NCBI GenBank assembly: GCA_017449765.1
Contig: JAFTFE010000037.1
Coordinates: 1 to 44,922 of the forward strand
Source: Lachnospiraceae bacterium
GTDB lineage: Bacteria; Bacillota; Clostridia; Lachnospirales; Lachnospiraceae
Direction: 5' to 3'
DNA length: 44,922 nt
In this document: positions 1 through 44,922 of the stretch, one piece after another
Position numbering within the stretch: the first letter of the stretch is position 1
Layout: each line of letters begins with the position of its first letter
The notes under the pieces: generated by a model
What the model saw: only the letters and a program-made list of their open reading frames with translations
Told to the model about the DNA's origin: nothing
The model's database searches: none
Made by a program: the position numbers and the translations under genes

Positions 1-531
1 CCATATGGAATGCCGCCGCAGGGAATGCCGCCACAGGGAATGCCACCGCAGGGACAAGCGCCACAGGGAATGCCACCACAGGGAGTGCGCCCGAACAATG
101 TACCGCCAATGATGGGACAGACGCCGCAGGGACAGGCGCCACAGGGAATGCCACCACAGGGAGTGCGTCTGAACAATGTACCGCCAATGATGGGACAGGC
201 ACCGCAGGGACAAGCGCCGCAGGGAATGCCACCGCAGGGAGTGCGCTCGAACAATGTACCGCCAATGATGGGACAGGCACCGCAGGGACAGGCACCGCAG
301 GGACAAGCACCACAGGGAATGCCGCCGCAGGGAGTGCGCCCGAACAATGTACCGCCAATGATGGGACAGGCGCCGCAAGGACAAGCGCCACAGGGAATGC
401 CACCGCAGGGAATGCGTCCAAACAATGTACCGCCAATTATGGGACAGGCACCGCAGGGACAAGCACCACAGGGAATGCCGCCACAGGGAGTGCGTCCGAA
501 CAATGTACCACCAATGATGGGACAGGCGCTG
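1..531 (+). repeat. In-frame GQAPQG/MPPQG repeat tract
   Basis: Six copies of a (V/M)R-x-NNVPP-(M/I)-MGQ block are separated by variable numbers of 5- to 6-residue APQGQ or MPPQG units. Copy number differs between blocks (one has an extra GQAPQ unit), which suggests slippage or recombination. The tract is coding, and its full extent upstream is not visible. Confidence 0.9.
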
Positions 532-1203
532 CAATCAAATATTAATCAGAATATAACGACACAGTCTGAGATAAAAGATGAACTCAAAGCTGAGATAGAA
601 GATAAATTAGAGGTTAAGGAAGGAGATTCAAAACCGATAGAGACACCTGAGACCAAACCGGAAGAAACAAAACCACAAGATGTACCTACATCGGTATCTA
701 TGGCTGATTTAAAGCAGGATGAGCCTGTTCCGAGTCCTGTACAGCCGGTACCAACACCGGTACAGCCGGTACCAACACCGGTACAGCCAACACCGATGCA
801 GCCAACACCGGCACCAACACCAATGCAGCCGACACCGATACCTACATCTCCATCTGCTCCTACTATGATGGGAGGTCTTGCAGGACAGCTTGGTGAGAAA
901 CCTATACCTCATTTGGTAAGGAAAAAGACCGGTGAGGTAATTAATATTACAAAACCGGAATTTACCATAGGTAAGTCTCAGTCGAATGCAGATTATACAA
1001 TAGAAGAAAATCCTGCCATAAGCAGAGTGCATTGTATTATTGTGCAGAAGAATGGTGTAAATTACATAAAGGATAATAATTCAACCAATCACACATATAT
1101 TAATGACGAGGAGCTTGAACCACAGAAAGAAGTATTGCTTAAGCACAAGACTGTTATAAAAATGGGTGATGAAGAATTCACATTTTTACTTAGGAAAGAA
1201 TAA
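1..1203 (+). CDS. FHA-domain protein with long Pro/Gln/Gly repeats (5' end outside window)
   Basis: The reading frame is open from base 1 (Pro-Tyr-Gly before the first Met), so the true N-terminus lies upstream. The visible 400 residues have three parts: a low-complexity region of MPPQG/GQAPQG repeats (to about base 530), an acidic and Pro-Thr-rich linker with VPTPVQP-type repeats, and a C-terminal forkhead-associated domain over roughly the last 95 residues. FHA hallmarks are visible: FTIGK, then SRVHC, then NNSTNHTYIN, which supply the Gly, Ser-Arg-x-x-His and Asn contacts that read phosphothreonine. There is no membrane segment in the visible part. It lies 24 bases ahead of the PP2C gene and shares its direction with the kinase, so it is probably the phospho-reader of that pathway. 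FHA assignment is firm; the binding partner is inferred. Confidence 0.88.
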   Translation, partial: PYGMPPQGMPPQGMPPQGQAPQGMPPQGVRPNNVPPMMGQTPQGQAPQGMPPQGVRLNNVPPMMGQAPQGQAPQGMPPQGVRSNNVPPMMGQAPQGQAPQGQAPQGMPPQGVRPNNVPPMMGQAPQGQAPQGMPPQGMRPNNVPPIMGQAPQGQAPQGMPPQGVRPNNVPPMMGQALQSNINQNITTQSEIKDELKAEIEDKLEVKEGDSKPIETPETKPEETKPQDVPTSVSMADLKQDEPVPSPVQPVPTPVQPVPTPVQPTPMQPTPAPTPMQPTPIPTSPSAPTMMGGLAGQLGEKPIPHLVRKKTGEVINITKPEFTIGKSQSNADYTIEENPAISRVHCIIVQKNGVNYIKDNNSTNHTYINDEELEPQKEVLLKHKTVIKMGDEEFTFLLRKE

Positions 1204-1227
1204 AGATATTCAGGATAGGAGAAAAGT

Positions 1228-2004
1228 ATGAGGTACATAGCAGCTTATCATACTGATGTTGGATTAACCAAGAAGACCAATCAGGATTCACTTGGGATAA
1301 AGGTAGTTGAGACAAAATACGGTCAGGCAGCATTCGGCATAGTCTGTGACGGTATGGGTGGATTAGCTAAGGGTGAGCTTGCCAGCAAAGAGGTTATACT
1401 TGCTTTTTTAAACTGGTTCGACAGAGTATTTATAGAAGATGTGAAAAATGACGACTTTAGCGAACTTAAACTCAATGGGCAATGGGACAATATAATTCAG
1501 AATCAGAACAGAAGATTGGGTGAGTACGGAAAAGAACATCATTTTCAACTTGGAACAACAGTGTCAGCTATATTGATGTTTCAAGACAAATATTATATCG
1601 TACATGTCGGAGACAGCCGTATATATCAGTTGACGGGCAATAATGTATATCTGCTTACCAATGATCAGACCTTTATTGCAAGAGAAATCGCTGCAGGAAG
1701 AATGACACCTGAACAGGCAAAGACGGATCCAAGAAGGAGTGTTTTGCTTCAATGCGTAGGGGCATCAGATATTGTAAAACCTGATTTTGCGAGTGGAACT
1801 ATAATGTCTGATACAATCTATATGATATGCTCAGATGGTTTCAGACATCAGATTACGGAAGATGAAATGTTACAGAAGATAGGACCTATGAATGCTGTCG
1901 ATGAGAAAAAGATGAGGCAGGGGTGTGTATTCCTGACTGAATTAGTTAAGAAGAGACAGGAGTCGGATAATATAACAGTGGGACTTTTGAAGACTGTACA
2001 ATAA
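1228..2004 (+). CDS. PP2C-family Ser/Thr protein phosphatase
   Basis: A 258-residue soluble PP2C (PPM) phosphatase, the length expected for a bare catalytic domain. The metal-binding and catalytic motifs appear in order: NQDS near residue 20, CDGMGG at 40-45, GTTV with the VHVGDSR strand near 110-130, a SDGF motif, and the terminal ESDNIT Asp-Asn pair. It removes phosphate from Ser/Thr residues with two Mn/Mg ions and very likely opposes the kinase encoded 28 bases downstream. A good ribosome site (AGGAG) precedes the ATG. Nothing is missing, so it should be active. The adjacent FHA and kinase genes support a single phospho-signalling operon. Confidence 0.94.
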   Translation: MRYIAAYHTDVGLTKKTNQDSLGIKVVETKYGQAAFGIVCDGMGGLAKGELASKEVILAFLNWFDRVFIEDVKNDDFSELKLNGQWDNIIQNQNRRLGEYGKEHHFQLGTTVSAILMFQDKYYIVHVGDSRIYQLTGNNVYLLTNDQTFIAREIAAGRMTPEQAKTDPRRSVLLQCVGASDIVKPDFASGTIMSDTIYMICSDGFRHQITEDEMLQKIGPMNAVDEKKMRQGCVFLTELVKKRQESDNITVGLLKTVQ

Positions 2005-2032
2005 GCAGGTAAAGTTATGGGAAGGAATTGTA

Positions 2033-4228
2033 ATGACTAAGGAAGGAACCGTACTTGATGGGAAATACGAGATATGGAAGGAAGTCGGACGGGGAGGAAT
2101 GTCTATAGTTTATCTCGCCAGAGATAATCGACTTAATAAGCAATGGGCTGTCAAAGAAATAAAAAATGATGGTTCAAAATCCTCTAAGACACTTTTAAAA
2201 GGACTTGAGAGAGAGGCTAACATATTAAAAAATGTTGACCACCCCGTATTACCTCGTATAGTAGATATTATTAATCAAAGAGGAACTATCTATGTAGTTA
2301 TGGACTTCATAGAGGGCGAGACGATAAGCGACAGGCTAAAGAAGGAAGGTGCACAACCCCAGGATCTGGTGGTTGAATGGGGCATACAGCTTGCCGGTGC
2401 TTTAGATTACCTTCACAATATGAATCCGCCTGTTATCTATCGTGATATGAAGCCTTCGAATGTTATGATTAAGCCGGAAGGCGGAGTGAAGCTTATAGAT
2501 TTTGGTACGGCCAAGGAATATGATGTCGAGAATAACGCTGATACAACTGCGCTCGGAACCAGAGGATATGCTGCGCCTGAGCAGTTTGGCGACAAACAGG
2601 GACGTGGAATATATAACACCGATGCAAGAACGGATATATATAACCTTGGTGCAACTCTCTACCATATAGTCACGGGAAGTAATCCTTGTGATCCGCCTTA
2701 TGGTGTGCACCCAATCAGGGAAATGAATCCTTCATTATCATCCGGCCTTGAGAAGATACTTCTTAAATGTACCGAGGATGATCCGGCCAAAAGATATCAG
2801 AATTGTTCTGAGTTAATATATGATTTGGAACATTACACAGAATTAGATGACTCGTATAAGAAAAAGAATAAGAGAAAACTTGCTGCATTTATTACAACGA
2901 CGGTTTTGACTGTTGCGGCGGGAATTACTGCTTATATCGGATATTCCGGTCTTCAGAGTATAAAACTTAATAATTATAATACATATATAGAAGAAGGTAA
3001 CGAAGAACTCTCGGGTGAAAATAAAAACTATGCAGAAGCAGCTAAGATATATCGTGAAGCTTTTGAATTGGACGGAAGGTCGGCAGAGGCTTATGTAAAA
3101 TACATACAGACGTATATTGATGCTTCTCATGAATTGAGAGAAGACGGATCTACACCGCTTAAATTAGAAGATGGATTAAATGTAATAGCCAACAGGATAA
3201 AAGAAGGTTATGCCGGTGTTGATAAGAATGATGAAGTCTTATATAAGATGGGCATAACATATTTTGATGAGCTTAAAGATTATAAGACTGCCAATAAGTA
3301 TTTTAAGATGGTTGATGAAGACGACAAGGATTATGGAAAATTAGTATATTACTATGAAGCTGTATCGGATTATCTGTCGAGTACAAGTATAAACGAAGAT
3401 GAATTGATAGAAAAGATAGATGATTTTGCCAAGTATAATCAGACCGGATTCACCAATCAGAATGAGGACAAATTCATTAACTATAAGACAATCGGCCAGG
3501 TATATGCGACATATATAACATCTGATGGTGTTGCAGAAAAGGCAGAAGAGATAATGACTCAGGCGATGAGTGATCTTGAAGAATGCGATAGTTCCGGAAC
3601 AGAAATAGATGTAAATGATTACTATTATATATATAATGATAATCTTATTGTTATATATGAACAGCTTGCGAAAACGGCAGAAAGCGATTTGGAAAAACAT
3701 TCAAATTATGAGATGGTTATAACCTATTGTGAGGATTATCTTCTTATATTAGATATAAAGGTAGAAGAAAATGGGGAAATGACCTATGGCGGAACGAGTG
3801 ATAATGTATTCAATACAAGCTACTATAATAAAATGATGAAGATAGCATATTGTTATGAAGAGCTTGGTGAGTATGATAACGCAACAGCCACATATAAGAA
3901 ATTAGAGTCCGTATTTGGAACCAATAATGTACTTAGCAATAAGATTTATGCGGAACATTTGGATTACATATATTCTTATTGTGAGGATAAAAATCAGGAT
4001 CCGGCTAATTGGTCATCGGTCTGTCCGGGCGAATTGGCAGATTTACTTGAAGTCTATGAAGAAGGTTCCAAAGTTCCTTCTATAGACAGTAACAAGACTT
4101 GGAAGAAACGAAATGAAACGGTGGCTGCACTTGCAAGCGGAAGTATGAACATTCAGGATGAAACGTCAGATGAGGATACGGAAGCAGAGTCGGACATTGA
4201 AGAAACAAGTGAAGAGATTGGAGAGTGA
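2033..4228 (+). CDS. Membrane Ser/Thr protein kinase with C-terminal TPR-like region
   Basis: A 731-residue Hanks-type kinase. Residues 1-265 are the kinase domain: Gly loop GRGGMS at 19-24, ATP lysine K41 in WAVKEI, catalytic loop YRDMKPSN with D138, IDFG with D156, a candidate activation-loop pair T171-T172, and AAPEQF. A Lys-rich stretch (about 276-282) precedes one membrane helix (about 284-304). The rest, about 425 residues, is helical and TPR-like (YAEAAKIYREAFELDG and similar repeats) and should face outside the cell, ending in an acidic tail. PASTA repeats, the usual outer part of Firmicutes kinases, are absent. The frame ends 5 bases before the next gene, so the genes are tightly coupled. 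Kinase activity is well supported; the outside ligand is unknown. Confidence 0.94.
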   Translation: MTKEGTVLDGKYEIWKEVGRGGMSIVYLARDNRLNKQWAVKEIKNDGSKSSKTLLKGLEREANILKNVDHPVLPRIVDIINQRGTIYVVMDFIEGETISDRLKKEGAQPQDLVVEWGIQLAGALDYLHNMNPPVIYRDMKPSNVMIKPEGGVKLIDFGTAKEYDVENNADTTALGTRGYAAPEQFGDKQGRGIYNTDARTDIYNLGATLYHIVTGSNPCDPPYGVHPIREMNPSLSSGLEKILLKCTEDDPAKRYQNCSELIYDLEHYTELDDSYKKKNKRKLAAFITTTVLTVAAGITAYIGYSGLQSIKLNNYNTYIEEGNEELSGENKNYAEAAKIYREAFELDGRSAEAYVKYIQTYIDASHELREDGSTPLKLEDGLNVIANRIKEGYAGVDKNDEVLYKMGITYFDELKDYKTANKYFKMVDEDDKDYGKLVYYYEAVSDYLSSTSINEDELIEKIDDFAKYNQTGFTNQNEDKFINYKTIGQVYATYITSDGVAEKAEEIMTQAMSDLEECDSSGTEIDVNDYYYIYNDNLIVIYEQLAKTAESDLEKHSNYEMVITYCEDYLLILDIKVEENGEMTYGGTSDNVFNTSYYNKMMKIAYCYEELGEYDNATATYKKLESVFGTNNVLSNKIYAEHLDYIYSYCEDKNQDPANWSSVCPGELADLLEVYEEGSKVPSIDSNKTWKKRNETVAALASGSMNIQDETSDEDTEAESDIEETSEEIGE

Positions 4229-4233
4229 TTGCT

Positions 4234-5022
4234 ATGGAAAATATTTATCAAATATGTTTTTATGGCGGTCTGATACTCGCCATAATCCTGCTTATTGTAT
4301 CAATTATATTATTTGTTGTATTCAAGATACCGAAGGTAATAGGAGATCTGACAGGCAGAACTGCTAAGAGAGAGATTGAGCAGAAGAAAAAAGGAAGAAA
4401 AAATACTCCAAGTGAAGTCTCCAGAGCAGAGCAGAATAAGTATTATAATCAGAGTTCCGGTAAGATAAAAATACGAGAATCAGCTACAAATGATGAGATA
4501 GATAAGGACCCTGTAAAATCTAATGTTATAGCCCCGGAACGTGAGACAGACATATTACGACCGGAAGATTTGGATGAGGATGCTACAGCAGTCTTGGATT
4601 CTGTTGACAATGAAGAAGAAACGATGGTTTTGGAATCGTCTGATGAAGAAGAAACCGACGTACTCACACAAGGCGGAGTCGGAGATGACAGCCCAACCGA
4701 TGTACTCACACAGGGTGGAGTCGGAGATGACAGCCCAACTGACGTACTCACACAGGGCGGAGTCGGAGATGACTCGCCAACCGATGTACTTACACAGGGT
4801 GGAGTAGGAGATGACAGCCCGACCGATGTACTCATACAGGGTGGAGTAGGAGATGACAGCCCGACCGATGTACTCACATCGGATGAGGATGAGGAAACAA
4901 CCATATTATCGGCAGAAAGCGAAAAAGAGACAACAATACTTTCCACTGATAATAATATAAGCACAGAGGATAAAGATTACGTATACAATATCGTGATAAT
5001 AAATACAGATGAAAGCTTATAG
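4234..5022 (+). CDS. One-pass membrane protein with eleven T-x-(V/I)-L motifs
   Basis: A 262-residue protein. The ATG at 4234 is chosen because GGAGAG lies 8 bases upstream; a GTG at 4225 would sit inside that site. One membrane helix spans about residues 11-30, followed by a basic cytoplasmic-type stretch (KREIEQKKKGRK). The rest is acidic and disordered. Threonines 105, 118, 130, 141, 155, 169, 183, 197, 211, 222 and 233 each lie in T-x-(V/I)-L, mostly after an acidic residue. Six of these come from a 14-residue unit, TDVLTQGGVGDDSP. Bacterial FHA domains often prefer phosphothreonine with a hydrophobic residue at +3, so these look like kinase targets and FHA docking sites. That role is inferred; no enzymatic domain is present. 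It follows the kinase gene directly. Confidence 0.85.
   Translation: MENIYQICFYGGLILAIILLIVSIILFVVFKIPKVIGDLTGRTAKREIEQKKKGRKNTPSEVSRAEQNKYYNQSSGKIKIRESATNDEIDKDPVKSNVIAPERETDILRPEDLDEDATAVLDSVDNEEETMVLESSDEEETDVLTQGGVGDDSPTDVLTQGGVGDDSPTDVLTQGGVGDDSPTDVLTQGGVGDDSPTDVLIQGGVGDDSPTDVLTSDEDEETTILSAESEKETTILSTDNNISTEDKDYVYNIVIINTDESL
4654..4875 (+). repeat. 42-bp in-frame tandem repeat (TDVLTQGGVGDDSP)
   Basis: Five 42-base units plus a sixth TDVL start, nearly identical in protein but with synonymous differences between copies. The one amino-acid change is Thr to Ile after TDVL in the fifth unit. Each unit carries one candidate phosphothreonine. Confidence 0.93.
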
Positions 5023-5060
5023 AAAATAAAATAACACGGATTAAGGAAGGAGAAGGTAGA

Positions 5061-8000
5061 ATGGAAAAACTTTGGAATAATTCAAGCAAGTTGTACAAAG
5101 TAATAGCAATTGTTCTTACTCTTATTATGGTTGTTACTCCGCTTTATATACATTTTAATAAGAGGTATGATGCGAAGGCGGCTGCACCAATTTCATTATG
5201 TGCTGTTTATCAATATGATGATGGCGGTGTACCAACATGGGCTATATTAGAGGATGAGATAGCAAAATCAGACAATAGTGTGCAATATGGTATCTGGGTT
5301 GATGATTTTTCAGATGGGATTACAAAAATTTATTATACTACAAACGGATCAGATGAACAATATTTAGATATTTCATCAACTACACAAAATGTAATAGAAG
5401 TAGCGGCAGAAGCTGATACATCGAATTATAAGGTTACAAAATATGATGATGGAGAAGGAATACATATTCTAGATGAAGCAATTCCTTTTCCTAAGCTTAT
5501 CAGGGACAATAACCCTATTTTAGGTTTAAGTGTAGCAGCTACTGTTAACGGAACAGATTTTGCCGGAAATGTTATAAACTGCAAATCAGGTGATGTGCTT
5601 GAGATTACCATAACTACAGGTTATGATTTGACAGGACTAAATATATTTGGAACAAATGTTACTGATCTTCCTGATACATATGAGGGCGGAAATTATGATA
5701 CAGACTACGTAAGAACATATAGATATACATATACGTTTAGTGGTTCTTCTAATGAAGTGTATACAAATAAAGATATTATAGCATATGATACTAAAAATCC
5801 ATCAGGTGTGACTATATCATGCAGCAGTCTTATATATGATATAAACAAACCTGTGATAACAGAAGATATTACTCCTCCGGCTACAGGATATACTTCCGGA
5901 GAAACATATACAAATTATACCTACAAATATAAAATAACATCCGGAGTGGATGATATTTCCCAAGAGTCGGAGCTTGAAGAAGCATATTATGTTATAAGCG
6001 GGGCTAAAGAAGTAACGGATAATGGCAGAGTTGATTTAAATGTACCGTCAGGTGCCAAAGAGTTTACAGGTAATATTCCGGTTCCTGTTTCAAAGACTAA
6101 CAGTGGAACAACTATTGAATTTCATGCAAAAGATAAGGCGGGGAATGAAAATACAAAAAGTATAAAAATAATTATAGATGATACTCCTCCGACTAATCCG
6201 GAAGTTAAGTATTTAAGAGGCGGAGATGAAATCTCTGCACATTCGGGTACATATTATCTAAAACCAGACGATACAATAAAAATCACCACAAGTGATAATT
6301 TCAACTTGAAAGAATTTAAAATTTACGATGGGACTACTTATAATGAAAATGATGTGCTTTGGAACAATGATAATATAAATGACACATTAGAAGAATATTC
6401 CGCTCGTCTGTATGAATTGTATAATAAAGCTACAGCGGCAGATTTATCTGATGGAAGTTATAATCTGGGAATTCGTGCATATGATTGGGCGAAAAACGGT
6501 CCGAACTATAGCTATAGTGATAGCCCTGCATCCTTTACCATAGATGGTACTGATCCACAGCAAGATGGTGATGTTGAACTTTGGTATATGGAAACCGGTA
6601 TTTTGCATCAGGTCACATCGGATATGTTGGACTCCGGTAATGTTTTTTGCTATAATTCACAAAAATATGGTGGTTTGGAATATAGGGTTAAAATAGATGA
6701 GACAAATTTTAATGCCAATACGGATATATATTTAAAGAGTAGCAACAATTCTGATAGTATAACCGGTTTTTATTCTGATGGTGGATATTATAATCATTCT
6801 ATACCTGTTGCAAATGCAACTTTGCAGCCTGTCGGCGAAGCTGTTGAATACACAATATATGTGGTAGATTATGCCGGCAATGATTTGACAATAACCGGAT
6901 TACCTAAGATATGCGTGGTAGATACGGATATAAGATTCTCTGATTTGAGTTTGAAAGATTCCGATGGACATTCTATTGCAACTGATGAGGAAAGTCTTGC
7001 AAGTATAAGTCAGTATTCAAATAAAGTTTATACTTTATCGGTAACGGTAAAATCAGGATTTGAATTGTCAACCATAAGTTTAAAATATGATGATACCTAT
7101 ACAAAAACATTAACAGAAGGTACTGACTTTAATGACAGTACGGAGGAATATACTAATCTTTATTATGCTGAGGTGGAATTTAAGATTCCTGCTGAGGAAT
7201 TAGGCGAGCTTGCAAATAAGAGATTTAACGGTATGCAGTTATATGCAGAAGATACTAGCGGAGAACATATGAGTGTAGACATTCCACTACGTATGTATGA
7301 TTCAACCAAGCCAATAGTTAGAAAAACAGATGAGACAAAGATAACAACAGATACTATTTGGCATCAATCGGTTAACTTGTCTTTTGCCATATTATCAGGT
7401 ACTGAGGGGGAAAATGAATCACCACTTGATACAGCAGGTTATACCATCTCAGGTTCAAATGATAATGATAGTAAGACTTATACCCCATCCGGACCTAAGA
7501 TTACAGATACAGTATCCATCCCTGAATCTAATAGTATAAATGGTACAGTCATTAGATTTAATGCAACGGATAAAGCGACGAATATTATGTCAGGAATGAC
7601 GGATGATCCTATTTCCTTCACCTTCAAGGTTGATGCTACCAAGCCTGTCATCAATTCCTTGACAGCAGCGGGAAATGCCGCAAATGCATTACCTTTGTCC
7701 GGTGATCCTGAGATTGCGATGAATATCAGTGATAACCTCACTTTAGACACTGCTGAATTTAGTATAACTCTTCCTGATGGTACAGTTAAGGTTTATAGCT
7801 GTAGTGGTGTAACAGGAGAGCAGCAGAATATATCGGTTGTAAAAAGTTATACGCTTTCCCGGATTCTTGGCTCAAATCCTGCTGATGGTCAGTATAAGAT
7901 TAAGCTTACCGTAAATGATAAAGCCCATAATCCTGCATCAAAAGAAATAACATTTGTATTGGATAATACACTGCCGGTATTTACTGCGGATATTGTAAGC

Positions 8001-11000
8001 GGTACATCAGGCAAGAATAACGGATTTTATAATACTGCTGTTAAGGTTAAGCTTACTGTGAAAGATGCCAACTTTAACGCTGATAAGATAAGTGTTACTG
8101 ACAATGGCTCTGAGGTAGCTCTCGATGGCGATTGGACTTTAGATAACGATGTTTATACAGCTACGGTTACAGTTGATAAGGACGCCGAGGGCTCGCACAA
8201 CATTAAGATAAGCGGTTCCGACAATGCAGGAGTTGAAGGTGTATCTAAGAATGTTTCTTTTACTGTTGATAAGACGATTCCTGAGGTTTCACTGAGTGTA
8301 AACGGAAGTACATACACTGAGGATATGGGCGTTAAATTATTCACTGATACGGTAGTTGTTAAAGCTTATGTAAGTGATACCAATGAAGATTTGGAAGATT
8401 TAAGAATAAAGGTAACCAAGACTGTGCCGGGACAGCAGGCTGTTACTTATGAATATACAGCTACATCAGAGAGAGAGTTTACTTATACTGATGAAGCTGA
8501 TTATACCATTAACTTTATTGCGGTAGATAAGGCTAATAATCAAAGCGATGTAAGAACGGTGAGATTCAAGATAGATAAAACTTTACCGGTATTTGATGCT
8601 TCGATTATAAGTGGTACATCCTCAAAGAATAATGGATATTATAATACTGCCGTTAAGGTTAAACTTACGGTAAACGAAGAAAATTTCAGTGCAGATAATA
8701 TCATTGTTACTGATAATGGCACGGAAATAACTGTTGATGATGGATGGTCGAAAGAGGACGGAGTATATGCAGCGACAGTTACTGTTGCTGATACTGCTGA
8801 AGGTATTCATAATATAAAAATCAGTGGAGTGGATATTGCAGGACTTGAAGGAGTTTCTAAGAAAATATCATTTACCATTGATAAGACAGTACCTGAAGTT
8901 GAACTTACCGTAAATGGAAGTATATACCTTGAGAATATGGGAGTTCAGTATGAGAGCGGAACTGTTACTGTCAAGGCGGCTGTTAAAGATACTAATGAGG
9001 ATTCGGAAGATTTGAGAATTCAGGTTATAAAGACTGTACCGGGACAGAAGACAACTTCTACTGAATATATTTCGACTGCATTCAGGGAATTTACATATAC
9101 TGATGAAGCAGATTATACTATTAATTTTATAGCAGTAGATAAAGCCGGTAATTCAAGTGTGGTAAGAACTGCAAGATTCAATATAGATAACACAGCTCCG
9201 GCACTTGAAGCTGATATTGTCAATGGCACATCTGTAAAGAATAATGGTTTTTATAACTCGGCAGTACAGGTTAGACTTTCGGTAAAGGAAGATAACTTTA
9301 ATGCAGATGAAATGGTCGTTACGGATAATGGTAGTGAGATTGCACTTGATGGCGGCTGGACATTAAAAGACGGCATACGTACAGCTACAGTTACAATTCC
9401 GGAAACCTCCGAAGGTACTCATAATATTAGAATAAGCGGAGTTGATAAAGCAGGTGTAAAGGGTGTTTCCAATGATGCTTCATTTACTATTGATAAGACA
9501 ATCCCTGAGGTGGAATTAAGTTTAGACGAAAATCCATATAATGAGAGCATGGGAGTTCAATACAGGCATGGTAATGTTGTCATCAGGGCATCTGTAAAGG
9601 ATACAAACGAGGATGCAGGAGACTTAAGAGTACAGGTTATAAAGACTGTACCGGGACAGGAGACAACGATTTCCGAATACTATCCTACATCTGACAGAGA
9701 ATTTATTTATACTGATGAGGCAGAGTATGCAATTAATTTTGTAGCTGTGGATAAAGCAAATAATCAAAGTGTGGTTAGAACTGTAAGATTTATTATAGAT
9801 ACAACAGCACCTGAACTTGATATCAATTTAATTGCGGGTACATCCGGCAAACAAAATAACTGTTATAATTCAGATGTTGTTGTAAGACTTACGTGTGTAG
9901 ATAATAATTTGAATCCTGACTCGTTATTTGTTACCGATAATAACTATCCGATAAATGTTAATTGGACAGCTGATGGTTCAAGCTATTATGCGGACGTTAC
10001 ATTTTCATCTGAAGGTGAGCATACTGTCGTGGTTAGTGCGTCAGATAAATCGGGAACATCGGGAGCTGCAAAGCAGATACAGTTTATAATTGATAAGACG
10101 GCACCAACTGTTGCACTCCTGTTAAATGGAGGAACTATTTATAATGAGAGTATGGGAACTCTTAATCTGACCGGACCGGCTAATATAAATATATCTGTAA
10201 CAGATAATAATGATGATCTTGAAGATTTGAGAGTTCAGGTAATTAAAACTGTACCGGATTCAGAGACAATAACTACAGAATATATGCCGACTTCAAATAG
10301 ATTATTAAGTTTTTCGGATGAGGCGGATTATGTCATTAACTTATATGCAGTTGACCGGGCTAATAATCAAAGTGTTATAAGGACAATAAGTTTTCGTATT
10401 GATACAACTGCACCGACACTTACCATTTCAGGAGCCGATGGAGGAACATCTTCAAATGCGGTATCGGTAGGTTTCAACATTACTGAAAGCTTCTGGCAGG
10501 ATGCAACAGGTACTGTAACTATTTACAGAAAGGCAGGAGACGGTCAGGAGGAAGCGCTTTATAAGACTCTTACCATAACGCCTAATCAAAGAGTGTTTAC
10601 TCTGTCGGAGCTTCTCTCCGATACAGGTGTGTATAGATTTGAATTCGAAGCAAGAGACAGAGTCGGACATACTACAAAGACGGAACAATCTATTACGGTT
10701 GATAGAAATAAACCTGAGATAAAACTTACAGGTGTAAATAATTATGATGTCACGGATGGATTTGTAAATGTATCGGTTACTGTATCGGATGAGTTCTTCT
10801 CAAGTAAGACTGTATCTGCAACGGGAACTGTCATAAGGCCTGATGGAACGAAAAATGCAGTAAGATTTTCTCCGTTCCTTGCATCAGGTAATCCTACAAC
10901 CATTGAGCAGACTTTCTCTGAGGATGGTATATATGACATCACAATCCTGTCAAGAGATATAGCAGGTAATGAGTCTTCTTACAGCGTTCATTTTACTATA

Positions 11001-11660
11001 GATACTACGGCGCCTGTTATCAAGGATTTATCGGAATTTGACGGAAAGACCTTTAATTCTATTGACCTTGATTTAGATCTTGATGAGTTTGTATCCGATC
11101 TTACCGTATGTAATGTGCGTATGTACTTAAACGGTAGTGAATATGACGGTGTTTCAGATATTGAAGATGGTTCATATACGCTGCTTATAACTGCTGAGGA
11201 TGAGCTTGGACATAAGAGCGAGCAAAGCGCAACTTTCGTACTTGACACTAAAGCACCGGTATTCATTGTAACAGGTGTTGAAGATGGAGATGTTAAAGAA
11301 GAAAATTACGACATCGAGATTTCATTACAGCTTGATGAGGATATGCTTACAAGTGTTAAGTTAAATGACAAAGACGTACTTCTTAGTAACAATAATAAGA
11401 CAGCCACTCTCAAGGTAACCGACAGAGGAGTATATGAACTCTATATGGCGGCTGTTGACCCTGCCGGAAATGAGGCTGAACAGACCATAAGCTTTGTATA
11501 TGGTGATGAAGAAATGGCGGAAGCGGCAGCGGAAGCTGATTCAGTAATTAAGACTGAAGGTAAATCAGCGAGATGGTGGTTGTGGATTATAGCCGCAGCA
11601 GCAATCCTGGGCGGAGGCGGATTCATATTTATTCTGCTCAAGAGAAGAAAGAGTGAGTAA
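5061..11660 (+). CDS. Giant surface protein with bacterial Ig-like repeats
   Basis: A 2199-residue protein. Residues 12-31 form a hydrophobic signal or anchor followed by a possible cleavage site near DAKAAA. The body is built from many Ig-like modules whose joints read F-x-(I/V)-D-x-T-x-P, with the recurrent phrase AVDKANNQS. Four large units of about 204 residues lie at 7962-10400. Residues about 2167-2191 are a second membrane helix, followed by a short basic tail (LKRRKSE). There is no LPXTG sorting signal, so anchoring should be by the membrane helix. It is probably an elongated surface stalk or adhesin; the ligand is unknown. It is the last gene of the kinase cassette, 38 bases after the previous gene, with GGAAGGAG upstream, and a terminator follows. 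Confidence 0.9.
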   Translation: MEKLWNNSSKLYKVIAIVLTLIMVVTPLYIHFNKRYDAKAAAPISLCAVYQYDDGGVPTWAILEDEIAKSDNSVQYGIWVDDFSDGITKIYYTTNGSDEQYLDISSTTQNVIEVAAEADTSNYKVTKYDDGEGIHILDEAIPFPKLIRDNNPILGLSVAATVNGTDFAGNVINCKSGDVLEITITTGYDLTGLNIFGTNVTDLPDTYEGGNYDTDYVRTYRYTYTFSGSSNEVYTNKDIIAYDTKNPSGVTISCSSLIYDINKPVITEDITPPATGYTSGETYTNYTYKYKITSGVDDISQESELEEAYYVISGAKEVTDNGRVDLNVPSGAKEFTGNIPVPVSKTNSGTTIEFHAKDKAGNENTKSIKIIIDDTPPTNPEVKYLRGGDEISAHSGTYYLKPDDTIKITTSDNFNLKEFKIYDGTTYNENDVLWNNDNINDTLEEYSARLYELYNKATAADLSDGSYNLGIRAYDWAKNGPNYSYSDSPASFTIDGTDPQQDGDVELWYMETGILHQVTSDMLDSGNVFCYNSQKYGGLEYRVKIDETNFNANTDIYLKSSNNSDSITGFYSDGGYYNHSIPVANATLQPVGEAVEYTIYVVDYAGNDLTITGLPKICVVDTDIRFSDLSLKDSDGHSIATDEESLASISQYSNKVYTLSVTVKSGFELSTISLKYDDTYTKTLTEGTDFNDSTEEYTNLYYAEVEFKIPAEELGELANKRFNGMQLYAEDTSGEHMSVDIPLRMYDSTKPIVRKTDETKITTDTIWHQSVNLSFAILSGTEGENESPLDTAGYTISGSNDNDSKTYTPSGPKITDTVSIPESNSINGTVIRFNATDKATNIMSGMTDDPISFTFKVDATKPVINSLTAAGNAANALPLSGDPEIAMNISDNLTLDTAEFSITLPDGTVKVYSCSGVTGEQQNISVVKSYTLSRILGSNPADGQYKIKLTVNDKAHNPASKEITFVLDNTLPVFTADIVSGTSGKNNGFYNTAVKVKLTVKDANFNADKISVTDNGSEVALDGDWTLDNDVYTATVTVDKDAEGSHNIKISGSDNAGVEGVSKNVSFTVDKTIPEVSLSVNGSTYTEDMGVKLFTDTVVVKAYVSDTNEDLEDLRIKVTKTVPGQQAVTYEYTATSEREFTYTDEADYTINFIAVDKANNQSDVRTVRFKIDKTLPVFDASIISGTSSKNNGYYNTAVKVKLTVNEENFSADNIIVTDNGTEITVDDGWSKEDGVYAATVTVADTAEGIHNIKISGVDIAGLEGVSKKISFTIDKTVPEVELTVNGSIYLENMGVQYESGTVTVKAAVKDTNEDSEDLRIQVIKTVPGQKTTSTEYISTAFREFTYTDEADYTINFIAVDKAGNSSVVRTARFNIDNTAPALEADIVNGTSVKNNGFYNSAVQVRLSVKEDNFNADEMVVTDNGSEIALDGGWTLKDGIRTATVTIPETSEGTHNIRISGVDKAGVKGVSNDASFTIDKTIPEVELSLDENPYNESMGVQYRHGNVVIRASVKDTNEDAGDLRVQVIKTVPGQETTISEYYPTSDREFIYTDEAEYAINFVAVDKANNQSVVRTVRFIIDTTAPELDINLIAGTSGKQNNCYNSDVVVRLTCVDNNLNPDSLFVTDNNYPINVNWTADGSSYYADVTFSSEGEHTVVVSASDKSGTSGAAKQIQFIIDKTAPTVALLLNGGTIYNESMGTLNLTGPANINISVTDNNDDLEDLRVQVIKTVPDSETITTEYMPTSNRLLSFSDEADYVINLYAVDRANNQSVIRTISFRIDTTAPTLTISGADGGTSSNAVSVGFNITESFWQDATGTVTIYRKAGDGQEEALYKTLTITPNQRVFTLSELLSDTGVYRFEFEARDRVGHTTKTEQSITVDRNKPEIKLTGVNNYDVTDGFVNVSVTVSDEFFSSKTVSATGTVIRPDGTKNAVRFSPFLASGNPTTIEQTFSEDGIYDITILSRDIAGNESSYSVHFTIDTTAPVIKDLSEFDGKTFNSIDLDLDLDEFVSDLTVCNVRMYLNGSEYDGVSDIEDGSYTLLITAEDELGHKSEQSATFVLDTKAPVFIVTGVEDGDVKEENYDIEISLQLDEDMLTSVKLNDKDVLLSNNNKTATLKVTDRGVYELYMAAVDPAGNEAEQTISFVYGDEEMAEAAAEADSVIKTEGKSARWWLWIIAAAAILGGGGFIFILLKRRKSE
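7962..10400 (+). repeat. Four tandem units of 612/612/612/603 bp in the Ig-repeat gene
   Basis: Unit starts are marked by the D-(N/K/T)-T-x-P joint followed by GTS-x-K-x-N near bases 7962, 8574, 9186 and 9798, with the next joint at 10401. Each unit holds two Ig-like modules: one with VTDNG and one with KTVPGQ (PD in the last copy) and TDEADY. The first three units have exactly the same length; the fourth is three codons shorter and more diverged. Confidence 0.9.
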
Positions 11661-11682
11661 ATTATCCAATATATAAAGAATG

Positions 11683-11716
11683 AGAGGACGGAGTTTCTTC
11701 GTCCTCTTGCTTTTTT
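11683..11716 (+). terminator. Rho-independent terminator of the kinase/Ig cassette
   Basis: An 8-bp perfect stem, AGAGGACG with CGTCCTCT, encloses a 9-base loop and is followed by TGCTTTTTT. It lies 23 bases after the Ig-protein stop. Confidence 0.88.
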
Positions 11717-11806
11717 ATTATAAGAAATAATTTGTGTTATTATTTTATAGGTGTTATAATTTCACGAGAAAGAGGTTTTATTATTAAATCCGAAAAGAGG
11801 AAAAAT

Positions 11807-12454
11807 ATGTTTACTGCGGTAGTGTTTGATATGGACGGTGTTATATTTGATACCGAGAAACTATACAGAAGATTTTATATGCAGGAAGGACTGTCGCGTG
11901 GAGTCCCTGAGGATGTAATGACACGTGCATGTGAAGCTGTGGCAGGCGGGACTAAGTTCGACAATAAACCAAGATTTGAGGCCATAGTCGGAAGGAATAT
12001 AGAGTATCTGTCATTTCGCGACAGGGTTATGGAAAATTTTGAGGATTATGTCACGACATATGGTGTCGAGCTAAAGGATGGAGTTGTCGAGACGTTGGAT
12101 TATTTAAAATCAAAGAATATAAAGATCGCTCTTGCAACTTCGACTATGGAATCACGTGCGAGAAAGTATCTTAAGACAGATAATATGGATACATATTTTG
12201 ATAAGCTTATCTTTGGGGATATGGTTGAGCACAGCAAACCCGATCCTGATATATATCTGAAAGCATGTAAGGCGCTTGATGAAGAACCGGAGAATGCAAT
12301 AGCAGTTGAAGATTCTATAAATGGTATTGTGTCAGCAGGCAGAGCCGGTATGTATCCGGTTATGGTGGTGGATTTGATTCCGCCAAATGACACAATAAGG
12401 GAATATGCAAAGCAGATTTATTATAATATGAGAGAACTGATGAAGCTGATATAA
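11807..12454 (+). CDS. HAD-superfamily hydrolase, beta-phosphoglucomutase-like
   Basis: A 215-residue haloacid-dehalogenase-type phosphatase or phosphomutase. The ATG at 11807 is preferred over an upstream in-frame codon because AGAGG sits 6 bases before it and the protein then begins with the first core strand. HAD motifs are visible: FDMDGVIFD (nucleophile D8, acid D10), the ATST motif II, KPDPDIY with the motif III lysine, and VEDSINGI with the acidic motif IV pair. The helical cap lies between motifs I and II. The Asp-x-Asp-Gly-Val start resembles beta-phosphoglucomutase and sugar-phosphate phosphatases. The substrate cannot be assigned from sequence. It stands between a terminator and a separate downstream operon. 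Confidence 0.88.
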   Translation: MFTAVVFDMDGVIFDTEKLYRRFYMQEGLSRGVPEDVMTRACEAVAGGTKFDNKPRFEAIVGRNIEYLSFRDRVMENFEDYVTTYGVELKDGVVETLDYLKSKNIKIALATSTMESRARKYLKTDNMDTYFDKLIFGDMVEHSKPDPDIYLKACKALDEEPENAIAVEDSINGIVSAGRAGMYPVMVVDLIPPNDTIREYAKQIYYNMRELMKLI

Positions 12455-12536
12455 TTATTACCATGTGTAGTAAATTATTAAAATACGGACATGTGAAAAT
12501 ATAATTAATAATATAGATTAGGAGGATTACTATAAT

Positions 12537-12875
12537 ATGAACTTGTTAATTGTTATTTTAAAGAAAGCTAATCTGATAGATGAAATTTGTAAGGAACTTG
12601 CGGAAAATGGCGTACACGGCGGTACTATAATAGATGGCGTTGGTATGGCAAGTATTATAGAGAAGATGGATGACCTTCCGATGTTCTCTATGCTTCGTTC
12701 GATACTTGCGGATGATGATGAGAATGAAACGGTAAAGACAATGCTCTTTGTCATGGATGATGATGAACTTGTTAAAGCGAGAAAGACTATCAGAGATGTG
12801 GTTGGCTTGGATGAACCAAATACAGGTATTATGTTTGCTGTGCCTGTAACTTTTGTAGAGGGGCTTGGTGCATAA
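12537..12875 (+). CDS. PII-like small protein, candidate antiporter regulator
   Basis: A 112-residue soluble protein with an alternating strand-helix pattern of the PII/ferredoxin-like kind: a first strand (LLIVILKKA), a helix, GGTIIDGVG, a variable acidic middle, then TMLFVMDDDE, a helix and the closing strand GIMFAVPV. The long nucleotide-binding T-loop of GlnB-type PII proteins is not obvious, and the middle is an acidic stretch (LADDDENE). It ends 3 bases before an antiporter gene, so the two are co-translated. PII-like proteins often regulate a membrane partner encoded beside them, so control of the antiporter is likely but inferred. AGGAGG lies 11 bases upstream of the ATG. Confidence 0.65.
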   Translation: MNLLIVILKKANLIDEICKELAENGVHGGTIIDGVGMASIIEKMDDLPMFSMLRSILADDDENETVKTMLFVMDDDELVKARKTIRDVVGLDEPNTGIMFAVPVTFVEGLGA

Positions 12876-12878
12876 GAT

Positions 12879-14051
12879 ATGAAGCTTAATACACTCACTT
12901 ATATGGCTATAATGCTTCTTGCAGCTCTTATAGCCGGAAAGATTGTTAAAAAACTGAAGCTTCCTAATGTGACGGGATATCTGGTAATCGGACTTTTGAT
13001 AGGACCGCATTGTTTGAATATTATAACTGATGACTGTCTTGCACATGTGTCGATTATTTCAGAGGTTGCACTTGGCTTTATAGCATTTTCAATCGGTGCG
13101 GAATTCAGGATAAAATTCTTACGAAAAATTGGTAAAACTCCTGTTGTGGTTGGTATTACTGAAGGACTTGGAGCGGTAATTGCAGTAGATACAATTATGC
13201 TTATATGCGGTTACGATGTGACATTTGCATTGGCTATGGGGGCTATAGCATCTGCGACTGCTGCGGCATCTACCCTTATGATAGTTAAGCAATATAAGTC
13301 CAAAGGCCCGGTAACCCAGACTCTGCTTCCCGTGGTTGCTATAGATGATGCAGTAGCGCTTATGGCATTTGGTATTTCTATGGCTGTTGCTAATGTAATA
13401 GTTTCAAAGGGAAATGTATCTGTGGGTAAGCTTTTGCTTAAGCCTTTCATAGAGTTGGCAGGAGGGCTTGCGTTCGGCGCCGTACTTGGATTGATTATGG
13501 CTATACTTGTTCATTTTTATACCGGCCGAGGCAACAGACTTGCTATTACCGTAATGATGATATTTTTATGTCTTGGGATATCGGATATTGCAGGATTTTC
13601 TTCACTGCTTGCATGTATGATGCTAAGCCTTGTATTCGTTAATCTGTCTAAGAATTCCGATAAGATATATGAGCCTGTTGACAGGATTACACCACCTATA
13701 TATATGATGTTTTTCATTATATCCGGTGCGTCGCTCGATGTAACTGTTATTGCTTCTGTTGGGGTTGTTGGGCTGATATATGTAGTTGGAAGGATAGCAG
13801 GTAAGGCGCTTGGCTCCGCCTTTGGTGCAAAGATTTCCAAGGCTCCGAAAGAAGTAGTTAAATGGCTTGGTCTAACTCTTATTCCACAGGAGGGTGTTGC
13901 AATCGGTCTTGCGACTTCGGCAGCAAAATCACTGCCTGAATATGGCAATAAAATTAGAACAATCGTTTTGTGTGGAGTTGTAATATTTGAACTTATCGGA
14001 CCTGTCGTCACGAAGACTGTCCTAAAAAAAGCAGGAGAGATAAACGCATAA
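12879..14051 (+). CDS. Monovalent cation/proton antiporter (CPA2/Kef type)
   Basis: A 390-residue membrane protein with about 11-12 hydrophobic segments throughout and no soluble RCK/TrkA domain at the C-terminus. Family features include the early LPNVTGYLVIGLLIGP segment, an AIDDAVALMAFG segment whose Asp pair matches the ion-binding aspartates of CPA antiporters, and a late PQEGVAIGL segment. It should exchange Na+ or K+ for protons across the cell membrane; the ion is not decidable. Lack of an RCK domain fits the idea that the PII-like protein encoded just upstream acts as the regulatory part instead. The two genes are 3 bases apart. Confidence 0.87.
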   Translation: MKLNTLTYMAIMLLAALIAGKIVKKLKLPNVTGYLVIGLLIGPHCLNIITDDCLAHVSIISEVALGFIAFSIGAEFRIKFLRKIGKTPVVVGITEGLGAVIAVDTIMLICGYDVTFALAMGAIASATAAASTLMIVKQYKSKGPVTQTLLPVVAIDDAVALMAFGISMAVANVIVSKGNVSVGKLLLKPFIELAGGLAFGAVLGLIMAILVHFYTGRGNRLAITVMMIFLCLGISDIAGFSSLLACMMLSLVFVNLSKNSDKIYEPVDRITPPIYMMFFIISGASLDVTVIASVGVVGLIYVVGRIAGKALGSAFGAKISKAPKEVVKWLGLTLIPQEGVAIGLATSAAKSLPEYGNKIRTIVLCGVVIFELIGPVVTKTVLKKAGEINA

Positions 14052-14113
14052 ACAGCCTGTTTCAAGCATATATTTTAGAGTAGTAAATATATTATTATGT
14101 GGAGGCGGTTTAT

Positions 14114-14476
14114 TTGACAAGGTCTTATAAAATCATAGGTGTACTAAGATCTTTGATAGTTGCTTACGTAGTGACCGGTGTTATGCTTATTATACTTGCA
14201 TTTGCCATGTATAAGCTTGGACTTAGTGAGGATAGAGTGAACTTTTTTATAACATTGGTTTACATACTCTCTTCGGCTATAGGAGGTATAGTAATAGGCA
14301 AATCTATGAAGGAAAAAAAGTATATGTGGGGGCTTTTGCTTGGCTTTTTATATGTAGCGGTTATTTGTATTGCTTCGATTGTGGTAACCAAGGACACAAG
14401 CGTTATCTCTGCACATGGAATAAGTACTATAATACTTTGTCTGTTGGGTGGTACACTCGGCGGTATGATAAGCTAA
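14114..14476 (+). CDS. Four-helix membrane protein of the TIGR04086 type
   Basis: A 120-residue protein with four hydrophobic segments. The start is taken as TTG at 14114: GGAGG at 14101-14105 lies 8 bases upstream, whereas the alternative GTG at 14099 would overlap that ribosome site. The C-terminal glycine-rich helix ends GGTLGGMIS. Proteins like this (TIGR04086 family) are found next to SCIFF peptides in Clostridia, and here it lies immediately upstream of scfA. Its role is unknown; a part in export or quality control of the modified peptide is only a guess from position. It has its own ribosome site, and the SCIFF gene has its own promoter. Confidence 0.75.
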   Translation: MTRSYKIIGVLRSLIVAYVVTGVMLIILAFAMYKLGLSEDRVNFFITLVYILSSAIGGIVIGKSMKEKKYMWGLLLGFLYVAVICIASIVVTKDTSVISAHGISTIILCLLGGTLGGMIS

Positions 14477-14484
14477 AAAATTGC

Positions 14485-14513
14485 TTTTCATTATGATGAA
14501 ACTATGTTATAAT
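14485..14513 (+). promoter_or_regulatory. Sigma-A promoter of scfA (extended -10)
   Basis: TTTTCA, a 17-base spacer, then TATAAT at 14508-14513 preceded by TG one base before the hexamer, giving an extended -10. It lies 33 bases before the scfA start codon, so the SCIFF precursor can be transcribed on its own. Confidence 0.75.
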
Positions 14514-14546
14514 GCATAATTAGATAAATTTAGGAGGATACTTTTT

Positions 14547-14687
14547 ATGAAGAGAATTAAGACATTAACCGATAAGACATTAAACAGTACTGTAGTAAAG
14601 GGTGGCTGTGGCGAGTGCCAGACTTCATGCCAGTCAGCATGCAAGACTTCATGTACAGTTGGTAACCAGAGCTGCGAAAATAAATAA
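14547..14687 (+). CDS. scfA: SCIFF ranthipeptide precursor (six Cys in 45 residues)
   Basis: A 46-residue peptide with Cys at 21, 24, 28, 32, 36 and 43, the hallmark of the SCIFF family. The leader (MKRIKTLTDKTLNSTVVKGG) ends in Gly-Gly and is followed by a Cys/Ser/Thr-rich core. In this family the radical SAM partner links Cys sulfurs to carbon atoms of acceptor residues, often Thr, and the core contains such residues (for example Thr27 and Thr34). AGGAGG lies 9 bases upstream of the ATG. It is followed by a hairpin and the maturase gene. SCIFF peptides are nearly universal in Clostridia, but their biological role is not established. Too short for many gene finders. Confidence 0.96.
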   Translation: MKRIKTLTDKTLNSTVVKGGCGECQTSCQSACKTSCTVGNQSCENK

Positions 14688-14714
14688 TATAAGATAATAC
14701 ATAATATCCTAAAT

Positions 14715-14743
14715 AAAGGGGATTATCTTAGATAGTCCTCTTT
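14715..14743 (+). promoter_or_regulatory. Intergenic hairpin between scfA and scfB
   Basis: An 11-bp stem (two G-U pairs) with a 7-base loop, arms AAAGGGGATTA and TAGTCCTCTTT. No run of U follows, so it is a weak terminator at best. It could attenuate transcription into the maturase or protect the 3' end of a scfA transcript. Confidence 0.7.
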
Positions 14744-14771
14744 AGTTGCGTTATTAAAAGGAGTACCACAG

Positions 14772-16175
14772 ATGGTTTATCAGTACATTAATAATGGATA
14801 TTATATCGTACTTGATGTGTGCAGCGGATCGGTTCATATCGTAGATGAACTTGTCTATGATATGATTGCTATGTATGAGGACAAGTCTAAGGAAGACATT
14901 GCAAAGGCTATACACGAGAAGTATAAGAATAAATATTCAGATGAGGACATCTATGATGCATACTCTGATATAGAAGAATTAAAAAGCTCAGGTCAGCTTT
15001 TTACCGAAGATGTATATAGAGATGTAATAGTTGATTTTAAAAAGAGAAAAACAGTAGTCAAAGCCCTGTGTCTTCATATCGCTCATGACTGTAATCTGGC
15101 TTGTAAGTATTGCTTTGCGGATGAGGGTGAGTATCACGGACAAAAACGTGAGCTTATGCCTATAGAAGTAGGCAGACAGGCAATTGACTTTTTGATAGAA
15201 AATTCCGGAAGTCGTGTTAATCTTGAGGTTGATTTCTTCGGCGGTGAGCCGCTTATGAATTTTGATGTAGTAAAAGAGATTGTCGCTTACGGAAGAAGTA
15301 AGGAAAAGGAATATAACAAGAATTTCAGGTTCACACTCACTACAAATGGTGTATTACTTAATGATGATGTGATAGATTTCTGTAACAAAGAAATCTCAAA
15401 TGTAGTTCTGAGTTTGGATGGAAGGAAATGTGTGCATGACAAGATGCGTCCGACCAGAAACGGAAAAGGAAGTTATGACATAATAATTCCTAAGTTCAAG
15501 GAATTCGTGGAAAAACGTGGTGATAAGAGCTACTATGTAAGAGGTACATTTACAAGGAATAATCTTGATTTTATCGAAGATTTTAAAGCTATGGCTGATC
15601 TTGGGTTTAAGGAAATTTCCATAGAGCCGGTTGTGTCACCGCCGACAGAGGATTATTCGATAAGGGAAGAAGATGTGGACAAGATATGCGAGCAGTATGA
15701 TAAGCTTGCACTTGATATTATAGAAAGATACAAAAATGGTAAACCTGTTACATTCTTTCATTATATGATAGACTTAAACGGTGGACCGTGTGTGTATAAG
15801 AGGCTATCAGGCTGCGGCTCGGGAACTGAGTATTTGGCGGTTACACCGCAGGGAGAACTCTATCCGTGTCATCAGTTTGTAGGTATAGATGGCTTTAAGC
15901 TTGGAAACGTATATGACGGAATAGATAATTACGAGGTTGTGGACGAATTTAAGCTTTGCAACGTATATGCCAAGGATAAATGTAAGGATTGTTTTGCGAG
16001 ATTTTATTGCAGCGGAGGCTGTGCTGCGAATTCGTACCTGTTCCATGGTAATATACTTGATACATATGACATCGGCTGTAAGATGCAGCAAAAGCGTGTC
16101 GAATGTGCAATTATGATAAAGGCTGCTTTGGCCGATTTTAATGAAAAAGAGGAGTGTAAAGATGAAGAAAGCTAA
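14772..16175 (+). CDS. scfB: SCIFF peptide radical SAM maturase (SPASM)
   Basis: A 467-residue radical SAM enzyme that forms thioether links in the SCIFF peptide. Residues about 1-95 look like the peptide-binding (RRE) domain. The core begins with C107-x3-C111-x2-C114 for the SAM-cleaving iron-sulfur cluster, followed by FFGGEP for SAM binding. The C-terminal SPASM region has many cysteines (GPCVY, SGCGSG, YPCHQF, KCKDCFARFYCSGGC, IGCKM), enough for two auxiliary clusters, and matches the family length. AAAAGGAG lies about 8 bases before the ATG. Its last 14 bases overlap the secDF start, so the two are translationally coupled. The assignment rests on both the motifs and the precursor next door. 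Confidence 0.96.
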   Translation: MVYQYINNGYYIVLDVCSGSVHIVDELVYDMIAMYEDKSKEDIAKAIHEKYKNKYSDEDIYDAYSDIEELKSSGQLFTEDVYRDVIVDFKKRKTVVKALCLHIAHDCNLACKYCFADEGEYHGQKRELMPIEVGRQAIDFLIENSGSRVNLEVDFFGGEPLMNFDVVKEIVAYGRSKEKEYNKNFRFTLTTNGVLLNDDVIDFCNKEISNVVLSLDGRKCVHDKMRPTRNGKGSYDIIIPKFKEFVEKRGDKSYYVRGTFTRNNLDFIEDFKAMADLGFKEISIEPVVSPPTEDYSIREEDVDKICEQYDKLALDIIERYKNGKPVTFFHYMIDLNGGPCVYKRLSGCGSGTEYLAVTPQGELYPCHQFVGIDGFKLGNVYDGIDNYEVVDEFKLCNVYAKDKCKDCFARFYCSGGCAANSYLFHGNILDTYDIGCKMQQKRVECAIMIKAALADFNEKEECKDEES

Positions 16176-18372
16176 AAGAGATGCGATTATAAAGATTTTA
16201 ATCTTCTTAGCCTGCCTTGCCGGACTTATATGTATGGCTGTGTATGGTGTAGGTAAAGAGGAGACGGGTAAGGCTGCGAATATTCCTTTGGGTCTTGACC
16301 TGCAGGGTGGACTTAGTGTTACCTATGATATAGTAGATGAAAATCCATCAGATGATGAGATTGATGCAACTATTGACAAGCTGCAGCGAAGAGTTGATGA
16401 GTATAGCAGCGAGGGAGAGGTCTACAAAGAGGGTAATGACAGAATTACAGTTGAAATTCCTGTAGATACTTCCAAATACGATGCTCATGAGATACTTGAT
16501 GATTTAGGTCAGCCGGGACAGCTTTTATTCTTAGATGAGACAAATTATTCTCTTTGGGCTTCAGGTGCAGAGTATGAGGCAGCACTTACCGGTGCTGATA
16601 TCAAGAATGCTGAGCCTGCAACGGATACTGATGATGTAACCGGTACCAGAGAATATGTGGTTTCACTTCAATTTACAGATGAAGGTACACAAAAGTTCGC
16701 TGATATAACTTCTGCAAATATAGGAAATATAATCTATATCATATATGATGGAGCAGTGGCCAGTGCTCCGAGAGTTAAAACTGCAATAACAGGTGGTAAT
16801 GCTGTTATTAACGGTATGGCAGATTATGATGAGGCAAGTCAGCTTGCTGCAACGATTAAAATTGGTGCACTTCCTCTTGAACTTTCACAGCTTCAGTATA
16901 ATATAGTAGGCGCTAAGCTTGGACGTGAAGCAATATCTACAAGTCTTGTTGCCGGCGCAATCGGTTTTGGACTTGTATGTCTTCTAATGATTGTTATATA
17001 TCTTGTGCCCGGACTTGTAGCAGCAGTTGCTCTTGTAGCATATGTTGTCCTAATGCTCTTAATCCTGAGTATAAGAACTGTAACACTTACTTTACCGGGT
17101 ATCGCCGGTATCATACTTTCGATAGGTATGGCAGTTGATGCGAACGTAATTATATTCACTCGTATCAAGGAGGAGATAGCTGCTGACAAGAATATAAGAA
17201 ATGCTGTTGAGGCAGGTTTTTCTAAGGCTCTTTCAGCAATCCTTGATGGTAATATAACGACACTTATTGCTTCTTTCGTGCTTATGTTACTTGGAACAGG
17301 TAGTATTAAAGGTTTTGCAACAACTCTTATGATAGGTATTATACTTTCGATGTTTACGGCTCTTGTTATTACTAAGTTCTTACTTAAGTCAGTGGTAGAT
17401 ATTGGAATCACTAATAAGAAGTTCTATGGTTCGGCTAAGCCTATAAAGAAGGTTAATTATATTAAGGTATCAAGAGTATGTGTTGTTATCTCAATTTTAG
17501 CTATAATATTAGGTTTGGTATTTATGCCGATTAATAAATCAAGACTTGGTTCAAGTCTGAATTATGCTCTTGAGTTCACAGGTGGTACTTCAACTACCGT
17601 AACCTTCGAGGGAGATGTAATATATGACTTAGAGAAAGCAGAGGCAGAGGTCGTACCTGTTATAACAGAGGCAACCGGTATATCGGCAGGAGTAATTCAG
17701 ATTCAGACAGTTGAGGATTCTAATCAGGTTATCTTCAAAACTCCTGAATTATCAGAGCAGGATTCGGCTAAACTTGAGAATGCAATTAAAGATAATTTTG
17801 AAGTATCTGAGATCAATGAGCAGAGTATTAGTTCTACTATAAGTGGTGAGATGAAGAAGGATGCTGTTATTGCGATTATCATTGCTTCGATATTGATGCT
17901 TATTTATATAGCTATAAGATTCTCGGATGTAAGATTCGGTGCATCTGCAGTGCTTGCACTCTTACATGATGTATTTGTAGTTTTTGCGATTTATTCCATA
18001 GCAAGACTTTCGGTTGGTAATACATTTATAGCATGTATGCTTACTATAGTCGGTTATTCTATCAATGCAACAATTATTATCTTCGATCGTATACGTGAAA
18101 ACCTGAAGATTATGGACAGGAATGTTGGACTTGATGAGGTTGTTAATACAAGTATTGCACAGACCTTTACAAGAAGTATTTATACTTCTCTTACAACCTT
18201 TATTATGGTGCTTGTGCTCTTCATAATGGGTGTGGCTTCTCTTAAGGAGTTTACTTTCACTCTTATGGCAGGTATCGTAATAGGTGCTTATTCATCTATA
18301 TGTATTACCGGACCTATGTGGTACTTCTTCAAGAAGCATATCGGTAAGAAACAGGTAGAAGAAGCTAAATAA
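16162..18372 (+). CDS. secDF: Fused protein translocase subunit SecDF
   Basis: A 736-residue fusion of SecD and SecF. The ATG at 16162 is chosen over 16141 because AGAGGA lies 8-9 bases before it. The SecD half has the N-terminal helix, GLDLQGGLSVTYD, the P1 periplasmic-type domain, and the conserved SIGMAVDANVIIF helix. The SecF half starts near residue 440 and shows YALEFTGGTS and SINATIIIFDRIREN. Twelve membrane helices are expected. It uses the proton gradient to pull secreted proteins out of the SecYEG channel. The 14-base overlap with the maturase gene is unusual and ties general secretion to SCIFF production in this operon. Confidence 0.96.
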   Translation: MKKAKRDAIIKILIFLACLAGLICMAVYGVGKEETGKAANIPLGLDLQGGLSVTYDIVDENPSDDEIDATIDKLQRRVDEYSSEGEVYKEGNDRITVEIPVDTSKYDAHEILDDLGQPGQLLFLDETNYSLWASGAEYEAALTGADIKNAEPATDTDDVTGTREYVVSLQFTDEGTQKFADITSANIGNIIYIIYDGAVASAPRVKTAITGGNAVINGMADYDEASQLAATIKIGALPLELSQLQYNIVGAKLGREAISTSLVAGAIGFGLVCLLMIVIYLVPGLVAAVALVAYVVLMLLILSIRTVTLTLPGIAGIILSIGMAVDANVIIFTRIKEEIAADKNIRNAVEAGFSKALSAILDGNITTLIASFVLMLLGTGSIKGFATTLMIGIILSMFTALVITKFLLKSVVDIGITNKKFYGSAKPIKKVNYIKVSRVCVVISILAIILGLVFMPINKSRLGSSLNYALEFTGGTSTTVTFEGDVIYDLEKAEAEVVPVITEATGISAGVIQIQTVEDSNQVIFKTPELSEQDSAKLENAIKDNFEVSEINEQSISSTISGEMKKDAVIAIIIASILMLIYIAIRFSDVRFGASAVLALLHDVFVVFAIYSIARLSVGNTFIACMLTIVGYSINATIIIFDRIRENLKIMDRNVGLDEVVNTSIAQTFTRSIYTSLTTFIMVLVLFIMGVASLKEFTFTLMAGIVIGAYSSICITGPMWYFFKKHIGKKQVEEAK

Positions 18373-18389
18373 ATGTTTTGTGCATAAAG

Positions 18390-18460
18390 GGTGTGGCAGA
18401 TATGGCTCTTGGACTATGTAATTTATATAACATATGTCCAAGAGCCATATCCGCCACATC
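18390..18460. repeat. Long imperfect hairpin downstream of secDF
   Basis: Arms 18390-18414 and 18436-18460 pair over about 25 bases with one A-C mismatch and a G-U pair; the shared core is ATATGGCTCTTGGAC. No U-run follows on either strand. It is either a strong RNA-stabilising structure at a tail-to-tail junction or a small repeat element. Confidence 0.8.
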
Positions 18461-18461
18461 G

Positions 18462-18506
18462 GCTTAAATATCGCAATAAAATCGTGATATTTAAGCTATA
18501 GTTTTT
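18462..18506 (+). terminator. Terminator-like hairpin at the secDF/MFS convergent junction
   Basis: Stem 18462-18474 with 18484-18496 (13 bp, one G-U, arm GCTTAAATATCGC), 9-base loop, then TATAGTTTTT. It touches the last base of the MFS stop codon. The U-run favours plus-strand transcripts from secDF. Confidence 0.65.
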
Positions 18507-19626
18507 GAATATATTTTTGACGATAGCAGATTAAACTGAATATACTTCCGCTTATGCCGGTTAATAAGAACATTATTGCCATTCCACTACCTGCTCCTTT
18601 ACCTACTAACATTTGCAGTAAAAAAACTATGTTATTTTGTTTTGTCATAAATGGTTCAAATACATAGTCAGCAAGAAATCCTCCAAGAATAATACCTATG
18701 GGAATTGTACTAAACTGAATTGCGTTTCTGATTGAAAAAATTCTTCCTTGCATTTCCTCAGGTATATATTTGTATAAAATCAAGGAACTTCCTGCTGTAA
18801 TAAATGGAATTGGTAAACTTGCTGCTAAGCCTTCAAGTGACCATAATATGACATTTTTACCAAGTGCCATTGTAATATCACCAAATAAAAATGAAAACAT
18901 AGCTGATAAGTATATCATTTTTGCACTATTTACATTTAATTTTCCTGTAGAAACAATAACACCACCTATAATGCCGCCGATACCCATAACAGTATTTACA
19001 ACACCTAAAGCTATATTGCTGTTGCTTCTTGCCAAAATCATTGGTGATAGAATGTTTTCCGGTATTTTCAGCACAAATAAAAGAATGAAAAAAGCAAAGA
19101 CAAAAGTACAAAGGTCAATTACAAGAACTAACCAAAGACTGCCGAATCCAAATAAAGTGGCAGCAAGTATTGGCGAAAGCACTGCTACAAGATTGCTTGA
19201 AAATGAATTTAATCCGCTTACCTGCTCTAATCGCTCTTTAGGTATTATCTTTCCGATTGCCACTGAGGATGCCGGACCTTGAAAAGCATTCATAAATCCG
19301 ATTATAAAATTTACTAAATATATATGCCATATGTGTAAACTGTTCTCTATATTCAGAATAAGAATAAACATTGAACACATTGCGGCAATACTGTCTGATA
19401 CAAGCATAATCACTTTTTTACTGTGATAATCTACAAAAGCACCGGCAGTTACACTCACAATAATATATGGAATATAGTTAAAAAATGACATTAAAGATAC
19501 TGTCATTGCAGATTTATTCTGCATATAAATCCATAAAATGAGTGCAAAACTTGTCATACTGCTTCCGAGTTGTGAAAATGTTTGGCTTAGCCAAAATATT
19601 ATGTATTGTTTAAATTTATTATTCAT
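18496..19626 (-). CDS. MFS drug-efflux-type transporter, internally shortened
   Basis: A 376-residue major facilitator of the macrolide-efflux (MFS_3) type, with AAGGAGAA upstream of its ATG. The N-terminal half keeps six helices and the DYHSKK loop (motif A region). After the sixth helix the sequence jumps from VLKIPE directly to NILSPMILARSNSN. In relatives as I recall them, about 45 residues separate these, including the central loop and part of helix 7, and the usual length is about 420. The C-terminal half resumes normally to the end. The gene is open throughout, so the deletion is in frame. It may be non-functional or altered. Substrate cannot be assigned. It faces secDF and lies beside the Rpn gene, in an accessory patch. 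Confidence 0.82.
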   Translation of the reverse strand: MNNKFKQYIIFWLSQTFSQLGSSMTSFALILWIYMQNKSAMTVSLMSFFNYIPYIIVSVTAGAFVDYHSKKVIMLVSDSIAAMCSMFILILNIENSLHIWHIYLVNFIIGFMNAFQGPASSVAIGKIIPKERLEQVSGLNSFSSNLVAVLSPILAATLFGFGSLWLVLVIDLCTFVFAFFILLFVLKIPENILSPMILARSNSNIALGVVNTVMGIGGIIGGVIVSTGKLNVNSAKMIYLSAMFSFLFGDITMALGKNVILWSLEGLAASLPIPFITAGSSLILYKYIPEEMQGRIFSIRNAIQFSTIPIGIILGGFLADYVFEPFMTKQNNIVFLLQMLVGKGAGSGMAIMFLLTGISGSIFSLICYRQKYIQKL

Positions 19627-19935
19627 TGAATTTCTCCTTATAGCTTAAATTTTTATTTTCCTATAAGTACAAAATCCAATGTGGACGAAAATTTATTTTC
19701 TACTCTGTACAAGTTTCGCCCAAACATCAGACCTTGTACAGAGTTTAACATCTAATTTAATTATCCTTTTACAAAGCATATCTGCCTCCGTATATGATTT
19801 TATTTTATTCGCTTTTTTGTAAAGCAAGCATATCAAACAGGGATAGGTTTGCGGACTTATGCAAACTGTATTCTCAGCAGTCAAAGCATCCCCTCTAACC
19901 GACACGCTACTGTTAGTTTTGATTTGCACGCAAAA
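19627..19935 (-). other. Region between the MFS and Rpn genes; doubtful 78-codon ORF at 19693-19929
   Basis: The only open frame of note is on the minus strand, 19693-19929, starting 7 bases after the Rpn stop. Its product is Cys/Lys-rich, matches no family I recognise and has no clear ribosome site. It contains the 12-bp inverted repeat at its 3' end. It may be an uncoded tail of the Rpn-bearing segment and not a gene. Confidence 0.35.
19702..19744. repeat. 12-bp perfect inverted repeat
   Basis: ACTCTGTACAAG and CTTGTACAGAGT, separated by 19 bases. It could form a hairpin on either strand; neither side has a clean U-run. It sits near the outer edge of the accessory patch. Confidence 0.8.
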
Positions 19936-20963
19936 TTATGATTGGTTAAGCTTGGCTTTAAGTTCTTCGATTTCTTTTGTAAGCTCGGCAATTATTTTAT
20001 CACTTTCAGCTCTGCCTTCAGCTATACCTTCAGCTCTGCCTTCAGCTATACCTTCAGCCCGGCCTTCATCCTTACCAGCCCAGAATATTTTGTCAGCTTC
20101 GGTAACAATTATATGTCCGCCCATATTCTTCACCAGATTCCTTTCATTTTCATTACCGTTTGTTACATGCCTGATAATTATATCCATATATGTGATAAAG
20201 TTGTTGTAATCATATCCGCTTATGGATTCATTATGAAATGATTCTGCAAGGAAGCCAAGGAAGAAGTCTAAGTCGTTTTCAACCTCGTTAAGCTCATCTG
20301 TAGTTGCAGTTTCATCCTTCATAATGCTTTCATATCTGAGTATGTAAAAAGGTATTAAAACATAAAGTTTCTTTTCTATTATTTCTTCTTTTGTAAAATC
20401 GCTTAGTATCAGATTGTCGGCATCATAATCAACTGCTTTACCGTTTGGAAACTTATATGTAATTTTGGTCCTTTTAGGTGTTGCAGAATTGCTTCTTATG
20501 TAGATGACGGTGTAGTATGGCATCTCAATTACCAGACGTCCGTTATCCTTTTTAGCAGCCTGCCTTGCAGTAAGAAATGAATACTCGGCAATCCTTAAAG
20601 CTATTGAACCATCATTGTAGCTTTGACATTCTATCAGATACTTTTCATCACGTATTTTGATGATGAAATCAGTAATCCTTTTTTCAATATCATGCTTGCC
20701 GTTTTCTTCCGAATATTCGGTTATATATTCGTCAGTAGGAAGCAGTTCAACAGCTTCATTTAAAGAATAATTCTTTTGAAATTTGTAATTAATTAAGGGT
20801 ATGAAAAACCTCGGATGGTTACTCTTAAGAGACTGGAATACATCATCAAAGGTGTTTGAATAATCAACATTATTACCCTTAATATTGTCAGCTTTGTAAG
20901 TCATAACTTATTCTTCCCCCTTATTGTACAATATAGTATTTTTGATTTCAATAATTTTGCGTG
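19927..20963. repeat. Segment bounded by a 13-bp inverted repeat enclosing the Rpn gene
   Basis: CACGCAAAATTAT at 19927-19939 and its exact reverse complement ATAATTTTGCGTG at 20951-20963 flank the nuclease gene almost exactly: the left copy covers its stop codon and the right copy lies 47 bases upstream of its start. TTTTGATTT also occurs just left of both arms (19917-19925 and 20940-20948). No clean target-site duplication is visible, so mobility is only suggested. Confidence 0.55.
19936..20904 (-). CDS. Rpn family recombination-promoting nuclease / putative transposase
   Basis: A 322-residue PD-(D/E)XK nuclease-family protein. The nuclease core is seen in DFIIKIRDEKYLIECQS: an Asp, then the E-x-Q motif that replaces E-x-K in this family, followed by an Arg-Ala-Glu helix (RIAEYSFLTARQAA). 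The C-terminus holds EGRAEGIA repeats encoded by a 24-base tandem unit and ends in a Lys/Glu coiled coil. Relatives nick DNA and promote RecA-independent recombination in E. coli, but most have no demonstrated role. GGGGGA lies upstream of the ATG. The 13-bp inverted repeat flanking the gene is the only hint of mobility. Confidence 0.85.
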   Translation of the reverse strand: MTYKADNIKGNNVDYSNTFDDVFQSLKSNHPRFFIPLINYKFQKNYSLNEAVELLPTDEYITEYSEENGKHDIEKRITDFIIKIRDEKYLIECQSYNDGSIALRIAEYSFLTARQAAKKDNGRLVIEMPYYTVIYIRSNSATPKRTKITYKFPNGKAVDYDADNLILSDFTKEEIIEKKLYVLIPFYILRYESIMKDETATTDELNEVENDLDFFLGFLAESFHNESISGYDYNNFITYMDIIIRHVTNGNENERNLVKNMGGHIIVTEADKIFWAGKDEGRAEGIAEGRAEGIAEGRAESDKIIAELTKEIEELKAKLNQS

Positions 20964-21251
20964 TAAAATAAAATTAAAAAATAACCTCATCACCTGCCTT
21001 TATGTTTATTTATAATTTTTCTTTTGTATGGTAATAAGCAGGATAATTCTCCGGATTATTAGAAAATCCTAAATATTAGAATATTTATTAAGATTTTTAT
21101 CTGCTTGAGGGAAATGATACTACATATTTAGACAAAATGCAACATTTTAATAAAAATGTTTCTATGGCATATTTTTGTGTGTTATTGTATAATTTGGAAT
21201 ATGATTTTAATTAATATTTGGATTATGTCGGACTAAGGAAAAGGTGCATTA
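20905..21251. other. Divergent intergenic region between Rpn and recJ genes
   Basis: 347 AT-rich bases with no coding potential. It holds the right arm of the 13-bp inverted repeat, an 8-bp perfect hairpin at 21141-21160 (AACATTTT/AAAATGTT with a 4-base loop), and a likely recJ promoter: ATGGCA at 21164-21169, an 18-base spacer, TATAAT at 21188-21193. The rest shows no recognisable signal. Confidence 0.6.
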
Positions 21252-23033
21252 ATGAGAGAAAGATGGATGGTCTATGCCAAGCGGGCAGACTTTTATGATA
21301 TAGGAGAAAAATTTAATATAGATCCTGTGGTTGCAAGGGTGATAAGGAACAGGGATATAGAAGACTATGAGGATATTGACAAGTATTTGAATGGTACGGA
21401 TCTGTCGGGATATGATGTTACTCTTATGAAGGATATGGACAAGGGCTGTCAAATTATGATGGACAAGATTAATCAAGGCAAGTCCATAAGGATAGTATCA
21501 GATTATGATGTAGATGGTATTATGTCGAATTATATTCTGTATGATGCACTTAAAGTTGCGGGTGCAGACATAAGCTATGAGATACCGGACAGGATGCTTG
21601 ATGGATATGGTATAAATGAAAGGATTATCGAAGATGCTCATACGGATGGTGTTGATACTATAATAACCTGTGACAACGGTATTGCGGCATTTCCTGCAAT
21701 AGAACTTGCCAAAGATTATGGTATGACGGTTATTGTAACTGACCATCATGAAGTTCCGTTTGATATTGACAAAAATGGGAATAAGCATTATAGGATGGTT
21801 CCGGCAGATGCGGTAATAGATATAAAACAAGAGGACTGCAATTATCCTTTCAAAGAGATATGCGGTGCGACAGTAGCTTATAAGTTCATTAAAAGATTAT
21901 ACGAGCTTATGGGACTTGCTTGGGAGGATAATGATAAGTATATCGAAATGGTTGGTCTTGCGACAGTATGTGACATTATGGTTCTTCAGGATGAGAACAG
22001 AATATTTGTTAAGAGGGCTTTGCAGATAATTAAGGATACGGATAATATTGGACTTAAAGCTCTGCTTATTGCGAACGGTCTTACAGACAGGAAGATAACC
22101 GCCTATGATTTTGGCTTTGTATTGGGTCCATGTTTTAATGCGACGGGGAGACTTGAAAGTGCTAAAGTCGGATTATCACTTTTGCTTTGTGAGGATGAGG
22201 AAAAAGCTTTAAGAGAAGCGGAGAGTATACGTGAGATTAATACAGAGCGTAAATCCATGACGGAGGATGGTACGAAAAAGGCGATAGAAATTGTAGAGGA
22301 AGGTTTAAAGGACGATAATATACTTGTTGTATTTGTTCCTGAACTTCATGAAAGCCTGGCGGGAATAGTAGCAGGCAGACTTAAGGAGAAATATTACAGA
22401 CCGACACTCGTCTTTACGGACGGAAATGACAATTTGTTAAAGGGTTCGGGACGCTCGATAGATGGTTATAATATGTTTGAGGAGTTGTCGAAATGCAGAG
22501 ACCTGTTTGTAAAGTTTGGCGGACATGAGATGGCAGCCGGATTTACGATAAAAAAAGATAATTTTGACAGGTTAAGGAAGTCGCTTCTTGATACTCAGAA
22601 GCTTTCTGATGATGATCTTACATATAAAGTGCATATAGATGTTGCAATGCCATTTTCGTATATAAGCGAGAAGCTTATTAATGATTTGGATAAGTTAGAG
22701 CCTTTCGGAAACGGTAATTCTAAGCCGCTTTTTGCACAGAGTAATGTAAGTGTGGTTGGTTTAAGATTGATGGGAAAAGATGGGCAGTTTGGCAGGCTTA
22801 CACTTCAGGATGAGACCGGTAATCGCATAGAAGCGATGGATTTTCGAATAAATAATTTCATTGAAAGCATAAAATTGTGGTTCGGAGAGCAAGAATGTGA
22901 TAGAATGTTAGATGGACAGCCTAATAATATCAGAATAAATATTGCATATCATCCGGTTATTAATGTATATAATGGTCGAAACTATATACAGCTCAGACCG
23001 GACAGATATCAGAAGCATACACAGGAGGAGTAG
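21252..23033 (+). CDS. recJ: Single-stranded-DNA exonuclease RecJ (DHH family)
   Basis: A 593-residue 5'-3' single-strand DNA exonuclease. DHH-domain motifs are intact: SDYDVDG at 83-89, TCDNGIA, VTDHHE (the DHH motif), and VCDIM with a metal-binding Asp. The DHHA1 part has KGSGRS and GGHEMAAGF, and the C-terminal OB-like region follows. The length is near the usual bacterial size. It works in recombination and base-excision repair. It starts an operon with apt 6 bases downstream and the (p)ppGpp enzyme after that, a recurring order in Clostridia. The ribosome site is weak (AAGGAAAAGG). RecJ is favoured over the oligoribonuclease NrnA because the protein is much longer than NrnA. Confidence 0.93.
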   Translation: MRERWMVYAKRADFYDIGEKFNIDPVVARVIRNRDIEDYEDIDKYLNGTDLSGYDVTLMKDMDKGCQIMMDKINQGKSIRIVSDYDVDGIMSNYILYDALKVAGADISYEIPDRMLDGYGINERIIEDAHTDGVDTIITCDNGIAAFPAIELAKDYGMTVIVTDHHEVPFDIDKNGNKHYRMVPADAVIDIKQEDCNYPFKEICGATVAYKFIKRLYELMGLAWEDNDKYIEMVGLATVCDIMVLQDENRIFVKRALQIIKDTDNIGLKALLIANGLTDRKITAYDFGFVLGPCFNATGRLESAKVGLSLLLCEDEEKALREAESIREINTERKSMTEDGTKKAIEIVEEGLKDDNILVVFVPELHESLAGIVAGRLKEKYYRPTLVFTDGNDNLLKGSGRSIDGYNMFEELSKCRDLFVKFGGHEMAAGFTIKKDNFDRLRKSLLDTQKLSDDDLTYKVHIDVAMPFSYISEKLINDLDKLEPFGNGNSKPLFAQSNVSVVGLRLMGKDGQFGRLTLQDETGNRIEAMDFRINNFIESIKLWFGEQECDRMLDGQPNNIRINIAYHPVINVYNGRNYIQLRPDRYQKHTQEE

Positions 23034-23039
23034 TAAACT

Positions 23040-23564
23040 ATGAAAGATATTAAAGATTATATAACAAGTATACCTGATTTTCCAAGTGAGGGAATTATTT
23101 TCAGAGACATAACGAGTGTGCTGGAGAATGCAGAGGGTTATAAGCTTGCAATCGATGAGATGAACAAATTCCTGGACGGTGTTGATTACAATGTTATTGC
23201 GGGGACTGAGTCAAGAGGCTTTATATTTGGCGCACCGCTTTCGTACATTAATAATAAAAGCTTTGTTCCGGTTAGAAAAAAGGGCAAGCTTCCGAGAGCA
23301 ACTATCGAAAGAAGCTATGATCTCGAATATGGTACGGCAACTATAGAGATTCATAAGGATGCAATTAAGCCGGGAGATAAGGTTGTGCTTGTAGATGATC
23401 TTATCGCTACAGGCGGAACAATTGAAGCAGCTGCAAAGCTTATCGAGGAGCTTGGCGGTGAGGTAGTGAAGATGGTATTTCTTATTGAACTTCCGGATCT
23501 GGGAGGAAGAGAGAAATTAAAGGATTATGTTATAGATTCAGTAGTAAGCTTTGAGGGAGAGTAA
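23040..23564 (+). CDS. apt: Adenine phosphoribosyltransferase
   Basis: A 174-residue enzyme that joins adenine to PRPP to give AMP in purine salvage. The N-terminal IPDFPSEGIIFRDIT segment is diagnostic for APT, as are AGTESRGFIFGAPL and the PRPP loop VVLVDDLIATGGT. Length is typical and nothing is missing. ACAGGAGGAG overlaps the recJ stop region and serves as its ribosome site, so the two genes are closely coupled. Confidence 0.96.
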   Translation: MKDIKDYITSIPDFPSEGIIFRDITSVLENAEGYKLAIDEMNKFLDGVDYNVIAGTESRGFIFGAPLSYINNKSFVPVRKKGKLPRATIERSYDLEYGTATIEIHKDAIKPGDKVVLVDDLIATGGTIEAAAKLIEELGGEVVKMVFLIELPDLGGREKLKDYVIDSVVSFEGE

Positions 23565-23618
23565 GCTTTTAGTTTTTTGTAAGATATGCAGAGGACTTAG
23601 GTTAGGAGAGTGATACTT

Positions 23619-25883
23619 ATGTCAGACACGGCAACATTACCGCACAGTACATTAAAAAATGATTTAAGTACCCCAAGTGATTTTACACCACCTGAGGAAT
23701 TGTACGAACAGCTTAAGGAGACGGTATTAAGATACCATCCTTCTGATGATTTAAAATTAATAGAAAAGGCATATAATGTGGCAAGTGAGGCACATAAGGA
23801 CCAGAAGCGTAAATCGGGTGAACCATATATCATTCACCCTATTTGTGTTGGCATAATTTTAGCAGAGCTTGAACTTGACAAGGAAACAATAGCGGCAGGT
23901 CTTTTGCATGATGTGGTAGAGGATACTGCTATGACGACAGAGGAAATCTCCAAGGAATTTTCTCCGGAGATTGCACTTTTGGTGGATGGCGTTACAAAAC
24001 TTACCCAGTTGGATTTGTCTCAGGATAAAATAGAGATACAGGCTGAGAACTTACGTAAGATGTTTCTTGCCATGGCTAAGGATATACGTGTTATCCTTAT
24101 TAAGCTGGCAGATAGACTGCATAACTTAAGAACCCTTCAATATCAGCCACCGGCAAAGCAGATTGAGAAATCTCTTGAAACTATGGATATATATGCACCG
24201 CTTGCGCACAGGCTTGGTATATCCAAGATAAAGATTGAGCTTGATGACCTGTGTATGCAGTATCTTTATCCTGATGTATACAAAGAGCTTAAGGAAGAAG
24301 TAAGAAACAGGGTTGCTGCAGGTGAGGATTTCATTAACAGTATGGTTGAGGAAGTCAAGCAGTATATGAAAGAAGCTGACATAGAAGCAGAAGTAGACGG
24401 CAGAGTTAAGCACATGTTCAGCATATACAAAAAGATGGTAACTCAGGGCAAAACAATAGATGAGATATATGATATACATGCCATAAGAATAAAGGTTGAG
24501 ACAGTTCGTGACTGTTATGCGGCGCTTGGTATAATTCATGAAAAATTTAAGCCTATACCGGGAAGATTTAAGGACTATATTGCTATGCCTAAGTCCAATA
24601 TGTACCAGTCTCTTCATACCACGCTTATCGGACCGGAGGGTAAACCTTTTGAAATTCAGATTAGAACATTTGAGATGCATAGAACCGCAGAGTACGGTAT
24701 CGCTGCACATTGGAAATATAAGGAAGGTGTAGGAGGCAAAGACAGAGAAGAGGAGAAACTTAGCTGGCTCAGGCAGATACTTGAGTGGCAGACTGATACT
24801 ACCGATAATAAGGAATTTGTCGGTGCGGTTAAGACTGACCTTAATCTTTTTTCTGATCAGGTATATGTGTTTACTCCTGCGGGTGATGTTAAGAATCTTC
24901 CTACCGGTTCGACTCCGATTGACTTTGCCTATAACATTCATACAGCTGTCGGAAATAAGATGATAGGTGCCCGTGTAAACGGAAGACAGGTACCTATAGA
25001 GACGGAGCTTCATAACGGAGACAGAGTCGAGATAATCACATCTCAGAATTCCAAGGGTCCAAGCCTTGACTGGCTTAATTATGTTAAAAGTTCACAGGCT
25101 AAAACAAAGATAAATCAATGGTTCAGGCTTGAGAATAAAGATGACAATATCCAAAAAGGTAAGGATGCGATTGCTTCTTATTGCAAGTCCAAGGGTATAG
25201 TGCTGTCTGATTTGTTAAAACCTGAATATATGGACAAGGTTTTAAAGAAATATAATTTTCTGACATGGGATGCACTTTTAGCAAGTGTAGGTCACGGCGG
25301 ATTAAAAGAAGGACAGATAGTAAACCGTCTTAATGAGGAATACAAAAATGAACTCGCACGTAAGGTTACTGAAGAGGATATAGTTGAGAAAATAAATACA
25401 CCGGGACGTTCGGCAAAGAATAACAAAGCCGGCATAATAGTAAAGGGTATTGATGATGTTGCTGTAAGATTCTCAAAATGTTGTGCACCTGTACCGGGAG
25501 ATGAGATAGTCGGATATATTACAAGAGGTAGAGGCATCTCAATTCACAGAACAGATTGTATAAATATTCTTTGCATGGATGAATTCGACAGAGAAAGACT
25601 TATTGAGGCAGAGTGGTCCGAAGAACAGTCGCAAAGTTCTAATGTTTACAGTGCGGAAATTAATATATATGCAGCAGAACGACAAGGACTTGTCTTTGCA
25701 TTAACTAAGATATTCAATGAGGAAAACATCAATCTTACAGGCATGAATGTACGAGTAAGCAAGCAAGGCAAAGCAACCATATCAGTTAAGTTTGATATAC
25801 ATTCAAAAGAACAGCTTATGAAGATAATTTCAAAAATCAGAAATATTGACGGAGTTATCGACATAGAAAGAACAACAGGATAA
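23619..25883 (+). CDS. relA: Bifunctional (p)ppGpp synthetase/hydrolase (RelA/SpoT homologue)
   Basis: A 754-residue RSH protein that makes and breaks the stringent-response alarmone. The ATG at 23619 is chosen because GGAGAG ends 8 bases before it; a GTG at 23610 would lie in that site. Domains in order: HD hydrolase (HPICVGIILAE, LLHDVVEDT near 110), synthetase (RFKDYIAMPKSNMYQSLHTT near 320), TGS (VFTPAGDVKNLPTGSTPIDFAY near 410), zinc-finger/helical region (CCAPVPGDEIVGYITRGRG), and C-terminal ACT domain. The hydrolase HD pair is intact, so it should be bifunctional. It is the third gene after recJ and apt. The symbol follows Firmicutes usage for the long RSH. Confidence 0.95.
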   Translation: MSDTATLPHSTLKNDLSTPSDFTPPEELYEQLKETVLRYHPSDDLKLIEKAYNVASEAHKDQKRKSGEPYIIHPICVGIILAELELDKETIAAGLLHDVVEDTAMTTEEISKEFSPEIALLVDGVTKLTQLDLSQDKIEIQAENLRKMFLAMAKDIRVILIKLADRLHNLRTLQYQPPAKQIEKSLETMDIYAPLAHRLGISKIKIELDDLCMQYLYPDVYKELKEEVRNRVAAGEDFINSMVEEVKQYMKEADIEAEVDGRVKHMFSIYKKMVTQGKTIDEIYDIHAIRIKVETVRDCYAALGIIHEKFKPIPGRFKDYIAMPKSNMYQSLHTTLIGPEGKPFEIQIRTFEMHRTAEYGIAAHWKYKEGVGGKDREEEKLSWLRQILEWQTDTTDNKEFVGAVKTDLNLFSDQVYVFTPAGDVKNLPTGSTPIDFAYNIHTAVGNKMIGARVNGRQVPIETELHNGDRVEIITSQNSKGPSLDWLNYVKSSQAKTKINQWFRLENKDDNIQKGKDAIASYCKSKGIVLSDLLKPEYMDKVLKKYNFLTWDALLASVGHGGLKEGQIVNRLNEEYKNELARKVTEEDIVEKINTPGRSAKNNKAGIIVKGIDDVAVRFSKCCAPVPGDEIVGYITRGRGISIHRTDCINILCMDEFDRERLIEAEWSEEQSQSSNVYSAEINIYAAERQGLVFALTKIFNEENINLTGMNVRVSKQGKATISVKFDIHSKEQLMKIISKIRNIDGVIDIERTTG

Positions 25884-25917
25884 AAGTATAGTAGTATCTA
25901 ATCAAAGGAGAATTATA

Positions 25918-26433
25918 ATGAATAATTATCTTACAACCAAAGTAACCGTCAAAAGCAAATTAAATATAGTTATTTTGGTGATTTGCAGTCTTTTTGTAAT
26001 ATCAGGTTCAACGGTTATAAAGCAGCAGTTTGAAGAAAGCACATCTCAGGGAATAATCAGTATTGCTCTTACTGTGCTTTTTGCGATTCCCGTAGTTAAA
26101 ATTATCTTATCATATATTAAGATGAATGTTGCTAAGAAATATGCTTATGTATTTGCCAACAATACTGATACAACTATTACCTTTAGTGAACTTCGCCAGC
26201 ATCTTCATAAAAGCAATGTGGAAGATGAGTTACAGAATCTGATAATGAAAGGTTATATAAAAAATGTAGTTGTAGACCTTAATACACAGACTATTTTACT
26301 TACTTCCGAAAAAGCAACAACCGCTAAGAAGATATATGTTGAAGTTACCTGCAAGGGCTGTGGAAATGCTATAACTATTGTAAAAGGTGAAGCTACAAAA
26401 TGCCCTTATTGTGACAGAAGTTTATTGGGATAG
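25918..26433 (+). CDS. Two-helix membrane protein with winged-helix-like segment and zinc ribbon
   Basis: A 171-residue protein that I do not recognise as a named family. Two membrane helices occupy about residues 16-34 and 45-63. Next comes a soluble part, FSELRQHLHKSNVEDELQ, followed by NLIMKGYIKNVVVD and TILLTSE, resembling a winged-helix or PCI-like fold. The C-terminus has CKGCG and CPYC, a four-cysteine zinc ribbon. Such pieces suggest a membrane-linked sensor or scaffolding protein, but no substrate can be given. AAAGGAG lies 8 bases before the ATG. It is 34 bases after the RSH gene and may be transcribed with it. Confidence 0.7.
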   Translation: MNNYLTTKVTVKSKLNIVILVICSLFVISGSTVIKQQFEESTSQGIISIALTVLFAIPVVKIILSYIKMNVAKKYAYVFANNTDTTITFSELRQHLHKSNVEDELQNLIMKGYIKNVVVDLNTQTILLTSEKATTAKKIYVEVTCKGCGNAITIVKGEATKCPYCDRSLLG

Positions 26434-26435
26434 CA

Positions 26436-26963
26436 TTATTTATTTTTATTAGTGATTTTGTCAATATAATCTATTAGGAAATTCGCAGTACCTTCAATTC
26501 CGAGACGACTGCTGTTAATTGTAATATCATAAGTTGAAGCATCACTCCACTCAGATTCTGAATGACTGTTGTGATAGCTTCTTCTTGTTCTGTCATGACG
26601 TTTGATCTTATTGGTTGCTTCCGAATCGTTATCAATGTTGTAAATACGTTTAACTCGTTTGATTCTGTCCTGCAGATCAGCTGTAACAAAGATACTTATG
26701 ATGTTATATCTGTCGCGCAGTACAGTCTCGGCACATCTTCCGACAACTACAAAAGATTCGCGTTCGGCAGCTTTATTCTTGATATAGTCAAATTGGAGTT
26801 CTTCTAAGGCGTTGGTGTTGATATTGGGTTCATCACTTGCGACATCATCTAACAGACTCCTATCGTACATCATAATACCATAATGGAGTGCTATTTCACG
26901 TGCTATATCATGTCCGCCGCTTCCGTATTCTCTACCGATAGTAATAATAATCTGATTTGCCAT
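26436..26963 (-). CDS. Cytidylate-kinase-like P-loop protein (shortened)
   Basis: A 175-residue member of the cytidylate-kinase-like AAA_26 family. The ATG at 26963 is used because AAAGGAGG lies 7 bases upstream; the longer frame starts ahead of that site. The N-terminus has ITIGREYGSGGHDIAREIA, a P-loop variant with GxGG, then YDRSLL; later VVGRCAE, RIKRVKRIY, RTRRSYHN and a closing ITINSSRLGIEGTA. Relatives I recall run to about 200-215 residues, with a longer stretch between YDRSLL and VVGRCA, so this copy may lack part of the substrate-binding region. The substrate is unproven in this family, and CMP kinase activity should not be assumed. Confidence 0.8.
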   Translation of the reverse strand: MANQIIITIGREYGSGGHDIAREIALHYGIMMYDRSLLDDVASDEPNINTNALEELQFDYIKNKAAERESFVVVGRCAETVLRDRYNIISIFVTADLQDRIKRVKRIYNIDNDSEATNKIKRHDRTRRSYHNSHSESEWSDASTYDITINSSRLGIEGTANFLIDYIDKITNKNK

Positions 26964-27004
26964 ATAATGACCTCCTTTGACTAAAAATCTCATATACTAA
27001 TTTT

Positions 27005-27032
27005 ATTATAAAACAGTGCTAAATGCAATCAA
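27005..27032 (-). promoter_or_regulatory. Promoter of the cytidylate-kinase-like gene
   Basis: Read on the minus strand: TTGATT, 16-base spacer, TATAAT. It overlaps the U-run of the terminator of the upstream small gene, so one gene ends where the next begins to be transcribed. Confidence 0.6.
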
Positions 27033-27067
27033 AAAATCGAGTAAGGAAAAATCTCCCTTACCCGATT
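27029..27067 (-). terminator. Rho-independent terminator of the Asn/Ser-rich peptide gene
   Basis: On the minus strand, a 12-bp stem (AATCGGGTAAGG with CCTTACTCGATT, one G-U) encloses a 9-base loop and is followed by TTTTTTG. It begins about 20 bases after the small gene. Confidence 0.88.
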
Positions 27068-27088
27068 ATGCAAGCTTTAGTATATTAG

Positions 27089-27235
27089 TTAGTCACAGTT
27101 TTCTGAGCTGTTTTTTGCATTGCTGTTGTTAGCGTTGTTGTTTGAGCTGTTTGACTGATTGTTAGCGTTTGAATTACTGTTCTGGCTGTTCTTGTTACTG
27201 CCGGACTGATTCTTTGACTGATTCTTAGCTGACAT
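27089..27235 (-). CDS. 48-residue Asn/Ser-rich peptide
   Basis: A short frame starting MSAKNQSKNQSGSNKNS and ending NSSENCD, with well over half the residues Asn or Ser and a single Cys next to the C-terminus. It has no hydrophobic part, so it is likely disordered and cytoplasmic unless exported by an unknown route. Three facts support it as a gene: AAGGAGG 7 bases before the ATG, a perfect terminator shortly after the stop, and no overlap with any other gene. I do not recognise its family. A spore-associated small protein is one possibility for such Asn/Ser-rich peptides in Clostridia, but this is a guess. Confidence 0.72.
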   Translation of the reverse strand: MSAKNQSKNQSGSNKNSQNSNSNANNQSNSSNNNANNSNAKNSSENCD

Positions 27236-27319
27236 ATATATTCCTCCTTGCTTAACCTTTACACTCTAAGTATGGACACATATAAGAAAAAATATACATC
27301 TTTGGGAAAAAATGCTTTT

Positions 27320-27628
27320 CTACTTTTTCCTTGTCATAGCACCTCTGTAGTTGTTTATTCCTCCGACTGCATTTATAACATTATAACCATTATTTGAAAG
27401 TACCCGTGCTGCCATCATACTTCCGCCGCCGTTTTCACAATATACAAGTATGACTTTATTCTTCGGGAGAGCAAATTTTCCGTCTTCTATATCTGAAAGA
27501 GGCAGATTTATTGCCATCGGAATATGGCCCTTTGCGAAATCTTCCTTTTCTCTTACGTCTACTATTATTCCTTCGTTATTAAGTGCTTCATTCATGATGT
27601 TCCTAATATTAATATTACGAAATCTCAA
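27320..27628 (-). CDS. Rhodanese-domain protein
   Basis: A 102-residue single rhodanese domain. The start is a TTG at 27628 with AAGGAGG 8 bases upstream, the only start with a good ribosome site. The strand VDVREKEDFAKGHIPMAINLP and the active-site loop VYCENGGGS (C64) are present, so it should carry persulfide sulfur. It has no signal peptide and acts in the cytoplasm. It stands alone, transcribed away from the RNA methyltransferase gene, and precedes the Asn/Ser-rich gene. Confidence 0.88.
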   Translation of the reverse strand: MRFRNINIRNIMNEALNNEGIIVDVREKEDFAKGHIPMAINLPLSDIEDGKFALPKNKVILVYCENGGGSMMAARVLSNNGYNVINAVGGINNYRGAMTRKK

Positions 27629-27713
27629 AATTTCCGCCTCCTTTAATCACTTACTTTAAAATATTCATTATCGATTGTTACGTGACAAATTAGTTTTAAA
27701 TATATACCACACC

Positions 27714-27742
27714 TTGACATAAGATATTCATACCTTTAAAAT
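27714..27742 (+). promoter_or_regulatory. Promoter of the THUMP methyltransferase gene
   Basis: Consensus TTGACA, a 17-base spacer, then TAAAAT (5 of 6 matches). It lies 41 bases upstream of the start codon at 27784. Confidence 0.75.
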
Positions 27743-27783
27743 AAAACGGATAGTATACATCTATATTTAAGAGGGATAAAATA

Positions 27784-28944
27784 ATGAACGGCAGAGAGTT
27801 TGAACTTATAGCACCGTGTCATTTCGGGCTGGAGTCGGTGCTTAAAAAAGAAATAACGGATTTAGGTTATGAGATAGTTTCTGTGGAGGATGGCAGAGTC
27901 ACTTTTTTGGGAGATGAAACCGTTATTCCACGTGCAAATATATTTATCAGAACTGCCGAGAGGATTCTTTTAAAAATGGGAAGCTTTAAGGCGGTTACTT
28001 TTGATGAGCTTTTTGAAGGAACCAAGTCGCTTCCTTGGGAGGAGTATCTGCCAAGAAATGCGAAATTCTGGGTTACTAAGGCAACGACAAATAAGAGCGC
28101 ACTTTTTTCGGGAAGCTCTATACAGTCTATAGTTAAGAAGGCGATAGTTGACAGGATGAAACAGACCTATCGTGTAAGCAGATTTGAGGAGGACGGAGAC
28201 GAGTATCCGATTAGAGTTTTTATATTCAAGGATATGGTATCCATAGGTATAGATACATCAGGAACTTCGCTTCACAAGCGCGGTTACAGACAACTGGTAG
28301 GTAAAGCTCCGATATCGGAGACTCTTGCCTCAGCACTTCTTATGCTTACGCCTTGGAATAAGGACAGGGTGTTGGTTGACCCATTTTGCGGAAGTGGTAC
28401 ATTTCCTATTGAGGCAGCAATGATTGGGGCGAATATTGCTCCGGGCATGAACAGAGAGTTCACGGCAGATTCATGGGATAAGGTCATACCTAAGAAAATC
28501 TGGTACAATGCCTATGATGAAGCGCATGATGTGATAAGAAACGATATCGAGATGAATATTCAGGGATATGACCTGGACACTGATATAATAAAATGTGCTA
28601 TGACAAATGCACGCGAGGCAGGAGTTGACCAATATATACATTTTCAGGCAAGGGATGTTAAGGAACTAAGTAACCCAAAGCATTATGGTTTTATAATTAC
28701 CAATCCGCCGTATGGAGAGAGGCTTGAGGAGAAGAAGGATCTGCCTGAACTTTATACAACGATCGGTGAGAGCTTTGCAAGGCTTTCGGACTGGTCGATG
28801 TATCTTATTACTTCTTACGAGGATGCGGAGAAGTATATCGGACGAAAAGCGGATAAGAACAGGAAGATTTATAATGGTATGATTAAGTCATATTTTTATC
28901 AGTTTATGGGGCCGAAGCCGCCGAAGAAGGATAAGATAAAATAG
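27784..28944 (+). CDS. THUMP-domain SAM-dependent RNA methyltransferase
   Basis: A 386-residue protein of the RlmL/YpsC type that methylates guanine in 23S rRNA. The N-terminal THUMP/ferredoxin-like part runs to about residue 155. The methyltransferase part has KRGYRQLVGKAPISETLA, then the SAM motif DPFCGSGTFPIEAA, an acidic strand end (GYDLDTD), and the catalytic motif TNPPYGERL. The length matches Gram-positive YpsC proteins, which lack the second methyltransferase domain of E. coli RlmL. AGAGGGA precedes the ATG. The exact modified base is not established by sequence alone. Confidence 0.92.
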   Translation: MNGREFELIAPCHFGLESVLKKEITDLGYEIVSVEDGRVTFLGDETVIPRANIFIRTAERILLKMGSFKAVTFDELFEGTKSLPWEEYLPRNAKFWVTKATTNKSALFSGSSIQSIVKKAIVDRMKQTYRVSRFEEDGDEYPIRVFIFKDMVSIGIDTSGTSLHKRGYRQLVGKAPISETLASALLMLTPWNKDRVLVDPFCGSGTFPIEAAMIGANIAPGMNREFTADSWDKVIPKKIWYNAYDEAHDVIRNDIEMNIQGYDLDTDIIKCAMTNAREAGVDQYIHFQARDVKELSNPKHYGFIITNPPYGERLEEKKDLPELYTTIGESFARLSDWSMYLITSYEDAEKYIGRKADKNRKIYNGMIKSYFYQFMGPKPPKKDKIK

Positions 28945-28965
28945 TTTGATTGAAAAGAGTATATA

Positions 28966-30699
28966 ATGAAAAAAATAATAATTATCTTAGCTGTGTTTGC
29001 AGCTCTTTTTACAACTACATATTTTGCGACCAGAAGACCTGTAGTTATGATTGATAAGTCGTCTGATTTTGACGAATGTGCAACTGCATTCAGAGGCAAC
29101 ATGGTTGAGAGGCTTAATGCTGAACTGATTATAACCATAAATGGTATCAGTATAGAAGAGTTTGGATATGACTGCTATGTGAGTGATGAGATGGAATTGA
29201 TTGTAGAATCTGACCTCTTAAGAAGTCTGCTTAAATGTTCGGTCTGTGAATATCCTAACAATAAAGTCCTTATTATGAAGGGAGACAATTATATTGAGTT
29301 AGTGTGCGGAAGTGATGAATGCGTTATTAATTCTTCACTTACAATTAATATGAAGACGAAGGTTTTCCGGGACGAAGAAACTGAGAAATTATTTATACCT
29401 GTTGATGAGGTTGCGGAGTATCTGGATTATGAGGTGGATTATTATTTTTATGATAATCATGTTGATTTGGCACTTACAGGACCTGAAGATGAATTGCCAT
29501 CCAGATATGATATGAGAGACTTTGGCAGAGTTACTCAGGTCAGAGATCAGGGAAGGTACGGTACATGTTGGGCGTTCGCTTCTTTAGGCGCACTTGAAAC
29601 CACGCTCATGCCGAGAGAATATAATCTTTTCTCTACTGATAATATGACTCTTTCAAACAGCTATAATCTTGATGTTGACAAAGGTGGAGAACATTCAATG
29701 AGTATCGCCTATATGGCAGCATGGCAGGGACCGGTATATGAAGAGGATGATCCTTATGGTGACGGTGAGACAGATTCGACTCTTGAAGCGGTTAAGCATC
29801 TGGAAGAGGCTCTCATTATAAATGATAAAAATATTGACGTTCTTAAAAGTGCAATATTCAGATATGGTGCCGTTGAAACTTCGATGTATTGTCAGATGGA
29901 ATATGTGGACAGTGTGTCAAAATATTATTCCAGAGAACATTCGGCATATTATTATGACGGTGACGAAGGATCAAATCACGATGTAGTTGTTGTTGGATGG
30001 GATGATAATTATCCGAAAGAATATTTTACAAATGAACCGGAGGGAAACGGAGCTTTTATTTGTAAGAACAGCTGGGGTGAGGAATTTGGCGAAGACGGAT
30101 TTTTCTATGTATCATATTATGATACGACCATATGTAATGTGGCAGTCGTTTATACAAAGGTTGGTGATGCTGATAACTTCGATAAGATTTATCAGTCGGA
30201 TCTGCTTGGTTGGGTTGGACTTTTAGGCTTTAATAAGGAAGAGGCATATTTTGCAAATGTTTATGAGACGGACAAAGATGAGGAACTTGAGGCTGTATCA
30301 TTTTATGCCACGGATGAGGATACGTCATTTGAGGTCTATCTGGTACAGAATTTTAAGAATGAAGATTCACTTACTAACAGAGAGTTTCTTGTATCAGGAA
30401 GTATGCAGTATGCCGGATATTATACGGTCAGACTGCCGGAGCCGATTAGACTTTCTGATAAGAGTAAATTCGCAGTTGTAGTGAAGATTAAAACACCGAA
30501 TGCTATTCATCCTATAGCTATCGAGTATGATGTTGATGAACGTACAGAGAATTTTGATATAAATGATGGTGAGGGATATATCAGTCTATATGGAGAAGTA
30601 TGGCACAGCGCAGAAGAGACACAGAACTGTAACGTGTGCCTCAAAGCTTTTACTGATATTGTATCAGATGGTGACGAAGAGGATATTGACAAGGAGTAA
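28966..30699 (+). CDS. Secreted or membrane-anchored papain-like (C1) cysteine protease
   Basis: A 577-residue protein. A signal or anchor helix covers residues 3-22. Residues 50-170 contain two domains, the second with a VDEVAEYLDYEVDYYFYDN pattern like the Cu-amine-oxidase N-terminal fold used in cell-surface proteins. The peptidase runs from about 178: DQGRYGTCWAFAS with oxyanion Q195 and nucleophile C201, H338 in SNHDVVVVGW, and N368 in CKNSWGEEFGEDGFFYVSY. A beta-rich lectin-like C-terminal domain follows. All catalytic residues are present. It is probably a surface or secreted protease; clostridial relatives process surface proteins. It lies 21 bases after the methyltransferase gene. 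Confidence 0.88.
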   Translation: MKKIIIILAVFAALFTTTYFATRRPVVMIDKSSDFDECATAFRGNMVERLNAELIITINGISIEEFGYDCYVSDEMELIVESDLLRSLLKCSVCEYPNNKVLIMKGDNYIELVCGSDECVINSSLTINMKTKVFRDEETEKLFIPVDEVAEYLDYEVDYYFYDNHVDLALTGPEDELPSRYDMRDFGRVTQVRDQGRYGTCWAFASLGALETTLMPREYNLFSTDNMTLSNSYNLDVDKGGEHSMSIAYMAAWQGPVYEEDDPYGDGETDSTLEAVKHLEEALIINDKNIDVLKSAIFRYGAVETSMYCQMEYVDSVSKYYSREHSAYYYDGDEGSNHDVVVVGWDDNYPKEYFTNEPEGNGAFICKNSWGEEFGEDGFFYVSYYDTTICNVAVVYTKVGDADNFDKIYQSDLLGWVGLLGFNKEEAYFANVYETDKDEELEAVSFYATDEDTSFEVYLVQNFKNEDSLTNREFLVSGSMQYAGYYTVRLPEPIRLSDKSKFAVVVKIKTPNAIHPIAIEYDVDERTENFDINDGEGYISLYGEVWHSAEETQNCNVCLKAFTDIVSDGDEEDIDKE

Positions 30700-30783
30700 A
30701 GTCAGATAAAAGCAAAGCATAGTTGGTGATTGCTTAAGATAAATTTACAGTATTAAATCGAAATACGGAAAGGATAAGAAATT

Positions 30784-31374
30784 ATGAAGAAGATTATATT
30801 TGCCACAGGTAATGAGGACAAGATGAAGGAGATACGTATGATACTTGCAGATTCGGGATATGAAATTTTATCTATGAAGCAGGCAGGGATAGATATAGAT
30901 ATAGTTGAGGATGGCAAGACCTTCGAGGAGAATGCGATCATCAAGGCAACCGCTATATCTAAGGAGAAAGAGGCAGAGGGCTGCATCGTGCTTGCGGATG
31001 ACAGCGGACTTGAGATTGATTATCTGGACAAAGCGCCGGGGATATATTCAGCACGCTATGAGGGAGTTGATACACCATATTCAATTAAGAATAAGATTAT
31101 CTTAGACAGACTTTTAGGTGTGCCTGATGAGCAAAGGAGTGCTCGGTTCGTATGTGCTATAGCAGTGGCTTATCCTGATGGCAGGGTAGATACAAGGCGT
31201 GGAACCATAGAAGGACGTATTGCATATGAGCCGGCAGGTGAAAATGGGTTTGGTTACGATCCGATATTTTTTGTTCCTGAGCTTGGTAAAACTACTGCCG
31301 AGCTGTCACCTGAAGAAAAGAATAATCTGAGTCACAGAGGTAATGCACTTCGTGCTATAAAAGAGATAATTTAA
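30784..31374 (+). CDS. rdgB: XTP/dITP diphosphatase (RdgB/HAM1 family)
   Basis: A 196-residue enzyme that hydrolyses non-canonical purine nucleoside triphosphates such as ITP and XTP to monophosphates, keeping them out of DNA and RNA. Family motifs in order: FATGNEDKMKEI, FEENAIIKA, ADDSGLEID, GFGYDPIF and SHRGNALRA. Length is normal. GGAAAGGA precedes the ATG. It begins a run with the phosphodiesterase and rRNA methyltransferase genes. Confidence 0.95.
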   Translation: MKKIIFATGNEDKMKEIRMILADSGYEILSMKQAGIDIDIVEDGKTFEENAIIKATAISKEKEAEGCIVLADDSGLEIDYLDKAPGIYSARYEGVDTPYSIKNKIILDRLLGVPDEQRSARFVCAIAVAYPDGRVDTRRGTIEGRIAYEPAGENGFGYDPIFFVPELGKTTAELSPEEKNNLSHRGNALRAIKEII

Positions 31375-31448
31375 TTTTAAGTTTTAGCTTGCTTAAGGTA
31401 TGATGGAAATATTAATGTGGAAGAATTAAAAAGGATTCGTGAAAATAT

Positions 31449-31931
31449 ATGAGAATTTTAGTTGTAAGTGATTCACATGGTAATAATGAAAACGTAAAAA
31501 AAGCAATAAAAAAAGCAGGAAAGATAGATTATCTGATTCATCTGGGAGATGTAGGGTCAAGCTATCGTGAGATAGAGACTATGGCGAGGGTTCCTTCATA
31601 TTTTGTCGCCGGGAATACGGATTATATTCCTGAATTAAAGGACAGGCTCATCCTTATGTTTGGAGAGCATAGAATATATGCTGTACATGGACACCGGGAG
31701 GGGGTTGGTATGGGCTTATCAACCTTAAGATATAATGCATTGCAGAATGAATGTGATATAGCGCTTTACGGACATACCCATGTTCCGTATCTTGATGAGA
31801 ATCCTGATGATGTAACTATTCTTAATCCGGGCAGTGTATCTCTTCCGAGACAGGAAGACCACAAGAAGACATATGCAATAATCGAAATTGATGATTTTGA
31901 AGAAGTCAGTTATGAAATATGTGAATTATAA
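31449..31931 (+). CDS. YfcE/MJ0936-type metallophosphoesterase
   Basis: A 160-residue phosphodiesterase with the full metal-binding set of the calcineurin-like fold: SDSHGN near residue 8, HLGD, GNTDY, VHGHREG and YGHTHVPY. Relatives hydrolyse phosphodiester model substrates; the natural substrate is unknown. The next gene (rRNA methyltransferase) starts 13 bases later with AGAGGA overlapping this stop. The rdgB neighbour upstream is a common companion of this family in Clostridia. Confidence 0.92.
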   Translation: MRILVVSDSHGNNENVKKAIKKAGKIDYLIHLGDVGSSYREIETMARVPSYFVAGNTDYIPELKDRLILMFGEHRIYAVHGHREGVGMGLSTLRYNALQNECDIALYGHTHVPYLDENPDDVTILNPGSVSLPRQEDHKKTYAIIEIDDFEEVSYEICEL

Positions 31932-31944
31932 GAGGATATACCAT

Positions 31945-33351
31945 ATGAAAAAAGGTGACATATACGAGGGCGTGATAACCGGCTTTGATTTTCCAAATAA
32001 AGGAAGTCTTATTATAGAGGATAGAAAGGTAACTGTAAAAGACACACTTCCCGGACAGAAGATAAGCTTCATGATATCCAAGAAAAAATCAGGTATGGCA
32101 GAAGGAAGGCTTTTATCAGTCCTTGAGCCGTCAGAGCTTGAGGATGGTATACCATTTTGTCAATATTTCGGTGTATGCGGCGGCTGTGCATATCAGAATC
32201 TGTCCTATGACACTCAGCTTAAATTCAAAGAGCAGATGGTTAAAAAACTAATAGATAAGACGCTGCCTGATTATGAATACGAGTGGGAGGGGATTATATC
32301 TTCGCCGGTAGACAGAGCTTATCGCAATAAGATGGAGTTTACCTTCGGAGATGAGTATAAAGATGGTCCGCTTGCGCTTGGACTTCATAAGAAGGGGAGC
32401 TTTCATGATATAGTGAGTGTATGCAGAGAAAATGGGTGTGCGCTGATTAATTCTGATTGGAGGATAATTGTGCAGTTTACATTATCTTTTTTTACAGAAA
32501 GATGCGTACCGTATTATCACAGGATGAAACATGAGGGCATATTAAGAAACTTTGTTGTAAGACAGTCGGCGGCTTCAGGTGAATTTCTTATAAATCTTGT
32601 GACATCAACTCAGTGGGAGCAATATGGTTTTGATGAAAAAATTTTACTTAAAGATTATACAGAAGGGCTTATGTCTTTGGAGAGGACGGGAGAACTTAGC
32701 GGCGGAGGCATCATTGCCGGAATTCTTTATACGGAAAATGACACCTTGGGGGATGTGGTTCAAAGTGACAAAACTATATGTCTCTATGGACAGGATTATA
32801 TCACAGAGGAATTACTTGGACTTAAGTTCAGGATTTCACCGTTTTCATTTTTTCAAACCAATACAAGAGGCTGTGAAGTGCTTTATAAAAAGGCAAGAGA
32901 GTATATATATGATTCCGGAAAGGTAGTTTTCGACCTGTATAGTGGCACGGGAACCATAGCTCAGATGATGGCTCCTGCTTCAAAAAAGGTTATCGGGATT
33001 GAAATCGTGGGAGAAGCAGTTGAGGCAGCAAAAGAGAATGCGAAGCTTAACGGACTTACCAACTGTGAGTTCATAGCCGGGGATGTGCTTAAGGCAATCG
33101 ACTTGGTTTCGGACAAGCCGGATTTAATAATAGTAGATCCTCCGAGAGACGGCATTAATCCTAAGGCGCTCGATAAGATACTTAACTTTGGGGTTAATCA
33201 GATAGTATACATATCCTGCAAGCCTACATCGCTTGCGAGGGATTTAAAAATAATTAAAGAGAGAGGGTACAGACTTGTGAAAGCCTGCTGTGTGGACCAG
33301 TTCCCGCAGACAAGAAACATTGAGACAATCGCATTGATATCACGGATTTAA
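31945..33351 (+). CDS. rlmD: 23S rRNA (uracil-C5)-methyltransferase, RlmD/RumA family
   Basis: A 468-residue enzyme. The ATG at 31945 is used because AGAGGA sits 8 bases before it; the longer frame begins inside the previous gene. The N-terminal TRAM domain covers residues 1-58. Iron-sulfur ligands appear in C72-x5-C78-x2-C81, with a likely fourth Cys near 150. The methyltransferase part has FFQTNTRGCEVLY, DLYSGTGTIAQ (SAM), VDPPRDG, and the catalytic Cys in YISCKPTS. It methylates uracil of 23S rRNA (positions 747 and/or 1939 in Gram-positive homologues). Which site is used cannot be read from sequence. Confidence 0.92.
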   Translation: MKKGDIYEGVITGFDFPNKGSLIIEDRKVTVKDTLPGQKISFMISKKKSGMAEGRLLSVLEPSELEDGIPFCQYFGVCGGCAYQNLSYDTQLKFKEQMVKKLIDKTLPDYEYEWEGIISSPVDRAYRNKMEFTFGDEYKDGPLALGLHKKGSFHDIVSVCRENGCALINSDWRIIVQFTLSFFTERCVPYYHRMKHEGILRNFVVRQSAASGEFLINLVTSTQWEQYGFDEKILLKDYTEGLMSLERTGELSGGGIIAGILYTENDTLGDVVQSDKTICLYGQDYITEELLGLKFRISPFSFFQTNTRGCEVLYKKAREYIYDSGKVVFDLYSGTGTIAQMMAPASKKVIGIEIVGEAVEAAKENAKLNGLTNCEFIAGDVLKAIDLVSDKPDLIIVDPPRDGINPKALDKILNFGVNQIVYISCKPTSLARDLKIIKERGYRLVKACCVDQFPQTRNIETIALISRI

Positions 33352-33371
33352 GTGATACGAAAGGAGTTTCT

Positions 33372-34562
33372 ATGCAGTACAGGAAAGACAAATATGGGAG
33401 AGAGCTTTCAGTACTTGGCTTCGGGTGTATGAGGTTTACCAAAAAAGGCGGCAATATCGATATTGACAAGGCTGAGAAGGAAATAATGTCAGCTTATGAA
33501 GCCGGTGTCAATTATTTTGATACTGCCTATGTCTACTCGGGAAGTGAGGTCGCCATTGGGGAGATATTTGAGCGAAACCATATCCGTGAGAAGATTAACA
33601 TAGCGACGAAGCTTCCGCAGTATATGATTGGAAGCAGAGCAGCTGTGGATAAATATTTCAGTGAGGAATTGTCAAGACTCAGGACGAATTACATAGACTA
33701 TTATCTTATGCATCACCTGACAGATATCGCTATGTGGGAGAAGCTTAAGGCTGTCGGTATATTGGAATGGATAGAAGAAAAAAAGAATGCCGGAACAATC
33801 CGCAATATCGGTTTTTCCTATCATGGCAACACAGATAATTTTCTTAAGATATTAAATGATTATGATTGGGATTTCTGTCAGATACAGTATAATTATCTGG
33901 ATGAGGATACACAGGCGGGAGTGAAAGGTCTTAAGGCGGCGGCTGATAAAGGAATACCTGTAATTATTATGGAGCCGCTTCGTGGAGGAAAGCTCGTCAA
34001 TATGCTGCCTGATGGTGCGAAAAAGGCGATAAAGGACAGTCCGCGCGGATGGACACCTGCAGAGTGGGCTTTCAGATGGTTATATAATCAGGAAGAGGTT
34101 ACGGTCGTGCTTTCAGGTATGAATTCTACCGAGATGGTAGAGGAAAATTGTAAAACTGCTTCGGAAGCTTATGCGGGACATCTTACGGAAGAGGATTATG
34201 CCACGCTTGAGGTAGTAAAGCAAAACATCAGGGAGAATGAGAAGGTTGGTTGTACCGGATGCAGATATTGTATGCCATGTCCTAAGGGAGTTGATATACC
34301 GGGCATATTCAGGTGCTATAATGCTATGTACACAGAAACCAAGAGTGAGGGTAGATTCCAGTTTGCACAGACAGTCGGACTTACTAAGGAGCCGGCATTT
34401 GCTTCACAGTGTATAGAATGCGGAAAATGTGAGAAACATTGTCCTCAGAATATTCCTATCAGGGAGAAGCTTAAGGAGGCAGATAAAGCTCTTCGCCCGC
34501 TTCCGTATAAGATAGGAATTAATTTCGTAAGAAAATTTATGTTCAGAAAAGCAAAGAAATAA
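33372..34562 (+). CDS. Aldo/keto reductase with C-terminal ferredoxin domain
   Basis: A 396-residue protein. The aldo/keto reductase barrel has GFGCMRF, the catalytic Asp and Tyr in NYFDTAYVY, Lys in ATKLPQY and His in MHHL. After about residue 290 come eight iron-sulfur cysteines: CTGCRYCMPC and CIECGKCEKHC, enough for two [4Fe-4S] clusters. This fusion is common in anaerobes and suggests electrons may come from or go to ferredoxin, not only NADPH. The carbonyl substrate is unknown. AAAGGAG lies 6 bases before the ATG, and the gene is 20 bases after rlmD. Confidence 0.92.
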   Translation: MQYRKDKYGRELSVLGFGCMRFTKKGGNIDIDKAEKEIMSAYEAGVNYFDTAYVYSGSEVAIGEIFERNHIREKINIATKLPQYMIGSRAAVDKYFSEELSRLRTNYIDYYLMHHLTDIAMWEKLKAVGILEWIEEKKNAGTIRNIGFSYHGNTDNFLKILNDYDWDFCQIQYNYLDEDTQAGVKGLKAAADKGIPVIIMEPLRGGKLVNMLPDGAKKAIKDSPRGWTPAEWAFRWLYNQEEVTVVLSGMNSTEMVEENCKTASEAYAGHLTEEDYATLEVVKQNIRENEKVGCTGCRYCMPCPKGVDIPGIFRCYNAMYTETKSEGRFQFAQTVGLTKEPAFASQCIECGKCEKHCPQNIPIREKLKEADKALRPLPYKIGINFVRKFMFRKAKK

Positions 34563-34611
34563 TTAGAAAAAAATCAGATTTGATAAATTTTTATTTTTTC
34601 TCCAAAAACAC

Positions 34612-34642
34612 TTGCTTGTTACGTAGCGTAATGTTGTAATAT
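34612..34642 (+). promoter_or_regulatory. MerR-type promoter and operator of the ABC operon
   Basis: TTGCTT (34612-34617) and TAATAT (34637-34642) are separated by 19 bases, two more than optimal, the mark of MerR-controlled promoters. The spacer holds a perfect dyad, TTACG-TAG-CGTAA (34619-34631), centred about 2 bases from the spacer midpoint. It lies 24 bases ahead of the merR-like gene, pointing to autoregulation. Confidence 0.75.
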
Positions 34643-34666
34643 TCAGCTCATAGGAGGTGAATCGCT

Positions 34667-35401
34667 GTGTCAAAATATACAACCGGAGAGATGGCTAAGC
34701 TCTGTAATGTTACCGTAAGAACTGTTCAGTATTATGATTCAAGAGGTATACTTGTTCCGAGTGAATTAAGTGAGGGAGGAAGAAGACTGTATTCGGAGGA
34801 GGATTTAAAAAAGCTTAAGATTATCTGCTTTCTCCGTGATGTCGGAATTCCGATTAAAGGGATAGGCGAACTTTTAGGGGAGGATAATACTGAAAATGTT
34901 ATTTCTGTTTTGCTTGAAGAGCAGGAAAAGGTATTACGTGATGAGCTTTCGGAAAAACAGGATATGCTTGACAAGGTTGAACAGATAAAAAGGGAGCTTA
35001 AGGGGCTTGATAATTATTCGGTTGAATCCATCGGTGACATAGCATACATTATGGAGAACAGAAAGAAGCTCCGTAAGCTGCACAAAATGATGATGGTCGT
35101 GGGCATACCTCTTGATTTGATTGAGGTAGGTTTGATTGCACTTTGGATTGTAAAGGGAATCTGGATACCGTTTTTGGTATTTGTGCCTGTAGTAATGGTC
35201 GGAGCATTTTGGTTCAGTAAGTATTATTTTGATAAGGTTGCCTACATATGTCCGGAATGTCATAAGGTATTTAAGGCAAAGCATGTCGAAGGCTTTTTTG
35301 CAGCACATACGCCAAGACTTAGAAAGCTTACCTGCAGCTGCTGCGGACATAAGGGTTACTGTGTTGAAACCTATGGAATGGAGGAAAAAATATATGGATA
35401 A
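34667..35401 (+). CDS. MerR-family regulator with two membrane helices and a zinc ribbon
   Basis: A 244-residue protein starting at a GTG with AGGAGGTG closely upstream. Residues 1-70 are the winged-helix MerR domain (TTGEMAKLCNVTVRTVQYYDSRG), followed by a dimerisation coiled coil. Two hydrophobic helices lie at about 145-185, and the C-terminus has CPECHK and CSCCGHKGYC, a likely zinc ribbon. Membrane-bound MerR proteins of this kind are unusual compared with soluble drug sensors, and imply sensing at the membrane. The final 8 bases overlap the next gene, so it is coupled to the ABC transporter genes it probably controls. Confidence 0.88.
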   Translation: MSKYTTGEMAKLCNVTVRTVQYYDSRGILVPSELSEGGRRLYSEEDLKKLKIICFLRDVGIPIKGIGELLGEDNTENVISVLLEEQEKVLRDELSEKQDMLDKVEQIKRELKGLDNYSVESIGDIAYIMENRKKLRKLHKMMMVVGIPLDLIEVGLIALWIVKGIWIPFLVFVPVVMVGAFWFSKYYFDKVAYICPECHKVFKAKHVEGFFAAHTPRLRKLTCSCCGHKGYCVETYGMEEKIYG

Positions 35402-35597
35402 AATAGGAGAATATTTACCGTTTATAATACCGCTTGCAATCGTTGAGATAATTTTACTTGTTGTAACTCTGCATCATATCTTTACACATGAGAATTATAA
35501 AAGAGGAAGCCGTCTGCTGTGGGTGCTTGTTACTATAATAGGCATGGAATTTATAGGACCTATACTTTATTTTGTTCTTGGTAAGGAGGACGAATAA
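35394..35597 (+). CDS. Small PLDc_N-type membrane protein
   Basis: A 67-residue protein with two membrane helices (about 8-27 and 40-61), of the type called phospholipase D N-terminal-like. No catalytic residues are present. The ATG at 35394 has GAGGAAAA just upstream and overlaps the MerR gene end by 8 bases; a longer in-frame reading begins inside the regulator gene and is rejected. Such proteins are often encoded just before ABC-transporter genes in Firmicutes, as here. Confidence 0.75.
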   Translation: MDKIGEYLPFIIPLAIVEIILLVVTLHHIFTHENYKRGSRLLWVLVTIIGMEFIGPILYFVLGKEDE

Positions 35598-35598
35598 T

Positions 35599-36504
35599 TT
35601 GGAAGTTTTAAGTATTGAAAATCTTCATAAAAGGTTTGGCGATAAGGAGGTACTTAAGGGTGTTACGCTTAAGGTACCGGAGCATAGTATATTTGGATTT
35701 ATCGGCAAAAACGGAGCCGGTAAGACAACAACTATGAAGCATATCCTCGGCCTTATCAAGGCAGATGAGGGAAAGATACAGGTTGCTGATGAAACTGTTG
35801 TTTACGGTCAGACAAAAACCAATAAATATATAGGTTATCTTCCGGATGTGCCTGAGTTTTATTCGTTTATGAATGCAAGAGAATACCTTAACTTCTGCGG
35901 TGAGATAACAGGTCTTGATAAGAAGACTATAAAAGAAAGAAGTGACGAACTCTTAAGTGCTGTCGGACTTGATAAGGAAAAGCATCGTATAAAGGGTTAT
36001 TCAAGAGGTATGAAGCAAAGGCTTGGTATAGCACAGGCACTTTTGGGTAAGCCGAAGCTTTTAATCTGTGATGAACCGACCTCTGCGCTTGATCCTTTGG
36101 GAAGAAAGGAAATACTTGATATACTTCTTTCGGTAAAGGACAGAACCACCGTGCTTTTTTCCACGCATATCCTCGCAGATGTGGAGCGTATATGTACAGA
36201 CATTGCATTTTTGGACGGAGGAAGTATCAAGCTTTCAGGGAAGCTTTCTGATATAAAAGGCAAATATCGTTCTGATGAGTATATAATTGAAGCAGAAAAT
36301 GACGAAGCTATTAAAGAACTGCTTAAGGAATTTGAAGGACTTAAGAGAGCAGACAATATGTCCGGTAAGGTGCTTACATTTAAGGAAGCTGATGTCAGTT
36401 TGTATAAGGTGCTTGGCTATATATCGGAGAAAAAGCTTCCGGTTATAAAGGTTGAGAGGCTTGAACCTTCTCTTGAAAATCTGTTTTTGGAGGTGGTTGG
36501 CTGA
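35599..36504 (+). CDS. ABC transporter ATP-binding protein
   Basis: A 301-residue ATPase. The start is a TTG at 35599, with AAGGAGG 9 bases upstream and directly after the previous stop. Motifs in order: Walker A GKNGAGKTT, Q-loop region, signature YSRGMKQRLG, Walker B LLICDEPTSALD, and the switch histidine in STHILAD. A C-terminal extension of about 90 residues follows. The family (DrrA/BcrA-like, CcmA-type) exports drugs or peptides. It pairs with the permease that overlaps its stop. Substrate is unknown, but a MerR regulator and small membrane helper in the same operon fit efflux. Confidence 0.92.
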   Translation: MEVLSIENLHKRFGDKEVLKGVTLKVPEHSIFGFIGKNGAGKTTTMKHILGLIKADEGKIQVADETVVYGQTKTNKYIGYLPDVPEFYSFMNAREYLNFCGEITGLDKKTIKERSDELLSAVGLDKEKHRIKGYSRGMKQRLGIAQALLGKPKLLICDEPTSALDPLGRKEILDILLSVKDRTTVLFSTHILADVERICTDIAFLDGGSIKLSGKLSDIKGKYRSDEYIIEAENDEAIKELLKEFEGLKRADNMSGKVLTFKEADVSLYKVLGYISEKKLPVIKVERLEPSLENLFLEVVG

Positions 36505-37274
36505 TGAAATCTCTATACGCATTTACCAAAAAAGAAATAATGGATCAGCTTCGCAGCAATAAGGTGCTGGTTCTCGGAATAATATTTATAATATTTGGAA
36601 TAATGAATCCTGCGATAGCCAAGCTTACCCCGTGGCTTTTTGAAAAAATGTCGGATTCACTTTCTGAAAGCGGCATACAGGTAGGTAAAATAACAGTTGA
36701 TGCCCTTATGTCCTGGGAGCAGTTTTTCAAAAATATTCCTATGGGACTTATAGCATTTGTACTGCTGGAAAGCAGTATATTTACCAAGGAATATCAATCC
36801 GGAACCTTGGTCTTATCCCTTACAAAGGGACTAAAAAGGCACAACGTGGTAATAGCCAAAACCGTTGTTTTGGTTTTGCTTTGGACAGTGTGCTTTTGGA
36901 TGTGTTTTGGAATAACCTATGTATATAATGATTTTTACTGGGATAATTCTATAGCTGATAATCTTACGTTTTCCTCGTTTTGCTGGTGGTTTTTCGGCAT
37001 ATGGGTCATAATGATTATGGTGCTTTCTTCGACACTTGTACAAAACGGAAGCGGTGTGCTGCTCGGAACAGGCGGAGTGGTCTTTGGAATATATCTTATC
37101 AGTATGATACCGAAGGTTGATAAATATATGGAAACTATGCTGACCACAGGATACAGCCTTACAACAGGAGCCTCCGAGACTTCTGATTATACTGTGGCGG
37201 TTATAGTTACATTGATTGTAAGTGTGGTATTTTTTGTGACGGGAATAATTGTGTTTAACAAAAAACGGTTATAG
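36504..37274 (+). CDS. ABC-2-type permease
   Basis: A 256-residue membrane protein with six hydrophobic segments in the ABC-2 arrangement, starting KKEIMDQLRSNK near the N-terminus as expected. The large loop after the first helix contains EKMSDSLSESGIQ. The ATG shares one base with the ATPase stop (TGATG), so the subunits should be made in equal amounts. It forms the membrane part of the transporter encoded just upstream. No terminator was seen after it. Confidence 0.88.
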   Translation: MKSLYAFTKKEIMDQLRSNKVLVLGIIFIIFGIMNPAIAKLTPWLFEKMSDSLSESGIQVGKITVDALMSWEQFFKNIPMGLIAFVLLESSIFTKEYQSGTLVLSLTKGLKRHNVVIAKTVVLVLLWTVCFWMCFGITYVYNDFYWDNSIADNLTFSSFCWWFFGIWVIMIMVLSSTLVQNGSGVLLGTGGVVFGIYLISMIPKVDKYMETMLTTGYSLTTGASETSDYTVAVIVTLIVSVVFFVTGIIVFNKKRL

Positions 37275-37372
37275 ATAATATTTCTTGCAATTAAATCGGA
37301 ATAATGGTATTTTATCTTTTGTAGACTTTATCAATTTAAAGTGGAGTGAATTTTATACGAAAGGTTAATAAT

Positions 37373-38356
37373 ATGAAGGAAAAAAAATTATCGGAATTTA
37401 TGGGCGTCAGGGAGAGCATTCGTGTTCTTGACGCAACACTTCGGGATGGCGGACTTGTTAATAATTTTTATTTTACGGATGAATTTGTAAAGGCACTTTA
37501 CGAGACCAATATTAAAGCAGGCGTAGATTACATGGAACTTGGCTACAAGGCATCCAAGGAGATTTTTTCGACGGATGAATTCGGAGCATGGAAGTTCTGT
37601 GATGATGAGGATATTCTTCGTGTAATCGGGGAAAACAGCGACAAAAAGATTAAGCTTGCAGTGATGGCGGATGTAGGTAGATGTGACTACAAGACGGATA
37701 TAAAAGACAGAGCCAACAGCCCTGTGGATCTGGTTCGTGTAGCAACATATGTACATCAGATGCCGGGTGCGATTGATATGATTGAGGATGCTAAGAAGAA
37801 GGGATATGAGGTAAGCTGTAATATTATGGCAATTTCGACTGCTCAGGAGTCTGATGTAAAGGTAGCACTTGAGATGCTTGGCAACTCACCTGTAGATGTA
37901 ATATATATTGTAGATAGCTTTGGAGCTCTTTATCCGGAGCAGATAGCACGTATTGCGGATTTATATCTTGAATACGGTGAGAAATACAAGAAGCAGATAG
38001 GTATGCATGCACATAACAATCAGCAGCTTGCATTTGCCAATACTCTTGAAGCCTGTGGAGACGGAGTGGATTTTCTGGACGGAACTTATAACGGAATGGG
38101 ACGTGGAGCAGGTAACTGCTCGATAGAAAACCTTATAGGATGTCTTAAAAATCCTAAATATTCTATCTATCCTGTTATAAAATTCATAGAAAAATACATG
38201 ATACCTCTTCGAGAATCGGGAATAGTATGGGGATATGATATGCAGTATCTTTTGACAGGTATACTTAACCAGCATCCTCGTACCGCAATTTCATATACCA
38301 AGGATAATCGAAAGGATCTTGTGAGATATTATAATGAATTGATTCAGCAGGAGTAG
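37373..38356 (+). CDS. HMGL-like (DRE-TIM) metallolyase, aldolase type
   Basis: A 327-residue TIM-barrel enzyme of the 4-hydroxy-2-oxovalerate aldolase / HMG-CoA lyase superfamily. The ATG at 37373 follows AAAGG by 7 bases; an upstream GTG lies on top of another Shine-Dalgarno-like stretch. The metal and catalytic motif DATLRDGGLVNNFYF is present, with the MHAHNNQQLA metal-binding histidines later and GNCSIENLIG near the end. It probably cleaves or forms a carbon-carbon bond on an oxo-acid; the partner dehydrogenase of aromatic pathways is absent, so a biosynthetic or unknown role is more likely. Confidence 0.85.
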   Translation: MKEKKLSEFMGVRESIRVLDATLRDGGLVNNFYFTDEFVKALYETNIKAGVDYMELGYKASKEIFSTDEFGAWKFCDDEDILRVIGENSDKKIKLAVMADVGRCDYKTDIKDRANSPVDLVRVATYVHQMPGAIDMIEDAKKKGYEVSCNIMAISTAQESDVKVALEMLGNSPVDVIYIVDSFGALYPEQIARIADLYLEYGEKYKKQIGMHAHNNQQLAFANTLEACGDGVDFLDGTYNGMGRGAGNCSIENLIGCLKNPKYSIYPVIKFIEKYMIPLRESGIVWGYDMQYLLTGILNQHPRTAISYTKDNRKDLVRYYNELIQQE

Positions 38357-38384
38357 TTTAAGGAAAAGCGGGGGCGATGATAGA

Positions 38385-38603
38385 ATGAAGAGTCTTTTAA
38401 TTAAGGATACTACTAAGGAAGAACGAATGAAAATCGTTCAGGAGGGTTTGAACGGCTGTGGCGGAGCCTGTGATTTTTGCAACGGCTGTGATAACTTGGG
38501 TGGCGGAAGCATAGATGCATTTTATGAGCCTTATATAAACGGAGAGGTAGAGCTTAGGGATTTAAATATGAACTACAAAAGCAATACCGGTATGGTGCAT
38601 TAA
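38385..38603 (+). CDS. Cys-rich mini-protein (first of a tandem pair)
   Basis: A 72-residue soluble protein with Cys at 25, 29, 32 and 35 (C-x3-C-x2-C-x2-C), then DAFYEPYINGEVELRDLNMNY. The cysteine spacing and the following acidic-aromatic stretch are repeated in the next gene, so the two are paralogues. The four cysteines could hold an iron-sulfur cluster or zinc. I cannot name the family. The ribosome site is poor (GGGGG), and it lies 28 bases after the metallolyase gene, suggesting co-transcription. Confidence 0.75.
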   Translation: MKSLLIKDTTKEERMKIVQEGLNGCGGACDFCNGCDNLGGGSIDAFYEPYINGEVELRDLNMNYKSNTGMVH

Positions 38604-38624
38604 TTATGCAAAAGGAGATTAGGT

Positions 38625-38819
38625 ATGAGACCACCGGAGATAGAAAACTCAACACCGGAAGAGAGAGCACAATGCATAAAAGAGATGTATCCATGTATCG
38701 CAGACTGTGATATGTGTGGGATATGTCAGGTGTTTCGCGGTAAAGATCCTGAACTTGCCTATGCGGATTACATTGAGGGAAAAAGAAGCTTTATGGATGT
38801 TTCGATGGATTACAGCTAG
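38625..38819 (+). CDS. Cys-rich mini-protein (second of a tandem pair)
   Basis: A 64-residue protein with Cys at 24, 28, 31 and 34, the same C-x3-C-x2-C-x2-C spacing as the protein before it, plus one extra Cys at 17. It shares TxEER near residue 11, and ADYIEGKRSFMDVSMDY matches the end of the first. AAAGGAG precedes the ATG. The pair probably arose by duplication. Function is unknown; metal or cluster binding is likely from the cysteines. Confidence 0.75.
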   Translation: MRPPEIENSTPEERAQCIKEMYPCIADCDMCGICQVFRGKDPELAYADYIEGKRSFMDVSMDYS

Positions 38820-38835
38820 ATTTTGGTATTTTAAA

Positions 38836-38864
38836 TTGAAAGATTTGGGTAAATACTGTAAAAT
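38836..38864 (+). promoter_or_regulatory. Promoter of the zinc peptidase gene
   Basis: TTGAAA, a 17-base spacer, TAAAAT. It lies 43 bases before the ATG at 38908. Confidence 0.68.
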
Positions 38865-38907
38865 ATATTTGTTTACAATTTTATAAGAACATTTTGAGGT
38901 GAAAACA

Positions 38908-39600
38908 ATGGGTTATTATGGTATGGATTTTACTTATATTTTAGTAATTATCGGAGCAGTCATAAGTATGATTGCATCGTGGAATGTCAATGCAAGATTT
39001 AAAAAATACAGTACAGTCAGGAACAGCCGTGGTCTTACTTCCCAGCAGGCAGCCGAGACAATACTTCATGGTGCAGGCATATATGATGTGCGTATTGAAC
39101 GTATAAGCGGTAATCTTACAGACCATTACTCGCCGAGCGAAAAGGTTTTAAGACTTTCCGACAGTGTATATAATCAGACTTCGGTTGCGGCAATCGGTGT
39201 TGCAGCACATGAATGCGGACATGCCATACAGCATCAGGTGGGATACGGACCACTTAAATTAAGGTCATTATCAGTACCGATTGCAAATATCGGTTCAAAG
39301 CTCTCCTGGCCTATAATAATTGCCGGTCTTATCATGGGCTCGACAGGGCTTGCACAGGTTGGAGTCTGGCTTTTTGTGGCAGTGGTATTCTTCCAGCTTA
39401 TCACACTTCCTGTAGAGATTGATGCATCCCACAGGGCGATTAAGATACTTGACAAAAGTAATATGCTGGCAGGTGAAGAACTCGCAGGCTCAAAAAAGGT
39501 TCTGATGGCTGCAGCACTTACTTATGTGGCGGCACTATTCTCGACTATACTTCAGTTGCTAAGACTTATTATGATTGTAAATAGCAGTAGGAGAGATTAG
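38908..39600 (+). CDS. YugP-type zinc metallopeptidase, membrane-bound
   Basis: A 230-residue protein. The ATG at 38908 has GAGGTG 6 bases upstream. It has an N-terminal membrane helix, then NSRGLTSQQAAETIL, the zinc-binding HECGHAIQH motif (HExxH type), and three or more membrane helices after it. Members (YugP, Pfam Zn_peptidase_2) are membrane metalloproteases with poorly known substrates. Length matches. A terminator follows directly, so it is transcribed as a single gene. Confidence 0.9.
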   Translation: MGYYGMDFTYILVIIGAVISMIASWNVNARFKKYSTVRNSRGLTSQQAAETILHGAGIYDVRIERISGNLTDHYSPSEKVLRLSDSVYNQTSVAAIGVAAHECGHAIQHQVGYGPLKLRSLSVPIANIGSKLSWPIIIAGLIMGSTGLAQVGVWLFVAVVFFQLITLPVEIDASHRAIKILDKSNMLAGEELAGSKKVLMAAALTYVAALFSTILQLLRLIMIVNSSRRD

Positions 39601-39618
39601 GAATAAATGTTTTATTAT

Positions 39619-39651
39619 AAAATGCTTCGCAAAAATGCGGAGCATTTTTTT
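39619..39651 (+). terminator. Terminator after the zinc peptidase gene
   Basis: A 12-bp stem (AAAATGCTTCGC with GCGGAGCATTTT, one G-U) with a 6-base loop, then TTTT. It separates the peptidase from the Rpn-type gene. Confidence 0.92.
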
Positions 39652-39671
39652 ATTATCAATAATGACAAAAT

Positions 39672-39716
39672 GATATTGACAGTAAAAAGAATGATTGATA
39701 TAATACTGACAATATC
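39672..39716 (+). promoter_or_regulatory. Consensus sigma-A promoter with overlapping dyad
   Basis: TTGACA (39676-39681), exactly 17 bases, TATAAT (39699-39704): a perfect consensus promoter. GATATTGACAGT (39672-39683) and ACTGACAATATC (39705-39716) form an inverted repeat with one mismatch, covering the -35 and the start-site region with the -10 enclosed. It drives the second Rpn-type gene and is very likely repressed by some regulator, since it would otherwise be very strong. Confidence 0.85.
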
Positions 39717-39750
39717 AATATGGCAAAAAAATAAAAGGGATGTGATATTT

Positions 39751-40524
39751 ATGGGAAAGGTAGATGCAAGAACACATGAGTATTTAAGCGATAATAATAG
39801 ATTTGCAGATATTATCAATTATTACATATATAATGGAGAACAAATTATTAAACCGGATGATTTACATGAAATGGATACATCTGAAATTGTATTTCCATAT
39901 GGTGAAGGAAATAATACATCAGATATAATTCAGAAATATCGAGATATATTAAAAGGTGCATGCACCATGACGGATAATAAGGTGAATTATCTGATTTTAG
40001 GTATAGAAAATCAATCTGAAATTCATTATGCTATGCCGGTTAAAGATATGTTGTATGATGCAGAACAGTATACTAAACAGGTTTTATTTAATGCAAAAAA
40101 ACATAGAAAAGATAAAACACACAATAAAGGCATTACGAGTGGAGAGTTTCTTAGTGGGTTTTATAAGGATGATAAGTTTAAATCTTCTTTAGCTAAAGTG
40201 TTAAAATATATAAAGTATTCAAATGATGATGTTACATTGCAAAATGTGTTAGAAAATGATAAAGTATATGAAAGTATTGATAGAGAAACAGCAGAACTTA
40301 TAAGAGATGTTACCGGTTCTGATTTAAAGTTTGATGAAGAAAAGGAGACGGTTAATATGTGTAGAGCTACCGAAGAAATGAAAAGGAAAGCGGCTGAAGC
40401 AAGAGCAAAGGAAATCGCAAAAGCCTTTTTGGATATTGGTAAAAATTCATACGAGGAAATTTCCAGAGCAACAAAACTCCCAATAGAAGAAGTTAAAAAA
40501 ATGGCAGAGATGACAGCCAACTAA
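39751..40524 (+). CDS. Rpn-family nuclease/putative transposase, internally deleted
   Basis: A 257-residue protein, start at the ATG after AAAAGGGA (longer upstream frame lies on the terminator and is rejected). It begins with the family pattern GKVDARTHEYLSDN, contains IIKPDDL and LILGIENQSEIHYAMPV, then SGEFLSGFYKDDKF. From there it goes straight to SSLAKVLKYIKYS, while relatives I recall continue with a PVVTLVVYFG-type strand and a WDGP-type motif before this. The nuclease middle appears missing, an in-frame loss. The C-terminus (EEISRATKLPIEEVKKMAE) is a typical tail of this group. It may be inactive or retain only its binding role. Confidence 0.75.
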   Translation: MGKVDARTHEYLSDNNRFADIINYYIYNGEQIIKPDDLHEMDTSEIVFPYGEGNNTSDIIQKYRDILKGACTMTDNKVNYLILGIENQSEIHYAMPVKDMLYDAEQYTKQVLFNAKKHRKDKTHNKGITSGEFLSGFYKDDKFKSSLAKVLKYIKYSNDDVTLQNVLENDKVYESIDRETAELIRDVTGSDLKFDEEKETVNMCRATEEMKRKAAEARAKEIAKAFLDIGKNSYEEISRATKLPIEEVKKMAEMTAN

Positions 40525-40541
40525 AAGAGGTTGAAATTGAG

Positions 40542-40814
40542 ATGAAAATTGAAACTTACGAAGATGCAATTCTTAAGATAAAAGAACTGGAGAAAGAAAA
40601 TAAACAGTTAAAACTTGAGATAGAAGAATTAAAAAACCGAAAAATGAGTGGTAGAAAAAAACATAATGACAAGTGGATGGAGTCATATAATGATTTTGCA
40701 ATTCTTCATGAAAAGGGAATGACGATTGTTGAAAATGCAAAAATAAATAATATAAGTGTTCGAACTGCTTACAGATATAAGGCTTATTATGATGCGTTAA
40801 ATAATAAGAAATGA
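40542..40814 (+). CDS. Small coiled-coil/HTH protein
   Basis: A 90-residue protein with a coiled coil at residues 1-38 (Lys/Glu heptads ending EELKNRKMSGRKK) and a helix-turn-helix toward the C-terminus, GMTIVENAKINNISVRTAYRYK, like the resolvase or transposase HTH_38 type. AGAGG precedes the ATG. It is 17 bases after the Rpn gene and is probably co-transcribed. It could be the regulator that binds the dyad at 39672-39716, which would be autoregulation, or a DNA-targeting partner of the Rpn protein. Neither is shown. Confidence 0.72.
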   Translation: MKIETYEDAILKIKELEKENKQLKLEIEELKNRKMSGRKKHNDKWMESYNDFAILHEKGMTIVENAKINNISVRTAYRYKAYYDALNNKK

Positions 40815-40829
40815 TAAAAGGGTTTTTAT

Positions 40830-42041
40830 ATGAACGACAAACGAAAAGAGAAAAATCAAACACTGAAAAGACTGAATATACTTGGGATTGGCAACAAGCT
40901 GTTGCTTGTATTTATTATATCGGTTTTTGTTATAGGTGTAGGACTTATCGTGATGATTGCACAGGATGGAATAAAGCAGGTTTTCAAGCAGAATTGGGGT
41001 TTGATACTGCTTATAGTTTTAATTGAGTTTATTATATTCTGGATAGGAATCATAATGGTATATCTTACCTCTGTGCAGCTCGGTATAAAGATGAGGATAA
41101 TCGGTATAGTATGTGGCATGATTCCTATCGCTCATCTTATCGCACTTGCAGCAATAATCAGGATTACAGGAAAAGAAGCAAGATTTGAGAAAAAGAAATT
41201 AAAGCTTAATAAGAAAAGACATGAGCAGCAGATATGCAAGACAAAATATCCTATACTTATGTTGCATGGAGTATTTTTCAGAGATTCCAAGTATCTTAAT
41301 TATTGGGGCAGAATACCGAAGGAGCTTTCGCAAAATGGAGCGACGATATATTACGGAGAGCATCAGTCGGCAGCAGCGGTTACGGACAGTGCTAAGGAAC
41401 TTGCGGCAAGGATAAGAAAGATAGTAGAAGATACCGGCTGCGAAAAGGTAAATGTTATAGCTCACTCCAAGGGTGGTCTTGATATAAAAACGGCTGTTGC
41501 AACTACAGATATAGCTCCATATGTGGCATCAATTACCACTATAAATACCCCACACAGAGGATGTGAATTCGCAGACTATCTGATGGGTAAAGCACCTCAG
41601 GGTTTAAAGGATAAGGTGGCTTCTGCTTATAACAGTACATTAAAAAAACTCGGAGATGATAATCCGGACTTTATCGCGGCGGTTACCGACCTTACAGCAT
41701 CAGGATGCAGTGAGATAACTAAGCTGACTGAAAGCTATGATTATAAGGGCGCGGGAATATTTACGCAGAGTATAGGTTCAGTAATGAAAGAAGCGGCAAG
41801 CGGTGCATTTCCTCTTAATATGAGTTATCATCTGGTTAAGCATTTTGATGGAAGGAATGACGGACTTGTAGGTGAGGACTCATTCCAATGGGGAGAAGAT
41901 TATACCTTCCTTGAGAACATATATAAAAGAGGTATATCTCATGGCGATATGATAGATCTAAACCGCGAGAATATCGACGGGTTCGATGTCAGAGAGTTCT
42001 ATGTGAAGCTGGTGGAAAAGCTTAGGGAAAGAGGACTGTAA
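40830..42041 (+). CDS. Membrane-anchored alpha/beta hydrolase (lipase type)
   Basis: A 403-residue protein. Three hydrophobic segments occupy about residues 15-38, 52-75 and 87-110. The catalytic domain follows: ILMLHGVFF (oxyanion strand), the nucleophile elbow IAHSKGG, a candidate acid in DGRNDGL, and the His in ISHGDMID. These form a complete Ser-Asp-His triad. Relatives are esterases or triacylglycerol lipases acting on lipids. The substrate is unknown. AAAGGG precedes the ATG. A strong terminator closes the unit. Confidence 0.85.
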   Translation: MNDKRKEKNQTLKRLNILGIGNKLLLVFIISVFVIGVGLIVMIAQDGIKQVFKQNWGLILLIVLIEFIIFWIGIIMVYLTSVQLGIKMRIIGIVCGMIPIAHLIALAAIIRITGKEARFEKKKLKLNKKRHEQQICKTKYPILMLHGVFFRDSKYLNYWGRIPKELSQNGATIYYGEHQSAAAVTDSAKELAARIRKIVEDTGCEKVNVIAHSKGGLDIKTAVATTDIAPYVASITTINTPHRGCEFADYLMGKAPQGLKDKVASAYNSTLKKLGDDNPDFIAAVTDLTASGCSEITKLTESYDYKGAGIFTQSIGSVMKEAASGAFPLNMSYHLVKHFDGRNDGLVGEDSFQWGEDYTFLENIYKRGISHGDMIDLNRENIDGFDVREFYVKLVEKLRERGL

Positions 42042-42064
42042 TTTCGAAAGAAGAATTAGTCAGT

Positions 42065-42108
42065 AAAAACTGTTGTATTAAATGAATCATTTAATGCAAC
42101 AGTTTTTT
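42065..42108. terminator. Strong bidirectional terminator after the hydrolase
   Basis: A 19-bp stem (AAAACTGTTG core, one G-U) with a 3-base loop, A-run before and T-run after, 25 bases after the stop codon. It can stop transcripts from both sides. Confidence 0.92.
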
Positions 42109-42197
42109 ATTAAATTTTGAACCTTTTTTACAGTTCATTACAATATATCAGTGAAGGGGCAAAAAAGCTCCTATAAAGACGTCTTGAAGGTGCTAAT

Positions 42198-42719
42198 ATG
42201 AATTATACGGATTTGGAAAACTTTATGGAGGTATATGGACAAGATATCCTGTCTTTTTGTAAGTATCTTACGAGGAATAAAGAAGAGGCTGAGGATTTGT
42301 GTCAAGATGCACTTGTGAAGGGGTATGAAATGAGTCAGCACATCGAGAATGCAGAACATGCGAAGAGATTTTTTCTGTCAGTGGCGGTGAAGCTGTGGAA
42401 GAATAGGAAACGAAAATATGCGTGGCGAAGCAGGATTGTGGATGAGCAGATTATACCTAAGGCACAGGTTGATATGGAAAAAGCATATGACGAAGACACT
42501 CCGGAGAACTTGGAGATAAAGAAGAATGAACAGGATATTGTCAGAAGCTGTGTAGATTCCCTGTCAGACAAAAAGCGGATTGTTGTCCTTTTATATTACA
42601 CTGAGAACTTGTCTGAACGAGAGATTGCCGAAATACTCGGACTCCCCGTCGGAACGGTAAAAAGCCGGCTTCATCAGGCGAAGACAGAGCTTTCCCATAT
42701 GCTTTCAAAAAGATTGTAA
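42198..42719 (+). CDS. ECF-type RNA polymerase sigma factor
   Basis: A 173-residue sigma factor with region 2 (DILSFCKYLTRNKEEAEDLCQDALVKG) and region 4 (VDSLSDKKRIVVLLYYTENLSEREIAEILGLPVGTVKSRLHQAK), the usual ECF layout. AAGGTG precedes the ATG. The gene has a possible ECF-like -35 element, TGAACCTTTT at 42118-42127, upstream, but no clear CGTC-type -10 was found, so autoregulation is only a possibility. The next gene, 26 bases downstream, is likely its membrane partner. Confidence 0.92.
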   Translation: MNYTDLENFMEVYGQDILSFCKYLTRNKEEAEDLCQDALVKGYEMSQHIENAEHAKRFFLSVAVKLWKNRKRKYAWRSRIVDEQIIPKAQVDMEKAYDEDTPENLEIKKNEQDIVRSCVDSLSDKKRIVVLLYYTENLSEREIAEILGLPVGTVKSRLHQAKTELSHMLSKRL

Positions 42720-42745
42720 ATTAAGGTAAAAAAGGAGATTTTATT

Positions 42746-43927
42746 ATGCAGGATATAGATAAATTATTATACGATGCCCTTTCACCTAAAGAAGAAATGA
42801 GCGATGAACTTAAGACATGTGTTATGCAGCGTGTCATAGATGGAAAGGAGCATAATATGAATTATAAAAAAGAAACAGTGAGCAACAGAAGGCATTTACC
42901 TGCGGCGGCAGCGGTTACATTAGCTGCATTAATGGTAACATCAGTTACAGCATTTGCAGCACACAAGTTTATGTCTGCAAAGGACGTGGCAAAAGATTTG
43001 GATGACGAAAAGCTTGCGGAAGCATTTACGGATGATGAATGGAACTTGAATGATATGCAGTCTTATGGTGGATATGATATCTCACTAATAGGACTTGTAT
43101 CAGGAAAAGATATATCCGGTCATCTTGTTACGACAAATGGAAAGCTGATTAATGACAATACTTATGCGGTAGTTGCTATAGGCAGGTCTGACGGTTCACC
43201 CATGCCGGATGTGTCAAGTGATGAATATAATAACCTGAGCTTTCTTGTATCTCCTTACATAGAAGGCTATAATCCGGCTTGTTATAATGTGTTCTCGCTT
43301 AAGGCGGGCGGATATTCTGAGATAGTGGAAGATGGAATTCTCTATCGAATTATGCAAGTTGAGAATATTGAGGCTTTTGCAGACCATACTATTTATTTGG
43401 GAGTATCTGACGGAACATTCTATAATGATGAAGCATATATATTTGATGAGACTACAGGAGCTATTACAAGAAATGATGCGTATGAGGGTGTGAATGCGTT
43501 ATTTACACTTCCGATAGATTCATCAAAAGCAGATGCAGTAAAGGCTGCTGAAATTATTGATAATATAGATAACCCGACCGATGATGTGGAGGATGAGGAG
43601 TATGCTGATAAGGATGTTGTGGAATTTATGTCTAAGCTTAGTGCGGAAAATATTGATAGCTTTGCAACACCTGTAGAATCAACAAGGCAGATAGTAAAGC
43701 CTAATGAGAGGGGAGAATTCAGTTACAGCTATGAGCTTTCAGACGGTGCTTCCGGTAATGGAGTGGCAGTAGTAGATGATGTGTTCCCTGACGGTAAGGT
43801 AGGAATGAGCGAGAACTTTGGCTGGTCTACATCGGAAGATGGCATGAATGACCTTATTATTGAGACATATACGCTCAATGAAGATGGTACTGTTACATTT
43901 GTAATATATGTTCCCAAGCTTGATTAA
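42746..43927 (+). CDS. Membrane protein paired with the sigma factor (candidate anti-sigma factor)
   Basis: A 393-residue protein with a short cytoplasmic N-terminus (about 50 residues, starting MQDIDKLLYDAL), one membrane helix (HLPAAAAVTLAALMVTSV and onward), and a large outer domain without recognised enzymatic motifs. The arrangement, gene order and DUF4179-like appearance match proteins partnered with ECF sigma factors in Lachnospiraceae. A role as anti-sigma factor is inferred from position and topology; no classical zinc-binding anti-sigma HxxxCxxC is visible. AAAGGAG precedes the ATG, and a terminator follows. Confidence 0.75.
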   Translation: MQDIDKLLYDALSPKEEMSDELKTCVMQRVIDGKEHNMNYKKETVSNRRHLPAAAAVTLAALMVTSVTAFAAHKFMSAKDVAKDLDDEKLAEAFTDDEWNLNDMQSYGGYDISLIGLVSGKDISGHLVTTNGKLINDNTYAVVAIGRSDGSPMPDVSSDEYNNLSFLVSPYIEGYNPACYNVFSLKAGGYSEIVEDGILYRIMQVENIEAFADHTIYLGVSDGTFYNDEAYIFDETTGAITRNDAYEGVNALFTLPIDSSKADAVKAAEIIDNIDNPTDDVEDEEYADKDVVEFMSKLSAENIDSFATPVESTRQIVKPNERGEFSYSYELSDGASGNGVAVVDDVFPDGKVGMSENFGWSTSEDGMNDLIIETYTLNEDGTVTFVIYVPKLD

Positions 43928-43948
43928 AAATAATTCCATATAGTATAT

Positions 43949-43990
43949 AAATGGCACTTGGCTTTGGCTGAGTGTCATTTTATATTTTAT
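43949..43990 (+). terminator. Terminator after the sigma-factor operon
   Basis: A 10-bp stem (AAATGGCACT with AGTGTCATTT, one G-U) with a 12-base loop, then a T-rich TATATTTTAT tract. Confidence 0.75.
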
Positions 43991-43993
43991 AGG

Positions 43994-44050
43994 TTGACAA
44001 ATGTAAAACAAAGTGATATAGTTTGGTGTACAAAAGTAAACCAAACTATA
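43994..44050 (+). promoter_or_regulatory. BlaI-type promoter and operator
   Basis: Promoter TTGACA (43994-43999), 17 bases, TATAGT (44017-44022). A long dyad, arms TATAGTTTGGTGTAC and GTAAACCAAACTATA (14 of 15 pair) around AAAA, spans 44017-44050, from the -10 into the transcript start. This fits direct autorepression by the BlaI-like protein encoded 12 bases later. Confidence 0.9.
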
Positions 44051-44061
44051 CGGAGGATATT

Positions 44062-44424
44062 ATGACAAAGTTATCAGATGCAGAATGGAAGATTATATCT
44101 TTTTTGTGGAATAACCCGCCTATGACCTTGATGGAGATTACGAAGGCTTTGGAGAACGAGACGGGCTGGAGCAAGTCTACGGTTATTACATTATTAAAGA
44201 GGATGGAGGAAAAGGAAGCTATAAGCCATGAAGAAAAGGGCAGAACTAAGTATTTTTATCCGATATTAGAAAAAAATCAGGTTAATCTTGAGGAGACTAA
44301 GAGCTTTCTCGATAAGGTTTATAGTGGCAGAGTCGGACTTATGATATCCAATATGATTAAGCAGGAAGCTCTGACAGAGGAGGAGATAGAGGAGCTTTAT
44401 GCGATATTGAAGGGGGACAAGTGA
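44062..44424 (+). CDS. BlaI/MecI/CopY-family repressor
   Basis: A 120-residue winged-helix repressor. The ATG at 44062 has GGAGG 5 bases upstream; the longer frame begins within the operator and is rejected. Family features: LSDAEWKIISFLW, then GWSKSTVITLLKRMEEKEAI recognition and wing region, and a C-terminal dimer helix (KSFLDKVYSG). In this family the repressor is inactivated by the membrane M56 partner. The promoter dyad shows self-control. Its expected partner gene overlaps by one base (TGATG) but is broken. Confidence 0.93.
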   Translation: MTKLSDAEWKIISFLWNNPPMTLMEITKALENETGWSKSTVITLLKRMEEKEAISHEEKGRTKYFYPILEKNQVNLEETKSFLDKVYSGRVGLMISNMIKQEALTEEEIEELYAILKGDK

Positions 44425-44615
44425 TGGCGGATTTTATAGGATTAAATGTTCTTATGCTTGCGGTGCTGTTTATTCGCGGACTTGCAGGCGATAAAATCAG
44501 TAAGAGATTAAGATATGCCTTCTGGCTTGTGATACCGGTTTTTATGCTGGTGTCTCCATTTGTTAATGGCCGTCTATGTATGAACCGGAGCCGAAGCTTA
44601 TGCTCCATAATGTAA
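44424..44615 (+). pseudogene. BlaR1/MecR1-like M56 receptor gene, truncated
   Basis: The start overlaps the repressor stop (TGATG), with AGGGGG upstream. The first 48 residues (GLNVLMLAVLFIRG, then RLRYAFWLVIPVFMLVSP) look like the opening two helices of an M56 zinc-protease receptor. After VNGRL the frame continues with an unrelated tail (CMNRSRSLCSIM) and stops. The protease and sensor parts, several hundred residues, are missing. It is either a pseudogene made by a deletion or an assembly fault. Confidence 0.65.
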
Positions 44616-44922
44616 GGTATGCGGTATCGGGTCTCTCGGTAGCAGCAGCCATAGATGAGGATAATAATCTGTGGCTCTGGGGCAATAATACATGGGGACA
44701 ATGCGCACAGGATGTAGCAGTAGCAGAGATGAGCTACAACAGAGAAGAGATTGATTATGACAGTGTATCATTTAATGAGATTGATTTTGTCACAGAGCCT
44801 GTGAAGGCAGCAACGGATGTAGAGATGGTATGGGTTGATTCGTTTACCAAAGGGCAGAATAGCTTTGATATCGCCGATTGGGAATCGAAAGGATATCGGA
44901 TAAATCCTTACGCAATGATAAG
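44576..44922 (+). CDS. RCC1-repeat protein fragment (3' end outside window)
   Basis: A third-frame reading opens after a TAA at 44564-44566 and runs to the window edge. It contains SGLSVAAAIDEDNNLWLWG followed by NNTWGQC, a clear RCC1-type beta-propeller blade. The ATG at 44576 has no ribosome site and lies inside the M56 frame, so it is probably not a true start; the coding sequence seems to be the interior of a larger gene joined here. RCC1 repeats make sensor or binding propellers. Confidence 0.65.
   Translation, partial: MYEPEPKLMLHNVRYAVSGLSVAAAIDEDNNLWLWGNNTWGQCAQDVAVAEMSYNREEIDYDSVSFNEIDFVTEPVKAATDVEMVWVDSFTKGQNSFDIADWESKGYRINPYAMI

Follow-up and report, generated by a model that had tools for sequence, protein, structure and literature searches.

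FHA domains are specific for phosphothreonine, and in eukaryotic DNA repair the multivalent phosphothreonine arrays of MDC1 are read by FHA proteins. Genes for kinases, phosphatases and FHA proteins also lie beside several new T7SS subtypes, where regulation by threonine phosphorylation has been raised as a possibility (PMC11217815). T7SSe includes the set TseJ-TseF-TseD-TseH/TseK-TseI, which provides kinase, PPM phosphatase, DUF6382-FHA, single-helix and Ig proteins (Garrett, Higginson and Palmer 2024, PMC11217815), and it further possesses a ubiquitin-like component (PMC11217815). Individual FHA ligands have been delineated in other bacteria: the self-ligands of DgcB, GarA and OdhI share hydrophobic residues at +2 and +3, a Glu at -2 and a hydrophobic residue at -3 (PMC6733907), the GarA/OdhI peptide is built on an ETTSVF core, i.e. 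T-S-V-F (PMC8546545), and the PknA-dependent motif of mycobacteria displays acidic residues at -1 and from -3 to -6, Leu or Val at +3, and Pro at -1 and +2 (PMC7164672).

The window analyzed here, a stretch of 44,922 nucleotides from a Lachnospiraceae bacterium, contains an operon of similar composition, including a small membrane protein that bears eleven threonines in the context T-x-(V/I)-L and is referred to below as the array protein. Comparison with its relatives makes it likely that this protein tethers FHA proteins to the membrane in a multivalent and phospho-switchable manner, within a module that is not tied to T7SS.

Gene content of the locus

A preliminary description of this DNA had placed a single-pass membrane protein with no other visible domain alongside a kinase, a phosphatase and an FHA protein. 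This arrangement is borne out by the features of the locus, given here with the basis for each:

1..1203, + strand: FHA-domain protein with its FHA domain at 964-1167 and its N-terminus cut off by the contig start (Pfam)
1228..2004, + strand: PP2C/PPM-type protein phosphatase, TseF-like (PF13672 over cut-off)
2033..4228, + strand: Ser/Thr kinase, kinase domain to about 2860, then a hydrophobic helix and, after it, a TPR-like region, TseD-like (PF00069, 152 bits)
4234..5022, + strand: array protein, single-pass membrane protein of 262 aa (TseH/TseK-like by position and topology)
4258..4326, + strand: transmembrane helix, approximately residues 9-31, predicted N-out/C-in (sequence; positive-inside rule)
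4324..4380, + strand: conserved juxtamembrane segment KIPxVxGDLTGxTAxKxIE (family alignment)
4546..4941, + strand: acidic tail of low complexity, bearing the 11 T-x-(V/I)-L sites (sequence)
4654..4863, + strand: five full 42-bp (14-aa) units TDVL(T/I)QGGVGDDSP (tandem repeat, codon comparison)
4981..5019, + strand: C-terminal tail of the family, I..I..(I/V)HT(D/E)E.(I/L) (homologue comparison)
5061..11660, + strand: giant Ig-like protein of 2199 residues, with a hydrophobic segment close to each end, TseI-like (Ig models, Big_13 among them)

The mechanically called ORF of the array protein starts upstream at GTG 4225, and its length of 262 aa is counted from the ATG. The protein presents a single strongly hydrophobic helix followed by a basic stretch, and it has no match in Pfam-A, NCBIfam or PADLOC. 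In 118 of the 120 family members, Lys and Arg residues flanking the helix number 77 before it and 230 after it (equal lengths of at most 15 residues on each side), with more after the helix in 94 proteins, equal numbers in 19 and fewer in 5, an excess from which the tail is predicted to face the cytoplasm. The C-terminal pattern is recognizable, in a loose form, in 88 of the 120 homologues, several without an array among them. FHA docking accounts for neither this C-terminal tail nor the juxtamembrane segment.

The window's phosphatase scores under the cut-off of the NCBIfam Stp1 model. Its FHA protein, truncated by the contig start, holds no T-x-(V/I)-L site in the sequenced part. Elsewhere in the genome, the end of contig C165 carries a DUF6382-FHA gene (DUF6382 at 50.7 bits; DUF6382 and FHA both over cut-off), followed by a DUF6382-like N-terminus that ends in an MPPQG repeat, the same repeat found at the start of the window. 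Reading across this contig gap, it is likely that two FHA genes stand in tandem upstream of the array protein. Were C165 to adjoin, the window's FHA protein would bear DUF6382 at 19.6 bits against a cut-off of 26.7, the two contigs being unjoined. Three FHA domains in the genome exceed the cut-off, with the third FHA gene located on contig C182. Here the assembly breaks off at the proline-rich MPPQG repeat of the FHA protein (window 1-533; end of locus L069), and the contigs of two relatives (L042, L045) likewise stop within the corresponding FHA gene.

Distribution and gene order of the family

A profile built from 21 members locates the array-protein family in 77 of 396 genomes of the Lachnospiraceae family, representing 62 of 280 genera, in 11 of 391 genomes from a class-wide draw (four outside this family) and in 5 of 398 genomes from a phylum-wide draw (two outside it). 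Loci with named hosts include those of Mobilisporobacter senegalensis, Pseudoruminococcus massiliensis and Clostridium lacusfryxellense. The 131 loci scanned gave 120 distinct proteins matching at 1e-9 or better, with 5 duplicates and 6 weaker matches (L117, L131, L137, L150, L162 and L172) left out; loci L065-L070 are outside this set. Alignment shows that the relatives have in common the helix and the juxtamembrane segment.

Around these genes, with ORFs and labels assigned by our own scripts and each denominator restricted to loci with enough sequence, the order is well conserved. The kinase is directly upstream of the array protein in 116 of 118 loci, at a median gap of 5 bases, a PP2C gene lies within 3 kb in 110/115, and in 89/105 a gene whose product exceeds 700 residues lies within 1.2 kb downstream. 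Of 95 loci, 67 have an FHA gene no further than 6.5 kb away and the other 28 have none in that range. FHA genes are common in the Lachnospiraceae family regardless of the array protein, and they are present in all 80 genomes examined with it compared to 67 of 80 without it (Fisher p 0.00014, uncorrected for kinship). The former were taken from 85 genomes, leaving out G136, G147, G750, G780 and G530 as weak, odd or surplus matches; the latter were taken from the 396-genome set by handle number, with matching genomes excluded.

Relation to T7SSe

The window's operon has in common with T7SSe (and T7SSd/T7SSj) a membrane Ser/Thr kinase, a PPM phosphatase, a protein whose one helix is joined to a short cytoplasmic portion without structure, and a giant Ig-like protein with a C-terminal helix (PMC11217815), a correspondence that the preliminary description had missed. 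Its FHA protein is a candidate counterpart of TseJ, the DUF6382-FHA protein of that set (PMC11217815), given the DUF6382 scores noted above. The hydrophobic helix after the kinase domain is a TseD feature, the PF13672 phosphatase a feature of TseF, and the Ig models in 5061-11660 a feature of TseI, while the array protein corresponds to TseH/TseK by topology and gene position, its likeness to the published proteins being by description only. A small hydrophobic protein of 145-168 aa, which has no Pfam match in its L058 copy, follows the array protein at L046, L052, L058 and L063, before the giant protein where this is seen, and may be the other of TseH/TseK.

Not detected in the window's genome are two further features of T7SSe, an EssC-type ATPase over the cut-off and a WXG100 protein. 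For TseC, the EssC-type ATPase, the best TIGR03928 match in this genome reaches 107 bits against a cut-off of 778 and is the same 886-aa ORF that gives the FtsK/SpoIIIE match; for the WXG100 proteins TseA and TseA2, no PF06013 match was obtained in G000, G236 or G770. The operon is not classed as T7SSe because these two defining features were sought and not found. In the wider family, EssC (TIGR03928) is over the cut-off in 38 of the 80 genomes with an array protein and in none of the matches of the other 42, the window's included, or 40 if G095 and G370, whose matches are weaker, are counted as having EssC; WXG100 (PF06013) is present in 39 of the 80 at E 0.001, 36 of them over the cut-off. 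Since EssC over the cut-off is missing from 42 of the 80 genomes, among them the three examined from the window's genus, the signalling module is not bound to T7SS.

It could still be that the array protein is a TseH/TseK serving secretion only, with the T7SSe apparatus unseen or lost here. The shared component set is in keeping with this explanation, as are the 16 of 83 loci that have EssC within 25 kb and the 26/83 whose genome encodes it at another place, with EssC-like fragments at 8-10 kb from two more, L059 (counted as elsewhere) and L155 in G760 (counted as without). It is nonetheless unlikely, given that 41/83 loci belong to genomes counted without EssC, and that the window's genome and two congeners have neither EssC over the cut-off nor WXG100, yet encode arrays of 11, 8 and 15 sites.

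Two other associations were considered. At L057, TadE-like and DUF5702 genes (Tad-pilus type, by Pfam) are found just upstream of the operon, and similar-looking genes were noted by eye upstream at L049, L051, L055 and L064, which suggests a link to Tad-type pili. A role in anti-phage defence was rejected, as PADLOC gave only kinase-type matches and one PP2C-type match among the matches listed.

The T-x-(V/I)-L array

The motif threonines of the window's array protein are residues 105, 118, 130, 141, 155, 169, 183, 197, 211, 222 and 233. Shuffled tails contain a mean of 0.22 such sites and a maximum of 3 (5000 shuffles) against the 11 observed, and with the repeat collapsed to a single unit 7 sites are left where 0.14 are expected. 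Six of the threonines, at residues 141-211, are spaced at exactly 14 residues. Among the five full repeat units, 9 codons are variable, of which 8 differ silently and 1 is replacing, a T to I change beside the TDVL core. The preliminary description, which counted eleven threonines in this context and traced six of them to a 14-residue repeat with only one substitution, was correct on each point, the last holding at the level of protein. Differences between repeat units that are biased in this way toward silent changes are the trace that protein-level selection after duplication would be expected to leave. Chance or plain repeat drift as the origin of the array is ruled out by the shuffles, these silent differences and the serine control described below.

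Selection on the motif is specific for threonine across the family, in counts that correct only in part for relatedness. In 114 family linkers, T-x-(V/I)-L is observed 373 times against 9.4 expected, and S-x-(V/I)-L is at chance, with 8 observed against 8.2 expected; this count omits 6 of the 120 linkers, which are shorter than 20 residues and hold no strict motif. The same result is seen with 113 representatives (360 against 9.2 for threonine; 8 against 7.4 for serine), in which 302 of the 360 motif copies have flanks that are distinct within their own protein. With 347 distinct 12-mers around the motif, the flanks diverge and the core stays. When Leu or Ala is also allowed at +2, the threonine form rises to 465 against 23.6 expected and the serine form is found 11 times against 20.0. 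Position +1 of the motif is mostly Asp, Thr or Glu, +2 is Val (83%) or Ile and +3 is Leu, preceded by an acidic flank in which Glu and Asp make up 40%, 53%, 54% and at least 41% of residues at -4, -3, -2 and -1, respectively. This threonine-only selection is what a phosphothreonine-specific FHA reader would be expected to impose.

In 32 of the 120 proteins, at least three T-x-(V/I/L/A)-L sites follow one another at even spacing, with 13 different periods and spacers that are mostly different, and from this the arrays seem to have been expanded repeatedly around one core. Homologues that keep the helix but lose the motifs, named in the preliminary description as evidence that would count against a docking function, form only a minority: 96 of the 120 contain the strict motif and 24 do not, and 111 contain the relaxed T-x-(V/I/L/A)-L, the nine without it all being short proteins of 71-145 aa. 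In the homologue at L129, eight T-x-L-L sites in 11-residue units take the place of T-x-V-L; this locus has EssC within 25 kb, and its array possibly reflects a matched change of reader specificity.

The counts do not support the motif as a general trait of these loci. The PP2C proteins contain it at chance (23 against 23.3 expected, n=116), and the unlabelled ORFs of more than 1100 aa, of which 83 of 104 are directly downstream of the array protein, fall below chance (98 against 121.9, n=104); the kinases have a mild excess (57 against 40.3, n=124). The serine control behaves oddly in the PP2C proteins, where S-x-(V/I)-L is observed 66 times against 21.1 expected (116 proteins), probably as a result of a conserved position in the fold.

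The same motif in FHA proteins

FHA proteins encoded at these loci bear the same motif ahead of their FHA domain. Across 81 such proteins, the 200-residue stretch leading up to the domain contains T-x-(V/I)-L 68 times against 5.1 expected, and the serine form 3 times against 5.5; the 81 are those encoded 2.0-3.5 kb upstream, the remaining 27 of 108 distinct FHA proteins being outside that range. Most of these motifs (58/68) sit 12-35 residues ahead of the domain, often as paired GETTVL-like sites. The more motifs the array protein has, the fewer are found in the FHA linker (Spearman -0.46, n 81, uncorrected for kinship). Eubacterium sp. MSJ-21 (L177) has a long array, and in Mobilisporobacter senegalensis (L208) it is the FHA protein that bears the motifs. 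Motif loss in the array protein, counted by hand, has no clear tie to a local FHA gene, occurring in 4 of 67 loci with one and 4 of 28 loci without.

The FHA domains themselves have nearly invariant S-R-x-H and N-x-T motifs (38 aligned relatives), while the position after the first Gly, typically Arg (GR), is occupied by Lys (GK) in 85 of 92 proteins with a readable pattern, out of 111 examined. The solved FHA domains closest in sequence include ArnA and DgcB. At L052 (5541-7115), the FHA protein consists of a trypsin-like protease (PF13365), a hydrophobic segment, ATTVL/ETTVL sites and then the FHA domain, and it would seem to be a protease located outside the cytoplasm and connected to the same motif code.

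An alternative role for the array is that of a kinase docking site, or of a phospho-sink that buffers or reports kinase/phosphatase activity, for which FHA binding would not be needed. Ser/Thr kinases of such kind generally accept serine too, and here threonine is required; the same motif also adjoins the FHA domain in the FHA proteins of relatives, and all 80 genomes with an array protein have FHA genes. These observations make the alternative quite unlikely, despite the steadier company of the kinase (116/118 loci, compared to 67/95 for a local FHA gene) and the resemblance of the acidic flank and the Leu at +3 to a bacterial kinase substrate motif (PMC7164672).

It is more doubtful still that T-x-(V/I)-L is a short linear motif independent of phosphorylation, such as a SUMO-interacting-like β-strand that docks a ubiquitin-like T7SS protein. 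The acidic flank and V-L core do look like SUMO-interacting-type motifs, but these usually have Val or Ile at the first position, and in the x-x-(V/I)-L sequences of all 120 linkers this position is Thr in 373 of 404 and Val in 2. The ubiquitin-like component of T7SSe (PMC11217815) favours such a partner, but EssC over the cut-off is lacking in the 42 genomes noted above, the window's among them, and WXG100 is lacking here too. Neutral low-complexity repeat expansion, to which the 42-bp tandem repeat and its variable repeat number might point, is hardly conceivable against the 8 silent to 1 replacing differences between units, the persistence of the core with differing spacers and periods in 32/120 proteins, and threonine-only selection.

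Proposed function of the module

As a tether for FHA proteins, the array protein would be phosphorylated by the adjoining kinase at the T-x-(V/I)-L threonines in its cytoplasmic tail. Through their FHA domains, the FHA proteins of the operon would then bind phosphothreonine together with the hydrophobic +2 and +3 residues, with avidity, and the PP2C would reverse phosphorylation of the array. In the wider family, FHA proteins could bind either their own motif, in the style of GarA and OdhI, or the membrane array. As output, FHA proteins would cluster beneath the membrane when the array is phosphorylated, next to the kinase and to the giant Ig surface protein, the latter being, by gene order, the best guess for what is assembled.

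The preliminary description had already proposed a phosphothreonine array for FHA proteins, and this has gained strong comparative support from threonine-only selection, from diverging flanks around a kept core, from the constant position of the kinase and from the GarA-like motif in the FHA proteins of relatives; its phosphorylation and binding steps stand as predictions. By analogy with the PknA-dependent motif, which it matches in part, the site could be shared by kinase and reader. Because known motifs are matched in part and not in full, confidence in the tether was lowered slightly, and it is still considered likely. A broader proposal is possible but tentative, namely that this is a stand-alone system in which kinase and phosphatase toggle the array, gather FHA proteins in a cluster or condensate and thereby control the giant Ig surface protein, with T7SSe as an adopter rather than the origin.

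The threonine-only T-x-(V/I)-L code, found both on the membrane array and before FHA domains, is proposed as the phosphothreonine ligand of the module, and the 42 of 80 genomes that have an array protein and lack EssC over the cut-off set the module apart from secretion. If the tether functions as proposed, multivalent docking of FHA proteins would have a simple natural example in Gram-positive bacteria. The motif also gives exact candidate peptides for work on FHA ligands.

Comparison with known FHA switches

The only literature on such an operon, among the matches listed, is PMC11217815; subscription papers and preprints lie outside this search and an earlier description is possible. The available excerpts of the T7SSe description name neither an array, nor the T-x-(V/I)-L motif, nor a phosphothreonine ligand (PMC11217815).

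GarA and OdhI are alike in carrying a T-x-V-(hydrophobic) motif on the N-terminal side of the FHA domain that is phosphorylated by a Ser/Thr kinase (PMC8546545), and many FHA proteins of the present loci carry GETTVL similarly. They differ in that the motif is bound intramolecularly and the targets are metabolic enzymes, whereas here many copies are presented on a separate membrane protein. Against the OdhI equivalog model, the best of three FHA proteins scanned scores 23.6 bits against a cut-off of 200 bits, and the window's FHA protein has no match. DgcB of Bdellovibrio is also similar, with an FHA domain that takes as ligand a phosphothreonine of the protein's N-terminal tail, with hydrophobic residues at +2 and +3, but it has one site and is a c-di-GMP synthase (PMC6733907). 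The hydrophobic -3 residue of DgcB, and of the self-ligands described with it (PMC6733907), is missing from the array motif, which mostly has Glu or Asp at that position instead. The PknA-dependent motif (PMC7164672) is alike in its acidic flank and in Leu at +3, and differs in that the array has Val or Ile at +2, not Pro.

The arrays of MDC1 resemble this one in their repeated threonine sites recruiting FHA proteins (see also the related paper PMC11884936), a likeness to a eukaryotic system for which no homology is claimed. In the T6SS of a Gram-negative bacterium, the kinase PpkA phosphorylates the membrane protein TssL at Thr14 and the FHA protein Fha is recruited, the difference being that a single site on another membrane protein is used rather than an array (PMC3953482). 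PpkA and Fha condensates of Acidovorax citrulli likewise cluster a kinase and an FHA protein at the membrane and recruit components, the available excerpts describing no repeat scaffold protein (PMC12607579). Through these two examples, the logic proposed for the array protein, of a kinase that gathers FHA proteins at the membrane, already exists elsewhere (PMC3953482; PMC12607579).
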